Positions 1 through 64,000 of a DNA stretch of 64,000 nt are shown piece after piece; the stretch's first letter is position 1, and each line of letters opens with the position of its first letter. Position numbers and translations under genes: made by a program. The DNA is taken from assembly GCA_001650895.1 (NCBI GenBank), contig LXYH01000008.1, positions 24,348-88,347 of the forward strand. Reading direction: 5' to 3'. The stretch comes from Rhodobacteraceae bacterium EhC02. Its GTDB lineage: Bacteria > Pseudomonadota > Alphaproteobacteria > Rhodobacterales > Rhodobacteraceae. The notes beneath the pieces are model-generated. The model was not told where the DNA came from, ran no database searches, and worked only from the letters and a program-made list of their open reading frames with translations.

Positions 1-2
1 TC

Positions 3-1643
3 GAGCATCTGGCCTCGCTACCGCCCGTGCCAGGGGCGCTGGATCAGATTGTGCAGCGCTTTGCCACAGACGTCGTGGCTGAAGTGACGGGCCGCTCGCG
101 CCGCATCGTGCGCAAGGGTGAAGGGGCAGCGGCACGGCTGGTCGTGGAAAGCCGGGCAGGCTCTGCCAATCTCGCGGAAACCGCTGCCTTCATGGATGAC
201 CAGAAGCGTATCCTGATCTTCTCGGATGCCGGTGGCACCGGGCGCAGCTATCACGCCGATCTTGGGGCAAAGAACCAGCGCTTGCGGGTGCATTATCTCT
301 TGGAGCCGGGCTGGAAGGCCGATGCGGCCATTCAGGGTCTGGGCCGCACCAACCGGACCAATCAGGCGCAGCCGCCACTGTTCCGCCCCGTCGCCACCGA
401 TGTGAAAGCGGAAAAGCGGTTCATGTCGACCATCGCGCGTCGCCTCGACACGCTCGGGGCAATCACGCGCGGCCAGCGTCAGACCGGCGGGCAGGGGCTG
501 TTCCGGCCCGAGGACAACCTTGAGTCGCCCTATGCCCGCGATGCGCTGCGCCAGCTTTACCGCCGCCTTTATCGTGGCGATGTGGCGGGCTGCTCGCTGA
601 TGGCGTTTGAGGATGCGACGGGCCTCAACCTGACCGATGAGACGGGCCTCAAGGACGACCTGCCGCCGATCACGACCTTCCTCAATCGGCTGCTGGCGCT
701 GACGATTCATATGCAGGGCATTCTGTTCACCGCTTTCGAGGAGCTTCTGGCGCAGCGGATCGAGGGGGCCATCGCAGCCGGGGTCTACGATCTTGGGCTT
801 GAAACCCTTCGTGCCGAGAGCTTTCGCGTGACGGACGCACGGGTGATCTACACCCATCCCGGCTCTGGCGCGGAAACCCAGTTGCTGACCATCGCGCAAA
901 AGCAGCGCAACACGCCGACCTCGCTTGCCGATGCGCTCGACTGGCTCGACGACCCGAAGGCGCGGCTTCTGGTCAACAGTCGCTCGGGCCGGGCCGCGGT
1001 GCAGGTGCCCGCCACCAGCCTGATGCTGGACGACGGCACGATCGAGCCGCGCCTGAGGCTGATCCGACCCACCGAGGCAAGCACCGTGCCTATGAAGATC
1101 ATGGAGGACACCAATTGGCTCGAGGCTGACCGTGGAGCCTTCGCCGCCGCGTGGACTGCCGAACTGGCCGAGGTGCCGGAATTCTCGGAAGCCACGCTTC
1201 ACATCGTGGCGGGGCTGCTGCTGCCGATCTGGAAGCAACTGCCGCAAGATGAAACCCGCGTCTACCGGCTGCAAACCGATGACGGCCAGCGCATCATCGG
1301 CCGCCGCGTATCGCCCGCCTGGGTCGCGACGACGCTGGCGGCCGACGCGCCAAAGCTGTCAGCCGCGCAGGTCCATGCCCTCGTTCTGGAGGGCAAGACC
1401 GTGGTGCGCCTGGCCGAGGGGATGGAGCTGCACCGGTCCCGCGTCATGGGCATCAACCGGATCGAGCTGTCGGGCTTTTTGGGCGCCGCCAAGGATCGGC
1501 TCAAGGCCGATGGCTTCTTCTCGGAGATCATTGCCTGGAAGCTGCGGCTGTTCTGCCCGACGGACTCTGGCGGCATCGCAATACTCGATCGCCTGCTTGC
1601 GCGTTGTCCTGTGACAGGACTACATGCGCGCGGAGGGTGTTGA
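3..1643 (+). CDS. Strawberry-notch-type helicase, C-terminal part (5' end outside window)
   Basis: The frame is open to the window edge, so only the C-terminal ~547 residues are present. The motif LIFSDAGGTGRSYHADLGAKN, shortened here to SDAGGTGRSYHAD, followed by a GLGRTNRTNQ motif (helicase motif VI-like, arginine finger), is characteristic of the strawberry notch C-terminal helicase domain. The rest (DNLESPYARDALRQLY, GLNLTDETGLKDDLPPI) continues that family. Such large SF2 helicase/methylase-like proteins are common on alphaproteobacterial plasmids and ICEs; their role is not established. The gene ends 3 bp before the Toprim gene, so the two are probably co-transcribed. The N-terminal helicase half, and any methylase domain, lie upstream of base 1 and cannot be judged. 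Confidence 0.8.
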   Translation, partial: EHLASLPPVPGALDQIVQRFATDVVAEVTGRSRRIVRKGEGAAARLVVESRAGSANLAETAAFMDDQKRILIFSDAGGTGRSYHADLGAKNQRLRVHYLLEPGWKADAAIQGLGRTNRTNQAQPPLFRPVATDVKAEKRFMSTIARRLDTLGAITRGQRQTGGQGLFRPEDNLESPYARDALRQLYRRLYRGDVAGCSLMAFEDATGLNLTDETGLKDDLPPITTFLNRLLALTIHMQGILFTAFEELLAQRIEGAIAAGVYDLGLETLRAESFRVTDARVIYTHPGSGAETQLLTIAQKQRNTPTSLADALDWLDDPKARLLVNSRSGRAAVQVPATSLMLDDGTIEPRLRLIRPTEASTVPMKIMEDTNWLEADRGAFAAAWTAELAEVPEFSEATLHIVAGLLLPIWKQLPQDETRVYRLQTDDGQRIIGRRVSPAWVATTLAADAPKLSAAQVHALVLEGKTVVRLAEGMELHRSRVMGINRIELSGFLGAAKDRLKADGFFSEIIAWKLRLFCPTDSGGIAILDRLLARCPVTGLHARGGC

Positions 1644-1646
1644 GCC

Positions 1647-2678
1647 ATGTATTCCGAGACTGAAGATTTGATCCGCGCACTCGCGGAAAATGCCGAAAGC
1701 GTTTGTCGCCATTACCTTCCCGCCGGACGGCGGGAGGGGTCCTACTGGATCGTGGGCGATCTGCAGAACAACCCCGGCCGGTCGCTCTTCGTGCGGCTGA
1801 CCGGTCCTACGTCTGGGCCGGGGGCGCGAGGAAAGTTCACCGACGGTGCCACGGGCGAGCATGGCGATCTTCTCGACATCATTCGTGAGCGGACCGGGAT
1901 CTCCCGCTTTCCCGACCTTCTGACCGAGGCCCGTATGCATCTTGGCCGCCCAATGCCGGTTCTCCCGGATACGCCAGTGCCGAAGAAGCCCAAGGCCCCC
2001 GGCGGCACACCAGCCGCCGCCGCGCGGCTCTTCGCAGCCTCCATCCCAGTCGCAGGCACGCTTGCCGACACCTACCTCCGCGCCAGGGGTATCGGCCATG
2101 GCGGGGTGATGAGCGCCCTGCGCTTCCACCCGAAGTGCTGGCATCGGGATGAGGGTCAGACCAAAAGCATCCCCAGACCGGCGCTGATCGCGGCGGTCAC
2201 CGATGGGGCAGGGGCCTTGCAGGGCGTGCATCGCACTTGGCTTGCGCACGACGGCAAGGGCAAGGCGGAGGTCAAAACGCAGCGACGGGCCATGGGTCAC
2301 ATCTTAGGCAACGCTGTCAGGCTGACCCCGCATGACGACATCCTCGTGGTCGGCGAGGGCATCGAGACCATGCTGTCCCTGTCCGAGGCGGTGCCGGGCC
2401 TTCCCGTCTGGGCGGCGCTCTCATCCGGTCACCTCGGAGCCGTCCTGCTGCCGGAGCGGGTGCAGCGCCTCTACATCGCCATCGACCGCGATCCGGCCGG
2501 GCAGCGCGCGGCAGAGAGGTTGAGCGCCAAAGCCACAGAGGTCGGGATTGCAGCCCAAGTGCTCGAGCCGCTTCTTGGGGATTTCAACGATGATCTCCGG
2601 GCGAACGGCAAGGATGCGCTGCGCCAGCATCTGGCAGGTCAGATCGGGCCTGAGGATCAGCAGCGCCTGTTGGGCTGA
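1647..2678 (+). CDS. Toprim domain protein (DUF7146-like, plasmid primase-type)
   Basis: A 343-residue protein starting at ATG 1647, with a purine-rich GGAGG at about 1632. The C-terminal half has the Toprim signatures: GEGIET (catalytic Glu), IDRDPAGQ (DxD-like) and a terminal DFNDDL acid cluster. The N-terminal part (YWIVGDLQNNPGRSLFVRL, then GKFTDGATGEHGDLLDII) matches the region preceding Toprim in mobile-element primase-like proteins. No CHC2 zinc finger with three obvious Cys/His ligands is visible, so primase activity is uncertain. It follows the strawberry-notch helicase with a 3-bp gap. Helicase plus Toprim suggests a role in element DNA replication or establishment after transfer; that is inference. 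Confidence 0.8.
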   Translation: MYSETEDLIRALAENAESVCRHYLPAGRREGSYWIVGDLQNNPGRSLFVRLTGPTSGPGARGKFTDGATGEHGDLLDIIRERTGISRFPDLLTEARMHLGRPMPVLPDTPVPKKPKAPGGTPAAAARLFAASIPVAGTLADTYLRARGIGHGGVMSALRFHPKCWHRDEGQTKSIPRPALIAAVTDGAGALQGVHRTWLAHDGKGKAEVKTQRRAMGHILGNAVRLTPHDDILVVGEGIETMLSLSEAVPGLPVWAALSSGHLGAVLLPERVQRLYIAIDRDPAGQRAAERLSAKATEVGIAAQVLEPLLGDFNDDLRANGKDALRQHLAGQIGPEDQQRLLG

Positions 2679-2848
2679 GCAACGCCGCCGCAAGGGTTGG
2701 TCCAGGATAGCGGGGGCAGGGGTCATGTATCCCTGTCGCGGGTGTGGATCATCACCTTTGCCTCTTTCCGGGTAAATCTCATCCACCCGACACCCGCGCG
2801 GCCTTCAAGAGATGGGCGTGCTGCCGTCAAAGGGTCCGCCCCCTCAAG

Positions 2849-2925
2849 GGCGGCAGGCAAGCTATTTCCGCCGCGGGGGAAGTGCCCCCGCTTTGCATCG
2901 CGAAACAAATAGCCTGCCTGCCGCC
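2849..2925. repeat. Nested inverted repeat (19-bp arms, inner 7-bp hairpin)
   Basis: Within the 371-bp gap 2679-3049 there is no convincing gene. Positions 2849-2867 (GGCGGCAGGCAAGCTATTT) pair with 2907-2925 with one mismatch out of 19. Inside lies a second perfect stem, GCGGGGG (2873-2879) against CCCCCGC (2885-2891). The structure ends 124 bp before the DUF2493 start. A terminator for the upstream gene is possible, but there is no T tract. A folded single-strand promoter or regulatory hairpin is the alternative. Confidence 0.75.
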
Positions 2926-3049
2926 CTCCTCCACTGCGTTTCGGCCCCGAAGAGGGGGTGAAGGGGCGTCCGCCATGACGGCTCAGAGCTGCCCATGAAG
3001 GCCGCGCGGGTTGTCGCGCGGACGAGACAGGCCCGGAGGCAAGAAACCG

Positions 3050-3982
3050 ATGACGATCCACACCCACGACGATGCGTATGAACCCGCCCACACCGCATCC
3101 CAGACAGCCCATGCGCTCGACGAGCTGCAACTCTACGGCTTCCGACCCTTTGATGAGCCCGATCCGCGCCCGATGCCCGATGGGCAGCGCCTTGCTGTCG
3201 CCGTCGCCGACATCTTCGATGCCCTCGTTGCGACCCTGCAAGACACCCGCATGGAACCCGACCTCGAAGAGGTGCTCTGGGGCCAGGTCAACCTCTTCCA
3301 CCGCGCCACGGCGAGGGTCGAGCGGTCGCTTGATGACAACGAGCAGGCGCAGCGCCGCCTCCAGCGCGAGCAGGACGGCTCCGAGGTGAAATCCGTCGAG
3401 CTCGAGCGCCTGACGGCCGAAGGCCTGACCCTCATCGAACGTCGGAACTGCATGGACATGATGCGCGATCACGCCGCCACAGAGTTCGTCCATCACACGG
3501 GCTCGGCCTGGCGCCCCCGCACCGGGTCGATGGTGAACCGCCAGCACATGACCGCAGCGTTGATCGACAGCCGCGACTTCCTTGCCGCAAAGCGCCGCGC
3601 AGAGACCGAGGTGATGCTGCCCGCAGGCCCCAAGGTGGCCCTCACCGGTGGGACCGACTTCAACGATCACCGCCTGATCTGGGGCAAGCTCGACCAGGTC
3701 CGCACCAAGCATCCCGATATGGTGCTCTTGCACGGTGGGAGCCCCAAGGGCGCCGAACTCATCGCCGCCAAATGGGCCGAGGCCCGGGGTGTGACGCAGG
3801 TAGCCTTCAAGCCCGACTGGACCAAGCACGCCAAGGCAGCCCCCTTCAAGCGCAACGACGCGATGCTGGACGTGCTGCCGGTGGGTGTCCTCGTCTTCCC
3901 GGGCACCGGTATCCAGGAGAACCTCGCCGACAAGGCTAAGAAGTTGGGCATTCCGGTCATGAAGTTCGAGAAGGGGGCGTGA
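3050..3982 (+). CDS. DUF2493 (SLOG-fold, YspA-like) protein
   Basis: I start at ATG 3050 because GGAGG lies at about 3033-3037 at good spacing; the in-frame TTG at 3011 has no such support. The 310-residue product has a variable helical N-terminal half and a C-terminal DUF2493 domain: KVALTGGTDFND (strand-turn with Gly-rich nucleotide loop), VLLHGGSPKGAELIAAKWAE and VLVFPGTGIQENLADKAKKLG. This is the Rossmann-like SLOG layout (GG...PKGAE...PGTG), implying binding of a nucleotide-type ligand. SLOG proteins are often on plasmids or in conflict systems; no substrate can be assigned. The gene sits alone between the nested hairpin and the WGR gene. Confidence 0.8.
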   Translation: MTIHTHDDAYEPAHTASQTAHALDELQLYGFRPFDEPDPRPMPDGQRLAVAVADIFDALVATLQDTRMEPDLEEVLWGQVNLFHRATARVERSLDDNEQAQRRLQREQDGSEVKSVELERLTAEGLTLIERRNCMDMMRDHAATEFVHHTGSAWRPRTGSMVNRQHMTAALIDSRDFLAAKRRAETEVMLPAGPKVALTGGTDFNDHRLIWGKLDQVRTKHPDMVLLHGGSPKGAELIAAKWAEARGVTQVAFKPDWTKHAKAAPFKRNDAMLDVLPVGVLVFPGTGIQENLADKAKKLGIPVMKFEKGA

Positions 3983-4066
3983 GCCCCCTTTCCCCTCTCG
4001 GGGAAATCAAGGTGGAAGGACGTGCTTCCACCTGATATTGTGTAAAAAACCTCAGACTATCACCAC

Positions 4067-4345
4067 ATGTACCACAGTCCGATCCAACTCGATGTCTTCC
4101 CGACCGACGTGCAGATGCGCCGGATCGATCCGGCGCGAAACATGCGTCGCTTCTATCGGCTGAAGGTGCAGCGCGATCTGTTCGGCCGCGCAAGCCTCGT
4201 ACGCGAATGGGGCCGGATCGGTTTGCGTGGCCAGATGATGGTCGAGACCCACCCCGATGAAGGCAAAGCCATCACCGCGTTGCTGAAGCTCACGGCGGTG
4301 AAAAAGCGGCGCGGGTACGTCGACTTGACCAAGGCAGTTTTTTAG
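4067..4345 (+). CDS. WGR domain protein
   Basis: A 92-residue protein consisting of one WGR domain. FYRLKVQRDLFGRASLVREWGRIG contains the diagnostic W-G-R (shorter form LVREWGRIG), followed by GKAITALLKLTAVKKRRGY. WGR domains bind nucleic acid in PARPs and occur as stand-alone small proteins on rhizobial and rhodobacterial plasmids. It is convergent with the minus-strand defence operon: only 13 bp separate its stop from the metallopeptidase stop at 4359, so the two transcription units meet here. Function on this element is unknown. Confidence 0.85.
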   Translation: MYHSPIQLDVFPTDVQMRRIDPARNMRRFYRLKVQRDLFGRASLVREWGRIGLRGQMMVETHPDEGKAITALLKLTAVKKRRGYVDLTKAVF

Positions 4346-4358
4346 AAAGAGATCCAGC

Positions 4359-5075
4359 TCAGGCCATCTTCTTTTCGAGCTTGTCTTTGCGATCTGGCCA
4401 ATCGGGGAGGACTCTATCCAAGAGTTCAAAGAATTCCGGGCCATGGTGTGGAACAGCAATGTGGCAAAGTTCGTGGGTGATGACATAGTCAATGGCATCC
4501 ACGGATGCTTCAATCAGCCTACGATTGAGCATGAGGCGCGAAGAAGATGACATGGATCCCCATCTTTGTCGAAGTTGGCGCACGATCAGTCCCTTCGGCC
4601 GGAATTCCTCGGGTGCAGGGAAGCGAAGCAAATTCACCTCGAGACGTTCGGCGAATTTGTTTTGGGCCCTCTGCCGGTACCAAGCCTCGACAAGTTCGCG
4701 TGTGACCTCGGGTCGCTCCGGTCTGTGAGTTTGCACAACGATGAAACCTCGGACCAGCTTTACCACGGCTTGAACGTGGGGAACCACCTTCAACCTATAC
4801 TGACGTCCGAGGTAAAGGTGGGTTTCGCCTGCCACATACTGGCGATTCGGGGTGCGCGGGAGGAACTGGATGAAGTACCGCTGCTGGCGCCGGATCCACG
4901 CGGCGCGCTTGCGCACTTTCTCCTCGATAGCGGCCAGTGGAGCATCCTGTGGAGCAGCCACGACAACAGAGGCATCTGGCTCTACAGCGATTTCCAGTGT
5001 CGTCCGGTCACGGCGCACAATGGAGAAATCGATGCTGTGTTCGCCATATCTGACGCTGTGTCGCACCGCCTTCAT
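4359..5075 (-). CDS. YgjP-like (SprT/M48-type) zinc metallopeptidase
   Basis: A 238-residue protein with the zincin motif HELCH in YVITHELCHIAVPHHGPEF, preceded by RWGSMSSSSRLMLNRRL, the usual YgjP/DUF45 arrangement. The N-terminal part (VRYGEHSIDFSIVRRDRTTLEI) is also typical. ATG 5075 overlaps the hsdR stop as ATGA, so it is the last gene of the restriction operon and translationally coupled to HsdR. YgjP-like genes often neighbour type I hsdR; a role in processing or turnover of HsdR is a plausible inference (HsdR proteolysis is known in K-12, by ClpXP), not shown here. Confidence 0.85.
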   Translation of the reverse strand: MKAVRHSVRYGEHSIDFSIVRRDRTTLEIAVEPDASVVVAAPQDAPLAAIEEKVRKRAAWIRRQQRYFIQFLPRTPNRQYVAGETHLYLGRQYRLKVVPHVQAVVKLVRGFIVVQTHRPERPEVTRELVEAWYRQRAQNKFAERLEVNLLRFPAPEEFRPKGLIVRQLRQRWGSMSSSSRLMLNRRLIEASVDAIDYVITHELCHIAVPHHGPEFFELLDRVLPDWPDRKDKLEKKMA

Positions 5076-8000
5076 CCTGGGAACCGTGCTCGGGCCAGGT
5101 CCATTATCTTGAGCTCAAGATCGTCCATCACTTCGAGTGTCAGTTCGATTCCGCGCTCATCGCGAAGGACATCAAAGAAATAATCGTCGATGGCGTTGCG
5201 CATCTTGTTCTGAGCGATGTCGTTGGACCAGACGTCGACGATGTGGTGGGACTTGATGATATCGATGATGGTGAGCGCAATGGCGGCAACTTCATCTGGC
5301 GCGATTCGTTTGCCGTTGTCGGTCGCGAGCGCGCCTTCGAGGATCCCGAAAAACGCCTGCCCATCGTCGTTGCCCTTGATCGAACCCGGCACCTCTCTGC
5401 CCCGGTCCTTGCGCGCGATCTTGCTCGCGAGATCGACAACGTTCTTGAGGTAGTCCCGTTCGGAAATCCGTTTGGCCCGGTAGTCGCGGATGGTTTCCTC
5501 CAACAGCTCCGAGAAGCTGCGGTAGAAGGTCGGGTCCTCGTCCATCTTTTCGGTGATTATCCGGCGCGTCGCGCTGGCGATCCGGTCCGCCCTCGATGCC
5601 TCGGAGACGCCCGTTTCCTCCACCACTGCCTTCAAGGCGTCCGGATCGTTGATGTTGACCATCTCGATGATCGTTTCGGCCGGCATGGCAACCACATGGT
5701 CATCCAGCAGCTTCTGGATCTTCGGCTCGAACTCCTTGACGTCGACGGTCTCCTGGTAGCGCAACTGAACCGAGCGCCGCAGCTCAGAGAACTGCTTCCA
5801 GTCCCTCTTCATGGCGGCGATCTTCGCTTCGTCGAAGACGTCAAAGAGCTTGTCTGACGACAGCGAGATATGGAGGCAGCGGCTGAACGCCTTAAGTCGT
5901 TCATAGAACTCCTGCCGGATCGCCTCATCGGCCACGAACTGTTCGAACTGCTCCATGTCCTTCTTGTTCTTGACCGGCTTGAACAGGTCCCAGAGCTGAT
6001 CGTGTAGCTGGGGCAGCTTCCGGATTTCCTCGCGCACGTCGTGGACAGCGTTAGCGATATCGGCGGCATCAAAGCCCTCGAAGGCGCTGTAGGTGGTCAG
6101 CGCCGTGTCGAGTTCTCCGAGCAGCCCCTCGTAGTCGATGATGAAGCCGAACTGCTTCTCGGTCGTGCCATCTTCGTAGAGCCGGTTCACCCGGGCGATC
6201 GCCTGCAGAAGGTTATGTTCGCGCAGCGACTTGCACACGTAGAGCACGGTGTTGCGCGGTGCATCGAACCCTGTCAGCAGCTTCGAGACCACGATCAGGA
6301 TCTCCGGATCGCCCGAGCCCTTGAACGCGTCGATGATCTGCCGGGTGTATTCGTCTTCGGTCTTGTACCGGGCCATCATCCGCGTCCAGAACCCGCGCAC
6401 GATGTCCTTCGATTCCTTGTCGATCTCTTCGTTGCCCTCGTTGTCATCGGGCGGCGAGATGACGATCTCACTAGTGACGTGCCCGATTTCGTCGAGCACC
6501 TCCTTGAAGCGGACTGCCGCCGCTTTGGACGGCGCCACAAGCTGCGCCTTGAAGCCCGTGCCTTGCCAGTGTTGGCGGAAGTGCTCCGAGATATCGAAGG
6601 CTTTCGCTCGGATAGCCTGGCCCGTCTTCGACAACGCGTCCATCCGGGAGAACTTGCGCTTCAGGTCGGCTTTCTGGCTGGCGGTAAGACCCTCGCTGAT
6701 CTTGTCGAACCACTTGTCGATCACGCCGCCATTGACATGCTGTTCGACAAGTCGGCCCTCATAGAGGAGCGGCACGACGGCCCCGTCAGCAACGGCCTCG
6801 TCGATGGCGTACTTGTGGATGAGGCCGCCAAAGGTCGAGAGGGTGTTCTTCTCCTTCTTCAGGAGCGGCGTTCCGGTAAAGCCAAGATAACAAGCCCTCG
6901 GAAGCAGCCGACGCATCCGCGTGGCGAACTGGCTGTGACCGCCATAGCGGCCGGTCTGAGAGCGATGGCTCTCGTCGACCAGAACGAAGACGTTGGCATC
7001 CTCGTCGACGTCCTCGGCAGCTTTGGCGGCCGTATCGAATTTGTTGATGATGGTCGTCACGAGTGGTGTCCGGTTTCGGATCAGCTCGATCAGATGGTTG
7101 CCGCTGGTTGCCCTTATGGGTTCCAGTTCACAGGACTTGAATGTGTCCTTGATCTGTTTGTCGAGATCGTCGCGATCTGTGACGATCAGAATACGCGGAT
7201 TGGAAATGGCCTTGTCGAGTGCAAGCGCGCGCCCCAGCATCACCATCGTCAGCGACTTGCCCGACCCTTGGGTATGCCAGATCACACCACCCTTCCGGCG
7301 GCCATCCAGATTGAACTGATGGACGCGCTCAACAGCCTTCCGGATACCGAAGAATTGCTGGTGGCGCGCGACCTTGCGTGCTCCGCCATCGAACACGGTG
7401 AAGCGACGGATCAGGTCTAGCAGGCGTTCCGGCCGGCACATCGCATGGATTGCGCGGTCCTGAGCGGTGATCGCGCGAGCACCCTCGGCCGCCAGATCTT
7501 CAAAATGGGCGCGCGCAAAGGCGAAATCGCCCGAGAAGACTGCGTCGGCCTCCGCCGCCGTTAGGGGTCGATTTGCCAGCGGATCGATGGTTTCGTCCCG
7601 TTCCTCCTCATCCCGCCATGTCTGCCAGAACTGCCGTGGCGTGCCTACGGTGGCGTAGCGCGCTTCGACACGGTTCATCACCATGAGAAGCTGCGTGAAG
7701 TGGAACAGCTGCGGGATGTTGTCTTCGTTCTGATAGCCGATCAGCTGGCTGCCAGCCTTCTTCAGGCTCTCGGTCGGCCGCTTGTTCTCGATCACGAGGA
7801 ACGGGATGCCGTTCATGTAGGCGACGATATCGCACCGCTTGGTCTGGGTGCTGGCCGTCCGCTCGACGGAGACCTCGGCCGTCACGTGATAGACGTTGTT
7901 CGCGGGCGTCTCCCAATCGACGTAGCGGAACGAATAGGACTTGGAGTCTCCCTGGATCGTCTTGGTGATCGTCGTGCCAAGGACGAGGGTGTCGTAGATA

Positions 8001-8299
8001 TCCTGGTTGGTGCCGCGCAAACCCTTCTGACGGTCGGGCGTAGGCTTCAGGCGCCGGATCGCCTCGTGGGCGTCCTCAAGATCGAAGGGATACTCCCTAC
8101 CGCGGTAGGTGAAGCTGTTGATCTTCAAAAGCTGGTCGGCAAGGACATCGTCGAGCACCACATTGCGTAAACGGCCACCCCGCAGGCGCACCGCTTCTGC
8201 CTGAGGCAACGGCGTGAAGCCAAGAGCGACAAGCAATTGCAGCGCCGGAATCTGGGATTGATGTTTCTCACGAGCGTCGAAACCACTTTGCACGTGCAT
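5072..8299 (-). CDS. hsdR: Type I restriction endonuclease R subunit
   Basis: A 1075-residue motor/nuclease subunit. Start ATG at 8299 overlaps the preceding stop as TGATG; an in-frame start 12 bp earlier is less likely. The N-terminal PD-(D/E)xK nuclease is visible as RCDIVAYMNG followed by FLVIENKRP (Asp near 157, E-x-K near 171-173). The SF2 motor has Walker A HTQGSGKSLTM (about 345), Walker B VLVDESHRSQ, motif III GFTGTPL and motifs V/VI SKLLTGFDAPRNTVLY and ARVNRLYEDG. The C-terminal helical domain is complete, so the protein appears intact. With HsdM and HsdS from the same operon it would form the restriction complex that translocates and cuts unmodified DNA. Confidence 0.96.
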   Translation of the reverse strand: MHVQSGFDAREKHQSQIPALQLLVALGFTPLPQAEAVRLRGGRLRNVVLDDVLADQLLKINSFTYRGREYPFDLEDAHEAIRRLKPTPDRQKGLRGTNQDIYDTLVLGTTITKTIQGDSKSYSFRYVDWETPANNVYHVTAEVSVERTASTQTKRCDIVAYMNGIPFLVIENKRPTESLKKAGSQLIGYQNEDNIPQLFHFTQLLMVMNRVEARYATVGTPRQFWQTWRDEEERDETIDPLANRPLTAAEADAVFSGDFAFARAHFEDLAAEGARAITAQDRAIHAMCRPERLLDLIRRFTVFDGGARKVARHQQFFGIRKAVERVHQFNLDGRRKGGVIWHTQGSGKSLTMVMLGRALALDKAISNPRILIVTDRDDLDKQIKDTFKSCELEPIRATSGNHLIELIRNRTPLVTTIINKFDTAAKAAEDVDEDANVFVLVDESHRSQTGRYGGHSQFATRMRRLLPRACYLGFTGTPLLKKEKNTLSTFGGLIHKYAIDEAVADGAVVPLLYEGRLVEQHVNGGVIDKWFDKISEGLTASQKADLKRKFSRMDALSKTGQAIRAKAFDISEHFRQHWQGTGFKAQLVAPSKAAAVRFKEVLDEIGHVTSEIVISPPDDNEGNEEIDKESKDIVRGFWTRMMARYKTEDEYTRQIIDAFKGSGDPEILIVVSKLLTGFDAPRNTVLYVCKSLREHNLLQAIARVNRLYEDGTTEKQFGFIIDYEGLLGELDTALTTYSAFEGFDAADIANAVHDVREEIRKLPQLHDQLWDLFKPVKNKKDMEQFEQFVADEAIRQEFYERLKAFSRCLHISLSSDKLFDVFDEAKIAAMKRDWKQFSELRRSVQLRYQETVDVKEFEPKIQKLLDDHVVAMPAETIIEMVNINDPDALKAVVEETGVSEASRADRIASATRRIITEKMDEDPTFYRSFSELLEETIRDYRAKRISERDYLKNVVDLASKIARKDRGREVPGSIKGNDDGQAFFGILEGALATDNGKRIAPDEVAAIALTIIDIIKSHHIVDVWSNDIAQNKMRNAIDDYFFDVLRDERGIELTLEVMDDLELKIMDLARARFPG

Positions 8300-9369
8300 C
8301 AGGCCCCCCAAACCTGGGCGGACGCCGCATCGAAGAAAGCGACGTCTAGTGCGACCCGATCATCGCGCGAATGTGCCAATGCGGTAGCAGCGCCTCGTAT
8401 CTGCTTGTTTCCAGGACTGTTTGGGTCGCCATAGAGGCCGACATAAACTTGCCCGATCTTGCCCCGCGTAATTTTCTTCAGAACATGCTGGTCGTTGTCC
8501 GCAAGGCTATGACCGAAAATGAATAGCGCATCATTGCGCTGCGCCATTTGCGACGAGAAGCTCTTGTAGGAATGGTGCAGGTATGCGCTGTGTTTGATCT
8601 TGGCGAGCTTCTGATTGCTTTTGCCCTCGGCCACGAAGAGCGGGAACTTGTTCGCACCCATTGCCTCTCGCGCCTGTTCTAGCAACGGCTTGCCCGTATT
8701 CACCCATGTGTACTTCTGCAGTTCGGCACCCGCGTCGAACAGGTGAAGTGCCCCATGGAGGTAGTGGACCCGCTGCCCGTGTGCGCCGCTCTCCCCCATC
8801 CAGTTTACATATTCGGGTTCCGTATCTTCATCGCGGCCGAATCCGTCGTTGGCGGCCAGATCGATAGGGTCATCGAACCCCATGTCGTCGTGCATGAGCG
8901 TCCAGTAAAGCAGAAGGTCATAGTTCAGGGTGTAAACCTTGCCATCCTTGTTTCCATCGCCGAGGAAATGCGACAGGAACCGGCGGCAGGCCCAGAACTG
9001 TTCATCCGCAATTTCATTCGGGATGTTGGGGTGATTGTTCGCCACGGTCTGAATGAGGATGTCCTTCAGAGCTACCGCATCGGACGCCATCTGTTTTGCG
9101 GCGACTCCCGCTGTGCTCGAATAGACAGGGACAATGCGCGATGCGTCTTCCAGCAGTTTGATGACGTGTTCAAAGTCGGTCGTCCCGACCGCTTTGAACA
9201 CATCAGGAAGCCTTGGGGCCGACGAGAAATCCGCCTGCTCGAAGAGTGAACCATAGGTGAAAATCTTCGGGCGGCAGGCGATGCTGAAACCGTTGCCGAG
9301 CAGCAGGTGCCGCTTCTTGAACTGCGCCGAATGCTCAATCGCTTCATCAAAAGTGCGGAGTTGGATCAT
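8299..9369 (-). CDS. DUF4917 family protein (SIR2-like fold, probable defence component)
   Basis: A 356-residue protein starting at ATG 9369, 3 bp after the DUF2188 stop, and sharing one base with the hsdR start. The N-terminal RHLLLGNGFSIAC is the glycine-rich strand-turn of SIR2/AbiH-type NAD-binding folds; DFEHVIKLLEDA, VYTLNYDLLLYWTLM (the NYD motif of the family) and HYLHGALHLF follow. LFIFGHSLADNDQHVLKKI near the C-terminus is also family-typical. SIR2-like domains in several anti-phage systems hydrolyse NAD+; whether this one does is untested. Its place inside a type I restriction operon suggests a back-up or accessory defence role. Confidence 0.8.
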   Translation of the reverse strand: MIQLRTFDEAIEHSAQFKKRHLLLGNGFSIACRPKIFTYGSLFEQADFSSAPRLPDVFKAVGTTDFEHVIKLLEDASRIVPVYSSTAGVAAKQMASDAVALKDILIQTVANNHPNIPNEIADEQFWACRRFLSHFLGDGNKDGKVYTLNYDLLLYWTLMHDDMGFDDPIDLAANDGFGRDEDTEPEYVNWMGESGAHGQRVHYLHGALHLFDAGAELQKYTWVNTGKPLLEQAREAMGANKFPLFVAEGKSNQKLAKIKHSAYLHHSYKSFSSQMAQRNDALFIFGHSLADNDQHVLKKITRGKIGQVYVGLYGDPNSPGNKQIRGAATALAHSRDDRVALDVAFFDAASAQVWGA

Positions 9370-9372
9370 GCT

Positions 9373-9603
9373 TTACCCCTTCGGCGGATACGGGTCTTTC
9401 CCGTAGGTGTTGCGTTCGCGGATCTTGCCGTCACGACCCTTGAGAAGTGCCTCGCCCTTCGTGTCGGCGGCCCGTTGCTTCGAGTGCTGCCAAGCCTCTG
9501 CTTGCGTGTCCGTGACCTTGCTGGCCCGGTCAGCGCCTTCGCGCTTTGATTCCCACTTCCCGTCCGCACGCTGCTGGGTCCAGTAATTCTTTTCATCGGC
9601 CAT
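9373..9603 (-). CDS. DUF2188 small protein
   Basis: A 76-residue, highly charged and probably soluble protein. WESKREGADRASKVTDTQAEAW followed by ALLKGRDGKIRERNTYGKDP fits DUF2188, a short domain with a W-x(n)-G-A-x-R-A layout and a closing KGRDGKI-ER-TYG segment (quoted as GRDGKIRERNTYG). Start ATG 9603 overlaps the hsdS 3' end by 11 bp, and the next gene follows after 3 bp, so it is firmly inside the operon. Function unknown; DUF2188 genes recur in mobile and defence contexts. Confidence 0.8.
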   Translation of the reverse strand: MADEKNYWTQQRADGKWESKREGADRASKVTDTQAEAWQHSKQRAADTKGEALLKGRDGKIRERNTYGKDPYPPKG

Positions 9604-10858
9604 CTTGGGTCTCCCCTGCAGGGTTGGAAGGTGTTGTCGGATCCACCGTCACGCGCCATTCCCCCGTCAGCAGCTTCTGCATCAGCCCGCGCTTTTGGTG
9701 GATTAGGGCGTCGATTTCGGCGTCGATGCACGCCAGCTCCGCCTGTGTCGTTATTGCGACCTCGGCGATTGCGGCTTGTTCGGCGGGGTCCATCGGCAGG
9801 AGCAGTTTCCCTTCAAGGAAGCGGCGGTTGGTGATGGCGATGGTGTTCTTGGCGCCCTTCTGCACCAGCGGGTGCAGGTAGTTGCGCACGGCGATGGGGG
9901 ATTCGAACAGCGCATCCAGGATCACGCCAAGCGCGTGGGTCGCGGGCGTGAAAACCCCGTAGAGCGGCGAGACGATCACCTCTTGCGCGATCTTGCTTTG
10001 CTTGATGATGCCAAGCGGGAACTCACCGGTCGGGCTTTTGGTATAGACAATGTCGCCGGGAAGGACGCGGTTGTAATGGCCTGTGTCGGCGGCGGCGAAA
10101 GATCGGCCAAGATGCTCGATCTGGTTGATCAACCCCTTGTGGACCGAGACCGAGAACACCTCCTCGGCACCTGTGCCATTCAATCCATGTTCCGTCAGCA
10201 CCTGACCCAAGGCAACCTCGCACCACTCGCCATTGTGGCCAGGCAACCTTTTGCGCCCCGTGAACAGATGAGAGCGCATCCAGATGCGGCGGGACAGGTT
10301 CGCCTTGCGTAGTGCGGTCAGCTTTTCGATGGCGTCATCCCATGTCCGCAGGATTTCGGCGATCTTGCGTTGTTCGGATAGGGGTGGGACTGGAATCTTG
10401 AGTGATCCCAACGCATCTGCATTTAGGCCGAGCATTGTCCCACCATGCGCCCGCCGTTCGAGCAATTTCTGGATTTGCGAGGACCCAAGAAATGCGCTCA
10501 CGAAAGCTGGAGATGTCACGGTTTTGTCGAGCGCTATCCTCATCAATCGTGGATTAATGATCCCAGGCTCGGCACCCTCAGGCACAACCAGCAGACGGCC
10601 AACCGTTCCCATCATCGTGATAAGGATATCGCCAGCTTCAACAGCGCAACTCTTGAGTGCCGAGAATGCTTTCGGGGAAATGTAATACCGCTCGGCGTTT
10701 ACGTCGCCGCTTACAACTTCCTGTTGCCCGTAGACCTTGAAGCCAGCCACCACATAGCTGTCTTTCGTCACGGCAGAGCCAAATGGGCCAGCTTTGAGCA
10801 CTGGCCGCTTCTTCCCGCCAAGTTCATCAAGTCGGCGAAAAATCCACTCACTACGCAT
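9593..10858 (-). CDS. hsdS: Type I restriction-modification specificity subunit S
   Basis: A 421-residue DNA-recognition subunit. ATG 10858 is chosen because it overlaps the rhuM stop as ATGCGTAG, the coupling style of this operon; an in-frame start 33 bp upstream has no such logic. The protein has two target recognition domains separated by a conserved central region (VPPLSEQRKIAEILRTWDDA, then IEKLTALRKANLSRRIWM) and a matching C-terminal conserved region (LPMDPAEQAAIAEVAITTQ, then LMQKLLTGEWRV). The pseudo-repeat is the normal full-length HsdS plan for a bipartite recognition site. The site cannot be read from sequence. It pairs with HsdM at 11881-13398. Confidence 0.93.
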   Translation of the reverse strand: MRSEWIFRRLDELGGKKRPVLKAGPFGSAVTKDSYVVAGFKVYGQQEVVSGDVNAERYYISPKAFSALKSCAVEAGDILITMMGTVGRLLVVPEGAEPGIINPRLMRIALDKTVTSPAFVSAFLGSSQIQKLLERRAHGGTMLGLNADALGSLKIPVPPLSEQRKIAEILRTWDDAIEKLTALRKANLSRRIWMRSHLFTGRKRLPGHNGEWCEVALGQVLTEHGLNGTGAEEVFSVSVHKGLINQIEHLGRSFAAADTGHYNRVLPGDIVYTKSPTGEFPLGIIKQSKIAQEVIVSPLYGVFTPATHALGVILDALFESPIAVRNYLHPLVQKGAKNTIAITNRRFLEGKLLLPMDPAEQAAIAEVAITTQAELACIDAEIDALIHQKRGLMQKLLTGEWRVTVDPTTPSNPAGETQDGR

Positions 10859-11888
10859 CTCCGCCGCCCTTCTTCCGCCCCTTCGCGCCATCAGCGATGC
10901 GCTTCAACTCCTCCAGCTCATCAGTCTCGCTGGCCGCAAGAGCCTGCGCGGCCTTGCGTGCTTTGTCGAAAGCGTCATACCGATCATGTGCGATGCGCTC
11001 GGCCTGCTTGGCCGATACGGACCCGGCACCTTGCAACCGCGGCAGTTCGTTGCTGGTCAGGAAGGTGTCGAGCACGCCTTCCCAATCGGCCAGCCGCATG
11101 GTCTGGCGGCGACTTGCGCGCAACTCGGCGGTGTTCAGGAAGGTTTCAACGATCAGGTTCAGTTCCTTGATCTCGGCCTCGCCCAGATAGTTCTTTGCAG
11201 TGCCCACATCCGCCTTGCGCAGGGCGCGGCCCTTGCCAGCGTCCTTCCAGGTGGTCAGGCCCATGTTGGGCTTGCCCGCGTCTGCCCGAGCCCGGATCAA
11301 CTCGCCCGCCGTGTGGCTGGTCACAGCGTAAAGCATCTTGTTCTGGATCGTGGCATAGAAGGTGGGGATGGCCTGCGACCGCGCATCGTAATCCTCGCTC
11401 AGCGCCAGGATGTCGCGCACTTTCTGGTAGAACCGCGCCTCGGACGCCCGGATGTCGCGGATGCGTTCCAGAAGCTCGTCGAAGTAATCCCACTTGGGAT
11501 CCTTCAGGCGTTCGTCGTTCATGACGAAGCCCTTGACGAGGTATTCCTTCAGCGCAGCGGTCGCCCACCGGCGGAACTGTGTGCCACGCGGGCTGCGCAC
11601 CCGGTAACCGACGGCGAGGATCATCTCGAGCCGGTAGAGCGTGACTGACCGCTTCACCTGGCGCGGGCCCTCGGTTTGAACTGTCAAGTATTCCTTGACA
11701 GTTGACTCGGGCTCCAGCTCGCCATCGGTAAGGATGTTGCGGACATGCAGGCTGACGTTCTGTTTTGAGGTCTGGAACAGCTCGGCCATTTCGATCTGAC
11801 TGAGCCAGACGGTTCCATCGACAGCGCGCAGCTGGATCTCGGCCGCGCCGTCGTCGGTGCTGTAGAGGATGATTTCGCCATCAGACAT
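10851..11888 (-). CDS. rhuM: RhuM family protein (virulence-protein RhuM-like)
   Basis: A 345-residue protein with the RhuM landmarks: an N-terminal DNA-binding-like segment (VWLSQIEMAELFQTSKQNVS, then HVRNILTDGEL), the Bro/KilA-like stretch LYRLEMILAVGYRVRSPRGT followed by QFRRWATAALKEYLVKGF, and a C-terminal basic tail (KGRKKGGG). It overlaps hsdM by 8 bp (ATGTCTGA) and hsdS by 8 bp, so it is embedded between the modification and specificity genes. RhuM was named from a Salmonella pathogenicity island and is frequent inside type I R-M operons; its biochemical job is unknown. The N-terminal fold suggests DNA binding, possibly regulation of the operon or an accessory defence role. Confidence 0.9.
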   Translation of the reverse strand: MSDGEIILYSTDDGAAEIQLRAVDGTVWLSQIEMAELFQTSKQNVSLHVRNILTDGELEPESTVKEYLTVQTEGPRQVKRSVTLYRLEMILAVGYRVRSPRGTQFRRWATAALKEYLVKGFVMNDERLKDPKWDYFDELLERIRDIRASEARFYQKVRDILALSEDYDARSQAIPTFYATIQNKMLYAVTSHTAGELIRARADAGKPNMGLTTWKDAGKGRALRKADVGTAKNYLGEAEIKELNLIVETFLNTAELRASRRQTMRLADWEGVLDTFLTSNELPRLQGAGSVSAKQAERIAHDRYDAFDKARKAAQALAASETDELEELKRIADGAKGRKKGGGDA

Positions 11889-13398
11889 CGACGCCCAGCT
11901 CCTTCAGGTAGCCAGCCATGCGGCCGCGCACTTCGGCCAGCTCTGCTTCGATAGTGCTGATCTGCTTCTGCAGGGCGGCCACATCGATTTCTTCCTCTGG
12001 CTCAAAAGTATCGACGTAGCGGGGAATGTTCAGGTTGAAGTCGTTCTCGGTGATTTCGTCCAGGCTGGCGCGGTGGGAATACTTGTCGACTTCGGCGCGG
12101 GTCGCATAGGTCTCCAGCACCCTGTTGACATGCGTCTCGTCCATCACGCTCTGGGTCTTGCTGGGCGTGAATTCTTTGCTGGCGTCAATGAAGAGAACAT
12201 CGCGCCGGGCTTCATTCTTGCCGCCCTGTTCGCGGGAACGGTCGAAAATCAGGATGGCGACCGGGATGCCGGTCGTGGTGAAGAGGTTGGCCGGGAGGCC
12301 AACGACCGCATCAAGCAGGTTCTCTTCGATTAATGCCTGCCGGATCCGCCCTTCGGCCCCGCCACGGAACAGAACGCCATGCGGAACGATTACGGCCACT
12401 CGGCCGCTCTGGCGCTTGGCGATCTCGATCATGTGGGTGATGAAGCCGTAGTCGCCCTTGGACTTCGGCGGAATGCCGCGCCAGTAGCGCTTGAACTGGT
12501 CCGTGTCCGCACTCTCTGCGCCCCATTTGTCGAGGCTGAACGGCGGGTTGGCCACCACCACGTCGAACTTCATCAGATGGTCGCCCTCGACCAGCGCAGG
12601 GCTGTTGAGCGTGTCGCACCACTCGATGCGGGCGGCGTCCTTGGCGTGCAGAAACATGTTCATACGTGCCAGCGCCCATGTCGCGCCGTTCACTTCCTGG
12701 CCGTAGAGGGCGAAGTTCTCGGAGCCGACCTCCTCAGCCGCACGGATCAGCAGCGAGCCGGATCCACAGGCGGGGTCGCAGATGGTGTCACCGGGCTTTG
12801 GTGCAGCCAGCTTTGCCAGCAAGCGGGACACGGCTGAGGGCGTATAAAACTCGCCAGCCTTCTTGCCCGCGTCCGAAGCGAAGCGGGAAATCAGATAGAT
12901 GTAGCACTCGCCGATGATGTCCTCGGTCACTCGCGTCGGGCGCAGATCGAGCGCGGGCTTGGCGAAGTCCTCCAGCACGTTCTTGAGCCGCCGGTTGCGG
13001 TCCTTGACGCGCCCAAGGTTGGCCTCTGAGTTGAAGTCGATGTTGCGGAAAACGCCTTCCAGCTTGGCGCGGTTGGCATCCTCGATCCGCTCCAGTGCGA
13101 TGTTGATCCGCTCACCGATGTTGGGTTCGTTCCGGGCCTCGTAGAGGTCATAGAAGCTCGCGCCTTCGGGGAGGACGAAGCGCTCGCGCTCCAGCCTACG
13201 GCGGATCCGGGTTTCATCCCCGCCATACTGCTTGCGATAGTTTTCGAGGTGATCGTTCCAGTGGTCAGAGATGTACTTCAGGAACAACATCACGAGGATG
13301 TAGTCCTTGTACTGTCCAGCATCGACGACGCCTCGGAAGGTGTCGCAAGCGGCCCAAGCCGTCTGGTTGACCTGTTGCTGTGTGAGTTGGTCGGTCAT
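11881..13398 (-). CDS. hsdM: Type I restriction-modification N6-adenine methyltransferase M subunit
   Basis: A 505-residue subunit with SAM-binding motif I DPACGSGSLLIRA (about residues 206-218) and catalytic motif IV NPPF (about 283). It has an N-terminal HsdM_N helical domain (AAWACDTFRGVVDAGQYKDY) and a C-terminal coiled segment (LQKQISTIEAELAEVRGRM) expected to pack on HsdS. ATG 13398 overlaps the stop of the upstream half-size S-like gene as ATGA. The protein appears complete. It should methylate adenine in both half-sites of the HsdS target and protect host DNA. Confidence 0.96.
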   Translation of the reverse strand: MTDQLTQQQVNQTAWAACDTFRGVVDAGQYKDYILVMLFLKYISDHWNDHLENYRKQYGGDETRIRRRLERERFVLPEGASFYDLYEARNEPNIGERINIALERIEDANRAKLEGVFRNIDFNSEANLGRVKDRNRRLKNVLEDFAKPALDLRPTRVTEDIIGECYIYLISRFASDAGKKAGEFYTPSAVSRLLAKLAAPKPGDTICDPACGSGSLLIRAAEEVGSENFALYGQEVNGATWALARMNMFLHAKDAARIEWCDTLNSPALVEGDHLMKFDVVVANPPFSLDKWGAESADTDQFKRYWRGIPPKSKGDYGFITHMIEIAKRQSGRVAVIVPHGVLFRGGAEGRIRQALIEENLLDAVVGLPANLFTTTGIPVAILIFDRSREQGGKNEARRDVLFIDASKEFTPSKTQSVMDETHVNRVLETYATRAEVDKYSHRASLDEITENDFNLNIPRYVDTFEPEEEIDVAALQKQISTIEAELAEVRGRMAGYLKELGVDV

Positions 13399-14000
13399 TT
13401 CGACGTCCTTTCCTGCCGTGTTTTGGGGCGCAGCCTGTTCGCTCGCTCGACGAGGATCAGGCTCATCATCTTTCTGCGTGTCTCGGCGACGAGCAGGGCT
13501 AGCGCTCGCTCCTGTTCAGCAAGAGCATCAATCGCAACAATCTTTTCTTGGGTCTCAATGTCAGGGATATCAAGTTCCAGGTCATCGAGGCTGGATCTGG
13601 GGATCATCCGGATGTTTGTGCCGCGCGCCGCTCCATCAAAGTGGCGCTGTGCAGGTGGCTGGTTGATGGCCCATGCCAAATACTCCGGCATCACGACATC
13701 ATGTTTCGGGCGGAGTACAAGCAATGGCAAAACTGCAAGCGCACGCTCCCGGAGCCGTTTGTCTAGAACGGACGCCGTGTTTCGCTCTCCCCGCGACCGA
13801 AACACAACGTCGCCTGCCCGCACGAAGTAGCGGTCAGCCAAGTCCTCTAATTGCACGCGCGTAAGGCGTTCTGGGTGGATAACACCCTCGGCTGAAATGT
13901 CCCGCAGTTGGATTGCGAGAACGCCGCCAAACTCTGTGGCTTCGAGTCGGCCCCGGGCCGTGTATCCGCTGTGAATGGTGCAAGCATCTGCAAGTAGCAT
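13395..14000 (-). CDS. Half-size HsdS-like protein (single target-recognition domain)
   Basis: A 201-residue protein. ATG 14000 is used because it lies just downstream of the mapped promoter; an in-frame start at 14102 would lie upstream of the -35. It has one TRD-like region (ADACTIHSGYTARGRLEA, FVRAGDVVFRSRGE) and one conserved-region segment (LDIPDIETQEKIVAIDALAE followed by QERALALLVAETRRKMM), the layout of half an HsdS. It is first in the operon and overlaps hsdM by 4 bp. It could pair with HsdM as a homodimeric S subunit giving a palindromic second specificity, or act as a controller of modification. The full-length HsdS is further downstream, so the operon encodes two candidate specificities. 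Confidence 0.7.
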   Translation of the reverse strand: MLLADACTIHSGYTARGRLEATEFGGVLAIQLRDISAEGVIHPERLTRVQLEDLADRYFVRAGDVVFRSRGERNTASVLDKRLRERALAVLPLLVLRPKHDVVMPEYLAWAINQPPAQRHFDGAARGTNIRMIPRSSLDDLELDIPDIETQEKIVAIDALAEQERALALLVAETRRKMMSLILVERANRLRPKTRQERTSK

Positions 14001-14009
14001 TGTAACATC

Positions 14010-14087
14010 TCTGTAGGTTGCCTTACAGCATTTAAACGACAGAAGCGGCGATGTCAACAGAGTTCTTGCTGTAGGTAGACCTACAGC
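14010..14087 (-). promoter_or_regulatory. Promoter of the defence operon flanked by two palindromic operators
   Basis: Reading on the minus strand, -35 TTGACA (14052-14057) and -10 TAAATG (14029-14034) are 17 bp apart. Upstream of the -35 is GCTGTAGGTAGACCTACAGC (14068-14087), a perfect 9-2-9 inverted repeat. Just after the -10, at 14010-14029, lies the related TCTGTAGGTTGCCTTACAGC. The centres are 58 bp apart. The arrangement (one site upstream, one over the transcription start) is what a looping or dual-site repressor would use. No classic C-protein gene is adjacent; RhuM in the operon is the nearest DNA-binding candidate. Confidence 0.75.
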
Positions 14088-14193
14088 AAATGCAGAAATC
14101 AAGGTGCTCGAGTTGCTAGTCCAGCGCTACGAAGCTTCGCAGTGCTGACTGCGCAGACCGCTGGCGCGGTTCTTCCCAATGTTGCGACGCGGA

Positions 14194-15300
14194 TCAGGCC
14201 TCCAAGTGTAACCAGTACCGCGTATGCCGCCGTTCCCCTGTCCGCATGAGCGCGCCCATTTCGACCAAGTCCTGCAGGTCCCGGGTCGTGGTCGCACGCG
14301 ATGTACTGGTGATGGCAATGTAGTTTTCGGCGCTGAGCCCGCCCTTAAACCCATCGGGCCCCTCACGGAACATGCGCTCAATCACCTTGGCCTGCCGGTC
14401 ATTCAGCCGGTCGCGGAACTGGTCGTAAAACTTCGCCTTGGCGATGAAGAAGGCAACCCGTGTCAGCGTAACCTGCTGCGCCGTGAGGACGGTCTCTGCG
14501 AACCAGAGCAGCCAAGCCGTCACATCCAGCGTCTTCTGGTGGGTTTCGAGCTGGTCGTAGTAACCCTTGCGGTCGCGTTCGATCGTGTAAGCCAGTGCGA
14601 TCAGACTCGGCTGGCCGATGTTCTGGGCTAGGGACTTTTCGGCCAGAGCGCGCCCGAGGCGGCCGTTGCCGTCCTCGAACGGATGGATGCTTTCGACCCA
14701 CAGATGCCCAAGCGCCGCGCGCGTCAGCGCGGGCAGTGGCGTGGACCCCTCCGGCGTTGTGTGGTTGAACCAAGTGATGAAGGCGTCCATTTCGTCCGGC
14801 ACTTGTGTCGATGGCGGAGCTTCGAAATGCACCTTTGGCCGGTCGATGCGACCGGACACGATCTGCATCGCGTCGTCATGCTGACGGTAGGCACCTATCG
14901 TCTCGAGGCCACGATCATGGGAGAGGAGCATCCCGTGCCAGCGACAGAGGGTGTCGTGGGAGAGAGGTTCTGCATAGTTCGAATAGACGTCGACCATCAT
15001 CTCAGCGATGCCCTGCTCGCGGGGTTTTGATGGTGCACCCTCTGTGGTCAGTCCGAACTGCCGGCGTAAGGAGGACTGGACACTGGAGCGATCAAGGACT
15101 TCGCCTTCAATGGCGCTTGTGCGCATTGCTTCCTCGCTCAGAAGCTCGATACGCAGCCGGTCGCGCTCTTCGCCTGTCACGTGGCGGACGGCTCCTAGTA
15201 TCTCGCCGGATGATAGAAGAAACCGCCGCTCGAAAGGTTCGACTGCGGCGCTGTCATAGACGAAGTTCGGCCAGTCGGGGTGTGTCCAGTTCCAGCGCAT
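14194..15300 (-). CDS. Fic family protein with N-terminal DUF4172 and C-terminal winged helix
   Basis: A 368-residue protein starting at ATG 15300. The catalytic Fic motif HPFEDGNGRLGR is canonical (about residues 205-216), implying AMP or other NMP transfer from ATP to a hydroxyl side chain. An N-terminal inhibitory motif of the (S/T)xxxE(G/N) type, TSAIEG (61-66), marks a class II self-inhibited Fic. The N-terminus (WTHPDWPNFVYD) is DUF4172, and the C-terminus (YIAITSTSRATTTRDLQDLV then MGALMRTGERRHTRYWL) is a winged helix that could bind DNA. It sits just upstream of the defence-operon promoter, same strand, and has its own paired operators. A toxin/immunity-type role or autoregulation is inferred. 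Confidence 0.92.
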   Translation of the reverse strand: MRWNWTHPDWPNFVYDSAAVEPFERRFLLSSGEILGAVRHVTGEERDRLRIELLSEEAMRTSAIEGEVLDRSSVQSSLRRQFGLTTEGAPSKPREQGIAEMMVDVYSNYAEPLSHDTLCRWHGMLLSHDRGLETIGAYRQHDDAMQIVSGRIDRPKVHFEAPPSTQVPDEMDAFITWFNHTTPEGSTPLPALTRAALGHLWVESIHPFEDGNGRLGRALAEKSLAQNIGQPSLIALAYTIERDRKGYYDQLETHQKTLDVTAWLLWFAETVLTAQQVTLTRVAFFIAKAKFYDQFRDRLNDRQAKVIERMFREGPDGFKGGLSAENYIAITSTSRATTTRDLQDLVEMGALMRTGERRHTRYWLHLEA

Positions 15301-15304
15301 GAGT

Positions 15305-15368
15305 TACAGAATCCTTCTCTATAACTCATTATGTAGCACTTTTGTGATTTATAGAAGCCGTTTCTATA
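15305..15368 (-). promoter_or_regulatory. Paired operators upstream of fic
   Basis: Two copies of the same 7-5-7 inverted repeat lie directly upstream of the fic start. On the plus strand these are TACAGAA-TCCTT-CTCTATA (15305-15323) and TATAGAA-GCCGT-TTCTATA (15350-15368); the shared form is TATAGAA-N5-TTCTATA. Centres are 45 bp apart. The first overlaps the fic ribosome-binding site (AGAAGGA on the minus strand). A -10-like TACATAAT lies between the two copies. The Fic protein's own winged helix is a candidate ligand (inference). Confidence 0.75.
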
Positions 15369-15446
15369 CATCACCGGCGCAGCCCTAGGAGGGGCATTTC
15401 TACATACCGCACCAGATCAGCCTCGCTGCATCACCCCTGGCGCGCG

Positions 15447-15635
15447 TCAGGCGGCCTCAAGCATGGGCTCGTAGCGCACCTCGGCCATGGCATTGTTCAG
15501 CCAGGCGGGCTGCAGATCGCCGTTGTTCCACTGGTAGAGATAGCCAACCAAGCTGCCGGTGTTCTTGCAGAGAATGCGCATGATCGGTTCGCCGGTAAGG
15601 CGGGTCTTAGGGGTCATGTTGAGTTTGACTGCCAT
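15447..15635 (-). CDS. Small hypothetical protein
   Basis: A possible 62-residue protein beginning MAVKLNMTPKTRLTG and ending in EVRYEPMLEAA. It contains the segment ILCKNTGSLVGYLYQWNNG with aromatic and Asn-rich character that looks like genuine protein. I do not recognise the family. An in-frame extension to 15737 is low complexity and rejected. The Shine-Dalgarno is weak. It stands alone between fic and the RcgA-like gene and reads toward fic. Moderate-to-low confidence. Confidence 0.4.
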   Translation of the reverse strand: MAVKLNMTPKTRLTGEPIMRILCKNTGSLVGYLYQWNNGDLQPAWLNNAMAEVRYEPMLEAA

Positions 15636-15867
15636 TGCCCGCTGTTTCTTCGTCTGTGCCAACTGTGATCTCCTGAACTCGATGTGTTTAGGGGGAGCAT
15701 TATTCCCGCTGCCACCTGTCGTCGTTCCATGCACCAAACGCGGCAGTGGATGACATTTGTGGGCGTTCGCTTGCTACTCCCGGTTGTAGGCGTTAAATGC
15801 TGTCGCCAAATCAACTGGTCACGTCCTATTACGAAAACATCCGAAACATGCCGAAAAGTTTTCCCGT

Positions 15868-17454
15868 ATGTCACTGAAAAAGAATGGAAAATTTTTTCTC
15901 CCGCCAGAGAGAAAAGAGGAAGATTTCAAGGTGCTGTTTGCGCGTGTGGCGGCAACTGGTGTAGGGCGACCCGTCGACAAGGATGGCTGCCCACAAGGCC
16001 CATGGACACCGGACCTGCTGGCGGAGGCTATCTCTGAAATCGAAGCCAACCGGGCCGGTATCGAATTGCGCACGGTTCAGCTTTGGTTCGAGGACAACGA
16101 AAAGGGAATAAGTCCCAATAACATCCGTTGGCTTGCGAGGGTGCTAGGCTGCAATGATCCCGAAGCCGCGAGTGCTTGGCAGGCTGAGTTGAGCGCTGCT
16201 CAGTCTCGCTTGACTGCCAAGCGACGTGTACGTCGCCGTGGAAACGCCTCCAATTTGGCTGAGCCAGAGGATCCTTGGCATGAAGCAGCGGAAATTGGCC
16301 TGCCCGAGATCGAGGGGGCTTCGCGGAGCTTTGGACTTGCGCGCGCTACCGAGGCGTTCTTCTCACGAGGGTCAATTCTGAACCTGCCGGCCGCAGTCTT
16401 CGCAGGGGCTGTCGCGCTCCACTTCGTGTCCTATTTTCTATCCATTCACAGCGTCACATACATTCGCGATGACGGGGTTGCGAAGCAGGTCGGATTCCTC
16501 TGGGCCCCCAACTGGACCGTCCTGTTCGTCGTGTTCCTGCCGCTCTTTTTTGCGACCGTCGCCGATCATATCCTCACATGGAAGAACGCAAACCGCGTCC
16601 GGCTTTTGTCCGCCATCGGTGACGACCGCCAGACTGGGACTTGGATGTTGAGGGTCGAGGCGTCGTCCCACACCTATTGGGTGGTGCTCCTGATATGTGT
16701 AGGCTTCGCCGGCGTGTTCCAGTGGGTCAGCGTGCGCCTGCTTCCGTTGTTGAACGGAGGCGGAGACTACGCGATTGATTGGGGGTCACTTGCGCTTGTA
16801 AAGCCCGAACATATTGGGGTTCTACAACAAACTGCATTCACAGGGATCGCCTATCTTTATATGTGCCTCTGCTTTTACCTGTTCATCGCTGGCTTAATCC
16901 TGCTCTCCAGCCTCGTGGACGATTTCGTGCACATCAGAACCTTACTGGCGGATCATCCGGGGAACGACCATGTGGGAGAGACCGAGGCCAGCGGCTCTGC
17001 TATCATAAGGGGCATTGTCCGCTCTACGATCGCCGGTCTGCTTGTAGCTATCAGCATGAAGCTCACGAGCTCCTACCTCGTTACACCTTCCCCCAACATT
17101 TGGGACTGGCTGATTTCGGATGCGCGCTCGGTCCTATCACCGCCCGTTCTGCCTGCCGAATTGGACGTGTTCAGCAAGCCAAATCAATACACCAGCCTGC
17201 TTGTCGTGCTCCTTGTCTCGACCATCTATCTCTACGGAACAATCCGCATTGGCGCATCCGTTTCGGCAGGCCATTCATTAGTCCGCGCGAATCTAGCCGT
17301 TATCTTTCTAGTGGCCGTTTATATGCTGATCGGCGTCATTCCCGGGTTCTCCCTGCTACTCGGGGCTGGCTTGGTTGTCGCCGTTTATGGCTTGTTTGAT
17401 CCTGATTTCGGGTTTCGGTGGAAACGGCATGGAGGCCAAAGTTATGTATCATAA
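15868..17454 (+). CDS. RcgA-like putative transporter (multi-pass membrane protein)
   Basis: A 528-residue protein. The N-terminal ~130 residues are cytosolic and conserved-looking: FFLPPERKEEDFKVLFARV, then IELRTVQLWFEDNEKGISPN and NIRWLARVLGCNDPEAAS, reminiscent of a helix-turn-helix or partner-docking module. About seven or eight hydrophobic segments follow (for example VLFVVFLPLFFATVADHIL, TSLLVVLLVSTIYLYGTIRI, ANLAVIFLVAVYMLIGVI). I recall this architecture as the RcgA family of putative transporters found near conjugation genes; that name is from memory. The next gene overlaps its end by 11 bp. Base composition is lower in GC than the flanking Vir genes. A regulatory role in transfer is inferred from position. 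Confidence 0.6.
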   Translation: MSLKKNGKFFLPPERKEEDFKVLFARVAATGVGRPVDKDGCPQGPWTPDLLAEAISEIEANRAGIELRTVQLWFEDNEKGISPNNIRWLARVLGCNDPEAASAWQAELSAAQSRLTAKRRVRRRGNASNLAEPEDPWHEAAEIGLPEIEGASRSFGLARATEAFFSRGSILNLPAAVFAGAVALHFVSYFLSIHSVTYIRDDGVAKQVGFLWAPNWTVLFVVFLPLFFATVADHILTWKNANRVRLLSAIGDDRQTGTWMLRVEASSHTYWVVLLICVGFAGVFQWVSVRLLPLLNGGGDYAIDWGSLALVKPEHIGVLQQTAFTGIAYLYMCLCFYLFIAGLILLSSLVDDFVHIRTLLADHPGNDHVGETEASGSAIIRGIVRSTIAGLLVAISMKLTSSYLVTPSPNIWDWLISDARSVLSPPVLPAELDVFSKPNQYTSLLVVLLVSTIYLYGTIRIGASVSAGHSLVRANLAVIFLVAVYMLIGVIPGFSLLLGAGLVVAVYGLFDPDFGFRWKRHGGQSYVS

Positions 17455-18445
17455 GTGGCTTGACCGCTGGGATGAGCGCAGAATGCGGCGCGGTGACGAT
17501 CTCAAGAGGACGACGGAGCTGGCGCTTGATGCAGAGCTTGCGTTTCCTGCAGCCAAGGGCGTGACCGACCTTGGCGCATTTTGCGCACGTTCTGAGCAGG
17601 TTACTCGCAATTCAGACCTATTTTTCGGCCTTGCTGCTGGCGCGCCCGAAGTGTGCTGGCAAGATGACGTGCTCCATTTCCCATCTAGCATTTCGACTGG
17701 GATGACCGAGAATGACATGGTTTCTGCGAAGGTGACGATGGCAAGGTCCTCCGATCACGCAGTCGTCGTTTTCCACCATTGGAATGCTTCATCGCGTAAT
17801 GCGCCGCTTGCTCGGTTCTTCGCTGCGCGTGGGATTACCGTGTTCGAGATGGCGATGCCTTATCACCTTGAACGGACGCGACCGGGCTCTTTTCACGCCG
17901 ATCATATGCTTAGTCCGAACCTTGGCAGGACCATTCAGTCTATCCGGCAGGCGGTCGTCGATGGAAGGCAGCTCATCAAGATCGCGCAGCGCGCCGGATA
18001 CCGGAAGATTTCTGTTCTTGGTATCAGCTTGGGTTCTTGGGTTGCAGGCTTGATTGCTGCGCATGATCCGGCTGTTGACAAGGCCAGCCTACTACTGACT
18101 GGGGGAGACCTTGCGGAGATGGTCTGGACAGGTGGCGCAATGCGACACATTCGGGCAAGCTTGGATGGCAAGATCGAATTGAGTGACCTGCGGCGTGCTT
18201 GGGCGCCCTTAAATTTAGAAAGTTATGTGGGCAAATTGGCGCGTCCAGCGCTTGATGTGCAGATATTGCTCGCCACGAGAGATCGCGTTGTTCTGCCGAC
18301 TGTGTCTGAGAGACTTGTGCAACGACTAGAAGGCGCCGGCACATCGCTAAACGTCGAAAGGCTGAACTGTGGCCATTACTCGCTGACACTTCCGCCCTAC
18401 ATCATCACTACTGGCATGAGAGCTTCGCGGTTTTTGAGCCGCTAG
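17444..18445 (+). CDS. Alpha/beta hydrolase, possible RcgR-type quorum-lactone hydrolase
   Basis: A 333-residue protein. I choose ATG 17444 because a strong GGAGG (17431-17435) lies 8 bp upstream; in-frame starts at 17375 and 17429 lack it. The fold is alpha/beta hydrolase: strand SDHAVVVFHHWNASSR, nucleophile elbow GISLGSWVAG with the catalytic Ser, acid region ILLATRDRVVLPTVSERL and terminal His in LNCGHYSLTLPPY. It is coupled to the upstream membrane protein. In rhizobial and rhodobacterial elements such a pair is annotated as RcgA plus RcgR putative quorum-lactone hydrolase (recalled, not searched). If right, it could degrade or trim a conjugation signal. The substrate is unproven; a generic esterase is the alternative. 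Confidence 0.65.
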   Translation: MYHKWLDRWDERRMRRGDDLKRTTELALDAELAFPAAKGVTDLGAFCARSEQVTRNSDLFFGLAAGAPEVCWQDDVLHFPSSISTGMTENDMVSAKVTMARSSDHAVVVFHHWNASSRNAPLARFFAARGITVFEMAMPYHLERTRPGSFHADHMLSPNLGRTIQSIRQAVVDGRQLIKIAQRAGYRKISVLGISLGSWVAGLIAAHDPAVDKASLLLTGGDLAEMVWTGGAMRHIRASLDGKIELSDLRRAWAPLNLESYVGKLARPALDVQILLATRDRVVLPTVSERLVQRLEGAGTSLNVERLNCGHYSLTLPPYIITTGMRASRFLSR

Positions 18446-18569
18446 TTGCGCTTAGCGCCGTGCGAAAGTCCGCCGAGCTAGACTAGACTCATTGCGCCGC
18501 AACTTTTAGACGATGGCTACCATTTTTTGACCAAGGCGCTAGCCCTTCGGTTACGATTGTGCACTGCAT

Positions 18570-19214
18570 TCATGCACGCGTCGTGCGTGGCAGTTTCTGC
18601 TCGTGACCCAGTTCGAAGAGTATGGCGTCGATCTCGGCCCAGACACGGGGCTCAACCTGGCCGCGGATCAGGGCCCATTTGCTCAACACATCGAGTGGAT
18701 CATGAGCGCGGAGCAGGGTGGCCAGTGCTGCGGTATCGACTGCCAACGATGTACGCGCCCGCCATTCAGTGATGCGGCTGCGTGGCTCCTCCGATGGTGC
18801 GACGAAGTGCGGATCGAGCTGCCAATCCTTGACCGCGCGGCGCAGGGCTGCGCGGATGACATGGGCGGGGTCGACGCCGCAGTCGATCAGGGCTTCCTCC
18901 TGCCGTTCCAGCGCGTTCACCCGGATATCGACTTTGCGTGTTGCAGGTAGGCTTCTGGTCTGAGGGCGTTGAGCTGCGGAAGGTGTCGCGATCTCAGACC
19001 CACTTTTGACGCTTGTCTGCTGTGTCAGAAAGGGTGGTGCGCTGTGCTCAGGACCTTGAGTTCTTTCCGCCGTCTCCACTTTCGGGTCCGACGGCTCGAA
19101 AGCTATGACAGCCCGTTCCGACTCCGCCCTTTTCGGGACGTCTTCAAAATCCTGCCGTAGAGACGCCGCATAGGCGGGGTCGGGCCGGGTGACGGTGGGG
19201 ATCTTCTTCCTCAT
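18570..19214 (-). CDS. VirC2-like ribbon-helix-helix protein
   Basis: A 214-residue protein with ATG 19214 lying 10 bp after the VirC1-like stop. The first ~100 residues are low complexity (many Pro, Ser, Glu). The C-terminal half begins RKVDIRVNALERQEEALIDC followed by HVIRAALRRAVKDWQL, the strand-helix-helix pattern of an RHH DNA-binding unit, and ends with LDVLSKWALIRGQVEPRVWA. Position next to a VirC1-type ATPase and opposite a MobC-VirD2-VirD4 set makes VirC2 the best match. VirC2 of Agrobacterium is an RHH protein that with VirC1 enhances T-strand processing through the overdrive site. Identity is by architecture and context, not alignment. It is my first candidate for binding the heptad array at 20016-20365. 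Confidence 0.7.
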   Translation of the reverse strand: MRKKIPTVTRPDPAYAASLRQDFEDVPKRAESERAVIAFEPSDPKVETAERTQGPEHSAPPFLTQQTSVKSGSEIATPSAAQRPQTRSLPATRKVDIRVNALERQEEALIDCGVDPAHVIRAALRRAVKDWQLDPHFVAPSEEPRSRITEWRARTSLAVDTAALATLLRAHDPLDVLSKWALIRGQVEPRVWAEIDAILFELGHEQKLPRTTRA

Positions 19215-19224
19215 GGTGCCGGCC

Positions 19225-19944
19225 TCACTTTTCCAGGATGTTGTTGAGGATGTCGGTCGCCTCCTCAATGGCTTCGACCACATGACGCACATGGGGGCGC
19301 ATGAGCGGGTTCGGATCGGCCTGCTTTTGCAATGCAATGGCGTGCAGGAGGCCCTTTTCGTCCATCTCCTTGTAGGCGTTTCGGCGCAGCATGACGGTCT
19401 CAATCAGGGGAAATCGGGCGACTGCCGCTTGGATGAGGGCTGCATCAGCACGGGTGGTCTTTGGGTCGACCATGTTCAGGACGACATGGTGGCGCGGCAG
19501 ACTGTCGGGGTCATCGACGCGGGATCGGAGCTTCTCGAACCAGTCGGCGGTCTGGGCTCCGACATCGAGGTCTGAGGTGGAAAGCATCACAGGCGTCACG
19601 ATGTGGTCGGCCAGAACGGCAATGCTGTCCGACCATTCCGCACCGACACCGGCGGTGTCGATGAAGACAAAATCCGCCAAGTCTTCCTCATAGACCTGCT
19701 CGATTGTGCGGTCGACGGCGGTCACGCTCTCGGCGGTCGCTGAACGAAGCAGAGGCGAGCCAAGACCGTTCGCGTCCGCCCGCCTGTGCCAAGTGCCGAG
19801 TACCCCAGTGCTGTCGGTATCGATTAGCAACACCCTACGCTTGGCAGCCACGGCAGCACTGATGAGCGCGCGGGAAAGCGTGGTTTTGCCACTTCCCCCT
19901 TTCCGGGCCATCGCGGCGATCACCACAAGATTGTGGTTCGGCAT
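19225..19944 (-). CDS. VirC1-like ParA-family ATPase
   Basis: A 239-residue ATPase. ATG 19944 puts the deviant Walker A KGGSGKTTLSRAL at residues 15-27, as in ParA/MinD proteins; longer frames upstream run into the repeat array and are rejected. FVFIDTAGVGAEWSDS is Walker B/switch II, and PVMLSTSDLDVGAQTADWFE is the following conserved strand. It is smaller than type Ia plasmid ParA (no N-terminal HTH). Its RHH partner is downstream rather than a ParB. In Agrobacterium VirC1 is a ParA-like protein that recruits the relaxosome to the cell pole and binds overdrive. Here I infer relaxosome assembly or segregation of the transferring molecule. Confidence 0.8.
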   Translation of the reverse strand: MPNHNLVVIAAMARKGGSGKTTLSRALISAAVAAKRRVLLIDTDSTGVLGTWHRRADANGLGSPLLRSATAESVTAVDRTIEQVYEEDLADFVFIDTAGVGAEWSDSIAVLADHIVTPVMLSTSDLDVGAQTADWFEKLRSRVDDPDSLPRHHVVLNMVDPKTTRADAALIQAAVARFPLIETVMLRRNAYKEMDEKGLLHAIALQKQADPNPLMRPHVRHVVEAIEEATDILNNILEK

Positions 19945-20015
19945 GAGATACGAGCTTTCTGCAAGAGTAGTGAATAGACGCAAATATATTGAATCGTCGC
20001 TACCCCGTGGAAGCT

Positions 20016-20365
20016 GGCGCGTCAAGCAGAAGACGTGGTGCGCGATGCAAGGAGCGGGTTGCAAGTGCCATGATGCAATTTGCAGCACGCGGAATGAGGG
20101 ATGCACGACACGGGAGACGAAATGCAGGATGCGCGATGCAGGGCCCAAGGAACGCGGGCCATTCACCATCTGCCAAAAGACGGGATGCAGGGAACAGCAA
20201 GCAGAAAACTCGGGACAAGATGCAGAGTGCATTTGCCATTGTCCAAGTGTCAGAAAACAGGATGCAGAAGGCGCAAGACACCCTGCATAGAACGTCATGC
20301 GGGATGCAGAAGGCGCCAGACGTGATGCATTGAGCGCGATGCGCGTTGCCTTTGCCAGAAGACGT
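20016..20365 (+). repeat. Heptad array: about 50 contiguous 7-bp units with invariant C-purine
   Basis: Written in 7-base units from 20016, the sequence reads ggcgCgt, caagCag, aagaCgt, ggtgCgc, gatgCaa and so on to aagaCgt at 20359. Position 5 is C in 49 of 50 units (exception aatgAgg at 20093) and position 6 is A or G in 48 of 50. The most frequent unit is GATGCAG; GATGCA starts at 20044, 20072, 20100, 20135, 20184, 20219, 20261, 20303 and 20324, all separated by multiples of 7. The phase is lost upstream of about 20016 (one more fit at 20002) and ends exactly where the hairpin at 20367 begins. No protein-coding signal explains a 7-bp period. It fills most of the 541-bp gap between the VirC1-like gene and mobC. 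Confidence 0.9.
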
Positions 20366-20366
20366 G

Positions 20367-20389
20367 AAATCGGCCCCGAAGGCCGATTT
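20367..20389. repeat. Hairpin at the end of the heptad array
   Basis: AAATCGGCC (20367-20375) and GGCCGATTT (20381-20389) form a perfect 9-bp stem with loop CCGAA. It resembles a terminator, but both neighbouring genes read away from it, so termination has no obvious purpose. A role in the transfer origin is more likely (inference). Confidence 0.8.
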
Positions 20390-20399
20390 TCTACATTGA

Positions 20400-20452
20400 G
20401 TACAAGCCCTTATGTCCGACTCCGCTTGCGCTGGGAGTCGGTGGGCTTGTAC
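20400..20452. other. Nested inverted repeat, candidate oriT core
   Basis: Outer arms GTACAAGCCC (20400-20409) and GGGCTTGTAC (20443-20452) are perfect 10-bp complements. Inner arms CCGACTCC (20416-20423) and GGAGTCGG (20434-20441) are perfect 8-bp complements around a 10-base loop. The structure ends 33 bp before mobC, where oriT is normally found beside relaxosome genes. I could not identify a VirD2/RP4-type nic sequence, so the nick position is unknown. Confidence 0.6.
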
Positions 20453-20485
20453 GAAGATGGCAAGAAATAGGAACGTTAACTTTAC

Positions 20486-21073
20486 ATGCCTCGTGCCCGT
20501 CGCCTCACCGAGAAGGAACGCCTCAGCATCGCCAAAGCGCATGCTGAGGGTGTCCCTGTGCGCGAGCTGGCGACCCGCTACGGGGTCAGCCGTGTGTCGA
20601 TCTACAACGCGTCCAACCACGGCACCGAGCGGCAGGAGGCCAATGCCAGCCGCTCGCGCGTGATCGGAATCCGGGTCAGCGCCCGCGACCTTCGCGGTTT
20701 TGACGCAGTTCTCGGGCGGAGGGGCATCGCGCATCGCTCAGACGCCATGCGGCGCCTGATGCTTGCCGCCGACAACATCCTGCGTCCCGATGAGGTGATG
20801 GCGGAGGAATTGCGGACGATGAGTGCTGCGCTCAACCGGGTCGGCAACAATGTCAACCAGGTGGCCCGGAGGCTGAACGAGGCCAAGGTTCGGGGTGAGC
20901 TTCCACCCTATACAGCGGCAAGCCATGCCGAGATTCGGGAACTGGCGGGCCTGGTCTTCGACATGGCCGACCAGATCCAGCAACTTTTCCGTGCCCGACG
21001 TCGTGCGCTCGATCTGGACGTGACCAATGCCCTCGCTGGTCTGGCGACAAGAGGTCAGAATGGCGCGGACTGA
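20486..21073 (+). CDS. mobC: MobC-type relaxosome accessory protein (VirD1-like)
   Basis: A 195-residue protein. The N-terminus (LTEKERLSIAKAHAEGVPVR followed by ELATRYGVSRVSIYN) is a resolvase-type helix-turn-helix. IGIRVSARDLRGFDAVLGRR is an RHH-like strand-helix. The C-terminal MobC signature is LNRVGNNVNQVARRLNEAKV. It would bind oriT and help the relaxase nick it. It overlaps the relaxase start by 14 bp, so the two are coupled. An additional N-terminal HTH on a MobC protein is worth noting because it gives two DNA-reading heads next to the heptad array and the nested repeat. Confidence 0.9.
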   Translation: MPRARRLTEKERLSIAKAHAEGVPVRELATRYGVSRVSIYNASNHGTERQEANASRSRVIGIRVSARDLRGFDAVLGRRGIAHRSDAMRRLMLAADNILRPDEVMAEELRTMSAALNRVGNNVNQVARRLNEAKVRGELPPYTAASHAEIRELAGLVFDMADQIQQLFRARRRALDLDVTNALAGLATRGQNGAD

Positions 21074-23414
21074 CGGCGCGCGGGGTGCGGGTCCTGCGCT
21101 TTTCGACCGTGATTGGAGCCGTGTCTCGGGCAGCTGGCAGGGGCTCGCGAAGGGGGCGCAGATGGTGCGGGCCGCGCGCGGACATTCGCCTGCGATCTTC
21201 AAGCCGATTTCCAAGGGTGGTTGCCATACCGGCGCGCAGCTCCGGACGCAGCTCACCTATCTCACCACAAAATCGAGCCACATCCTCGACAGCCGTGGCA
21301 CCCATGACGGCAAGAAGACCCTGACCGAGGCGGAGATCGAGCGCGTGGCACGGCGCTTCGAGAACCAGTGGGGCGAACGGCACAGCCCGAAGCTTGGCCA
21401 TACCTCGCATCTCCTGATGGCATTTCCCGTCGGCACGAAGGGCGAGGAGGTGCGCGACATCACACGAGCCGTCTGCGAGCGGTTGTTTCAAGGTGGGGGG
21501 TCGCATTTCGACTATATTGCTGCAATACACCAAGATCGCGCGCATCCACATGCGCATATCGTTCTGAACCGCCGCAGCAAGGATGGCGAAATGTTCTTTC
21601 TCGGGAAAGACCACCACTTCAACTACGACGCCTTTCGGGTGGCGATGGTCGAGGCGGCCCAAGCCCACGGAATCCGGCTTGAGGCGACACGTCGCCTCGA
21701 CCGCGGCGTCACGACCTACCGCGCCGAGATAGACGAGGTCTACAAGGCCCGTGACGAAGGGCGGCCCCCCGTTGAACGCCAACGCACAGGGGCTGATCTC
21801 GACGCGGCCCTCCGATCGGTGGCCCGCAATGCCCTGATCTACCGTGGCCTTGCCGCCGAGGCCTCACGGTCGAACTTCGACGATGTAGCTGAAGCGCTCG
21901 AGCGAGCCAGCACCATCCTTGCCAGTGGCAATTCAATCCAATCTGATGGAGCCATTTATATGTCCGAAGACGAGACAGCGTTTGATACGCTGATTACTGA
22001 GTTTTCTCAAAACATCCGCCAGATCGAAACGGCGATCGACCGGGCGCCCGCGTCCGAGCGGCCGGAAATCGAGCGCAAGCTCACCGATGTTCTGGCATCG
22101 GTCGCGCATCTTAACCCGCTCGGGGATCGTTCGGCCGCGCTGCTTGATGCGCCCTCACCAGACGGTATCTATGCGCGCGCCAATATGCGCGAAGACCAAC
22201 TCGAACGCCTCGACGAGGGGGATGTGAAGGCACGGCTCACGGAGGCACTGCAGGGCACGGGCATCGATCCCGAGGCCGTCGCCGCCCGCATGCGGGAGGG
22301 TGCCGGCAATGCAGCCCTCGAACGGCAGTGGCTGGCGCAGGATCTGCGCGCCATCGCCAAAGCAGGCGGCCTCGATCTGGAGAAGGGCGAGGACCGCGAG
22401 GAAGCGCTCGACCAGCTGGAAGCCGTTCATATCCGCCTGGGCGATACCCTGACCGATGCGCGCATCCTGCGGGCGGTCGACGATGTCGATGAGGCGGAGG
22501 ATGCCGAGGTCTCGCTGGCCGAGCGTCTGACGCTGCCAGAACGCGATCTGGCTGACGAGCGGCCAGACGTGTTCGCCCCGTCCGAGCGGCAGGACTTCCA
22601 GCAGCTGGTCGCACAGTTCCGCCGGACGGATTTTGACCACCCGTTCTCGGACGACCCTTCCGTGCGCAGGGCGGGTGCTGTCGAGGTCGAAGAGGCGCGC
22701 GCTGCCTTCAACGCCTATGCACAGCGATCGCCCGATCATGCCGAACTAGCCTCGATGGCCTGGGACAAGATCACCGACAGCCGCAAGCCGCAGGAATACG
22801 CCGTCGAGGAGAAAGATCGCATGCTTCATGCCGGCGACATGGATCTTGCGCTGCGCGATCCCTACGACCGCTTGGGCCCAATCACAGAAGAGCTTCGCAC
22901 CGTGGCCCGCTACCGCTCCGAAATGCCGGACGGGGATCTGGAGGCAGCCATCCAGAACGAGATCGGCCAGCTTCGCGCCGAGGGTGCCTCCCGTGCCTAT
23001 ATCAGCGAGCGCAGTCTCGAGATCGAGGATCGGGCGCGACAGGATTATGCCGAACGGCGCTATCTGGCTGAGACGGTGCCAGATGTCGCTGCCTTCCTGC
23101 GCAAGGCCGAGACCGAGGATGCAACGCCGATGTCAGAGGCGGAGCAGCAGCACCTGGTCGCACAGATCGACAAGAGCCTGACCCCTGACGCGGTCGCGGC
23201 GCTACGTGCGGGCAATGCCGAGGTTCTGGACAAGTTCACTGAGCAGCCGCTGCGTCAGCTGGAACTCGCCAAGGCCTACCTCGAGAGCAGTGAGGTGACC
23301 GCCCACGGCCCTGCCATGGAGCGGGTGCTCGACGCCATGGCCGAGGAGCAGATCGAGGCACAGCGCGCGCGCCATGTCGCGGCCCACGGCGAAAAGGGGA
23401 TCACCCATGGATAA
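21060..23414 (+). CDS. virD2: VirD2-type conjugative relaxase
   Basis: A 784-residue protein starting at ATG 21060, preceded by AGAGGTCAG. Motif I with the candidate catalytic Tyr is RTQLTYLTTKSSHI, motif III HQDRAHPHAHIVLNRR supplies the three-His metal site, and FNYDAFRVAMVEAAQAHGI then LEATRRLDRGVTTY follows exactly the order seen in VirD2. Hence MOBP/VirD2 class. It nicks oriT, stays covalently on the 5' end and pilots the strand through the T4SS. The remaining ~550 residues are acidic, helical and unlike VirD2's short tail; they probably hold the secretion signal and protein contacts. Ends in an 8-bp overlap with virD4. Confidence 0.9.
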   Translation: MARTDGARGAGPALFDRDWSRVSGSWQGLAKGAQMVRAARGHSPAIFKPISKGGCHTGAQLRTQLTYLTTKSSHILDSRGTHDGKKTLTEAEIERVARRFENQWGERHSPKLGHTSHLLMAFPVGTKGEEVRDITRAVCERLFQGGGSHFDYIAAIHQDRAHPHAHIVLNRRSKDGEMFFLGKDHHFNYDAFRVAMVEAAQAHGIRLEATRRLDRGVTTYRAEIDEVYKARDEGRPPVERQRTGADLDAALRSVARNALIYRGLAAEASRSNFDDVAEALERASTILASGNSIQSDGAIYMSEDETAFDTLITEFSQNIRQIETAIDRAPASERPEIERKLTDVLASVAHLNPLGDRSAALLDAPSPDGIYARANMREDQLERLDEGDVKARLTEALQGTGIDPEAVAARMREGAGNAALERQWLAQDLRAIAKAGGLDLEKGEDREEALDQLEAVHIRLGDTLTDARILRAVDDVDEAEDAEVSLAERLTLPERDLADERPDVFAPSERQDFQQLVAQFRRTDFDHPFSDDPSVRRAGAVEVEEARAAFNAYAQRSPDHAELASMAWDKITDSRKPQEYAVEEKDRMLHAGDMDLALRDPYDRLGPITEELRTVARYRSEMPDGDLEAAIQNEIGQLRAEGASRAYISERSLEIEDRARQDYAERRYLAETVPDVAAFLRKAETEDATPMSEAEQQHLVAQIDKSLTPDAVAALRAGNAEVLDKFTEQPLRQLELAKAYLESSEVTAHGPAMERVLDAMAEEQIEAQRARHVAAHGEKGITHG

Positions 23415-25383
23415 GGGCAAAATCGCCGGCGGCATCTTTAGCCTGACGCTGGTCGGCCTCGCCATCGGCTATGTCGTCGCGACGGGCTACCTCAGCATTC
23501 GCTATGGGCTGTCGACGGGAGCTTTCGACATCACCTTGCTTGCGCGGGAATACCGCGCGCTTGGTGCCACCGCCCCGAAGGACTTCCTCTGGGTGAACCT
23601 GATCCTGAGCGGCTTCGGCGTCGCAGCTCTGCTGCTCAGCGTCACGCTTCTGGGTGAGGCGTTGACCAAGTTCGGCACCACGCATTGGCAGACCAGGGCG
23701 GAGATGAAGCGCAACGGCTTCTTCGCCAAACCGGGAGGCGGTTTCATTCTCGGCAAGCAGGGCCCCCCGAAATCGAAGCGCCCGTTTCTCGTGTCCAAGA
23801 CTTTTCCCCATGCGTTGATCGTGGCGCCGACGGGCCGAGGCAAGGGCGTGGGGTTCGTGATCCCGAACCTGCTCACCTACAAGGGCTCGGCCGTGGTGCT
23901 CGACGTCAAGGGTGAGAACTTCCGCGAGACCTCGCGCTTCCGCGCCAGCATGGGAGACAAGGTTTTCCGCTTTGCGCCCACCGACTGGGATCGCCCGACG
24001 CATCGCTACAACCCGCTGGCACGGCTCGCGGCCATGACCAACCCAGACCGGCAGCAGATGGAGCTCAAGCTCACTGCCAAGCTCTTTCTGCAGACCGACA
24101 ACGAAAAGCTGAGCGGCCTTCTGGCTGGGGGCATCGATTTGTTCGTGGCGGCGGGTCTTCTGGCCTTCGAGCGCGGCGTGCCCACAATCGGCGAGATCTA
24201 CCGCATCACCGCCTCGGGCGGCGACAAGCAGAAAGAATATCTGAAGCGGGCGCTGGAGGTGAAGAATACCTCGGCCAAGCTGATCTTCGAGCGCATGGCT
24301 TCAACAAACAACGACACGCTGACCTCTTACCTCTCGCTGTTGATGACTTCGGGCCTCGATACCTGGGACAACCGCGCGATCGACGCGGCGACAGCAACCT
24401 CTGATTTCTCCTTCCGCGACATACGCCGGCGTCCGCATTCGATCTATCTGGTGGTCGAGTCCGAGATGATCCGCCCTCTGGCCCCGCTCATCCGGCTCTT
24501 CTTCTCAGACTTGATTGCGTCCTTGCAAGCGCAGGAGCCCGGGGACGATGAGCCATGGCCCGTGATGATCATGCTCGACGAATTCGACCGGCTCGGAAAA
24601 ATGCCAATCGTCGCCGAAAGCATAAAGACGCTGCGCTCGTTCGGCGGCAACCTTGCCATCGTCACCCAGACCATCCCGGCTCTTGATGAAATCTACGGCG
24701 AAAATACCCGCCGATCTCTGCAAGGTGGCGCAGGAGTGAAGCTATATCTCACCCCTTCAGAGCAGAAAACCATTGAGGAACTTAGCCAGGCCGTGGGCAA
24801 GACCACCAAGCGCGTGGTCACCCGCTCGCGTGCCGTCGGGCGCAACCCATTCGAGGGGCGCAGTGTCTCCGAGCGGACCGAAGACACGCCGCTTTTGACC
24901 GAGGATCAGGCCCGGCGCATGGACCTCGATGAGGTAATCCTCGTGATCGACGCGCAGATGCCGATCCGGGCGCGGCGGATCAAGTACTTTGAGGACCCTG
25001 GACTGAAGTCATTGCATGCGGGTCAGGTGGGCAGTTTCCCCTATCCGGACGAGGACCGATTGCGCCGGGATCGGCAGATGTCCGAGACCCGCGAAACTGT
25101 TGAGAAGCTGAAGCTGGAGTTGCGGGAGGTGCGAGCAGAGTATGGTGCGAAGGGCTCTCCACCCCAGACACCCACCGGTGCGCTGGAAGCCCCAGCTGAA
25201 GACGCAGTGAAAGCAGATCCTTTGTCCCGGGCGCGCGGCCGAGCGGCACGCGCGGCTGCCAGCAGGGCTGGCGGCGGCCTGCTGTCGCTCGATCTTGCAG
25301 GGCTGGGGATCAGGGGCGGAGACAAGACTGAATTGATCTCGGCGGTCCAGACCACGCGGGCGATTATCGCAGAGTATGCCTGA
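23407..25383 (+). CDS. virD4: Type IV coupling protein VirD4/TraG
   Basis: A 658-residue inner-membrane ATPase with two N-terminal membrane segments (GIFSLTLVGLAIGYVVATGY and LILSGFGVAALLLSVTLLGE). Walker A is APTGRGKGVGFVIPNLL (about 141) and Walker B is VMIMLDEFDRLGKM (about 388). NLAIVTQTIPALDEIYGENT is the conserved TraG segment. ATG 23407 overlaps the relaxase stop by 8 bp. It hands the relaxase-DNA complex to the VirB channel. The C-terminal ~100 residues are a charged linker and Ala/Gly-rich tail. It is separated from the virB operon by a 6-kb cargo island on this element. Confidence 0.93.
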   Translation: MDKGKIAGGIFSLTLVGLAIGYVVATGYLSIRYGLSTGAFDITLLAREYRALGATAPKDFLWVNLILSGFGVAALLLSVTLLGEALTKFGTTHWQTRAEMKRNGFFAKPGGGFILGKQGPPKSKRPFLVSKTFPHALIVAPTGRGKGVGFVIPNLLTYKGSAVVLDVKGENFRETSRFRASMGDKVFRFAPTDWDRPTHRYNPLARLAAMTNPDRQQMELKLTAKLFLQTDNEKLSGLLAGGIDLFVAAGLLAFERGVPTIGEIYRITASGGDKQKEYLKRALEVKNTSAKLIFERMASTNNDTLTSYLSLLMTSGLDTWDNRAIDAATATSDFSFRDIRRRPHSIYLVVESEMIRPLAPLIRLFFSDLIASLQAQEPGDDEPWPVMIMLDEFDRLGKMPIVAESIKTLRSFGGNLAIVTQTIPALDEIYGENTRRSLQGGAGVKLYLTPSEQKTIEELSQAVGKTTKRVVTRSRAVGRNPFEGRSVSERTEDTPLLTEDQARRMDLDEVILVIDAQMPIRARRIKYFEDPGLKSLHAGQVGSFPYPDEDRLRRDRQMSETRETVEKLKLELREVRAEYGAKGSPPQTPTGALEAPAEDAVKADPLSRARGRAARAAASRAGGGLLSLDLAGLGIRGGDKTELISAVQTTRAIIAEYA

Positions 25384-25643
25384 ACAGAGTATGCAGTTGC
25401 TGTCGGCCCATTGTGGACATTGGAGTCAGCACCTGCGCTGCGGCGCGACTTCGCCAGACCGGCCGTTCGTGCACCGCACCGCATTTTCGAGAAGCAAATG
25501 TCGACAGAGCGGACTTTGCGAAACGGGTTGGGTAACTTCACCAGGCAGCGTTGCAGTGAGACGCACTTGTTCAAACGTCTAGTAGACCCACGGAATTTCT
25601 ACTATATCTTGTGCGACCATGGGGAAAAGGCTTAGATTTTGAT

Positions 25644-26930
25644 ATGTCACGTTGGTCAGAGCAGTTTGAAAGCAATGCGATCCATCAGACGCTGAAACAA
25701 ATGAGCGACTGGCTCAATGTTGAAGTGAAAGATATCGACGCGGATCATGAAGCCGAAAGGCGTCGACTTGCGAAGTCGATCAGCGCAATTATAGAAGTTG
25801 TAGGCGGTCTGGACCCCGAATTATTCCCTGACCAACAGCTTTCGCAATTGAACCAGCATCTGCGGCAAACGCCAATGTGGAACAATTTACAGGCCTATGC
25901 ATCCAGCCCGACCACTCAGCATTTGCGCGAGGCCAATGACCATCTAACTTCAATTGTCCCGAACATATTTCAGTTGGCTGCGCTCTCACGACAACCGAAA
26001 GCGCGTGAGATTATTAGGGCAGTAGAAGAAGCATACGATGCGTTCTGTTCGGCCCTCGAAAAACGCGATCACGACTTTAAAGCTCGCTTGGACGAGAACA
26101 ACGACAAACTTGGCGCGCTGGATCGTCAGGCCCGTGACCTTACTGAGGCTCAAGCGACCCTCAAACAGAACACCGAAACTGCGCTAACGGCCTGGCAGAG
26201 CGAGTACACGGCTGCACAGTCAGAAAGAGCTGAGGCGTACTCGAAAGCCCAAATTGAGCGTGGGACAAAGTTTGACGAGGCGTTGCGGGAATGGCGCGCC
26301 AAGTCGGAGACTGAGATCAAGGACATTAGCGCGAAGCATACCGAAAAGCTGCAAACCGCCTTTGACAAGTATCAGAACGACGCTGACATCCGCATCGTTG
26401 ATATGAAGGCGAAGCACGAGGCCATACTGGAAATTCATGGACTTGTCGGCACCGACGGGGTGGCTGGCGGTTACCAGAAGGGTGCCACTGACGAACTGAA
26501 AGCGGCTAACTTCTGGCGTTGGGTCTCTATGGGCGCTCTTGCTGTCGCGGCCATTTGGATATTGGTCAAATACTTCATGGGTTTTGATCTGACCCCATCC
26601 GGTGAAGTGAACTGGGCAGAGGTTGTTACTGCCGCTTCGCTGACGCTGATTCTACTGGGTGCAGCAGGCTATGCGGCGCGCCAGTCAAAACTGCACCGCG
26701 AAACCGAACAGCACATGCGGTGGTTCGCGCTAGAGATTAAGGCAATCGACCCATTCCTGTCGTCACTTCCATCTGAGCAACAGAACGAGTTGAAGAACCA
26801 ACTCAGCCAAAAGCTGTTCGGGCAAAACCGCTTAACTGCAGACAAGAGCGAAGGCAGTGTTGATCCTGCAGCGTTCAAGTCGATAACGGATGCAGTGCTG
26901 AGCATCATTAAGATTACTGGCAAGGGCTAG
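25644..26930 (+). CDS. Coiled-coil membrane protein in cargo island (unknown family)
   Basis: A 428-residue protein. ATG 25644 opens MSRWSEQFESNAIHQTLKQM. Residues ~130-280 are long charged helices (ALEKRDHDFKARLDENNDKL, LREWRAKSETEIKDISAKHT) that should form a coiled coil. Two membrane segments follow (FWRWVSMGALAVAAIWILV and VVTAASLTLILLGAAGYAA) and a ~90-residue tail. I do not recognise the family. Cytosolic coiled coil plus two C-terminal helices suggests a sensor or effector tethered to the membrane. It lies 93 bp before the TrlF gene on the same strand, after a 260-bp gap from virD4. GC is lower than in the flanking transfer genes, suggesting separate acquisition. Confidence 0.7.
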   Translation: MSRWSEQFESNAIHQTLKQMSDWLNVEVKDIDADHEAERRRLAKSISAIIEVVGGLDPELFPDQQLSQLNQHLRQTPMWNNLQAYASSPTTQHLREANDHLTSIVPNIFQLAALSRQPKAREIIRAVEEAYDAFCSALEKRDHDFKARLDENNDKLGALDRQARDLTEAQATLKQNTETALTAWQSEYTAAQSERAEAYSKAQIERGTKFDEALREWRAKSETEIKDISAKHTEKLQTAFDKYQNDADIRIVDMKAKHEAILEIHGLVGTDGVAGGYQKGATDELKAANFWRWVSMGALAVAAIWILVKYFMGFDLTPSGEVNWAEVVTAASLTLILLGAAGYAARQSKLHRETEQHMRWFALEIKAIDPFLSSLPSEQQNELKNQLSQKLFGQNRLTADKSEGSVDPAAFKSITDAVLSIIKITGKG

Positions 26931-27023
26931 CGCCTGGTCACCGATTTTGTCGGCGCAACCCCCAAACGGGGAGGCGCCGAGCGCGCCATAACCGTAGCCA
27001 AGCAAAAAGAAAGGTTTTGGGGA

Positions 27024-30002
27024 ATGCTGAGTCGGGGATCAGAGTGGCAGCGATGGGAACCGCATATTCATGCGCCAGGCACGGCGATGAATAACCAGTT
27101 CAGCGGGCCGACGGCCTGGGAAGACTACCTGACCGCCCTTGAGCAGGCTTCACCAGTGATCGAAGCGATCGCAGTCACCGACTACTATGTGACGGAAACC
27201 TATGAGGAGGTGCTTCGGCAAAGAGACGTCGGCCGACTGCCTCGCGTCAGACTCGTCTTTCCCAATGTCGAGTTGAGGCTGGACGTAGCGACGGCCAAAG
27301 GCGGCTTCGTCAACTTGCATCTCTTCGTCAGCCCAGAAGATCCAAATCATGTTGTAGAGCTGCGTAGACTGCTGTCTCGGCTGCAGTTCAATGTAATGCA
27401 GGATCGTTTCGACTGCACCAAGGAAGACCTCATCCGGCTTGGCAAGAAGGCCGATCCCAAAATAACCGATGAAGGTGCGGCGCTGTCCTATGGAGCAAAC
27501 CAGTTCAAGGTGAACTTCCAGAAACTGCGCGAAGTGTTTTCCGAAAGCGGGTGGGCGAAGAAAAACATCTTGATTGCAGTTGCGGGCGGCGCGACCGACG
27601 GCACCTCAGGCGTGCGCGAGGCCGCCGATCAAACACTCAGACGCGAGATCGAGGGGTTTGCGCATATAATCTTCGCGAGCAGCGTAGCGCAGCGAGAATT
27701 CTGGCTCGGCCAGCGTGACTTGGGCCCAGCACAAATCCGCGCGACCTATGGCGGGTTGAAGCCATGCCTTCACGGAAGCGACGCGCACAAGATCGAGGAT
27801 GTGGCGACGCCTTTCGGCGACCGGTTCTCTTGGATCAAGGGCGGGCTGGAGTTCGATGCGCTTCGCCAGGCCTGCATCGACCCAGGCGGTCGTTGTCATG
27901 TCGGGGCTGAGCCGCCGGCGTCGGCCACACCATCGCAGGTCATCGCTTCAGTCGAGATCCTCAATGCGCCGTGGATGGTCACGCCGGTGATCCCGCTCAA
28001 CCCCGGCCTCGTGGCAATCATTGGAGCGCGCGGATCTGGGAAGACCGCGCTTGCGGATATGATCGCGGCCGCCTGCGACTCGATCTCCGACGACTCGTGG
28101 AATGCCGACGAATGGGCTAACCCCTCGTTCCTTGTGCGGGCGCGGCCCTTGCTTGCCGATGGTAAAGTCAAGGTCAGTTGGGCCGCAGGTGGACCGAGCA
28201 CACGCGCTCTGGACGGTTCAGATGCGAATGGCCCGGTAGCCTATGATCGCGTGCGCTATCTGTCACAGCAGTTCGTCGAAGAACTCTGCTCGGCGAGCGG
28301 CCTAACCGATGGCCTGATACGCGAGATCGAGCGCGTGATTTTCGAGGCGCATCCCGACGATGCGCGGGACGGCACTTTGGACTTCGCCGAACTGCTCGAA
28401 CATCGCGCATCCCGACATCGTTTGGCCCGCGATCGCGAGGCCGAGGCGGTCGCCCAAATTTCCGACCGGATAAGCACCGAGTTGGAAAAGGAGAAGCTGA
28501 TCGCGTCCTACGAGGGTCAGGTGGCGCAGAAGAAGAAGCTGGTCGAGGCGTACACAGCCGACCGGGCGAAACTGGTCTCGGCCGGTAGCGAGAAGCGCGC
28601 TCAGCGCCATACCGATCTAGCTGGGGCCGCCAATCAGGTTCGCGCAAACTTGCGTCGATTTTCAGGGCAGCGGCAGACGTTCTTAGCGATGCAGGACGAG
28701 GTAAAGGACCTGCGGCGCAATCAGGCTCCGGAAATTCTACGGCAGGCGCAGGGCCGCCATTCGCATAGCGGCATGTCGCCCGAGCAATGGGCGGCGTTCC
28801 TGCTGGATTACAAGGGAACAGTCGATGACGACTTGACCGGCTATGTGAAGTGGGTCGACGGCAGGATTGCTGAGCTGAAGGGCACAGCGCCCGCGGCCGG
28901 CGACGCGAACACGCCGTATTTTGCGGACGATATCGACCTGACTACCCTGTCGCAGGCCATGCTTGATGCGGAGATGGCGCGACTCGAAAAGCTGGTCAGT
29001 GCGGACGAGGAGACCCAGCGGCGTTACACGGCCCTGTCCGGCAATATCGCGACCGAAACCGCTGCGCTGCATACGCTGACCGACAAGCTCAAGGACGCGC
29101 AAGGCGCAAAGGATCGCGCGCGAGAACTACAGACTGAGCGCGAAGGTGCCTACGCGCGCGCTTTTGACGCGCTGGTTGCCGAACAATCGGTGCTGGAGGA
29201 GCTGTACGCGCCGCTGATGGCCCGGCTCGCCGCCGCCTCGGGAACGCTGCACAAGCTGTCCTTCTCGGTCGCGCGCATTGCTAATGTCGAACATTGGGCG
29301 AGCGAAGCAGAAGACGGGCTGATCGACCTGCGCAAGGCGGGCGCATTTCGTGGCAAGGGCACGCTTTTGCAGAAGGCCAACGACCTGCTGAAAAAGGCAT
29401 GGGAGACGGGCGATTCAGCCGAGATTCGCACTGCAATGGCCGAGTTTCGGCGGCTCTACCAGAAAGAATTGCTTGATCATTCGCCCATGGCGCACACCGA
29501 CCAGGTCGAGTTTCGCGCGTGGTCGAAACGCTTTGCGCAGTGGCTCTTCAGCACCGATCATATCTCGATCCGCTACGGTATCGACTATGACGGCGTCGAT
29601 ATCCGCAAGCTGTCACCGGGGACACGGGGAATCGTGCTCTTGCTGCTGTATCTCGCGCTCGACGACAGCGACAATCGCCCGCTCGTGATCGATCAGCCCG
29701 AGGAAAATCTTGATCCGAAATCGGTCTTCGAAGAACTGGTGCACCTGTTCATCGAAGCCAAGGCGCATCGCCAGATAATCATCGTTACGCACAACGCCAA
29801 CCTCGTCATAAACACCGACGCCGACCAGATCATCATCGCAGAATCGGGACCGCACCCTCACGGTGCACTTCCACCGATCACCTATCGGTCAGGGGGCCTA
29901 GAAAGTGCTGAGATTCGCAAAGCGGTTTGCGACATCCTTGAGGGCGGTGAAGGCGCGTTCCAGGAGCGCGCGCGCCGCCTACGTGTTAGGCTGGAACGCT
30001 AG
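27024..30002 (+). CDS. TrlF-family PHP domain plus SMC/AAA-type ATPase
   Basis: A 992-residue protein. The N-terminal PHP phosphoesterase has metal motifs EPHIHAPG (His 14, His 16), DYYVTE and HGSDAH (about 250). Then comes an ABC/SMC-like ATPase: Walker A IGARGSGKTALADM (about 332), long coiled-coil arms (residues ~450-800, for example LEKEKLIASYEGQVAQKKKL), signature LSPGTRGIVLL (about 862), Walker B LVIDQPEENLDP (about 888) and H-loop IIIVTHNANLV. This matches the TrlF AAA-like family; members are often on mobile islands and are considered nucleic-acid-handling, probably defensive. PHP plus ATPase suggests ATP-gated cleavage of phosphodiester bonds (inference). Confidence 0.85.
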   Translation: MLSRGSEWQRWEPHIHAPGTAMNNQFSGPTAWEDYLTALEQASPVIEAIAVTDYYVTETYEEVLRQRDVGRLPRVRLVFPNVELRLDVATAKGGFVNLHLFVSPEDPNHVVELRRLLSRLQFNVMQDRFDCTKEDLIRLGKKADPKITDEGAALSYGANQFKVNFQKLREVFSESGWAKKNILIAVAGGATDGTSGVREAADQTLRREIEGFAHIIFASSVAQREFWLGQRDLGPAQIRATYGGLKPCLHGSDAHKIEDVATPFGDRFSWIKGGLEFDALRQACIDPGGRCHVGAEPPASATPSQVIASVEILNAPWMVTPVIPLNPGLVAIIGARGSGKTALADMIAAACDSISDDSWNADEWANPSFLVRARPLLADGKVKVSWAAGGPSTRALDGSDANGPVAYDRVRYLSQQFVEELCSASGLTDGLIREIERVIFEAHPDDARDGTLDFAELLEHRASRHRLARDREAEAVAQISDRISTELEKEKLIASYEGQVAQKKKLVEAYTADRAKLVSAGSEKRAQRHTDLAGAANQVRANLRRFSGQRQTFLAMQDEVKDLRRNQAPEILRQAQGRHSHSGMSPEQWAAFLLDYKGTVDDDLTGYVKWVDGRIAELKGTAPAAGDANTPYFADDIDLTTLSQAMLDAEMARLEKLVSADEETQRRYTALSGNIATETAALHTLTDKLKDAQGAKDRARELQTEREGAYARAFDALVAEQSVLEELYAPLMARLAAASGTLHKLSFSVARIANVEHWASEAEDGLIDLRKAGAFRGKGTLLQKANDLLKKAWETGDSAEIRTAMAEFRRLYQKELLDHSPMAHTDQVEFRAWSKRFAQWLFSTDHISIRYGIDYDGVDIRKLSPGTRGIVLLLLYLALDDSDNRPLVIDQPEENLDPKSVFEELVHLFIEAKAHRQIIIVTHNANLVINTDADQIIIAESGPHPHGALPPITYRSGGLESAEIRKAVCDILEGGEGAFQERARRLRVRLER

Positions 30003-30265
30003 AGCGAGAGATCGCCGACGTCATTTTCACCATCGGCGGCGGCGCAATGGATGAATGTCCGCGTTCCATCCCCGCTGCAGCTGCTCTTTTGCAATGCAAT
30101 CTGACCGCTTTCCGCCCCATGTGTTGATGACAAATGCAGCGCAATGCTGGGCCAAACGCTACCAAAAGTGCTTGGCCCAGCATTGGGGGCAACTTTTGTA
30201 AGAAACCAGTCGAGGCACTTGCTAAAGTCGAATGTTGCGCTTCGTAACCGGTCGTCAGCCGGCAA
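29999..30265 (-). pseudogene. Possible C-terminal gene remnant behind the OST-HTH gene
   Basis: A minus-strand frame of 88 codons (open to about 30292) between the TrlF stop and the OST-HTH stop. It has no ATG start (first candidates are TTG/CTG). The residues look protein-like (FDFSKCLDWFLTKVAPNAG, CSGDGTRTFIHCAAADGEND), but I know no family. It overlaps the TrlF end by 4 bp. It may be the tail of a gene cut off when the cargo genes were inserted, or chance. The interval 30003-30292 otherwise shows nothing. Confidence 0.25.
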
Positions 30266-30292
30266 CAGCAGGGTCCAAATTTCAGCTAGCGT

Positions 30293-31117
30293 CTAATCTC
30301 GTGGGCGAAACCAGGCTAGGCGAGATCCCTCCGCCGTGCGGTTCTGCAGGTCGAAAAGCCGTGACTCGTGGATGACTTGCCGCCAAGATGTGCAGCCATA
30401 GTCATCCGGCCGTTCGTTTGGGTATCGCGCCTTGACCCACCGAACAGCGGCATCGACGGGTGTCCATCCACCTGCTGCCAAGGCTTGCGCTGCCTCCCTG
30501 AGAGCTCGGGCGATGACCACACGGCGCCAGGGGACTCGGCCTTTGACGAAGAAATCCTGGACTTCGGCAGAAACCAATTGATCAGCGACACGTTCGCGGG
30601 TCGCCTCCAAATCCTCGGCCCAACTGCGCAAGTCGCTATGGGCACGGCCTATGTCATCTAAGGCCTGCGCAAGGGCTTCCTGTGCCTTTAGGCAGCCTTC
30701 GAGTGTGCGGACGTCGTGTTCCTCGATGAAGTGATGAACGAGGTGGTTGCGCATCTCGACAAGGTTGCGCAGGTCGGCTTCGGTCCTGTTGAAATCATCC
30801 TGGGTCAGGATGATCTGCATCCTGAAAGTGACTGATGGGGCGTCATTTCTTGGTTGCCCTTTACCTTCTTGGCCCTGAGGCACGAGGAAGGAGCCCAGCA
30901 TTTGGCGAATGAGCATTCCAAGAGTATTGCAGCGTATTTCGTCGGCTCGGTCGGTTTGCGCCGTTGCAAGTGTTGCGATGGGGGAGGAGATTTCATGGGC
31001 TGTCACAACCGACTTCAGTAGCAGCTCATAGACCTGCAATCGCAGGATGCACTGCCCCATAAGGCGCTGAACTTCGTGCGCTGAGGTTTTCAGATCGTAG
31101 TCGATTGCCTTGGACAT
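30293..31117 (-). CDS. OST-HTH/LOTUS-type domain protein
   Basis: A 274-residue protein. The C-terminal ~70 residues (GWTPVDAAVRWVKARYPNER, then DDYGCTSWRQVIHESRLFDL and GSRLAWFRP) fit an OST-HTH/LOTUS winged helix, thought to bind RNA (G-quadruplex or dsRNA). The N-terminal 200 residues are helical (QRLMGQCILRLQVYELLLKS, DLRNLVEMRNHLVHHFIEEH) and resemble HEPN-like or RiboL-PSP-like helical domains; the segment RNHLVHHF fits the RxxxxH (RX4-6H) motif of HEPN RNases, with Arg followed by HLVH and H. That would make it a candidate RNase, but the reading is tentative. It reads toward TrlF, away from virB6, and probably has its own promoter in 31118-31347. Confidence 0.7.
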   Translation of the reverse strand: MSKAIDYDLKTSAHEVQRLMGQCILRLQVYELLLKSVVTAHEISSPIATLATAQTDRADEIRCNTLGMLIRQMLGSFLVPQGQEGKGQPRNDAPSVTFRMQIILTQDDFNRTEADLRNLVEMRNHLVHHFIEEHDVRTLEGCLKAQEALAQALDDIGRAHSDLRSWAEDLEATRERVADQLVSAEVQDFFVKGRVPWRRVVIARALREAAQALAAGGWTPVDAAVRWVKARYPNERPDDYGCTSWRQVIHESRLFDLQNRTAEGSRLAWFRPRD

Positions 31118-31347
31118 GATCTCTCTTGGGACTGGCTTGCTTGGCAGTCAAGCGTGCTTTCAGAACGGATACAAAGCCTTTCCCCAGGCAATCTACGTTT
31201 ACGCGTTCAAGATGCAGATATTACCTGTGCCGGATCATCAAAACGAGCATCTGGTGCTGCAGCGCCTATGTCGCACCTGTGTCAGCCGCAATTCCGCCCG
31301 ACGCGTCCCGTGCTACTGGCCTTTGGACACGGCAACACCGTCCAACT

Positions 31348-32373
31348 TCATCGTCCTAGGCGCCGCGCCCTCTCGGCCATCCTCACCACCTGCGCGCTGG
31401 CTGTCGTCGCCGCAGTCCGCGCGACAGCTGGTGCCTGCACTGCCCCACGCCCGATAGCCTCCCCAGTGGTAAGCGCTCCGATCCGCGCCCTTCCCTGAAC
31501 ACCGGAGGTGTTCAAAAACCCGCGCATCACTCCAGCTGAACCGCTGACAATCGCCGGAGCCGCCGCCACCATCAGGTTACCCGAAATCCCCCGCACGATC
31601 AGGGGCGTCGCCGCGACGAAGCCTTTTGCGAGAAAGATCATCACGAAGAACGGCACCAGTGAGCCGATGTTTGTCGCTGAATTCGGATCGCCAAGCTGGG
31701 CCATAAGCGAGTTCGCCATGCCAACAACGGTCGAGAACATGGCGGCGATCACGATGGGGTAAAAAGCGTAGCTGATCGTCGTTGAAACCCATCGGTGGAA
31801 GAAGTCTTTGGTAGCGTCGAAAAGCGACAGTGCAATCATGATGGGGGCAAGCCCCAGCATCAAGGTCAGCATCATCTTGGCGAAAATGAGCACGATGCCT
31901 GTCATGAAGCCGAGCAGACTCAGGAGGATGAGTCCAATCCCGCCCAGAATTGCCCCAGTCATCCAGCTCATGCTGCTGCCGATTGCGTTCAGGTACTGGC
32001 TGAACTCCGTAATGAGTTCATCGAACTCTGCGGCAAAATAGGTTGCCCCTGCCCCGCCACCGCCGACAGACGAGATCAGAGCACCAGCCACATAATCCAA
32101 GCCACCGATAACGGCGTTCGCAACAGCATTAAAGTTGGCCCAGTTGAAGGCAAACAGCCCGATCATGGTGAGCTTCACGAGATACCAAAAAAAGCTGACC
32201 CCATCCATGCTTCGGAACTGGAAAGCCATGTTGATGCAGACGCCGATCAACGACAGTGTAACCATCAGCAAGACGATCGTGCCGGTATTGCTCGCAACAG
32301 CCCCAAACTGAGACTCGGCCGCATCGGCAAGGAACCCGTCCGCGGTTCCGACCATCCAGCTGACAACACCCAT
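31348..32373 (-). CDS. virB6: T4SS inner-membrane channel protein VirB6/TrbL
   Basis: A 341-residue polytopic protein. At least five hydrophobic segments are visible (for example TIVLLMVTLSLIGVCINMA, AILGGIGLILLSLLGFMTG, LIFAKMMLTLMLGLAPIMIA). The central FDATKDFFHRWVSTTISYAF is the conserved VirB6 loop with its Trp. The start shares a base with the stop of the upstream small gene (TAATG). It is the last gene of the virB operon, and the C-terminus (ATTASAQVVRMAERARRLGR) is basic and cytosolic-looking. VirB6 forms the inner-membrane part of the DNA path. Confidence 0.88.
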   Translation of the reverse strand: MGVVSWMVGTADGFLADAAESQFGAVASNTGTIVLLMVTLSLIGVCINMAFQFRSMDGVSFFWYLVKLTMIGLFAFNWANFNAVANAVIGGLDYVAGALISSVGGGGAGATYFAAEFDELITEFSQYLNAIGSSMSWMTGAILGGIGLILLSLLGFMTGIVLIFAKMMLTLMLGLAPIMIALSLFDATKDFFHRWVSTTISYAFYPIVIAAMFSTVVGMANSLMAQLGDPNSATNIGSLVPFFVMIFLAKGFVAATPLIVRGISGNLMVAAAPAIVSGSAGVMRGFLNTSGVQGRARIGALTTGEAIGRGAVQAPAVARTAATTASAQVVRMAERARRLGR

Positions 32374-32792
32374 TACCAGTTGCCTTGCGCTTCGCAGAGG
32401 TCCTGAACCTGCCGGGCGGACTGGTTCTGTTGGGCGCGAAGGGCTAGCCGCGCTTGGGTGTGTTCCGCCTGCGTGATCATCGAGAAGCGTTTCTCATACT
32501 CCTCCGATGCGGCCTCCCATGCTGGGAAGCGGACGTCACAGCCGCAATCGCCGGACGCCTTGATAGATTCCCATGCGCGCAACTCGTAAAGCCGCATCAA
32601 GGTGAGCGCCTTGTAGGCATCCCGCGGATGGATCTCATCCATCCAAGTCGGACGTGCCGGGCGGTCATTGCAGATCCGGTACTGCTGGGGTGCTATGGTC
32701 ACGGTCAGATCGTTTGTGATCTGCGGCGACGTTTGTGCCGCAAGCGGTGCGGCCAGCATGATGATGGCAGCGGTCGCGGAAATCTTACGCAT
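32373..32792 (-). CDS. T4SS-associated exported protein, unknown
   Basis: A 139-residue protein with a signal peptide (MRKISATAAIIMLAAPLAAQ) and four Cys in the mature part (including a close pair in GDCGCDVRF). It sits between virB11 and virB6 in the tightly packed operon, where some systems carry a VirB7- or EexN-like small protein. No lipobox is seen. The Cys content suggests a disulfide-bonded periplasmic protein. An entry-exclusion or channel-accessory role is possible but unsupported by homology that I recognise. Confidence 0.7.
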   Translation of the reverse strand: MRKISATAAIIMLAAPLAAQTSPQITNDLTVTIAPQQYRICNDRPARPTWMDEIHPRDAYKALTLMRLYELRAWESIKASGDCGCDVRFPAWEAASEEYEKRFSMITQAEHTQARLALRAQQNQSARQVQDLCEAQGNW

Positions 32793-32809
32793 TTAGTTTT
32801 CCTTTCTGA

Positions 32810-33844
32810 TCATTCGGCAGAGACAGCAGGGCGTCGTCCATCCGCGTTTCCGGCACTGCTCTGGTCTGGATATTTGGCCTGCCCGGGCAGGAAGAACTCG
32901 GTGATGCCACGCGCGCCGTCATGGCGACCGGCCTGGATGATCACGTCGATCGAGCCCTCGATGTAGTCGACCATGTCGGCATAGGTCATCGGGACTTGCG
33001 CTTTCAGGGCGGCGATAGCGAGGCGGCGGACGGCAAGCTGTGGATTCTCGGCATGAAGCGTGGTCAGTGAGCCACCATGGCCGGTATTGATAGCCTCAAG
33101 GAAGGTCATGGCCTCACGCCCGCGAACCTCGCCCAAGACGATCCGATCAGGCCGCATGCGCAGCGTGGACGCTAGGAGCACATCGGCGCTGCGGGCCTCG
33201 GCGTCCCGGTCGGCGATCAGCGTTACGGTATTTGGCTGCTCGGGGCGCAGCTCGGCTGCCTCCTCGATGGTAATGATCCGCTCTTCGGGTGGGATCAGCG
33301 ACAAGATCTTGCGCGCGGCAACCGTCTTGCCGGTCGATGTGCCGCCCGAGACGATCATATTGAGCTTGTTCTCGACACAAAAACGCAGGGCCGCGTCGAT
33401 GTTACCCGAGGCCACCACATCGCGCAGGGCAGCGTTTCTTTGCCGACGCAGACCTTCGAGGCTGCGTTCCTTGCCATAGAGAAACCCGAGCTTGATTGCT
33501 TCGAGTGGCAAGGAGGAGAAAAACCGCAGTGAGATCGAAAACCCGCCTTCCACCGCCGGAGGCTGGATCACCTGCGCCCGGATCGGGCGGTCGCGATACA
33601 GGATCGACACCGAGACGATCGGCTTCTTGGCGCTCAACGTTGTTGACGCGGCCGAGGCGATCTGGTTGCCGAGGTCCTTGATCTCGGTCTGGGTGAGCGG
33701 GGTGCCGAGGCATCGCATGAAGTGATCGCCTTGGAACTCACCCCAGACCTGCCCGTCGGGGTTGATGCAGATCTCGATCACGTCGGCGCGCCCAACATTT
33801 GCACCCAAGCGGTCGAGCGAGGCCTCAAGATAACTTGCCGCCAT
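32810..33844 (-). CDS. virB11: T4SS traffic ATPase VirB11
   Basis: A 344-residue hexameric secretion ATPase. ATG 33844 lies 1 bp after the VirB10 stop codon; a longer frame to 33904 only reads through VirB10 sequence. Walker A is SGGTSTGKTVAARKI (about 166), the Asp box region is RIITIEEAAELRPEQPN, Walker B/His box is IVLGEVRGREAMTFLEAINT followed by GHGGSLTTLHAENP. The N-terminal domain begins YLEASLDRLGANVGRADV. It powers pilus biogenesis and substrate transfer together with VirB4 and VirD4. Confidence 0.95.
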   Translation of the reverse strand: MAASYLEASLDRLGANVGRADVIEICINPDGQVWGEFQGDHFMRCLGTPLTQTEIKDLGNQIASAASTTLSAKKPIVSVSILYRDRPIRAQVIQPPAVEGGFSISLRFFSSLPLEAIKLGFLYGKERSLEGLRRQRNAALRDVVASGNIDAALRFCVENKLNMIVSGGTSTGKTVAARKILSLIPPEERIITIEEAAELRPEQPNTVTLIADRDAEARSADVLLASTLRMRPDRIVLGEVRGREAMTFLEAINTGHGGSLTTLHAENPQLAVRRLAIAALKAQVPMTYADMVDYIEGSIDVIIQAGRHDGARGITEFFLPGQAKYPDQSSAGNADGRRPAVSAE

Positions 33845-33845
33845 G

Positions 33846-35171
33846 TCAGAATATCTCCAGGTCGCGGTCGACCATGACCGTGATCCGCGTTCCCTGGTCG
33901 ACATGGATCACTGGACGAATTGCCAGATAATCCTGAATGACGCTTTGGGTGCTGTCGCCAAGATCGGCCCCGACATCCTTGGCGATATCGGCCGCTGCCT
34001 CATCCTCGATCTGTCCGGCCGCGGCGGCGGGCAGCGCCCCGATCAGCGAAATCAGTGCCGCTGAGCCAAAGCGTTGCGCAAAACGCGTATCGACAAACCC
34101 GGTCGTGCCGGTGCGTCCTAACTCATCGCCGCCAAAAGCGCTGATCTCCACGGTCTGATTGTCGGGCAGGATGATCCGGTCCCAAGCCACCATGACCCGC
34201 GATTGCGCCAGTGCCAAGTCGGAGCGGTAGCGCCCGATCAGGCGTGCGCCGCGTGGGATCAAAACGCGCGTGCCGTCGAAGGAATGGACGTCTTCCGAGA
34301 CGATGGCGCGGATCGCACCGGGCAGTGTGCTGTCGAGCGCGGTTTCCGTGACAGCATGAATCATCGTGCCCTGGATGACAGTATTTGAGGGGTTCACGAT
34401 CACTTCGGCCCTGGTGACGGACGCGGGCCGCGCACCCGCGCGCACAAAGGCTTCGTCTTCGTTGAGGCGGGCCGCCTCCTGCGCGTCTTCGGGGTCTCTG
34501 CCCGAACCCAGCCCAGAGAAGGCGATCATCGGGGAGGCGATGCGCTCTGCGCGGGCCTCAGCTTCCGCAAGGCGGCGGCGTTCGAGTTCTGCAAGCCGCA
34601 GATCCTCGTCGCTCTCTCCGATGGCCGCAGGTTCAGGAGGGGTCAGGCGCGCGACTTCAATATCCATGCGCAGCTGGTCAAGTTCGCGGTCACGCTCGGT
34701 CAATTGCCGCTCCAGCGTCCGCTGAGCCTCCGCTGAGGCCTCCTGAAGGGCTGCAATCTGCGCCGTCAGATCGGCGATAGCCTGTTCGGTGCCATCCACG
34801 GATCCCTCAACGGGACGTGCGCGCAATTCGGCCAGTTCGGCCTGCAAGGTGGCGAGGCTTTCCATCAGGGCCAGCTCGGTCTCCGAGGGGCCGGTGATCT
34901 CTGGCGGCGGCGGGGCCGGTGCCTCGACCGGCATAGGTGTCAGATCGCCAAAGCCTGAGCCGGTCGTCTGGAACTCCTCTGGTGCTGCAGTCGGCATCGG
35001 GACGGGCGCTGCGGGCTGCAGGGCCACCCAGGCCAGCAGGCCCGCGACCGCGATTCCACCGATGCCGAGAAGAGCCGTCATCGGTGGCGGACGCGGACGT
35101 CCTGCCTTTTTTCCCGTCGTGCCTTCAAGGGCGGCCAGCCGAGCTGCGAGATCTTCGGTGTCCTGGCTCAT
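33846..35171 (-). CDS. virB10: T4SS core-complex protein VirB10/TrbI
   Basis: A 441-residue protein. ATG 35171 overlaps the virB9 stop as ATGA. It has a short cytosolic N-terminus, one membrane helix (MTALLGIGGIAVAGLLAWVA), a Pro-rich periplasmic stretch, a coiled coil (ADLTAQIAALQEASAEAQRT) and the VirB10 beta-barrel domain (VIQGTMIHAVTETALDSTLP, then RVLIPRGARLIGRYRSDLAL and FGSAALISLIGALPAAA, which contains the outer-membrane antenna). It spans both membranes and senses ATP use by the ATPases. Confidence 0.94.
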   Translation of the reverse strand: MSQDTEDLAARLAALEGTTGKKAGRPRPPPMTALLGIGGIAVAGLLAWVALQPAAPVPMPTAAPEEFQTTGSGFGDLTPMPVEAPAPPPPEITGPSETELALMESLATLQAELAELRARPVEGSVDGTEQAIADLTAQIAALQEASAEAQRTLERQLTERDRELDQLRMDIEVARLTPPEPAAIGESDEDLRLAELERRRLAEAEARAERIASPMIAFSGLGSGRDPEDAQEAARLNEDEAFVRAGARPASVTRAEVIVNPSNTVIQGTMIHAVTETALDSTLPGAIRAIVSEDVHSFDGTRVLIPRGARLIGRYRSDLALAQSRVMVAWDRIILPDNQTVEISAFGGDELGRTGTTGFVDTRFAQRFGSAALISLIGALPAAAAGQIEDEAAADIAKDVGADLGDSTQSVIQDYLAIRPVIHVDQGTRITVMVDRDLEIF

Positions 35172-35896
35172 GAGGCAGGCCCCGTCATATCTTGAACACA
35201 CACCGCCTCTTCGCCGAGGCGAAGTACCCATTGGCGGTTCACACCCGAGACGCGGATGACGCCATCGCCTTGCGCGGTGCTGTTGACGGCCCGTTCGCCA
35301 CCGTTTGCATGACGAAAGATTGCCGGAACCGGCGCGTTCCGAGCGAAACGGAAATAGGTGAAGGTGCCATCATCCCAGATGGCGGTCGGCGTGAACTCCT
35401 CTTGCGCGCTGACCGCATAATTCGCATTTGGCGCGTCTGCCGTTACAGCGCGAGTCGGTCGTGCCTGCGCATCGGGATAGCGGAACTGCACGACGTAATG
35501 CGGCGTCTCACGGGCCTCAATCACATGGAAATAGTAAGAGCGGCGGTTTGTGTAGACCGTGATGTTGGTGGCAACCCCAGAGGCGGCGGGCTTGATCGCG
35601 AAAGCCCGCCCACCCGGGACGCCATCGAACTGAAAGCCCACCGTGTCGCCTGCGATGATCGACCGGATGGTCTCGCCTTCCCCAAACTCGACGGTGGTCA
35701 CGCGTGTGAGCGTGGTGACGATCCGGTAGACCTGTCCTTCGGTCCAGGTTGCAATCCGGACGCGGTTGTCATGAGGGCCGGTGCGCGGGGTTACTTCCGC
35801 GAGGGCAGTGCTCGCCATGAGGCCAGCGGCAAGGAGGCCAAGTACCCCGGTACGGAGCATCCGGGGACGGAAAATATGAGGCAAGGGAAAGATCAT
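35168..35896 (-). CDS. virB9: T4SS core-complex protein VirB9/TrbG
   Basis: A 242-residue protein starting at ATG 35896, which overlaps the virB8 stop as ATGA. There is a signal peptide (MLRTGVLGLLAAGLMASTAL), then the VirB9 N-terminal domain (DNRVRIATWTEGQVYRIVTT, FEFGEGE-like VEFGEGETI) and the C-terminal O-layer domain (AIWDDGTFTYFRFARNAPVP, AIFRHANGGERAVNSTAQGD). One Cys near the C-terminus (EEAVCVQDMTG) could pair with the small lipoprotein at 38520-38735. Confidence 0.92.
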   Translation of the reverse strand: MIFPLPHIFRPRMLRTGVLGLLAAGLMASTALAEVTPRTGPHDNRVRIATWTEGQVYRIVTTLTRVTTVEFGEGETIRSIIAGDTVGFQFDGVPGGRAFAIKPAASGVATNITVYTNRRSYYFHVIEARETPHYVVQFRYPDAQARPTRAVTADAPNANYAVSAQEEFTPTAIWDDGTFTYFRFARNAPVPAIFRHANGGERAVNSTAQGDGVIRVSGVNRQWVLRLGEEAVCVQDMTGPAS

Positions 35897-36558
35897 TCGG
35901 AGCGGTCCGATCGGATGGCATATTGGGTGACGGTGAAGCCGAAGGGGTTTTCCCAAACCTCATCGATGGAGCGGGTCTGTTCGGGCTGGAAGTCAAACAT
36001 CAGCGTTGCGGTGAACATGCCCACTTGTGCACCCTGAGGGCTTGTAAGGCGCTTACGTAGACGCACTTGGGCGCGGTTCTCGCCGATGAGGGTGATTGAT
36101 GCGATCTCGACCGCCATCTCGGCGGCAGGGCCGTAACGATCAGGCGGATAGGTTTCCTGCCCAGAGGTCCACATGGCGCGCATGCTGGCTTCAGCAGCAC
36201 CTCCAGACTGTGCCAAAATCCGGCGGACGCGCAGGTCGTTGTCGAGCTGGTTGTAGGTCTCACGCTCAAAAATGTAGCGGTAGATTTGCGCCTCTATGAC
36301 CGCAGGGCGCTCGGAAAGCCGCACGGTCTCAACGGTGGCGTTCGGCAGAGCCATGCCGGTCTCGGGATCATAGGGCACGACGACGGGTGCCGGGGTCTCG
36401 ATCAAGAGCGCCACGGCGGCGGCGGCAAGACAGCCGACCACACCGAAGCCCGCGCCGCCAAGGCCAATCATTTTCCAGAGCTGTTCCCGGCGCAGGGCGC
36501 CATGGATCAGCTCCTCCTCGACGAGCTCGCGGGCGGTGATGGTAGAGAACCCGCTCAT
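35893..36558 (-). CDS. virB8: T4SS inner-membrane protein VirB8
   Basis: A 221-residue protein. ATG 36558 overlaps the virB5 stop as ATGA. A short cytosolic N-terminus is followed by one membrane helix (MIGLGGAGFGVVGCLAAAAV) and a periplasmic NTF2-like domain (EAQIYRYIFERETYNQLDND, LRVRRILAQSGG, VRLRKRLTSPQGAQ). The NPFGFTVTQYAIRSD ending is the VirB8 C-terminal signature. It nucleates assembly of the channel. Confidence 0.93.
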   Translation of the reverse strand: MSGFSTITARELVEEELIHGALRREQLWKMIGLGGAGFGVVGCLAAAAVALLIETPAPVVVPYDPETGMALPNATVETVRLSERPAVIEAQIYRYIFERETYNQLDNDLRVRRILAQSGGAAEASMRAMWTSGQETYPPDRYGPAAEMAVEIASITLIGENRAQVRLRKRLTSPQGAQVGMFTATLMFDFQPEQTRSIDEVWENPFGFTVTQYAIRSDRSE

Positions 36559-37352
36559 GGCGTGAGGCTCGGCAAAGTGAAGTCCATGTAGCGGCGCTCT
36601 TCGGCGATGGTGGCCGCATCGACCACACCGGCATTGCCCGCACCGAGGGTCTGGATGGCCTCCAACTCCCACATCCGCGTCATGGCGATGGCCAGTTCCG
36701 CCGTGACGCGCGTGTTGTGATCCATCGATGCTTTGAGATCTTCCATCTCGGGGATCATCGAGACCAATCGTTCGACGCGCTCTAGCGACAGCGCTGCCTC
36801 GGCATGGCTGTTCTGGGCGGCGACTGACATCACCGCTCCGGTGGTCGCGCGCGTGGCCACGCCTTCGGCACCGGGCTTGCCGCTGTTTGCGATTTCGCTG
36901 AGTGTATCCTCATCGAAACCGGCACTTGCGAGCGCCTGAGTCATCTGCGTGCGCATCGGTCCGGCATTGGGGCCGATGAGGTTACTCCAGTCCCCGGACT
37001 GAATGCCGCGGATCAGCCCGGGGATGTCCTCGAACTTGGCTTCCAGCAGACCGTCGAGACCGTCGCCCATGACAAGGCCGAGAATGCTGCGCGGGCCCGT
37101 GAGGGAAGCATACATCTCGTTGAGCTGATCAAGCTGGTTCTGAACCACTTGAAGCTGTGCCAGCGCGTTATCCAGCAGGTCAGTCTGCAGCCCAAAATCC
37201 TGCAGCATCTGTTGCAGTTGGCGGATTTCCTGGGCGATGTTCTGGGTGTCGACGGTGGGCACACCCTGTGCGGCGACGGGGCTGGCGAGGACGGTGACCA
37301 GCGCCAGAGAGGCAGCGCCAGTGGTAAGGGTACGGGTGATGCGCCGGATCAT
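36555..37352 (-). CDS. virB5: T4SS minor pilin/adhesin VirB5-like
   Basis: A 265-residue exported helical protein. The signal peptide ends near ASPVAAQ, followed by GVPTVDTQNIAQEIRQLQQM and long amphipathic helices (LDNALAQLQVVQNQLDQLNE). The C-terminus (RVTAELAIAMTRMWELEAIQ then EERRYMDFTLPSLTP) is family-typical. It probably caps the pilus or helps its assembly. Its start overlaps the SLT-VirB5 gene stop as ATGA. It shares its first and last ~40 residues' pattern with that neighbour, indicating duplication. Confidence 0.85.
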   Translation of the reverse strand: MIRRITRTLTTGAASLALVTVLASPVAAQGVPTVDTQNIAQEIRQLQQMLQDFGLQTDLLDNALAQLQVVQNQLDQLNEMYASLTGPRSILGLVMGDGLDGLLEAKFEDIPGLIRGIQSGDWSNLIGPNAGPMRTQMTQALASAGFDEDTLSEIANSGKPGAEGVATRATTGAVMSVAAQNSHAEAALSLERVERLVSMIPEMEDLKASMDHNTRVTAELAIAMTRMWELEAIQTLGAGNAGVVDAATIAEERRYMDFTLPSLTP

Positions 37353-38515
37353 TGCAAAGTCTCCAAGGTGAAATCCATATATTGCCGCTCTGCGGCTTGA
37401 GCCGCCGCCATGGCGATCTGCTCGGCGCTCAGAGGCTCGGTGTGTGCCGCCTTGATCCGGGTGCGGATCGCCACCAGCCGGGCGAGCTCGGCACGGGCAT
37501 AGGTGTTCAGTGCAATTGCCTCATGCAGGTCTTCGGTCTCATTGATCCGGGTGATGATGTCCTGGACCCGGAGGGCGGCTGCGCGGACCGAGACCAGAGA
37601 ATAGTCTCCATAGACACCCGCACCATGCGCCGAGAGGCTGAAACTCGCGTTCGCCAGAAGCACCGGATCGATGGTGCCCAAGGCATCGATGCCGCCGACA
37701 GTCGCGAGATAACTGTTGTATTGCTGCGGGATGACCACAACGTAGTGTTGGGTTTCCGCGAAAGGCGGCACCCCGCCGTAGTTCTGCACGTTCCCTGGGC
37801 CTGCGTTATAGGCGGCGAGGCCGTGGATGATATTGCCGTCGAACATGTTCAGCATCTGCGCGAGGTAGCGCGCGCCGCCGGTAACCTGCAGGTAGGGGTC
37901 ATCGTAATAGGCGGGGTTGATCCCGAGATCGCTCGCCGTGCCGGGCATGATCTGGGTAAGACCAAAAGCCCCCGCAGGCGAGCGCGCACCAATCTGAAAG
38001 CGGCTTTCCTGCCAGATCAGGGCCTGAATGAGGCAGCGCCACTGCACGAGCGACAAGCCAGCGCGGCTTACACCCGGCAGGCCGTGGGTATCGCGGGCCG
38101 CACGTATGATCAGCGCCTCGATCCCTTCCCGGGCGTCACCGAACATGCGGGCTGCGGCGGGGTTGTTGTCCTCGGGCGCATAGAGACTGGACGCAGCACT
38201 TTCGACGCCATCAGTGGCCCCCTGCCCGGCCTCAAGCCCTGCCACAGTGCCCGCGACATCACCGGTCCCAAGTGACATGGAATCCATGAGGCCGTTCAGC
38301 GAGGCAAGCTGTTGGCGCTCGATCTCGGCCAATTCTTCTTCGCGGCTCAGCCGGTCCTGCTGCAAGGCCAGATCCCTGTCGGTCTGCTGAAGGATCGCTT
38401 GCCGCTCGGCAAAGAGCCGCAGATCGAAGGTCGGCACGCCTTGCGCGGCAGCCGGCCCGGCATAGGGATTGGCCAGCGCAAGGCCGAGCATAGAGAGAGG
38501 AAGCAAAGCCCGCAT
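37349..38515 (-). CDS. Lytic transglycosylase domain inside a VirB5-like frame
   Basis: A 388-residue exported protein. After the signal peptide it starts AAQGVPTFDLRLFAERQAIL with a helical coiled region, as in VirB5. It then carries a soluble lytic transglycosylase domain (about 160-285): catalytic Glu in ALIWQESRFQIGARSP, AFGLTQIMPGTASDLGIN, LAAYNAGPGNVQNYGG. It ends with a VirB5-like helix and tail (EAIALNTYARAELARLVAIR, then AAERQYMDFTLETLQ; compare AEERRYMDFTLPSL in VirB5). I read it as an SLT domain inserted in a VirB5 paralogue. A second, ordinary VirB1 is at 41681. It would cut peptidoglycan for channel passage while docked at the VirB5 position. Confidence 0.85.
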   Translation of the reverse strand: MRALLPLSMLGLALANPYAGPAAAQGVPTFDLRLFAERQAILQQTDRDLALQQDRLSREEELAEIERQQLASLNGLMDSMSLGTGDVAGTVAGLEAGQGATDGVESAASSLYAPEDNNPAAARMFGDAREGIEALIIRAARDTHGLPGVSRAGLSLVQWRCLIQALIWQESRFQIGARSPAGAFGLTQIMPGTASDLGINPAYYDDPYLQVTGGARYLAQMLNMFDGNIIHGLAAYNAGPGNVQNYGGVPPFAETQHYVVVIPQQYNSYLATVGGIDALGTIDPVLLANASFSLSAHGAGVYGDYSLVSVRAAALRVQDIITRINETEDLHEAIALNTYARAELARLVAIRTRIKAAHTEPLSAEQIAMAAAQAAERQYMDFTLETLQ

Positions 38516-38519
38516 CAGA

Positions 38520-38735
38520 TCAGCCGCCCGCCCCGAGCATCACAAAATCGCATGCCGTGTCGCGCCGCGTGACTGCCGTCCCCATGGTGGAGACCGTTGT
38601 CGTGGAAGACCCAGCCCGCGCCGGGGCATCGCGGAAATTGAAGCAGTTCGCTTCCGCGGGGTTATATTGTGCGCAGGCCGTCAGCATCAGGCCGAGGCCG
38701 ATTAGCATCAGCTTTGAGGAAATGGTACGGGTCAT
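38520..38735 (-). CDS. VirB7-like small lipoprotein
   Basis: A 71-residue protein with a lipoprotein signal sequence: basic start MTRTISSK, hydrophobic LMLIGLGLM and lipobox LTAC with Cys 21. Two more Cys follow (EANCFNFRD and RDTACDFVML). It lies between virB4 (4-bp overlap) and the SLT gene (4-bp gap). Size, lipobox and position match VirB7, which stabilises VirB9 at the outer membrane, in Agrobacterium through a disulfide. No sequence similarity can be claimed, as VirB7 proteins diverge quickly. Confidence 0.75.
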   Translation of the reverse strand: MTRTISSKLMLIGLGLMLTACAQYNPAEANCFNFRDAPARAGSSTTTVSTMGTAVTRRDTACDFVMLGAGG

Positions 38736-41116
38736 GGCACTCTCCAGAAATCAGGGCGGTCGCGATAGTCGGAGCCTACGAGGTCCTCGCCTTTCTCCAT
38801 GCCGCCAAGGATGGTCACGAGGGGGCCAAGGGCGCTGAGATCAGCGTCGATCACTACTGCGCCGCGATCATCGCGCACAAGCGCCAGCCGCGAGGCAGAG
38901 CCGACGCCCAGAAGCACGTCGAGCTCCTTGTCGCTAAGGCCCAGCATGGCGTAGTCGGCGGCCGAGGCGCGGATATTTGGCAGAAGCACTTGTGTCGGCA
39001 CGGCTTCCACGATGGTCTTGCCGGTGCGCGTGCGCTCGAGCTGGCTCGCATACTGCGTCATCATCACGACGACGGCGTTCTGCTTGCGGGCCGTCACCAG
39101 CCAATTGCTCAGACGTTCGGCGAAATAGGCGTTGTCGAGCGCCTTCCACGCCTCATCGATCACGATGATCGTCGGCTTGCGGTCCTCGATCACCCGCTCC
39201 ACGCGGCGGAAGAGATAGGACAGCACCGCCATCCGTTCCCGCTCGCTTTCGGAATCGAGGATGCCGGTCAGATCGAAGCCGGAGACATCGCCATCCAGGC
39301 TGAAAGTGTCTTCGGTATTCGACCCGAAAATCCAGCCGTAGCGGCCTTCGGCCGTCCATTCCTGCATGCGCTCGAAAAGATCGCCGTCGTCATCGGTCGA
39401 GACCAGCAGCGAGGCGAAGTCCGACCAGTTGCGCAAGCCTGCGTTCCCGGCACTGGCGTTCTGGCGCACGACCTCTTGCAGCCGGTTGGTCTGCACCGGG
39501 GTCAGGGGCCGGTCGCGGCGCTCAAGGAGGCTCGCGAGCCAGTCGGCCAGCCAAGCCTGACCGCGCGCATCGATCTCGGTTTGAAGCGGATTAAGTCCTG
39601 TGGGACGTCCGGCCCGCACGGTCGAATAGCTGCCCCCCAAGGCGCGGACGGCCATTTCCATACCGGCGCGGTAGTCGAAGACAAAAAGCCGTGCCCCTGC
39701 GCGCCGGGCCATGGTCATCAGGAAGGCCGCGAGCACGGATTTGCCCGAGCCGGGACGACCCAAGATCAGAGTGTGGCCGCCAGTAGGTTCACGGTCCGGC
39801 GCGCCTTGCTCATGGAAATTAAAGCGAAATCCACTGCGCTCGGGTGTTGGGAAGAGCGTGATCGGCACGCCCCAGGGCAGTTCTGGTCCAGTCTTGCCAA
39901 GCGGTGTGCGGTGGAAAGTGGCGAGATCAGCGAAGTTGTGGTTGGTGATCGCGGCCTTGCGGCTCCGCGCGCCAGTATTCCCGGGATGTTGCGCCATGAA
40001 ATGCGCCCGAGCTCCGAAGGCTTCCGAGATCAGATTGATCCCGGAGGTCGCGGAGATGTTGCGGATCTCGGCCGCAATATCGTCGAGCGCCGCTTGGCTG
40101 CGGGCATAAACCGCCACCGTCATATGGTGCTCGCCAAAGATCAGGCGTTTGGATTCCAGATCGTCCTGGGCCAGCTCAAGTTCCTGCGCGAGGCTGACCG
40201 CGCCGTCGTTGGCAGCCTGCATCAGCCGGAGCTGCCGCTTGATACGACCCGCCATGATGTTGACGTTGATCGGCACGAAAGAATGCGTGACCACCATGTC
40301 GACGGGCAAATTCAGCTCGTCGAGCATCAGACTGTCGGTCTTGGCGGGGTAGTTCTTGACCGCGAAGATCGCGCCGACCTTCTCGCCCACGGCACCATCA
40401 CTGAGCACGATGGTGGTGCCCCGGAAGGTGACACGGGTATTGGCCACGTCTTCCGCAATCACGCCAAGGCGTGAGCGGGGAAAGAGCGGATGCTCCTCGC
40501 CGGTGTTGAGCGAGCCGAGAAAACCGAAGAGCTCGCCGGTGCTGGCAGCCAGCAGGCTGGGCTTCAGCTCATCAAAGGACGACAGCAGAAACCCCACGAC
40601 TTCGTCGAGCTTGCGGAGGCGGCGGGTCGTGTCGGCCGCAAACCGCGTGCGGGAGGCGCCAAGGCCGAAAGGCAGGCGGCTGCCGGTCTCGGGGCGTTTC
40701 AGGACCGAAAGCGTAATTGTCTTGTCGCGCAAACCCGACCGTCCGAGATGGGTACGCCAACGCTGGTCGACGGCAGAGGCAAACCCTTCACCCGGAATGG
40801 GGGGCAAGGTCACATCGACCGCTTTTGAAACCTTGTGCAGGTAAAAGGAAAACCCGGTGCCGACCTGTGCGACGATCCCCGCCAGAAGGCTGCCGATCCG
40901 GTCAAGATGCGCGTCCTCGCTCGTGGTGCTGTTCACCCCCTCAAGGCGGATGCATTGCATCAGCTCGTTGCCCCGCGTCCGGATTGTCCGGTCGGTGACG
41001 AGGCTGACATAGGGCAGCATCGACGAGAGCCGCTTCTCGCCCTTGACCCAAGCGGGCAGCGCCGTCAGCGGATCGAGCGCGTCCGCCGCCTCAATAGCAA
41101 TTCCATCACGGGGCAT
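38732..41116 (-). CDS. virB4: T4SS ATPase VirB4
   Basis: A 794-residue ATPase, full family length. The N-terminal CagE/TrbE/VirB4 domain is seen in MLPYVSLVTDRTIRTRGNEL and KNYPAKTDSLMLDELNLPVD. Walker A is LILGRPGSGKSVLAAFL (about 453), Walker B IIVIDEAWKALDN, and TQYASQLERTRTGKTIVEAV then PTQVLLPNIRASAADY forms the C-terminal conserved part. ATG 41116 overlaps the virB3 3' end by 11 bp. Essential energiser of pilus assembly and transfer. Confidence 0.96.
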   Translation of the reverse strand: MPRDGIAIEAADALDPLTALPAWVKGEKRLSSMLPYVSLVTDRTIRTRGNELMQCIRLEGVNSTTSEDAHLDRIGSLLAGIVAQVGTGFSFYLHKVSKAVDVTLPPIPGEGFASAVDQRWRTHLGRSGLRDKTITLSVLKRPETGSRLPFGLGASRTRFAADTTRRLRKLDEVVGFLLSSFDELKPSLLAASTGELFGFLGSLNTGEEHPLFPRSRLGVIAEDVANTRVTFRGTTIVLSDGAVGEKVGAIFAVKNYPAKTDSLMLDELNLPVDMVVTHSFVPINVNIMAGRIKRQLRLMQAANDGAVSLAQELELAQDDLESKRLIFGEHHMTVAVYARSQAALDDIAAEIRNISATSGINLISEAFGARAHFMAQHPGNTGARSRKAAITNHNFADLATFHRTPLGKTGPELPWGVPITLFPTPERSGFRFNFHEQGAPDREPTGGHTLILGRPGSGKSVLAAFLMTMARRAGARLFVFDYRAGMEMAVRALGGSYSTVRAGRPTGLNPLQTEIDARGQAWLADWLASLLERRDRPLTPVQTNRLQEVVRQNASAGNAGLRNWSDFASLLVSTDDDGDLFERMQEWTAEGRYGWIFGSNTEDTFSLDGDVSGFDLTGILDSESERERMAVLSYLFRRVERVIEDRKPTIIVIDEAWKALDNAYFAERLSNWLVTARKQNAVVVMMTQYASQLERTRTGKTIVEAVPTQVLLPNIRASAADYAMLGLSDKELDVLLGVGSASRLALVRDDRGAVVIDADLSALGPLVTILGGMEKGEDLVGSDYRDRPDFWRVP

Positions 41117-41384
41117 AGCTGTCGCCCCCGTGCAGCTTGCGGTTCGTTGTGGGCGGGGTTTCTTGCAAGGTGATCACCAAGACATCGAGGAAGTTCGGAT
41201 CCCAGTCCGCGGCTTTCCAGAGCGCAGGCCAAGCCAGCGCCGCGCCAACAGCCACTAGCCCGCTCTGTACCCAGAGGAACAGCAAGCTAGAGCCAAAAAG
41301 CCAGACCATGGCATACATGATCGGCAGGCCCATGAGTTTGGGTGGCCTCAGGAGGCCAATGAAGACGCGGGACTGGTCAGCCAT
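41106..41384 (-). CDS. virB3: T4SS inner-membrane protein VirB3
   Basis: A 92-residue protein. The FIGLLRPPKLMGLPIMYAMV segment is the VirB3/TrbD signature (R-P-P-K-x-x-G-x-P), followed by two hydrophobic helices (VWLFGSSLLFLWVQSGLVAV, and a shorter one before WPALWKAADWDPNFLDV). It begins 9 bp after virB2 ends and overlaps virB4. Helps VirB4 in pilus assembly. Confidence 0.92.
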   Translation of the reverse strand: MADQSRVFIGLLRPPKLMGLPIMYAMVWLFGSSLLFLWVQSGLVAVGAALAWPALWKAADWDPNFLDVLVITLQETPPTTNRKLHGGDSYAP

Positions 41385-41393
41385 GATTTTTGC

Positions 41394-41684
41394 TCAGGTC
41401 GTCCAGATTGCGGCGACAATGGTCGGCGCTGCGGCGATGCCGGCGATCGCCACCACCACCCAAAGAGCTTGGCGGAAATCGAGGATGCCAAAGAGCCAGG
41501 AGAGAAACACACCGATCAGCGCCAGTGTGCCGATCACGATGCCCAAGGGACCGGTGATGGCATCTACGATGCCTTGCAGCAGGGTCTGCACCGGCGAAAG
41601 ATCGATGCTCTGCGCAAGCGCAGGCCCCGCCAGCACGACAAGGGCCATCGCACCAAGCACAGTAGTTAAAGGTCTGGACGTCAC
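41394..41684 (-). CDS. virB2: T4SS major pilin VirB2/TrbC
   Basis: A 96-residue prepilin with GTG start at 41684, AGGAG upstream, and a GTGA overlap with the virB1 stop. The signal peptide ends at GPALAQ; the mature pilin has two hydrophobic helices (GPLGIVIGTLALIGVFLSWL and ALWVVVAIAGIAAAPTIVAA) joined by the basic loop FGILDFRQ. This is the standard VirB2 layout and length. Confidence 0.93.
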   Translation of the reverse strand: MTSRPLTTVLGAMALVVLAGPALAQSIDLSPVQTLLQGIVDAITGPLGIVIGTLALIGVFLSWLFGILDFRQALWVVVAIAGIAAAPTIVAAIWTT

Positions 41685-42466
41685 GACAGTTCTCCTCTGA
41701 GCCGCTGGAACACGGCTGTCACACGGGCCACATGGCCTTGGGTTTCTCTGAAAGGGGGAATGCCGCCATGGCGGGTGACCGCTTCAGGACCGGCGTTGTA
41801 AGCAGCCAGCGCGAGCGGGCCATCACCGAACTGGTCGAGCATCATCAAAAGGTAGCGGGCTGAGCCGTCGAGGTTTTGCGCCATGTCATGCGGATCGACG
41901 CCAAGATCGCGTGCGGTCTCGGGCATGAGCTGGCCGAGCCCGATGGCCCCGACCGAGCTGAGCGCACTTGGGTTATAGGCGCTCTCGACCTCGATGTTGG
42001 CGCGGTAGAACAGCGTCCAGTCGGTCACCGAGAGGCCCGCACGGCGCAAGGCGTTGTGGCCCGCATAGCGCAGGGCAGTGGTCTCAATGGCCTGGAGGAT
42101 TTCCGGGGAAGCTAGAGCGGCGTGTGGTGCAAAAGTGGCGGCAGCAGCGACAGGGCTCAGAGGATCATTGTCCTCACGGGTCTGCGGTGCTGCAAAGAGA
42201 AAAAGGCGATCTGTTTGGCCCCTGCTCAGAGCCTCATCATCACCCATGAACGCGCGCAGGGCGCTCGTTCCTTCGGTGGCCGAGATCAGTTGGCCGTCAG
42301 GGCCAACCGAGAAGATGAAACCATTTGCGCCCGTCAGCGTTTCGGCGGTCAGGGGAGCGGCACAGACCCCTGTAGCCAGTGCAAAGACGAGCGCAAGTGC
42401 GCGATCAGTCGTCTTTGACCAGAACCGGGCCGGTCCGCGGCTCGGGCGTGCGCCCAGGGGCGGCAT
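41681..42466 (-). CDS. virB1: VirB1 lytic transglycosylase
   Basis: A 261-residue exported enzyme. I start at ATG 42466 (MPPLGARPSRGPARFW), which gives a signal-type segment RALALVFALATGVCAA; longer frames read through the upstream gene. The SLT domain covers residues ~145-250: catalytic Glu in FYRANIEVESAYNPSA, AIGLGQLMPETARDLGVD, and LAAYNAGPEAVTRHGG. It overlaps the upstream gene by 62 bp, longer than usual here, so a later start is possible. It would open peptidoglycan for the T4SS. Confidence 0.85.
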   Translation of the reverse strand: MPPLGARPSRGPARFWSKTTDRALALVFALATGVCAAPLTAETLTGANGFIFSVGPDGQLISATEGTSALRAFMGDDEALSRGQTDRLFLFAAPQTREDNDPLSPVAAAATFAPHAALASPEILQAIETTALRYAGHNALRRAGLSVTDWTLFYRANIEVESAYNPSALSSVGAIGLGQLMPETARDLGVDPHDMAQNLDGSARYLLMMLDQFGDGPLALAAYNAGPEAVTRHGGIPPFRETQGHVARVTAVFQRLRGELS

Positions 42467-42770
42467 GCCGTTCGCGCCCACCCTCTTCGAGCGGGATGCA
42501 GGTCGTTTTGCAGCCCATGTCAGCCAGGAAGCTGACGAGGCCAACGATGGTCTTGAAATCACGCAGCTTGAGGACGCTGCGGCTGGTGACGAGCATCTTG
42601 TCGTCACGCCCGTCAGGGGCCACTGCCCGGACGACCCAGGTGCCGTACCAGCTGTTGTGGCGCTTTTCGGCCCCTTCCTTGCAGACCACCTCGATGAGGT
42701 AGCCCTCGGCAAGGAGGCCGCGCAATCCGTCTTCTGTAACCACATTCGGAGCTTCTTCTATCATGGCCAT
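42405..42770 (-). CDS. First gene of the virB operon, hypothetical cytosolic protein
   Basis: A 121-residue protein beginning MAMIEEAPNVVTEDGL (ATG 42770; ATG 42764 also possible) with AGGA upstream. The folded part includes GYLIEVVCKEGAEKRHNSWY, WVVRAVAPDGRDDKMLVTSR, and VGLVSFLADMGCKTTCIPLE; the last 25 residues are charged and disordered and overlap virB1. No signal peptide or membrane helix. I do not recognise the family. As promoter-proximal gene it may be a regulator of the transfer operon, but this is only positional inference. Confidence 0.7.
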   Translation of the reverse strand: MAMIEEAPNVVTEDGLRGLLAEGYLIEVVCKEGAEKRHNSWYGTWVVRAVAPDGRDDKMLVTSRSVLKLRDFKTIVGLVSFLADMGCKTTCIPLEEGGRERHAAPGRTPEPRTGPVLVKDD

Positions 42771-42802
42771 CCGCTTTAGGTCCTTTGCCTGCCTGAGGTG
42801 CA

Positions 42803-42840
42803 GTATCAGTCCCACGGAGTCGCAACACCGTGGGAGATAC
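42803..42840 (-). promoter_or_regulatory. Bulged inverted repeat before the virB operon
   Basis: GTATC (42803-42807), a 2-base bulge and TCCCACGG (42810-42817) pair with CCGTGGGA (42828-42835) and GATAC (42836-42840) around a 10-base loop. It lies 33 bp upstream of the first virB-operon gene. Possible -35/-10 elements on the minus strand (TTGCTA, 17 bp, TATCTC) would place the -10 at the edge of the repeat, so it may be an operator. The promoter itself is weakly supported. Confidence 0.55.
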
Positions 42841-42877
42841 AAGACAACATTAACGATAGCAAGACAATAAAATCGAC

Positions 42878-42906
42878 TTGACGAAACTCGCCTTGCTTCG
42901 ATAAGA
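42878..42906 (+). promoter_or_regulatory. Candidate promoter for the 42962 gene
   Basis: TTGACG (42878-42883), a 17-bp spacer and ATAAGA (42901-42906) form a sigma-70-like promoter reading away from the virB operon. The downstream gene has AAAGGAG ahead of its ATG. Sequence match only. Confidence 0.35.
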
Positions 42907-42961
42907 GTGATACCTGACAACAGCGTGATCTTAAAGACGGCAAAGGAGTTTTGCCCTGCAC

Positions 42962-43237
42962 ATGACTTGTGTGCGCAACATAGCCTTGCTGACGATGATC
43001 CTCGCTGCTTTGGCGGCAGGTCCAGTGGATGCCTGCACTCCGCCGGAACGGCCGTTCCTTCCCCAAGCCCGAGAAGACATGCAAATTTATAGGGATCTGA
43101 TCCGGGGAGATTTCGAGACCTACATTGCTGAGGTGCAAGACTATTTCCGCTGCCTCGATGAAGAGCGCGCGCGGGCATTCAGCGAGGCCCGCGAGGTCAG
43201 CGAGGACTATGGACGGTTCATTGACGCTATTGAGTAA
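42962..43237 (+). CDS. Small exported hypothetical protein
   Basis: A 91-residue protein with a signal peptide (MTCVRNIALLTMILAALAAG, cleavage near PVDAC) and a short acidic helical mature part (MQIYRDLIRGDFETYIAEVQ, then DYFRCLDEERARAFSEAREV). Two mature Cys could form a disulfide. GGAG lies at proper spacing. It is divergent from the virB operon and may belong to the transfer region. No family recognised. Confidence 0.65.
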   Translation: MTCVRNIALLTMILAALAAGPVDACTPPERPFLPQAREDMQIYRDLIRGDFETYIAEVQDYFRCLDEERARAFSEAREVSEDYGRFIDAIE

Positions 43238-43549
43238 AGTGGCGCGAGAGCAGCCTGCGCTCGCTCGAGGAACCTGACCTGGAAATAGCCCCGGCATCTA
43301 TCGCCGGCATACTTTGCCAGGAGTTGCCGTCTGAGCGGTGCTTCGCAGAGGTAAGACCTGACGTCTGCAGCGATGAAGTCTGACTGCGGCGCCGTATGAG
43401 GCGATCGTGATGCATTTGAGCCTACCATACCACTGCTTGGCTCAAGCCGTTGCCGTTAACCGATGCTTCCTGTCGCCCTGCGATGAAATCTCCTTGCTAT
43501 CGTTAGTGTTGTTTCGTATCGACGCACTATTATAGAGGGAGTCGGCGTC
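43238..43549. other. Non-coding gap, no clear element
   Basis: Between two exported-protein genes. No gene with a start, Shine-Dalgarno and protein-like composition was seen. A weak promoter-like pair (TTGTTT at 43509, TATAGA at 43531) precedes the next gene, but it lies so close to the ATG at 43550 that it would leave almost no leader. Confidence 0.5.
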
Positions 43550-44206
43550 ATGAAGCAAATGATCCGAAGCGCTGCGACTGCCGCAGCCATAACCGTATCC
43601 GGCCTGCTCGGCACGGCAGCACCGGCCCAAGCTTACCCCGTCGACTGTGCGATCCTGTTGTGTCTTGCAGGTGGCTGGCCGGCCTCGGCGCCCTGCGCCC
43701 ATGCGCGGGCAGTGTTCATCCAGCGGATTACGCCTTGGCCGATCGAGCCGCCCTTGCAGATCTGGCGCTGTCCCATGGGGGCGTCGTTCAGTAGCCCTGC
43801 AGCCCCCTCGCCGAGGGAGCGGCTCATCAACATCGCGTCTCAGGTTTCGCCGTCGATTAGTTTGCCTGACAGCTCGCTTCCCCTCATCCCGGTGCAGGCA
43901 GACGAACAGGCTAACGCCGACATTTCCGGCGATGCCTTTGACTTCGTCAGGAGCATCCGAGTCTACCATATCCAGTTTAGTCAGCGTCGAAACCGGGATG
44001 GCGACTGCATCCGCTCCGATGCGACACGCCTTGGCTCTTACGGGGTTCAAGGCGATTACCGTTGGTCGCGCTCGAGCGTCGCTCAGGTACCGCCAGCTTC
44101 CGCCCTGCCCCGATCCCTGCACTGTGCCTCGGTGAATTATCGCGCGGTCTTTGTCGACTGGCGTGATCATGCGGGAAACTACGGCTTCGAAGAGGTCCGA
44201 TACTGA
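43550..44206 (+). CDS. Exported Cys-containing protein of conjugative elements, unknown
   Basis: A 218-residue protein with a clear signal peptide (MKQMIRSAATAAAITVSGLL, ending near APAQA). The mature N-terminus, YPVDCAILLCLAGGWPASAP then CAHARAVFIQRITPWPIEPP, is Cys- and Pro-rich; the tail ends FVDWRDHAGNYGFEEVRY. GAGGGAG precedes the ATG. I recall similar exported proteins close to T4SS loci in Rhodobacterales and rhizobia, without a known function. An outer-envelope or mating-contact role is a guess. A long antisense frame over the same bases is rejected. Confidence 0.7.
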   Translation: MKQMIRSAATAAAITVSGLLGTAAPAQAYPVDCAILLCLAGGWPASAPCAHARAVFIQRITPWPIEPPLQIWRCPMGASFSSPAAPSPRERLINIASQVSPSISLPDSSLPLIPVQADEQANADISGDAFDFVRSIRVYHIQFSQRRNRDGDCIRSDATRLGSYGVQGDYRWSRSSVAQVPPASALPRSLHCASVNYRAVFVDWRDHAGNYGFEEVRY

Positions 44207-44246
44207 ACGAGCGCGGGCCAGCCTCGCCCAGGCCCGCGTCCCTGAA

Positions 44247-44271
44247 ACCGTGCACTGGAGACCGTGCACTG
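44247..44271 (+). repeat. Tandem pair of ACCGTGCACTG
   Basis: ACCGTGCACTG occurs at 44247-44257 and again at 44261-44271, 14 bp apart. Each holds the palindrome GTGCAC. Located in the 239-bp gap between the exported-protein gene and the winged-helix gene; a short operator pair is possible. Confidence 0.5.
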
Positions 44272-44314
44272 AACCCCAAAACGAGAACGACGCCAGACCG
44301 TGAAGCCTGACGCC

Positions 44315-44351
44315 GCGCTAGAAAAACCACTGAACACGATTTTTCTAGCGC
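44315..44351. repeat. Perfect 12-bp inverted repeat before the winged-helix gene
   Basis: GCGCTAGAAAAA (44315-44326) and TTTTTCTAGCGC (44340-44351) are perfect complements around a 13-base loop. The right arm starts with a T tract, so it could be a bidirectional terminator for the exported-protein gene, or an operator or iteron-type site for the DNA-binding protein whose ATG is 95 bp downstream. Confidence 0.75.
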
Positions 44352-44445
44352 AACGTCGAAACGTCTGCAACCAGCAAAGTTGTTTTGCTGGCAAGAATGT
44401 TTTTACCTAACGGCATGGCGTTGGTCCTCTCAGGAGAACCTGACC

Positions 44446-45288
44446 ATGGAACCTACAACCGGACTGATCCTGCGCCGGATCACACAGACCGAGCTTTCCG
44501 TTTCCGCTCACAAGCTGGCGACCTTTATCCTAGATGGGATTTCCTGGAAGGAAGGTTACAACGGCTTGCCCCGGGGAACGGCGGCATTCACTTTGTCGGC
44601 TCTTGCCGAAAAGGTCGGCGTCTCGCGGCAATATCTGAGCGTCCTGCTGAACGAGCTTGAGACCTCAGAGCTCCAACTCGTCCGCCACAAGCCCCATGGC
44701 AAGTATGCACCTTGGCTTTTCCGCTTCACGGCCTTCGATAGGGAGGAAGAGCCCCGCGACGTCGAGTCAGGCGGACGCGACACATCACTATATAAAGAAA
44801 ATACTAACAAAACTATATTTTTGGGACAAATCAACATTAACGAAAAATCGAACGTTTTCCAGACCTGTTGGGCTGAGCTAATCAAGGCTGCTAAGACCGC
44901 CTTGCCATGCTGGAACGTCGACACGCAGGTCATCTGGGAGCGTTTCCTTGCCTTCAACCGGGCGCGTGGCAATGACGAGGTGCCGGCGGGCTTTCTGCTT
45001 GGCTTCATGCGCCGTTGGCGCAATTCGCCTGGTGAAGTGCCCCGCCAAATAACCACTCCAGCGCCTGAGAAACCGCTCGATCCTCGAGAGCGAGAACTGC
45101 TGGCACAGATTGCAGCCGCTCCAAGCATCAATCGACAGTTTCACGCGTCAGATTTGTGTCGTGCGATCGGGCAAGCCGCCTACGACGCCCGGGTTTTTGA
45201 CGTCATCAAGCGGTTCGCCTGTCCAAAATTCACCGCGACCCTCGCTGTGCACGGCCAAGCGGTGCTGGCAGGGGAGATTTCGCGATGA
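44446..45288 (+). CDS. Winged-helix plasmid-type regulator or replication-associated protein
   Basis: A 280-residue protein; ATG 44446 with AGGAG upstream. The N-terminal ~90 residues contain a MarR/Crp-like winged helix: AAFTLSALAEKVGVSRQYLS followed by VLLNELETSELQLVRHKPHG. The middle is a low-complexity linker (YKENTNKTIFLGQININEKS) with AT-rich DNA. The C-terminal half includes CWNVDTQVIWERFLAFNRAR and VPAGFLLGFMRRWRNSP. The overall plan resembles helix-turn-helix proteins on rhodobacterial plasmids, some linked to replication control. I cannot assign the function. It is the last intact gene of the mobile block. Confidence 0.65.
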   Translation: MEPTTGLILRRITQTELSVSAHKLATFILDGISWKEGYNGLPRGTAAFTLSALAEKVGVSRQYLSVLLNELETSELQLVRHKPHGKYAPWLFRFTAFDREEEPRDVESGGRDTSLYKENTNKTIFLGQININEKSNVFQTCWAELIKAAKTALPCWNVDTQVIWERFLAFNRARGNDEVPAGFLLGFMRRWRNSPGEVPRQITTPAPEKPLDPRERELLAQIAAAPSINRQFHASDLCRAIGQAAYDARVFDVIKRFACPKFTATLAVHGQAVLAGEISR

Positions 45289-45452
45289 CATTGCTCATGA
45301 TGAGGCTGCCACGAGGGAAAGGTCGATGTTCAGGTAGCGTGCAAATCACGCGCGCAAAACCTCCCCAGCTGCCACTTAGCCGAGGATCGACAGCGTTTGC
45401 GCCAAGCGGTCGATGTCCGGATAAATATCGGGAATGATATCGTATGATGTCG

Positions 45453-45930
45453 TCATGTGATGTGCCCCCAAAAACCTGTTTTGCGTCCATGGTCGCGCTT
45501 CAGGCGCGCAATGTAGGTGGCGTAAGGCTCAAACGTTCCGTAATCCTCAATCCGACCGTCCAACCCCTCGCATTCAACCAAGTGCTGGGCGGCATAGCCG
45601 TAGCGCTTTGATCTGACGTTCGACAGCGTGAAGTCGATTATGGCTCTCAGCGCCAGTGTGGCAGCCAGCGGAAATCGCGCAGACAATGCCTCAGCAGTGG
45701 GTACCAGAAGTTCATAGCGCTCGCCGTTGATTTCATCCGGACGGTCGATCAGAAGCCGCGCTGCGCGCTCCAGCGACGGCCACCTAAGGAAGAAGTCAAG
45801 CGCGGGCAGCAGGCTTGGATGTGCTGCCGCCTGATTCATTGCCCGTTCCTCGGCCTCGATATCCTCGAAATCAGGAAGCCGCTTCAAAAAATCGCGCAGA
45901 TATTCGGACAAACGTGTGCTCTCAAAACAT
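45453..45930 (-). pseudogene. DUF6880 family protein, C-terminal fragment
   Basis: About 155 codons match the C-terminus of DUF6880 proteins: YLRDFLKRLPDFEDIEAEER, AALDFFLRWPSLERAARLL-type segment, LRAIIDFTLSNVRSKRYGYA, and terminal YIARLKRDHGRKTGFWGHI. Family members are much longer, and here there is no proper start (only TTG inside the conserved part). The homology stops at about 45930, where the sequence runs into the ADP-ribosylglycohydrolase fragment read on the other strand. A 26-codon ORF (MTTSYDIIPDIYPDIDRLAQ...) overlaps its stop as ATGA and may be another remnant. Region 45289-45452 holds nothing else. Confidence 0.75.
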
Positions 45931-45939
45931 CTCCACCTG

Positions 45940-46586
45940 GAATGACATGCCTGTCTAGCCTGCGTTCAGCAAAGCGGTTTGGAGACACGGCGCGGAACGA
46001 TTCCAAAGGCTGCGGCACAATTATGCGGGTAGCCCCTGTTGCGCTATGCTCTGCGACCTCGGCGCGCGATCTGGCCCTGGAAACCTCGGCGCTGACCCAT
46101 GGGCACCTGACGGGCCAAGAGGCGGCAGCAGCCTTTGTTGATATTCTAAGGGCTGTCACCCGTGGCGTGCCCCTTGAACAGGCAGTCACGGAGGCAATTG
46201 TCCAAACTCATGGCGAAACGGCCGTTGCTTTGGCGCATGCCGTCTCTGCCCCGCGCGGAGGGAGAGCTGAGACGGTAGAAAGTTTGGGCGGTGGTTGGGT
46301 TGCCGAAGAGGCGCCTGCAATTGCGGTTTATGCAGCGCTGGCCTCCGACAGTTTCGCCGCTGGCCTCCAGATCGCCCTTTGTCATTCCGGTGACAGCGAC
46401 AGCACGGCTGCCATTGCAGGTAATTTGCTCGGGTTGCTCTACCCAGCACAGGTGGCTTTGCACCCGGCTCATGATCAAATCGAATGCCCGGACCTGATAG
46501 ATCGGATTGCACGGGATCTTGCCTTGGACGAAGATCCGGCGACGCGGCTTTCGGACCAGTTCTGTGAAAGGTATCCGGGTTGGTAA
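45940..46586 (+). pseudogene. ADP-ribosylglycohydrolase, C-terminal fragment
   Basis: About 215 codons of an ADP-ribosyl-glycohydrolase (DraG-like): NDSKGCGTIMRVAPVAL, then the metal-site motif HSGDSDSTAAIAGNLLGLLY and the native end CERYPGW. The N-terminal third with the first metal ligands is missing, and the frame upstream of CLSSLRSAKRFG (about 45945) is the antisense of the DUF6880 fragment. So the gene is broken at the same point as its neighbour. Intact members remove ADP-ribose from targets and occur with ADP-ribosyltransferase toxins. Confidence 0.8.
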
Positions 46587-46645
46587 ACCGTCGTGCAACA
46601 GCCTTCCTGCATGGCGCTGCAAACCCGCCTGATAAGGATTGGCGC

Positions 46646-48166
46646 AATCTGATGTTCCCGATCAAAGAGATACTCGATGCGCTCGTTGATCGTGGACAGC
46701 AGTCTTCGCAAATCAACGCCTTCAACGTCGTTCGAAAGAACAGACGGATCAGGCATTAATTCGCGGAAAGCAAACCGGCGGCGTAGCGCTGTATCCAAGA
46801 GAGCGATGGAACGGTCGGCTGTGTTCATCGTACCGATGACGTGCAGGTTTCTTGGCACGCCGAAAGGTTTTTTCGAGTAAGGGAGTGTCAGGCTAATTTC
46901 GTTGTCCATCCCGAGCCGCTTGTCAGGCTCGAGAAGGGTGATCAGTTCGCCGAATACCTTCGAAATATTCGCCCGGTTAATTTCATCGATGATGAGGACA
47001 AAACTCTCAGGATCCTTCGCCAGCATTCGATTGTCACCGCCCTCATCGTCCAAGCTGTCATCTTTCTGATCTGCTGGAACCAACCAGGATTGATCCGGAT
47101 GGCTCGTCCAATTGGGCATGTTGTGGTTTTCCCATCCGCCCGTCGGCTCAACCCCGGTTTCCTGACCTGCTTGAACAAGTGCTTCACGATATTGTTGCAA
47201 TGAGAACCCGGCGGTGTTCGCTTCAGCAAGTCGAGTGGCGATATCCTGTACAACCTGCCGGAAGGTGCCATCGCGTACGGGCGGCATGACGCCTACCGTC
47301 AACAGCCCCGACGAAGTGTTAGCGCTCATTTCATTCGCCGCAGGACTTCTTATAGGAGCATCGCAGGCCGCTTCTGCCCGCTCCGAGATCCGACGAAAGA
47401 TCCCGGCAACAGGTACCAAGCGAAATCCCGTGTCTGTCGATCCGCCTTCGGCTTTATCGGTAGTTGGCCGGAGACCTTCGACAAATTCCTCGTACGAAAT
47501 CGACTGGTGAAAGGTCACGAATTCGATGCGCCCCTCGCTCACGAGCTTCCGATACACGTTCATCAATGCAGATCGCTGACCCTTGCCCTTCAGCCCGGAT
47601 GCGGTCTGCTCACCCAAGCAAAGCCGAACTGCTTCCCATGCCGTTCGATAGGTTTTGCCTGTGCCTGGCGGGCCATAGAGGATCAAGTTCACTGCAGAAG
47701 GCGCTGGTGCTCTTGTTGTGTCGGTCACGGCGTCCGCCTCCGCTTGAGAATTGAGTTTATAGGTAAAAATGGTAGAGCTGCTTGGGTTTGGTTCTGTGCT
47801 TTTGGGCGACGGCACTTGCGCAAGTTTCTGAAATTTTTCCCCACCAAGGGCTTGGCAGATATTTGGGAAAGCGTCCTTCAACCCCATCGCGGACGCGAGA
47901 TCGCCCGCGCGGATAGAGACATCCATTGCTGCCTTTTCCCTTGCAGGTTCGATGAAATAGTTCAGAGCACCGAGCCTGATCCGGTCTGCGCCTTCCATAA
48001 GATGCTCGTAGCGCTCAGGGCGCTCTCCGGGCTGATCGTTCTGATCCACGATGATGAAGCCAGCGTTATGAAGACGTGCGGCAGCATCGGCCTTCTGTCC
48101 CCAGCCACCGTTTAGTTCCGTCTTGTTGAGGATGAAGCCAATAAGCGGTTTGGTTGGGTAGCTACC
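46646..48166 (-). pseudogene. McrB-like AAA+ GTPase fragment, both ends truncated
   Basis: About 505 codons. The AAA+ domain has Walker A LILYGPPGTGKTYRTAW, the McrB-type segment VTFHQSISYEEFVEGLRP, Walker B FVLIIDEINRANISKVFGEL and NLHVIGTMNTADRSIALLDT with sensor Arg in LRRRFAFRELMPD. At the C-terminal side the homology ends abruptly at YLFDREHQI (46646); intact proteins continue, while here the frame enters antisense of the glycohydrolase gene. Upstream of a GTG at 48049 the frame still codes for protein-like sequence (IGFILNKTELNGGWGQKADA, then AARLHNAGFIIVDQ) back to a stop next to the aldehyde dehydrogenase gene, with no start codon, so the N-terminus is lost too. McrB with McrC cuts methylated DNA; no McrC is present. 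Confidence 0.8.
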
Positions 48167-49705
48167 TCAACGCTGCGCCTGTTTCAGGTCATCCGGCAGG
48201 ATCGCATCTGGCATGTTCTGATAGCAAACCGGCCGCAGAAACCGACGGATGGACAGGGTTCCAACGCTGGTGGCGCCAAAATTGGTCGAGGCCGGATAGG
48301 GTCCACCGTGAACCATCGTATCGGCGACTTCAACGCCAGTAGGGAAACCGTTGACCAGCAAGCGACCGGCTTTGCGTTCGAGAATTGGCACATAGGCACG
48401 GGCCAGCGCCGTATCACTGTCATCCATGTGCAGTGTGCAGGTCAATTGCCCGTGCAAGCTGCGGGCCACGGCACGCATTTCATCCTCATCGCGCACCCGC
48501 ACGACAAGGCCCAGCGGACCAAACACCTCTTCGCCCAGCGCAGGGTCAGCCAGCCAGGCCTCGCCGCTGGTTTGATAAAGGTAGGGGGTTGCCTCACGCC
48601 CTTGGCAGGTGGTCTTCAGCACTTCCTGCACACCCTCGTTTTCGGCGATACGTGCTTGCCCGCTGCGATAGGCCTGCGCGATGCCATCGGTCAGCATGGT
48701 TTGTGCGCCTGTCGCACCCAAGGCCTGGCTTGCCGCGGCCACAAAGGCGTCAGCGTCAGTGCCGTCAATCACAACCGCCACGCCTGGATTGGTGCAAAAC
48801 TGCCCCGCCCCCATGGTCAGCGATCCGGCCCAGCCTTTGGCAATTTCAGAACCGCGCGCGGCGAGTGCGCCCGGCAGAATGAACATCGGGTTCACCGAGC
48901 CAAGTTCGCCGAAAAACGGAATGGGTTCGTTGCGCGAGGCACACAGATCGAACAGCGCACGCCCCCCGACCAGCGACCCAGTAAAGCCCACCGCCTTGAT
49001 CAGCGGGTGCTGGACCAGCGCTTGCCCGACATCGCGCCGCCCGCCCTGCACAAGGCTGAACACGCCAGCGGGCATGCCGCAGCGGGCAACCGCGGCGTGG
49101 ATCGCTTCGGCCACAATCTCGGCGGTGCCGGGATGGGCGCTGTGGCCCTTGACCACGACCGGACACCCGGCGGCAAGGGCTGCGGCCGTATCGCCACCTG
49201 CCGTGGAAAACGCCAACGGAAAGTTGGACGCGCCAAAGACGGCGACGGGGCCAATCGGGCGCTGAACCATCTTCATGTCGGGGCGCGGCAGGGGCTTGCG
49301 CTCAGGCAGGGCCGGATCGTGGCGCCGGTCCAGATAGTCGCCCGCAAGGATATGATCGGCGAACAGGCGCAACTGACCGGTGGTGCGGCCACGTTCGCCT
49401 TGCAGGCGCGCTTCGGGCAGGCCGGTTTCCTGGCAGCCGATCAGGGTGATCGCGTCGCCGCGGGCATCAATCTCATCGGCGATGGCGTTCAGAAAGGCGG
49501 CACGGTCGGCACGGCTGCTGACGCCATAGGTTTCGAACGCCGTCTCGGCGGCCTGCACTGCGGCATCGACATGCGCGGGTGTGCCGACGGAAAAACGGTG
49601 TGATGGCCCGTGCGCCGGGGCGCTGGCAAAGCTGTCGCTGCCGGCCACCCAAGTACTACCAATCAGGTGCTTTCCGTGCGGCGCGAAATCTGTAGGTTTG
49701 GTCAT
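48167..49705 (-). CDS. 2,5-dioxovalerate (2-oxoglutarate semialdehyde) dehydrogenase
   Basis: A 512-residue NAD(P)+ aldehyde dehydrogenase starting at ATG 49705. The subgroup pattern FGASNFPLAFSTAGGDTAAA followed by CPVVVKGHSAHPGT, catalytic Glu in FFGELGSVNP, catalytic Cys in GAGQFCTNPG and TGVEVADTMVHGGPYPAST identify the 2-oxoglutarate-semialdehyde dehydrogenase family. It oxidises the product of the XylX-like dehydratase to 2-oxoglutarate, the last step of Weimberg-type pentose or hexarate oxidation. Last gene of the minus-strand operon; the broken McrB gene begins directly after its stop. Confidence 0.88.
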   Translation of the reverse strand: MTKPTDFAPHGKHLIGSTWVAGSDSFASAPAHGPSHRFSVGTPAHVDAAVQAAETAFETYGVSSRADRAAFLNAIADEIDARGDAITLIGCQETGLPEARLQGERGRTTGQLRLFADHILAGDYLDRRHDPALPERKPLPRPDMKMVQRPIGPVAVFGASNFPLAFSTAGGDTAAALAAGCPVVVKGHSAHPGTAEIVAEAIHAAVARCGMPAGVFSLVQGGRRDVGQALVQHPLIKAVGFTGSLVGGRALFDLCASRNEPIPFFGELGSVNPMFILPGALAARGSEIAKGWAGSLTMGAGQFCTNPGVAVVIDGTDADAFVAAASQALGATGAQTMLTDGIAQAYRSGQARIAENEGVQEVLKTTCQGREATPYLYQTSGEAWLADPALGEEVFGPLGLVVRVRDEDEMRAVARSLHGQLTCTLHMDDSDTALARAYVPILERKAGRLLVNGFPTGVEVADTMVHGGPYPASTNFGATSVGTLSIRRFLRPVCYQNMPDAILPDDLKQAQR

Positions 49706-49731
49706 CGTAGAATCCTTTGAATTTGACCAGA

Positions 49732-50772
49732 TCAATCTGGCATCCTGATCTGAATCTTGATGTCTTCGGCACGCCCTTCGGCTGCACGTTCGAAGGCCGC
49801 GATGCTGTCGTCGAAATCATATGTCCCGGTGATCAGCGGGCCCACGTCAATCTGGCCGCTGGCCAACAGGTTGATCGCGCGGTCATAGACATTGGCGTAG
49901 CGAAACACGGTGAAAAGCGCGATTTCGCGCACCTGCAAGGCCACGATGTCCACCGCCACCGGGTCAATCGGCATGCCCACAGCGACAATCGTACCGCCAG
50001 GCCGCAGCAGGTCCGCAATGCCGCGAAAGGCCGCCGCCGCACCGGAACATTCAAACAGCACATCCGCCCCCCAGCCGCCCGTCGCGGTGCCGATCTGTGC
50101 GGCAGGGCTGCCGTTGCGCGCGTACAGTGGATGGATACCAGGGTACTGCGCGGCAATGTCCAGCTTTTGATCCTGCGGGTCAAAGATGAACACATCCGAA
50201 CACCCCGAAGCCCGCGCCGCCAGCGCCTGCAACAGGCCAATCGGCCCGGCCCCCAGCACCACGGCAATATCGCCGGGCTTGATCTGCACTTTGGTGGCGG
50301 CCTGAATGCAGACCGCCAGCGGCTCGACCATTGCGCCCTGTGCGGCAGTGACGGTGGCGGGCAGACGGTAGCACAGCGACGCAGGATGCACGACCTCGGG
50401 GGTCAGGCAGCCGTGATCGGGCGGCGTGGCCCAAAAGGTCAGGCTGGGGTCAAGATTGTAGCGCCCGATCCGGCTGGCGCGCGAGGTGAAATCCGGCACG
50501 CCCGGCTCGACGCAGACACGATCACCGATGCGCAAAGTGGTGACATCACCGCCCACCTCGACCACGACACCCGCCGCCTCATGGCCCAGAACCATCGGCG
50601 CGCTTACGACAAAAGGACCGATGCGCCCGTGTTGGTAATAGTGGACATCGCTGCCGCAGATGCCCACCACTTCGGTTCGGACGCGCACAGCATCGCGGGC
50701 AAGGGTCTGCGGCAAGTCGATCTCGCGCAGCGACAATTCCAGCGCGCGCTCCAGTACCAGGGCTTTGGGCAT
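49732..50772 (-). CDS. Zinc-dependent xylitol/polyol dehydrogenase (MDR family)
   Basis: A 346-residue medium-chain dehydrogenase; ATG 50772. Catalytic zinc ligands are in [16 protein letters not shown] (Cys) and LGHEAAG (His), and the NAD fold is [20 protein letters not shown]. The lobe that holds the structural zinc in many relatives (four Cys) is instead [20 protein letters not shown], without those Cys, as in rhizobial xylitol dehydrogenases I recall. Best fit is xylitol (or D-arabinitol) to D-xylulose, feeding the xylulokinase across the divergent promoter. Substrate is inferred from neighbours. Confidence 0.8.
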
Positions 50773-50782
50773 CGTGGTTCCT

Positions 50783-51544
50783 TTACAGACAGGTATATCC
50801 GGCATCGACGTTCAGGATGGTTCCGGTGATCAGGCTGGCCGCGTCCGAGGCAAGAAACTGCACCGCCGAAGCAACCTCGTGTGGCTCGCCCAAGCGCCCC
50901 ATGGGGGTAAGGTCTTTCCAACGGGCCATCAGGGCCTCGCCATTCTCGACACTGTCAAGCAGCGATGTGGCGATATAGGTGGGGGCAACGGCATTGACCC
51001 GCACGCCCCGCGTCGCCCATTCCACGGCCAGCGACCGGGTCAGTTGATGCACCGCCGCCTTGGAGGCGTTGTAGTGGCATTGCGGCTGCGGCGTGTTTAC
51101 GATGTGCCCCGACATCGAGCCGATATTCACAATCGCGCCGCCGCCCGCCCCCAGCATGGCGCGCCCGAAGGTCCGGCAGCAGCGGAAAACGCCGGTCAGG
51201 TTGACCTTGGTCACGAAATCCCAGTCGTCATCCGACAGGTCTTCTGCCCCGGCAGAGGTGACAACGCCTGCGTTGCAGACCAGAATATCCAGCGCGCCCA
51301 GCCTAGCCGACAGCGCCTCGATCGCGTTGGTGTCGGTCACGTCCAGAGCATGCGCTTCGGCAGCCAGCCCCTTGCCGCGCAGGGTTTCCGCCGTAGCCTC
51401 GGCCCGTTCGGCAACCAGATCGGTGCAGATCACATGGGCACCGGTCGCGGCCAGCGCTTCGGCGCAGGCCGCGCCAATGCCCTGCCCCGCGCCGGTAACC
51501 AACGCGCGTTTGCCCGCAAGGCTAAGTTTCGCAGCATAGTTCAT
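50783..51544 (-). CDS. SDR-family polyol/sugar dehydrogenase
   Basis: A 253-residue classical short-chain dehydrogenase: cofactor loop VTGAGQGIGAACAEALA, ILVCNAGVVTSAG (NAG motif), catalytic Ser in NIGSMSGHIVNTPQPQ and Tyr/Lys in YNASKAAVHQLTRSLAVEWA. An Asp after the second strand (ICTDLVAERA) predicts NAD+ preference. The IVNTPQPQ-x-x-YNASK pattern is shared with bacterial arabinitol/galactitol-type dehydrogenases. 10 bp upstream of the xylitol dehydrogenase start. Gives the operon two polyol or sugar oxidation steps. Confidence 0.82.
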   Translation of the reverse strand: MNYAAKLSLAGKRALVTGAGQGIGAACAEALAATGAHVICTDLVAERAEATAETLRGKGLAAEAHALDVTDTNAIEALSARLGALDILVCNAGVVTSAGAEDLSDDDWDFVTKVNLTGVFRCCRTFGRAMLGAGGGAIVNIGSMSGHIVNTPQPQCHYNASKAAVHQLTRSLAVEWATRGVRVNAVAPTYIATSLLDSVENGEALMARWKDLTPMGRLGEPHEVASAVQFLASDAASLITGTILNVDAGYTCL

Positions 51545-51619
51545 TCCGGTCTCCTACTGTTGATCAGCGCTGAGCGCGCGTTGGTTACCGGCACGCGGCA
51601 TTCCGGACCATTCAGGCGG

Positions 51620-52768
51620 TCACGACAAAAGCCCGCGTGCCGCCAGATTGCCCATCAGCGCGCGCAGACCAAAGGTCCAGGGTGCGGCCTTGTCCGACCC
51701 GGTCACGGTATTGGTCAGCGTGCCCAAAAGCGGCGTGCTGATGTCCACCACGTCGCCCGGCTTGTGGGTGAAGCCGCTGCCCGGTGCGCCCCGGTCTTGC
51801 GTGGGGGCAAACATCGTTCCCGTGAACAGCAGGAATCCGTCCGGGTACTGGTGATTGGCGTTGCAGGTCTGGGCGACCAATTCCGCAGGCGAGCGGCTGA
51901 TTTCAGACATGTTGGATGCGCCCGAAATCTCAAACCCGTCAGTGCCGGTGACCTTCATGCTCAGCTGTGCGGTCTCGATATCGCGGATGGTGAACGCATC
52001 GTCGAACAGGCGGATGAACGGGCCAACCGCGCAAGAGGCGTTGTTATCCTTGGCCTTGCCCAACAGCAGCGCCGAACGCCCCTCGACGTCACGCAGGTTC
52101 ACATCATTGCCCAGAACAGCGCCGCAGATCGTGCCGCGCCCGTCAACCACCATGACGATTTCCGGCTCGGGGTTGCTCCAGTTTGAAATCGGATTTATGC
52201 CCACCTCGGCCCCGTAACCGACGGCAGACATGGGTTGCGATTTGGTGAAAACCTCGGCATCGGGGCCGATGCCCACCTCAAGATATTGCGACCACAGCCC
52301 TTCGGATTCGAGTGCGCGCTTGACGCCCTTTGCCGCCTCGGATCCGGCCCTGATTGACGACAGGTTGCCGCCGATCAACTTGCCGATGCGGCTTCGGATC
52401 ACGTCGGCCTTGGCCGGATCGCCCAGCGTGCGTTCGTCGATGACCCGTTCGATCATCGAACTGGCGAAGGTTACGCCGCACGCCTTGATCGACTGCAGAT
52501 CGCAAGGCGCAAGCAGGCAGTTTCTATCGCCACCCGACCGCATGGCAGCAGGTTCATGTAAGAACGCGTCGAGCGGGCCAAGGTTTTCGCCCTCAAGGCT
52601 GTCGAAACTGCCAGCGATGCCGGCGTTCAGCAGGTCGGTCATTGTCGGAAAACTGGCAGTGACATCAATAATGTGCCCGCCCCGCAAGACCACGACCGAG
52701 GGGCCATTGACATCGGCACGCCAGACGCGCCCCACAAGTTTCGCGGTTTCATGGTTGATAGGCAGCAT
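51620..52768 (-). CDS. FAH-fold 2-keto-3-deoxypentonate dehydratase (XylX-like)
   Basis: A 382-residue protein. ATG 52768 is preceded by GAGAGG; a GTG two codons earlier is less likely. The C-terminal fumarylacetoacetase-fold domain carries metal ligands in WSNPEPEIVMVVDGRGTICG and GAVLGNDVNLRDVEGR, and ends with FTGTMFAPTQDRG and KPGDVVDISTPLLGTL. Length and layout match XylX of Caulobacter and related 2-keto-3-deoxy-arabinonate/xylonate dehydratases, which yield 2-oxoglutarate semialdehyde. Its product is the substrate of the dehydrogenase at 48167. First gene of the minus-strand operon. The pentonate dehydratase that should precede it in the pathway is not in the window. Confidence 0.82.
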   Translation of the reverse strand: MLPINHETAKLVGRVWRADVNGPSVVVLRGGHIIDVTASFPTMTDLLNAGIAGSFDSLEGENLGPLDAFLHEPAAMRSGGDRNCLLAPCDLQSIKACGVTFASSMIERVIDERTLGDPAKADVIRSRIGKLIGGNLSSIRAGSEAAKGVKRALESEGLWSQYLEVGIGPDAEVFTKSQPMSAVGYGAEVGINPISNWSNPEPEIVMVVDGRGTICGAVLGNDVNLRDVEGRSALLLGKAKDNNASCAVGPFIRLFDDAFTIRDIETAQLSMKVTGTDGFEISGASNMSEISRSPAELVAQTCNANHQYPDGFLLFTGTMFAPTQDRGAPGSGFTHKPGDVVDISTPLLGTLTNTVTGSDKAAPWTFGLRALMGNLAARGLLS

Positions 52769-52792
52769 TTTCACCTCTCAGGGTTAGATTTG

Positions 52793-52827
52793 TAGTATTA
52801 CTATCGCCTCATGCGGAAAAATGTCAA
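52793..52827 (-). promoter_or_regulatory. Promoter P1 with TAGTATTACTA operator
   Basis: On the minus strand, consensus -35 TTGACA (52822-52827) is followed after 17-18 bp by a -10 (ATAGTA or TAGTAA) that lies within the palindrome TAGTATTACTA (52793-52803). It drives the XylX-to-dehydrogenase operon. The same 11-mer recurs exactly at 58531, and a variant at 53023. Confidence 0.75.
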
Positions 52828-52998
52828 TCACCCAAACGCGCGGCAGCAACCCGACCGGTGTCAGAAACAAGCCGCCCATTTTCGCAAAAATCATTTAATT
52901 TCAACATACAGCAGGCTTTCGCTTGAGGCTTGCCGCCACAAAACCTTGTGGAAGGCCCGGGTGCCAGCCCATTTCACACCGGGCCGTGATAGTCGTTC

Positions 52999-53033
52999 TT
53001 GCGCAATGGACACTTTCATATATAGTAAAACAA
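52999..53033 (+). promoter_or_regulatory. Promoter P2 with degenerate operator
   Basis: TTGCGC (52999-53004), 16-bp spacer, TATAGT (53021-53026). The -10 overlaps TAGTAAAACAA (53023-53033), 8 of 11 matches to TAGTATTACTA. It precedes the aldehyde dehydrogenase-xylB-phosphatase-rpiR operon, so a regulator encoded there would control its own synthesis. Confidence 0.55.
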
Positions 53034-53071
53034 ACATCCAGTGACACAAACAGAGTGGCGGATATTCGATC

Positions 53072-54535
53072 ATGCTTCAGAACCTTATCGGCAAGATGAT
53101 TATTGACGGCGCTGTGGTTGCCGCGCGATCCCCCACTGTTGAGGTGGCAAACCCGTCCACCGGCGAGATTATCGGCGTGGTCGGCATCGCCAGCGCGGAT
53201 GAGCTTGAGCGCGCGGTGCGTGCGGCCCGCGCGGCGTTCCGCCCCTGGGCCGATCTTCCCGCCAAGGCACGCAGCCTGCATTTGCACAATCTGGGCGACG
53301 CCATTGCCGCTGATGCCGACGCAATGGCGCGGCTGATGACACTGGAGCAAGGCAAGCCCGTGAACGAGGCGCGCGGCGAAATCCTGAAACTGGCCGAAAC
53401 CTGCCATTTCTACGCCGAAGAGGCCGCGCGCATCCACGGCGAAACCATCCCCAACGACAGCACGGATTTCGACTCGACCGTGGTGCGCGAACCGATCGGC
53501 GTGGTGGGGGCGATCACACCCTGGAACTATCCCGCCGAACTGGTGGGCTGGAAGCTGTGCGGCGCATTGGCCGCAGGCTGCACCATTGTCATCAAGCCCG
53601 CCGAAATCACCCCCTTCACCGCGCTGGCCATCGGCGCGAAATGCATCGAGGCGGGGATACCTGCGGGCGTGGTCAACGTGATCACCGGGCCGGGATCGGT
53701 CGTGGGTCAGGCGTTGGTGGAACACAAGGGTGTCGACAAGATCGCCTTTACCGGCTCATCCGCTGTCGGTTTGAAAATTCAGCAATCTGCCACTTCGGTC
53801 AAGCGCATGGCGCTGGAACTTGGCGGCAATTGCCCGATGGTCGTGACGGCAAGCGCGGATCTGGACGCCGCGGTTGCGGGCGCGGCGCGGCGATCCTTTC
53901 GCAACTGCGGCCAGATTTGCATCGCGATCAACCGGATCTATGTGGCGCGGTCGGTGTATGACGCGTTTGTGGCCAAGCTGGCGCAGGCCGCCGATGCGCT
54001 GCGCGTGGCCGACGGGCTTGCGGACCCAAGCGCCGATCTGGGCTCCATGGCGTCGGCCGAACCGCTGGCCAAGACGCGCGCGCACCTGAATGACGCTGTG
54101 GCCAAGGGTGCCCGGCTTCTGGCAGGCGGTGCGGCCCCCGAAGGTGCTGCCTTTGCCAAAGGGCATTTCTTCCGCCCCACGGTGCTGGCTGATTGCACGC
54201 ATGAGATGCTGGTGATGACCGAAGAAACCTTCGGTCCCATCGTCGGCGTCGCCCCATTCGACACGCTGGCAGAGGCGGTGCAGAAATCCAACGACACGCC
54301 TTATGGCCTTGCATCCTATGTCTATGGCAAGGATGCCGATGAAATCCGCTACCTGTCGCGGCGGCTGGACTATGGCAACGTGGCCGTCAACACGGTGGAT
54401 GCGGGCATCATCAACGCGCCCTATGGCGGGCGCAAACAATCCGGTGTCGGATATGAGCATGGCCGCGAGGGCATGCTGGAATACATGAATTTCAAGCACA
54501 TCCGTGTGCGTTACGACCTGCCCGAAGGGGCCTGA
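53072..54535 (+). CDS. NAD(P)-dependent aldehyde dehydrogenase (succinate-semialdehyde type)
   Basis: A 487-residue enzyme: NAD-binding GVVGAITPWNYPAELVGWKL, Glu in LELGGNCPMVV, catalytic Cys in FRNCGQICIAINRIYV, and EETFGPIVGVAPF. It groups by pattern with succinate-semialdehyde/glycolaldehyde-type dehydrogenases. It is first in the plus-strand operon, 2 bp ahead of xylulokinase. Glycolaldehyde (from aldol-type pentonate cleavage) is an attractive substrate given the HAD phosphatase and GlcD-like oxidase nearby, but this is inference. Confidence 0.85.
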   Translation: MLQNLIGKMIIDGAVVAARSPTVEVANPSTGEIIGVVGIASADELERAVRAARAAFRPWADLPAKARSLHLHNLGDAIAADADAMARLMTLEQGKPVNEARGEILKLAETCHFYAEEAARIHGETIPNDSTDFDSTVVREPIGVVGAITPWNYPAELVGWKLCGALAAGCTIVIKPAEITPFTALAIGAKCIEAGIPAGVVNVITGPGSVVGQALVEHKGVDKIAFTGSSAVGLKIQQSATSVKRMALELGGNCPMVVTASADLDAAVAGAARRSFRNCGQICIAINRIYVARSVYDAFVAKLAQAADALRVADGLADPSADLGSMASAEPLAKTRAHLNDAVAKGARLLAGGAAPEGAAFAKGHFFRPTVLADCTHEMLVMTEETFGPIVGVAPFDTLAEAVQKSNDTPYGLASYVYGKDADEIRYLSRRLDYGNVAVNTVDAGIINAPYGGRKQSGVGYEHGREGMLEYMNFKHIRVRYDLPEGA

Positions 54536-54537
54536 GC

Positions 54538-56037
54538 ATGGCTTATCTTGGCATAGATATCGGTACTTCTGGCTGCAAGGCGCTGGTGCTGTCCAAATCC
54601 GGCGACATCCTGGCGACCCACACCACGACCTATGATTACGCCCGCCCGCAATTCGGCTGGACCGAGCAAGACCCGCAGCTCTGGATCGAGGGGGCGCGCG
54701 CCTCGGTCGGGAAAGTCCTCCAAACGGTGCCAGCCGACCAGATCGAGGCGGTGGGACTTTCGGGGCAGATGCACGGCTTTACCCCCGTGGACGCCGCAGG
54801 CCGCGTGGTGCGCCCGGCGCTTTTGTGGAACGATCAGCGCAACGCCGCCGAGGCCGCCGACATCGTGGCCCTGGCCGGGGGGCGTGACGCGCTTCTGGGC
54901 ATGACCAACAACGACATGCTGACCGGCTATACCGCGGGCAAGATCCTGTGGATGCAGCGGCATGAGGCAAAGGCGTTCGACACGGTCGCCCATGCGCTGA
55001 ACCCCAAGGATTATCTGCGTTTTGTCATGACCGGCGAATATGCCACCGAAGTGTCGGACGCCTCGGGCACCGGCCTGTTCGACGTGCGCCGCCGGGAATG
55101 GAGCGCCGATTTGCTGGCCTTGCTGCCATTCGATGCCGGTCTGCTGCCGGAATGCCACGAATCCGATGTGGTGTCGGGGCAGATTTCATCGGCGGGTGCG
55201 GCCTTGTTCGGGCTGCGGCCGGGCACGCCGGTGATCGGCGGCGGCGGCGATTCCGTGATCCAGTCGCTGGGCACCAGCGTCGTGCGTCCGGGGGCCTTGC
55301 AGACCACCATCGGCACCGGGGGCATCCTTGCCGCAGCGCTGACTTCGCCCGCCGACAATCCCGAAGGTCGCTTGCAGGTCTTTTGCAATGTGGCCCCCGA
55401 TCTGTGGCACTGCATGGGTGTGTCGCTGAACGCGGGCGCATCGCTGTCCTGGCTGGCGCGACTGCTGGGAACCGGAGAGGATTATGCGGCATTGGTAGCG
55501 CGCGCCGCGGAGGTTCCGGTTGGGGCCGAGGGGCTGGTGTTCCTGCCCTATCTGAACGGCGAACGCTGCCCCTATCCCGACCCAAACGCTCGCGGCGCCT
55601 TTGTCGGCCTGACCGGACGCCACGATGCCCGGCACATGACACGCGCCTTGATGGAAGGCATCGTGTTTGCCTTTTACGACATCTATCAATTGATGAACCG
55701 CATGGGCATCGAGAAATCGCTGATCAAGGCCTCGGGTGGCGGCGCACGATCGGACGTGTGGCGGCAGATGCAGGCCGATGTGTTCGACTGCCCGGTGGTG
55801 ACCACGGTCGGCGCGGCCGAAGGTGGCGCATTCGGCGCAGCCCTGCTTACAGGGGTTGCCAGCGGGGCGTGGTCGGACGTGGCCGAAGCGGCACTTATTT
55901 GCCGCGACCTGTCGCAACTTGATCCGAACCCAGCGACCGGGGCCACCTATCGTCAGGCTTTTGGCGTCTATGCCGGTCTTTATCCGGTACTGAAGCCCAG
56001 TTTTGACGCGATTCAAACATATGAGGCAGGCGCATGA
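54538..56037 (+). CDS. xylB: Xylulokinase
   Basis: A 499-residue FGGY kinase: N-terminal phosphate loop YLGIDIGTSGCKALVLSK, xylulokinase signature GLSGQMHGFTPVD, LLWNDQRNAAEAADI, and C-terminal LIKASGGGARSDVWRQMQAD. The length is normal for XylB. It phosphorylates D-xylulose to D-xylulose 5-phosphate, linking the polyol dehydrogenases to the pentose phosphate pathway. Starts 2 bp after the aldehyde dehydrogenase and overlaps the phosphatase as ATGA. Confidence 0.92.
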   Translation: MAYLGIDIGTSGCKALVLSKSGDILATHTTTYDYARPQFGWTEQDPQLWIEGARASVGKVLQTVPADQIEAVGLSGQMHGFTPVDAAGRVVRPALLWNDQRNAAEAADIVALAGGRDALLGMTNNDMLTGYTAGKILWMQRHEAKAFDTVAHALNPKDYLRFVMTGEYATEVSDASGTGLFDVRRREWSADLLALLPFDAGLLPECHESDVVSGQISSAGAALFGLRPGTPVIGGGGDSVIQSLGTSVVRPGALQTTIGTGGILAAALTSPADNPEGRLQVFCNVAPDLWHCMGVSLNAGASLSWLARLLGTGEDYAALVARAAEVPVGAEGLVFLPYLNGERCPYPDPNARGAFVGLTGRHDARHMTRALMEGIVFAFYDIYQLMNRMGIEKSLIKASGGGARSDVWRQMQADVFDCPVVTTVGAAEGGAFGAALLTGVASGAWSDVAEAALICRDLSQLDPNPATGATYRQAFGVYAGLYPVLKPSFDAIQTYEAGA

Positions 56038-56723
56038 GCGGTTTGTGCAACGATCTGAAAGCGGTCATTTTCGATCTGGACGGCACCCTTATCGACAGCG
56101 CGCCGGACATCGCCGCCGGTGTCAACAAATACCTGTCGGACAATGGCTGGCCAACGCTGGATGTGGCGACCATCGAGGCGTTTATCGGACACGGGCCGCG
56201 TCGGCTTATTCTGGATGTCTTTGCGCATATTGGCCACCCCGATGATGACGCATCGGTTGATCGCGCGCATCAGGCCTATCTTGCAAACTACCGTGAAAGT
56301 CCTGCGGCCAGAACGGTGTTCTTTCCCGATGTGCGCGCAGATCTTGAACTGCTGGCAAAAAGCGGGCTGCGATTGGGTATCTGCACCAACAAGCCCGACG
56401 AAATGACGGGGCGGGTGCTTGCGGCGTTGGGGATCGCGCATCTTTTCGAAGCGGCGATAGGTGCCGATGCGGTCCCTGATTGCAAACCGCACCCCGGCCA
56501 TCTGCAAGCCGTCGCCGCGAGAATGGGCCTTGCGAATGGCGATTATATCTATGTCGGCGATACTGTCGTCGATCAGGCCACGGCGCAGGCCGCCGGGGTG
56601 CCGTTTTATGTCGTGCCTTGGGGCGGCGGCAGAGATGTCGTTGTAGCGCCCGGCCACCGGTTGAACGGCCTGTCCGAACTGGTCAAACTGGCACAACACG
56701 CCGCCAAAAAGGATCAGGTATGA
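56034..56723 (+). CDS. HAD-superfamily phosphoglycolate-phosphatase-like protein
   Basis: A 229-residue HAD hydrolase with all four motifs: VIFDLDGTLIDSAPD (nucleophile Asp), GICTNKPDEMTG (Thr), CKPHPGHL (Lys) and YVGDTVVDQATA (acidic pair). Helical cap between motifs I and II as in Gph. Phosphoglycolate phosphatase is the closest family, but in a sugar operon it may act on another phosphosugar such as 5-phosphate by-products. Overlaps both neighbours as ATGA. Confidence 0.85.
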   Translation: MSGLCNDLKAVIFDLDGTLIDSAPDIAAGVNKYLSDNGWPTLDVATIEAFIGHGPRRLILDVFAHIGHPDDDASVDRAHQAYLANYRESPAARTVFFPDVRADLELLAKSGLRLGICTNKPDEMTGRVLAALGIAHLFEAAIGADAVPDCKPHPGHLQAVAARMGLANGDYIYVGDTVVDQATAQAAGVPFYVVPWGGGRDVVVAPGHRLNGLSELVKLAQHAAKKDQV

Positions 56724-57559
56724 GTGCAAGCCTGCTCAAACGCATTCTGGAGATGACCCAGAACATGGGTGCTGCGGAAACGCGGATCGCAGAATACGCC
56801 AGTTCGCACCCCGATGAGGTGATGTATATGAGCATGGCAGCCCTTTCAAAGAAATGCGAGGTCAGCGATCCGACGATCATGCGGTTCTGCCGCCGGCTTG
56901 GCTTTGAAGGCTATCAGGATTTCAAGATCAATCTGGCGCAAACCCTCGTGCCCGCTGCCCCCTTTGAATACGAACAGATCACCGCCGAGGATTCTGTCGA
57001 AAATGTTGTGCGCAAGACCTGCCGCAATTCACTGAACGCCATTCAGCGCGCGCAAGAAGACCTGATTCCCAGCCAGATCGCCGCCGCCGGAGAGGCGCTG
57101 GCCAAAGCGACTTGGACCGGGATTTACGCCACCGGCATATCCGAGATCACCGGTCTGGACGCAGAGCATAAATTCCAACGGTTGCGGATGCGGTGTGAGG
57201 CGATCATCGGCCGCAAAAAGCAATGGATGCATGCCGAGCAATCGCGCCCCGGCGAGGTTGCGCTGATCTTTTCGCAATCCGGTGCCACCCGGCAGATGGT
57301 AGAGATTGCCTCGGCCGCTCGGGCGGGCGGTGCGCGGGTTATTTCCATCACGGCGGCTGACAGCCCACTGGCGCATCAATCCGACATTCTGGTGGCGGTC
57401 CGCCCCTATGAACACACTGAATTGATGACCCCGCTTGCATCCCGGCTGAACCATCATCTGGTGGTGAACATGATGGTGACCACCATCGCCGTTGCCAAAG
57501 GGTCCGCCTTTCCCGACCAGCTTCCGGCCCTTGATTCCTGGCAGACCGACAAGATCTAG
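56720..57559 (+). CDS. MurR/RpiR family transcriptional regulator
   Basis: A 279-residue regulator; ATG 56720 overlaps the phosphatase stop. N-terminal HTH_6 domain: MAALSKKCEVSDPTIMRFCR followed by RLGFEGYQDFKINLAQTL. C-terminal SIS (phosphosugar-binding) domain: IYATGISEITGLDAEHKFQR, LIFSQSGATRQMVEIASAAR, VISITAADSPLAHQSDILV. Likely repressor of the local sugar genes released by a phosphorylated pentose; the TAGTATTACTA operators at the three promoters are its probable sites. Confidence 0.92.
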   Translation: MSASLLKRILEMTQNMGAAETRIAEYASSHPDEVMYMSMAALSKKCEVSDPTIMRFCRRLGFEGYQDFKINLAQTLVPAAPFEYEQITAEDSVENVVRKTCRNSLNAIQRAQEDLIPSQIAAAGEALAKATWTGIYATGISEITGLDAEHKFQRLRMRCEAIIGRKKQWMHAEQSRPGEVALIFSQSGATRQMVEIASAARAGGARVISITAADSPLAHQSDILVAVRPYEHTELMTPLASRLNHHLVVNMMVTTIAVAKGSAFPDQLPALDSWQTDKI

Positions 57560-57628
57560 GGTGCTGCATCCCCGAAACCAAGCATTCGGCCCGGCACCGG
57601 GCGATGACTGCACAAGATGGAGTAGACC

Positions 57629-58339
57629 ATGACTGCACAGAACGAAGCCAAGAAACTGGCTGGCCGCAAGGTTATTGAGGAATTCGTGAAAGACGGGATG
57701 AAGCTTGGCCTCGGCTCTGGCACCACGTCGCATTTTTTCGTGCGCGAGTTGGGAAAATACGTGGCCGAAGGCATGACGCTGACCTGCACCACCACCTCCC
57801 GCTCGACCAATGATGTTGCGCGCGAAGTTGGGATCCAGCTTACCGACCCGAATGAGATTGGCGAGTTGGACCTGACCGTCGATGGCCCGGATGAAATTGA
57901 CCGTCAGTTCAACATGATCAAGGGCGGCGGGGCCTGCCTGTTGTGGGAGAAAATCATCGCCCATGCGTCGAAACAGATGATCACCATCTGCGACGAAACC
58001 AAGATCGTCGATCATCTGGGCGCGTTCCCGCTGCCGGTCGAGGTGGTGCAATTCGCCTGGAAACAAAGCGACCGCATGATCCAGAACGCGTTGCGCGATC
58101 ACGGCATCGCCCAGATCGACACCCGCCGCCGGATGCGCGACGGCCAGCCTGTCGTCACCGACAGCGGCAATTTCATCATTGATTGCCATTGCCTGCGCAT
58201 TGACGCCCCGGCCAAGCTGGAAATTGCGCTGAATTCCATTCCGGGCGTGGTGGAAAACGGGCTTTTCACCCGCGAATCGGATGGCATGGTTGTCGGCTGT
58301 CTGGATGGCACTGCCTACGTAAGCATGCGTCAAACGTAG
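57629..58339 (+). CDS. rpiA: Ribose-5-phosphate isomerase A
   Basis: A 236-residue isomerase. KLGLGSGTTSHFFVREL, LTVDGPDEIDRQFNMIKGGG and ACLLWEKIIAHASKQ are the RpiA phosphate-binding and catalytic segments. It interconverts ribose 5-phosphate and ribulose 5-phosphate. It follows rpiR after 69 bp and is closed by a strong hairpin. A dedicated copy fits pentose or pentitol catabolism. Confidence 0.94.
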   Translation: MTAQNEAKKLAGRKVIEEFVKDGMKLGLGSGTTSHFFVRELGKYVAEGMTLTCTTTSRSTNDVAREVGIQLTDPNEIGELDLTVDGPDEIDRQFNMIKGGGACLLWEKIIAHASKQMITICDETKIVDHLGAFPLPVEVVQFAWKQSDRMIQNALRDHGIAQIDTRRRMRDGQPVVTDSGNFIIDCHCLRIDAPAKLEIALNSIPGVVENGLFTRESDGMVVGCLDGTAYVSMRQT

Positions 58340-58370
58340 TATTGGCCCGATATTTGTTAGTATAACTCTG

Positions 58371-58399
58371 CCTTGGCGTCACCCCCGGTGACGCCAAGG
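58371..58399 (+). terminator. 13-bp perfect hairpin after rpiA
   Basis: CCTTGGCGTCACC (58371-58383) and GGTGACGCCAAGG (58387-58399) pair perfectly over a CCC loop, 31 bp after the rpiA stop. Followed by ATTTC, so a short U tract only. Just before it, TAGTATAACTC (58358-58368) matches the operator at 9 of 11 positions and may be a weak extra site. Confidence 0.7.
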
Positions 58400-58508
58400 A
58401 TTTCGCAAAGGCGCCATGCATTTCACTTATTAACGTTAAATCAGTGGCTTGGGGCGAAAGGCTCGCCCCACCTACAGATAGAAAACCGATCCGAATGCTA
58501 AGAAGTGA

Positions 58509-58546
58509 TTGACACAACGCAAACAGTATATAGTATTACTACATAC
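58509..58546 (+). promoter_or_regulatory. Promoter P3 with the strongest operator, ahead of the ABC importer
   Basis: Consensus -35 TTGACA (58509-58514). With a 16-bp spacer the -10 TAGTAT (58531-58536) falls inside TAGTATTACTA (58531-58541). The symmetry extends outward over 58526-58546 (GTAT on the left, ATAC on the right), a 21-bp palindrome with only the centre and one base pair off. GGGGGAGG lies just before the start of the binding-protein gene at 58571. Confidence 0.8.
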
Positions 58547-58570
58547 TTGAAATCTGGGGGAGGACCCAAA

Positions 58571-59656
58571 ATGACACAATCACAGATCATGAATCGACGT
58601 GGCGTTCTGAAGGTGGGGGCGGCCGCTGGCGCTGCATCCTTGCTCGGCGGTACCGCCTGGGCGCAAGACCGGGTTTTCCTTCCCTATTCCAACAAAAGCC
58701 TCGACTACTATTTCTTCGTAATCCAGGAAGAAGCGGTCAAGCGCGCGGTTGAGGCCAACAAATGGGAATTCCAGGCCACCAACGCCAACTTCGACAACAC
58801 CCGCCAGTTGGAACAGTGGCAGTCGCTGATGCTGAGAAACCCTTCGGCAATCATTTCTGACCCGATCGACAGCCAGGCCATCGTCTCGGCAATCAAGCGC
58901 TACAACCAGCGCAACATCCCCGTCGGCATCATCGACACGCCCGCCGCCCCTGGCGCCGATGTGGCGATCACCGTCAGCTTTGACAACTTCATCGGCGGTC
59001 AGGTTGCGGCACAGGAAATCATCAAGCGGCTGGTCGAGAAATATGGCGAAGCAAAAGGCACCGTCCTGAACTGCTTTGGCGCGCTGCAATCGGTGGCATG
59101 GCGCTTGCGCAAGGAAGGCATGGACGCGGAATTCGCAAAATACCCGAACATCAACTATCTCGCTCGCCCGACCGAAGGCGCGCTGGAACAGATGTTGTCC
59201 GTCACCCTTTCGACCCTGTCGGAATTCCCCGATCTGGACGCGGTCCACGCCCCGTCTGACAGCCCTTCGCGCGGGATCGCAACTGCGCTGAAGCAAAAGG
59301 ATCGCTGGAAAAAGATCGGTGAGGAAGGCCACGTTATCTTCGTCAATATTGACGGCGAACCAGTGGCGTTGAACTGGATCAAGGAAGGCTACATGGATGC
59401 CTGCGTCAGCCAGGACCCGATCGCCTATGGCGAAATCGCGGTAGAGTTGCTGAGCAAGCATTCGATGAAGGGCGAGGCGGTTCCGCTGGGTGCCTACAAG
59501 AACACCAAGTATTTCTGGGAAGGCGCTGAAATCGTCGCCGGCGATGCTGGCCCGACCATGATCATCCCGCCCTTCGTCATCGACCCGTCCAACGCGTCGG
59601 ATGAACGGCACTGGGGGTTTGTTGCTGAAAACGTCTGGAACATTCCCTACACTTAA
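58571..59656 (+). CDS. Sugar ABC transporter, periplasmic binding protein
   Basis: A 361-residue protein. The N-terminus MTQSQIMNRRGVLKVGAAAG then ASLLGGTAWAQ contains a twin-arginine-like RR followed by a hydrophobic stretch and AxA-type cleavage, so Tat export is plausible. The mature part is a type I (ribose/galactose-like) fold: AIISDPIDSQAIVSAIKRYN, NIPVGIIDTPAAPGADV, SFDNFIGGQVAAQEIIKRLV, SQDPIAYGEIAVELL. Probably captures a pentose, pentitol or pentonate. Heads the importer operon under P3. Confidence 0.9.
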   Translation: MTQSQIMNRRGVLKVGAAAGAASLLGGTAWAQDRVFLPYSNKSLDYYFFVIQEEAVKRAVEANKWEFQATNANFDNTRQLEQWQSLMLRNPSAIISDPIDSQAIVSAIKRYNQRNIPVGIIDTPAAPGADVAITVSFDNFIGGQVAAQEIIKRLVEKYGEAKGTVLNCFGALQSVAWRLRKEGMDAEFAKYPNINYLARPTEGALEQMLSVTLSTLSEFPDLDAVHAPSDSPSRGIATALKQKDRWKKIGEEGHVIFVNIDGEPVALNWIKEGYMDACVSQDPIAYGEIAVELLSKHSMKGEAVPLGAYKNTKYFWEGAEIVAGDAGPTMIIPPFVIDPSNASDERHWGFVAENVWNIPYT

Positions 59657-59693
59657 GTCTCCCTGTCGTCCGCTTGTCGGGCGCCAACTCCGC

Positions 59694-59712
59694 CCCCCCG
59701 CACAGCGGGGGG
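59694..59712 (+). terminator. GC-rich hairpin between binding protein and ATPase genes
   Basis: CCCCCCGC (59694-59701) and GCGGGGGG (59705-59712) form an 8-bp stem with an ACA loop, followed by TTTT at 59718. Such hairpins commonly limit read-through so that the binding protein is made in excess over the ATPase and permease. Confidence 0.75.
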
Positions 59713-59741
59713 TCGGCTTTTGAACAAAAAGGGACGACAGC

Positions 59742-61262
59742 ATGCCAGCGGAACCGAAGACAGCCACGACGCCGCCCGACGAAATCTTTCGCATTGAGCA
59801 AGTCGGCAAACGCTATGGCAATTTCGATGCGCTGAGCGATGTGTCGTTCAGCATCCGTCGCGGGACCATCCACGGGCTGTTGGGAGAAAACGGCGCAGGG
59901 AAAAGCACGCTGGTCGGCATCATCTCGGGGCAAAAGACCGCGACTTCGGGGCATGTGCAGTTTGACGGCGAACGTATTGACGCCAAAGACGTGCGCACCA
60001 TGGAAAACGCTGGCGTCTTTCTTGTTACGCAAGAGCCGATGATTATCGACCATCTTTCGGCCGCCGAGAACCTGATGCTGGGCATCTGGCCGCAATCCCG
60101 GGGTTTCGTTCGCTGGCGCAAGCTGCGCGCCGATGCGGACCGGATGCTGGCAGGCACAGAAATCAACCCTGCCATGCAGGCAGGCAGCCTGGATGCGGTG
60201 GCGCGGCGCAAGCTCAATATCCTGCGGGCGATGTTTTCGGGTGGCAAGGTTATCATTCTGGATGAACCCACCGCCGCATTGACCGTCGATGGCCGCAAGC
60301 AACTGTTCGACTTCATGCGGCGACTGAAGGGTGAGGGTGTCACTTTCATCTTCATCTCGCATTACAATGATGAAATTCTCGATATCTGCGATTCGGTCAG
60401 CGTGTTGCGCGATGGCAAGTTGGCGGGTGGATCTGATGATGTCAGCGCCATGACATCGGAACAGTTGTCGGAACTGGTCCTTGGCCGGGGGCTGAAACTG
60501 TTTCAGCGCAAGCGGCGTGATGTGGCGGCGATGCCTGTGGCGATCACGATAAGCAATATCCGCTCATCGCACGTCAATCTTGACCAGCTTGAGATTCACA
60601 AGGGCGAGATCCTGGGTTTTACCGGCCTGCCCGGTGCAGGTGCAAAGGAGCTGGCGCGCTGTCTTTTCGGCCTGGTTCCAAGCGGAAGTGGCACAATCCG
60701 TTTTCACGATGGGGACGACACAGCCGCCCTGCCCCAATCCCCTGCCGAAGCATTCAAGCGCGGAATTGCATTCTTGTCCGACGATCGACGCCGTGATGGT
60801 GCGGTGTCGCAAATGGCAATCGGGCGCAACATTTCACTGTCGTCGCTGGCTACCGTATCACGCTGGGGTTTTCTGAACCGCGCGGCTGAGGCACATCTTT
60901 CGGCACGGTATTTTGCCTCGATGGGGATCAAGGCGGCCAGTGCGGAAGCGGCGGTCGACACCCTAAGCGGTGGCAACCAGCAAAAGGTCTGTCTGGGCCG
61001 CGTCATGGCCACCGACCCGCGACTTCTGATCCTGGACGAGCCGACGCGCGGCATTGACGTTGGCGTCAAGCAAGATGTTCTGCAAATCATTGACGACCTG
61101 ACCGCGCAAGGCGTCTGCGTCATCATTGTCTCCACCGATACCGATGAACTTTTCCGCGCGGCTGATCGCGTCTGCGTTTTTGGTGGCGGGCAGTTGCGGC
61201 GCGAATTTCGTGGCGCAGAGATCACCATTGACACACTTCGCGACAGTATGGGCGAAGCATGA
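59742..61262 (+). CDS. Sugar ABC transporter, double ATPase subunit (RbsA/XylG-like)
   Basis: A 506-residue protein with two nucleotide-binding halves. First half: Walker A GLLGENGAGKSTLVGI, Walker B VIILDEPTAALTV, H-loop FIFISHYN; its signature region (AVARRKLNILRAMFSGG) lacks a clean LSGGQ. Second half: degenerate Walker A FTGLPGAGAKELARC, good signature DTLSGGNQQKVCLGRVMA, Walker B LLILDEPTRGIDVG. The asymmetry is normal for CUT2-type importers. Energises uptake with the permease, whose start overlaps its stop as ATGA. Confidence 0.93.
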   Translation: MPAEPKTATTPPDEIFRIEQVGKRYGNFDALSDVSFSIRRGTIHGLLGENGAGKSTLVGIISGQKTATSGHVQFDGERIDAKDVRTMENAGVFLVTQEPMIIDHLSAAENLMLGIWPQSRGFVRWRKLRADADRMLAGTEINPAMQAGSLDAVARRKLNILRAMFSGGKVIILDEPTAALTVDGRKQLFDFMRRLKGEGVTFIFISHYNDEILDICDSVSVLRDGKLAGGSDDVSAMTSEQLSELVLGRGLKLFQRKRRDVAAMPVAITISNIRSSHVNLDQLEIHKGEILGFTGLPGAGAKELARCLFGLVPSGSGTIRFHDGDDTAALPQSPAEAFKRGIAFLSDDRRRDGAVSQMAIGRNISLSSLATVSRWGFLNRAAEAHLSARYFASMGIKAASAEAAVDTLSGGNQQKVCLGRVMATDPRLLILDEPTRGIDVGVKQDVLQIIDDLTAQGVCVIIVSTDTDELFRAADRVCVFGGGQLRREFRGAEITIDTLRDSMGEA

Positions 61263-62293
61263 CACAATCTGAAAACAAAGTAGGTCGCACTATGGACGCC
61301 TCAACGAACACCGGTACCGCGAAGCCCGCAAAATCCAAGGGCGATGTCGGCAAAACACCACTGGCCTGGGTGCTGCAAAACGTCGTCTGGATCTGGCTGG
61401 TGGCGCTTGTGGTGCTGTTCGGCCTGTTCAACGAATTCTTCTTTACCGTTTTCAACATGCAAAACATCATGGTTCAGGCCACCGTGTTGGGCATGCTGGG
61501 TTTGGCGATGTGCCTGCCGCTGCTGGTGGCCGAAATTGACCTCTCGATCCCTGCCAACATGGGGTTTTCCTCGGCGGTGGGGGTGATTGCGATGAATGAA
61601 CTGGGGCTGCCCTGGTGGCTGGCCGCCGGAACTGGCGTGGCTGTGGCGACGGGCATCGGCTTTTTCAACGGGTTTTGCATCACGCGGCTGCGGATGGTTT
61701 CGCTGATCCAGACGCTGTCGATGATGATCATCCTGCAGGGCGCCTTGCTGGCGATGACGCGTGGCAGGACGCTGACCGAACTGGGAGACTCTTACGTCTG
61801 GATCGGCCAGGCTTCTGTGGGCGGCGGATGGCCTGTGATGCCGCTGGTCTTTGTGGCGTCTCTCATAGGGCTGGGCATCGTGCTGACGCGCACCGTTTTT
61901 GGCCGCTGCATCTATGCCGTCGGTGGCAACCCGGTTGCATCCAATTCCGCCGGCATCCGCGTTGAAGCGACCAAGATCAAGACCTACACGCTGGCCGGTT
62001 TCCTGGCGGGCGTGGCCGGGTTCTTGCTGGCCTCGTGGCAAATGGCCATTACCTCAAACCAAGGCGAGAGCTTTTTGCTTTACGCCATCGCGGCACCCAT
62101 CATCGGTGGCGTGTCGGTGTTTGGCGGGCGTGGCAATGTCATCGGCGTTATGGGCGGTGTTTTGCTGCTGACGGTCATTCAGGTTGGGCTTGCAATCATC
62201 TCGGTACCCTCATTCTATGTGGGTATGATCGGGGGATTGATGATCTTTATCGCCGTTGCAATAGATGCGCTGCGGGTCCGGATGTTCGGCTGA
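61259..62293 (+). CDS. Sugar ABC transporter permease (CUT2 type)
   Basis: A 344-residue membrane protein with about eight to ten hydrophobic helices (for example VVWIWLVALVVLFGLFNEFF, MVSLIQTLSMMIILQGALLA). The CUT2 hallmark GRCIYAVGGNPVASNSAGIR is followed by VEATKIKTYTLAGFLAGVAG, and APIIGGVSVFGGRGNVIGVM is the conserved loop. ATG 61259 overlaps the ATPase stop; a later ATG at 61292 is possible. Only one permease gene, so it acts as a homodimer. Confidence 0.93.
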   Translation: MTQSENKVGRTMDASTNTGTAKPAKSKGDVGKTPLAWVLQNVVWIWLVALVVLFGLFNEFFFTVFNMQNIMVQATVLGMLGLAMCLPLLVAEIDLSIPANMGFSSAVGVIAMNELGLPWWLAAGTGVAVATGIGFFNGFCITRLRMVSLIQTLSMMIILQGALLAMTRGRTLTELGDSYVWIGQASVGGGWPVMPLVFVASLIGLGIVLTRTVFGRCIYAVGGNPVASNSAGIRVEATKIKTYTLAGFLAGVAGFLLASWQMAITSNQGESFLLYAIAAPIIGGVSVFGGRGNVIGVMGGVLLLTVIQVGLAIISVPSFYVGMIGGLMIFIAVAIDALRVRMFG

Positions 62294-62415
62294 CGGCCAA
62301 CCCAAGACAGGCCGTCCTGGTGGAAGCTGCCGGGTGCCGCGCCTGAACGCGGCGGGTATGCTTTCATCTGATCAATCTGGCGCGGTTCAGCTTTAGCCAC
62401 CTATTAGGAAATGCC

Positions 62416-63912
62416 ATGACGTTAAACAGCCAGACTGGAACCCGCGATGTTGATCGGCTTATCCGTGGGTTGGTCGCTGAAATTGGCGCTGACTCGGTTG
62501 TCGACGCGGCTCAGGACCTATCCAGGTATTTCAGGGACTGGACTGGCGATTATGTCGGCACCGCCTTGGCCGTCATACGCCCCGCCACGGTCGACGCCGT
62601 GTGCAAGGCGGTGCGCTATTGCGCGCAAGAAGGCGTGCCAATCATTCCGCAAGGCGGCAATACCGGTTTGGTAGGCGGCGCCATTGATAAAACCGGCCGC
62701 TGTGTCATCCTGAGCTTGGAGCGATTGAACCAGATCCGCAGCATCGACCCCATCAATCTTTCTGCAATTGTGGATGCCGGCTGTGTTTTGCAAACACTGA
62801 AAGCGGCCGTTGCTGAACAGAACTGTCATTTCGCGGTTTCCTTGGGGGCCGAGGGCAGCGCGCATATTGGCGGGATTATTGCCACCAATGCCGGTGGTAC
62901 CAACGTGGTAAAATTCGGCATGACCCGCGCCAATATCATGGGACTTGAGGTCGTATTGCCGGATGGCCGTCTTTGGAGCAATCTTCTGGAATTGCGAAAA
63001 GACAACCGCGGACCTGACCTCGGCCAGATCTTTGTGGGAAGCGAGGGAATATACGGAATCATCACCGGGGCGTGCCTGAAGCTTTCTCCAGCACTCAAGA
63101 CGGTGGAAACGGCTTATGTTGGCTGCTCATCTTTCAAGGATGCAATGCAGCTTTTGAACATGCTGCGCGCCCAGTGCCACGAATTCCTGTCGGGATTTGA
63201 GATCATATCGAACAAATGTCTGCCGTTTGCCCGATTGGCATATCCCGATCTGCGGATGCCTGTAGATCAATCCATTGCAGTGCATGTCTTGATAGAGCTG
63301 TCCTGTGTCGCACAACTGCCCTTGCGCGATAACCTGGAAGCATTTCTGGCCGAAGCGCTGGAAGGCGAGATGATTGAAGACGCTGTAATTGCGCAAAATC
63401 AGGCGCAAGCTGGCAGCTTCTGGAAAATCCGTGAGGGACTGGTAGAGGGCTACGCAATTAACGGATATCATGTAAGAAGCGATGTTTCGGTCAAGCTGAG
63501 CGTGATCCCGAACTTGATCGAGCAGCTTGAGGCAATGCTCCATCAGGACTTCCCCCACTGGACCCCACAAACCTATGGTCACGCTGGTGACGGCAATGTC
63601 CATTTCATCGCAGTTCCCCCAAAGGGCATCGACACCCAAAAAACGTACGAAACCGGTCGTGATATCGAAGCCGCCATTTTTAGGATTGTTGATGACCTTG
63701 AGGGATCGTTCAGCGCGGAACACGGAATCGGTCGCACCAAGAGGGATCGTTTTTGCAAGACAAGTGACCCAGTGCGGGTTGCCCTGCTGACAGCGATCAA
63801 ACAGACGATTGATCCGGCGGGTCTTCTAAATCCTGATTGCCTAATTCGGTACGAAGAACAGACTTGTCCGAAGGCATCAGTTGTTCTTGCCGAAACGTTG
63901 CGAGATATCTGA
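62416..63912 (+). CDS. FAD-linked oxidase, GlcD/D-2-hydroxyacid dehydrogenase type
   Basis: A 498-residue flavoprotein. The N-terminal PCMH FAD domain shows VPIIPQGGNTGLVGGAIDKT and GAEGSAHIGGIIATNAGGTN; the C-terminal FAD-oxidase domain shows YGHAGDGNVHFIAVPP (His cluster) and FSAEHGIGRTKRD, then IDPAGLLNPDCLI. Family members oxidise D-2-hydroxyacids such as glycolate, D-lactate or 2-hydroxyglutarate. 122 bp after the permease; the gap holds GCCGCG/CGCGGC (62336-62353), a small attenuator-like hairpin. With the phosphoglycolate-type phosphatase it could handle glycolate made from sugar cleavage (inference). Confidence 0.9.
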   Translation: MTLNSQTGTRDVDRLIRGLVAEIGADSVVDAAQDLSRYFRDWTGDYVGTALAVIRPATVDAVCKAVRYCAQEGVPIIPQGGNTGLVGGAIDKTGRCVILSLERLNQIRSIDPINLSAIVDAGCVLQTLKAAVAEQNCHFAVSLGAEGSAHIGGIIATNAGGTNVVKFGMTRANIMGLEVVLPDGRLWSNLLELRKDNRGPDLGQIFVGSEGIYGIITGACLKLSPALKTVETAYVGCSSFKDAMQLLNMLRAQCHEFLSGFEIISNKCLPFARLAYPDLRMPVDQSIAVHVLIELSCVAQLPLRDNLEAFLAEALEGEMIEDAVIAQNQAQAGSFWKIREGLVEGYAINGYHVRSDVSVKLSVIPNLIEQLEAMLHQDFPHWTPQTYGHAGDGNVHFIAVPPKGIDTQKTYETGRDIEAAIFRIVDDLEGSFSAEHGIGRTKRDRFCKTSDPVRVALLTAIKQTIDPAGLLNPDCLIRYEEQTCPKASVVLAETLRDI

Positions 63913-64000
63913 GGATTATTGGCTCTGCCTCAATATGTGTGGCGGAGCGGGAGCATTGGGACCGTTCAATTATCTGGGGTCACGCCGCGCGCTGGAAGAG

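Follow-up and report, generated by a model that had tools for sequence, protein, structure and literature searches.

According to the accessible part of the pSM19035 report (PMC9499535), one dimer of the ribbon-helix-helix (RHH) protein ParB is bound per heptad, and ParA is activated only by four or more heptads in unbroken succession. The parS site of that plasmid, which serves partition, has 7–10 units of consensus WATCACW, and the native seven-unit arrangement printed there is of mixed orientation. The overdrive of Agrobacterium is given as a 24-nt element in an excerpt of another paper (PMC5030305), and the accessible section of a review (PMC4285021) places it to the right of the right border and states that VirC1 binds it, raises T-strand production and brings T-strands to the channel. 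In plasmid R388 the stbDRs form two groups, each of five 9-bp repeats separated by 2 bp, and the ParA-like StbB, together with StbA on the direct repeats, is described as balancing positioning and transfer (PMC3098194, excerpt). In the excerpted report on NAH7, proteins of the partition system act at the oriT region (PMC12421886), another sign that the theme of partition at oriT is active. Transfer of a Dinoroseobacter plasmid has been reported (PMC4886583), in a text that, as far as accessible, mentions neither oriT nor VirC1. The open-licence literature, among the matches listed, held no description of heptad arrays of the kind presented here, most subscription papers lying outside that search. 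We regard the present array as a new variation on the known ParA, direct-repeat and oriT theme of overdrive, R388 Stb and pSM19035 parS.

The array lies in the window, that is, the whole 64,000-nucleotide stretch of Rhodobacteraceae bacterium EhC02 that was analysed, which is likely DNA of a bacterial plasmid.

20016..20365, forward strand: array of 50 contiguous direct 7-bp units in the frame NNNNCRN, the commonest unit being GATGCAG (5 of 50)

Position 5 of the heptad is C in 49 of the 50 units and position 6 is A or G in 48, and both the coordinates and the counts agree with those given in a sequence-only reading of this DNA. That reading had let its case depend on the autocorrelation at lag 7, which we measured against 2000 dinucleotide shuffles: identity was 0.455, far above the 0.270 ± 0.024 of the shuffles, none of which reached as high. 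At lags 14, 21, 28, 35 and 42 it ranged from 0.425 to 0.490. The period-7 column information amounted to 3.63 bits (shuffles 0.27 ± 0.09, maximum 0.72), and in a period-7 scan of the whole window (236 tiles) scores above 5.2 were confined to three tiles overlapping the array (88.4, 52.0 and 30.0). All nine copies of GATGCA between 19945 and 20485 share one phase and so stand multiples of seven apart, as had been noted. Forty-one different heptads occur among the 50 units, which are thus as variable as was claimed and do not form a simple satellite. Within the array GATGC is present 11 times and GCATC, the reverse complement, is absent, which indicates that the units all face the same way. Three other readings of the array were rejected: coding sequence, since a period of 7 is not a multiple of 3; an RNA element, there being no Rfam match in 19900–20520 at gathering thresholds; and a folded single strand on the would-be transferred strand (z-score 0.01). 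One terminator-like site is located at 20326–20343, the average in shuffles being 0.5.

The genes and protein features on either side of the array are as follows.

18570..19214, reverse strand: second gene of the operon, a virC2-like protein of 214 aa with a tandem RHH model; likely reader of the array
18573..18953, reverse strand: predicted tandem ribbon-helix-helix domain, residues 88–214 of the virC2-like protein
19158..19214, reverse strand: conserved basic N-terminal motif MRKKIPTVTRPDPAYAASL of the virC2-like protein, from an alignment; likely VirC1-contacting peptide
19225..19944, reverse strand: virC1-like ParA-family ATPase, 239 aa; Pfam VirC1 (E 2.7e-22), with a KGGSGKTT Walker motif in the translation
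20486..21073, forward strand: mobC; Pfam MobC and HTH_23
21027..23414, forward strand: relaxase, MobA/VirD2-like; Pfam Relaxase (E 1.7e-13); the start is that of the ORF and the true one may lie downstream
23374..25383, forward strand: virD4-like coupling protein; Pfam T4SS-DNA_transf (E 1.8e-81)

The virC1-like gene starts 72 bp from the array. Its product belongs to VirC1 by Pfam (79.7 bits, cut-off 24) and scores 79.5 against the NCBIfam VirC1 equivalog, the cut-off of which is 313. The virC2-like protein matched no Pfam family at E 1 or better and has 565 homologues, of which the 120 listed carry no Pfam domain and are called hypothetical where named. No VirC2 chain came up when PDB sequences were searched with a profile to E 10, and the identification of the second gene as VirC2 by sequence was rejected after Pfam, NCBIfam and PDB-sequence searches without a match. 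Residues 88–214 were modelled as a tandem RHH (pLDDT 91); the full-length model was left unused (pLDDT 47.6). The first VIA row for the tandem model is VirC2, and the first Foldseek row is a chain of the F-plasmid relaxosome, chain E of 9f0z (E 0.093), which we take to be the accessory RHH protein TraY. On this model the virC2-like protein would carry both RHH units in a single chain, as an asymmetric pseudo-dimer. A DPxY-like motif, in a pattern composed after the sequences had been viewed, is present in 39 of 41 virC2-like proteins, and the basic N-terminal motif likely contacts VirC1, a role suggested by the alignment. The pairing of a ParA-like and an RHH gene at the edge of the array, as proposed from sequence, stands for the ATPase by Pfam and is predicted for its partner by structural model; the proposed likeness to VirC2 found no sequence match.

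As at a parS site of the pSM19035 type, the 7-bp units here are contiguous and adjoin genes for a ParA-family protein and an RHH protein, the latter by model. The array shares with Delta/Omega and parS of pSM19035 a ParA ATPase, an RHH-type partner (here predicted) and contiguous non-palindromic 7-bp units. It differs in having 50 same-facing units beside a predicted oriT, in a reader predicted to be a single-chain tandem RHH, and in its letters, which follow NNNNCRN, with GATGCAG commonest, rather than WATCACW. With the accessory RHH protein of the F-plasmid relaxosome the virC2-like protein has in common a putative relaxosome accessory role and the first Foldseek row, although the E-value is only 0.093; we know of no heptad array in that system.

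Conservation was examined upstream of virC1 in relatives. A scan of one genome per species yielded 62 loci with a VirC1 relative, and in 60 of these an array lies directly upstream of virC1, where no fewer than 18 in a run of 20 heptads carry C-R in phase; none of the other periods between 4 and 12 exceeded 14 of 20 in the same 60 loci. Locus L044 has only 130 bp upstream of virC1 before the contig is cut, and in L024 a 52-unit array is found about 2.6 kb upstream, with an insertion between. By eye the L024 insert holds a transposase-like gene, presumably of IS66 type, and is a natural separation of virC1 and array. Among 13 further plasmid loci, with VirC1 at 31–82% identity, ten have period 7, and all 13 keep the order relaxase, gene in the place of mobC, gap, virC1, second gene; the relaxase of L071 is annotated as an LPD7-domain protein and the mobC-place gene is otherwise annotated in several loci. 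A sample of 292 genomes of the order gave VirC1 matches at 1e-8 in 62, the weaker of them probably generic ParA. Twenty-eight loci were drawn from this order-wide search (L083 was dropped, its contig ending too near), and period 7 was found in 24. The three locus sets (62, 13 and 28) overlap in part. Across 385 class-wide genomes only three VirC1 matches were obtained at 1e-12, the window's own included. The letters are specific to lineages, the codes being gCr, TGTcgcg, TGTtcC, tCgtGtt,.at..C., tGCgGt, atcCGtc, Cg..at and.t..gAT; distant relatives mostly have period 7 with unrelated letters, and a few have 4- or 8-bp steps. The period is therefore kept in related elements while the letters drift, as the sequence-only reading had anticipated.

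The array could instead be mainly a segregation centromere, with VirC1 and the virC2-like protein as a ParA/ParB pair and the adjacency to oriT incidental or regulatory. A ParA-like ATPase, an RHH protein and contiguous heptads make up the partition anatomy excerpted for pSM19035 (PMC9499535), and R388 StbA on direct repeats near oriT is described, in the accessible text, as serving stability (PMC3098194). However, the contig that holds the window also encodes a RepB partition protein of RepABC type, just above the cut-off (G000:C8:2649-3485; 202.5 bits against 201.5), which makes a pure partition centromere less likely. In all 14 annotated virC1 loci that were read, moreover, the far side of the gap holds a small gene in the place of mobC and a relaxase-type gene, which in L071 is the one annotated as an LPD7-domain protein. 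We consider this explanation unlikely.

Steps other than 7 were seen upstream of virC1 in three of the plasmid loci, namely L071 (8/4), L073 (4) and L075 (irregular, with lags 7, 15 and 22, a mix of 7 and 8), and in L105 and L108 (8) and L106 (12/4) of the order-wide search; the period scan upstream of virC1 in L102 found none. Of the seven loci lacking a clean 7-bp step that are placed on or near the tree of virC2-like proteins, five belong to two starred groups (L071, L073 and L106, with L102; L075 with L105). L108 and L120 are absent from that tree; L108 was left out since its virC1 frame has a stop and the ORF picked lies inside virC1. An altered reader protein may lie behind the change of step to 4, 8 or 12 bp. 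L120, from outside the family, carries an 8-bp array (score 25.8) some 380 bp upstream of virC1, followed by TGGCAGGATATAT, which to us looks like the start of a T-DNA border.

Selection was assessed on 71 arrays of the window's type, using disjoint pairs in which each array occurs once per identity band and may recur between bands. In 25 pairs of 90–99.5% identity the C column shows 10 differences in 966 comparisons where 43.7 are expected (P = 1.2e-10); it holds 10 of the 305 differences, each other column having 35 to 67 per approximately 964. The corresponding figures are 4 of 558 (67.9 expected) for 14 pairs at 85–90% and 16 of 808 (135.3 expected) for 20 pairs at 80–85%. Differences thus avoid the C column 4- to 17-fold: selection maintains each C, and the other positions of the unit drift. 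Gap lengths are multiples of 7 in 30 of 76 cases in the 80–85% pairs (P = 6e-8), 1 of 10 at 85–90% and 1 of 1 at 90–99.5%; over all 803 pairs at 70–97% the figure is 581 of 3761, near the 1-in-7 chance, which we ascribe to poor alignment at low identity. Functionless debris of replication slippage might leave runs of identical units such as those in the arrays of L067 and L090, but it would account neither for the avoidance of the C column nor for a period that outlives a complete change of letters, and we find it scarcely credible.

The array travels with virC1 and the second gene and not with mobC. Seven mobC loci (L076, L077 and L110–L114) have no period 7, and the stretches of them that were examined gave no tblastn match to virC1 or to the second gene; L076 and L111–L114 look like one clade, so that the independent controls number about three. 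In L115, where virC1 and the second gene are both present, so is the array. On a Pukyongiella plasmid (L109) a shortened array, in which 11 units score, occurs at about 2293–2369 with an oriT-like hairpin and mobC, and an annotated Tn3-family transposase gene is nearby; tblastn over 5.6 kb of this locus detected no virC1 and no second gene. The linkage bears on a different reader of the array, either MobC or VirC1 itself. MobC has an N-terminal helix-turn-helix (HTH_23), yet the seven mobC loci without virC1 (about three independent) are without an array. ParA-type ATPases are generally not sequence specific, which speaks against VirC1. We hold a reader of either kind to be decidedly unlikely, even with the overdrive binding noted for Agrobacterium VirC1 in the available section of the review (PMC4285021).

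Between the array and mobC are three elements of a candidate oriT.

20367..20389, no strand assigned: inverted repeat AAATCGGCC...GGCCGATTT at the mobC end of the array; right arm largely conserved in a 16-locus alignment
20400..20452, no strand assigned: conserved inverted repeat GTACAAGCCC...GGGCTTGTAC, candidate oriT hairpin, 16 loci aligned
20458..20468, forward strand: TGGCAAGAAAT, candidate nick region with the motif GGCARGAAAT, just before mobC

The inner stem of the candidate hairpin changes on both sides together in the 16 loci (GACTCC/GGGAGTC against TTCTCC/GGGAGAA), one stem pair being broken in L047. With at most one mismatch, GGCARGAAAT is present in 99 of 105 loci and in 5 of 105 shuffled stretches; it was not found in the scanned stretch of L024, L035, L044, L073, L105 or L108. 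We take TGGCAAGAAAT to resemble the start of a T-DNA border. On that likeness the candidate nick would be on the complementary strand, and the recipient would receive the array, virC1 and virC2 ahead of the rest. With the nick position so predicted, the array would stand on the opposite side of the border-like motif from overdrive, the place of which is outside the transferred strand. The locus resembles that of Agrobacterium VirC1/VirC2 in its VirC1 by Pfam, its two-gene operon with a predicted RHH-type second protein, its VirD2-like relaxase and VirD4, and its border-like motif; it differs from overdrive in an array of 350 bp on the predicted first-transferred side and in a second protein without sequence match to VirC2. 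Like R388 StbA/StbB it combines a ParA-like ATPase with a partner that binds DNA (here by prediction) and has direct repeats next to its transfer region, with a presumed tie to positioning and conjugation. The repeat format is another, 50 unspaced units of period 7 with a putative RHH-type reader standing in place of the two five-member groups of spaced 9-bp repeats in R388.

The reading that we favour, and regard as probable, is that the array is a centromere-like loading platform at the predicted oriT, coated by the tandem-RHH virC2-like protein, which would present its tails to VirC1. One virC2-like pseudo-dimer would hold one heptad, and an asymmetric single-chain reader would suit same-facing units. 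A 7-bp step covers two thirds of a helical turn, so that the proteins would wind round nearly straight DNA and return to the same face every 21 bp (three units). The basic N-termini, displayed in about fifty copies, might concentrate and switch VirC1-ATP, and VirC1 would then deliver the relaxosome to the coupling protein of the T4SS. The mechanism is modelled on heptad-bound RHH ParB activating ParA in pSM19035, and the export role on the reports for Agrobacterium VirC1 and on R388 StbA/StbB. The overdrive- or centromere-like platform for loading VirC1, put forward in the sequence-only reading, is partly supported in that the array is under selection and linked to virC1–virC2; the identity of the coating protein and the loading of VirC1 we infer. 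Given the position of the array ahead of virC1, autoregulation may accompany loading. Were the array only an operator, it would consist of many weak sites repressing virC1–virC2 and perhaps mobC. It does occupy most of the gap between the two divergent transcription units, and omega heptads overlap promoters in the accessible part of the pSM19035 report (PMC9499535). Fifty units, however, seem far beyond the need of an operator, and a sigma-70-like promoter scan of 19930–20500 found none, a weak test in this group. A purely operator function is therefore highly improbable in our judgement, whereas an operator role could be compatible with loading.

Some fifty phased, selected sites beside a predicted oriT, with a putative reader in the same operon, make it testable how VirC1-like ATPases find the DNA exported by a T4SS. 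More tentatively, and with the balance of our judgement somewhat against it, such arrays might be transfer centromeres in which the tandem RHH sets the step (7 bp, with 8 or 4 in side branches) and the lineage's letter code is a private address for VirC1 loading; VirC1 would then be loaded only on the lineage's own plasmid. The arrays, with letters swapped and step kept, constitute a natural data set on DNA reading by tandem RHH proteins.

Elsewhere in the window, a 368-aa ORF at 14194–15300 on the reverse strand contains HPFEDGNGR, presumably a Fic-domain signature.
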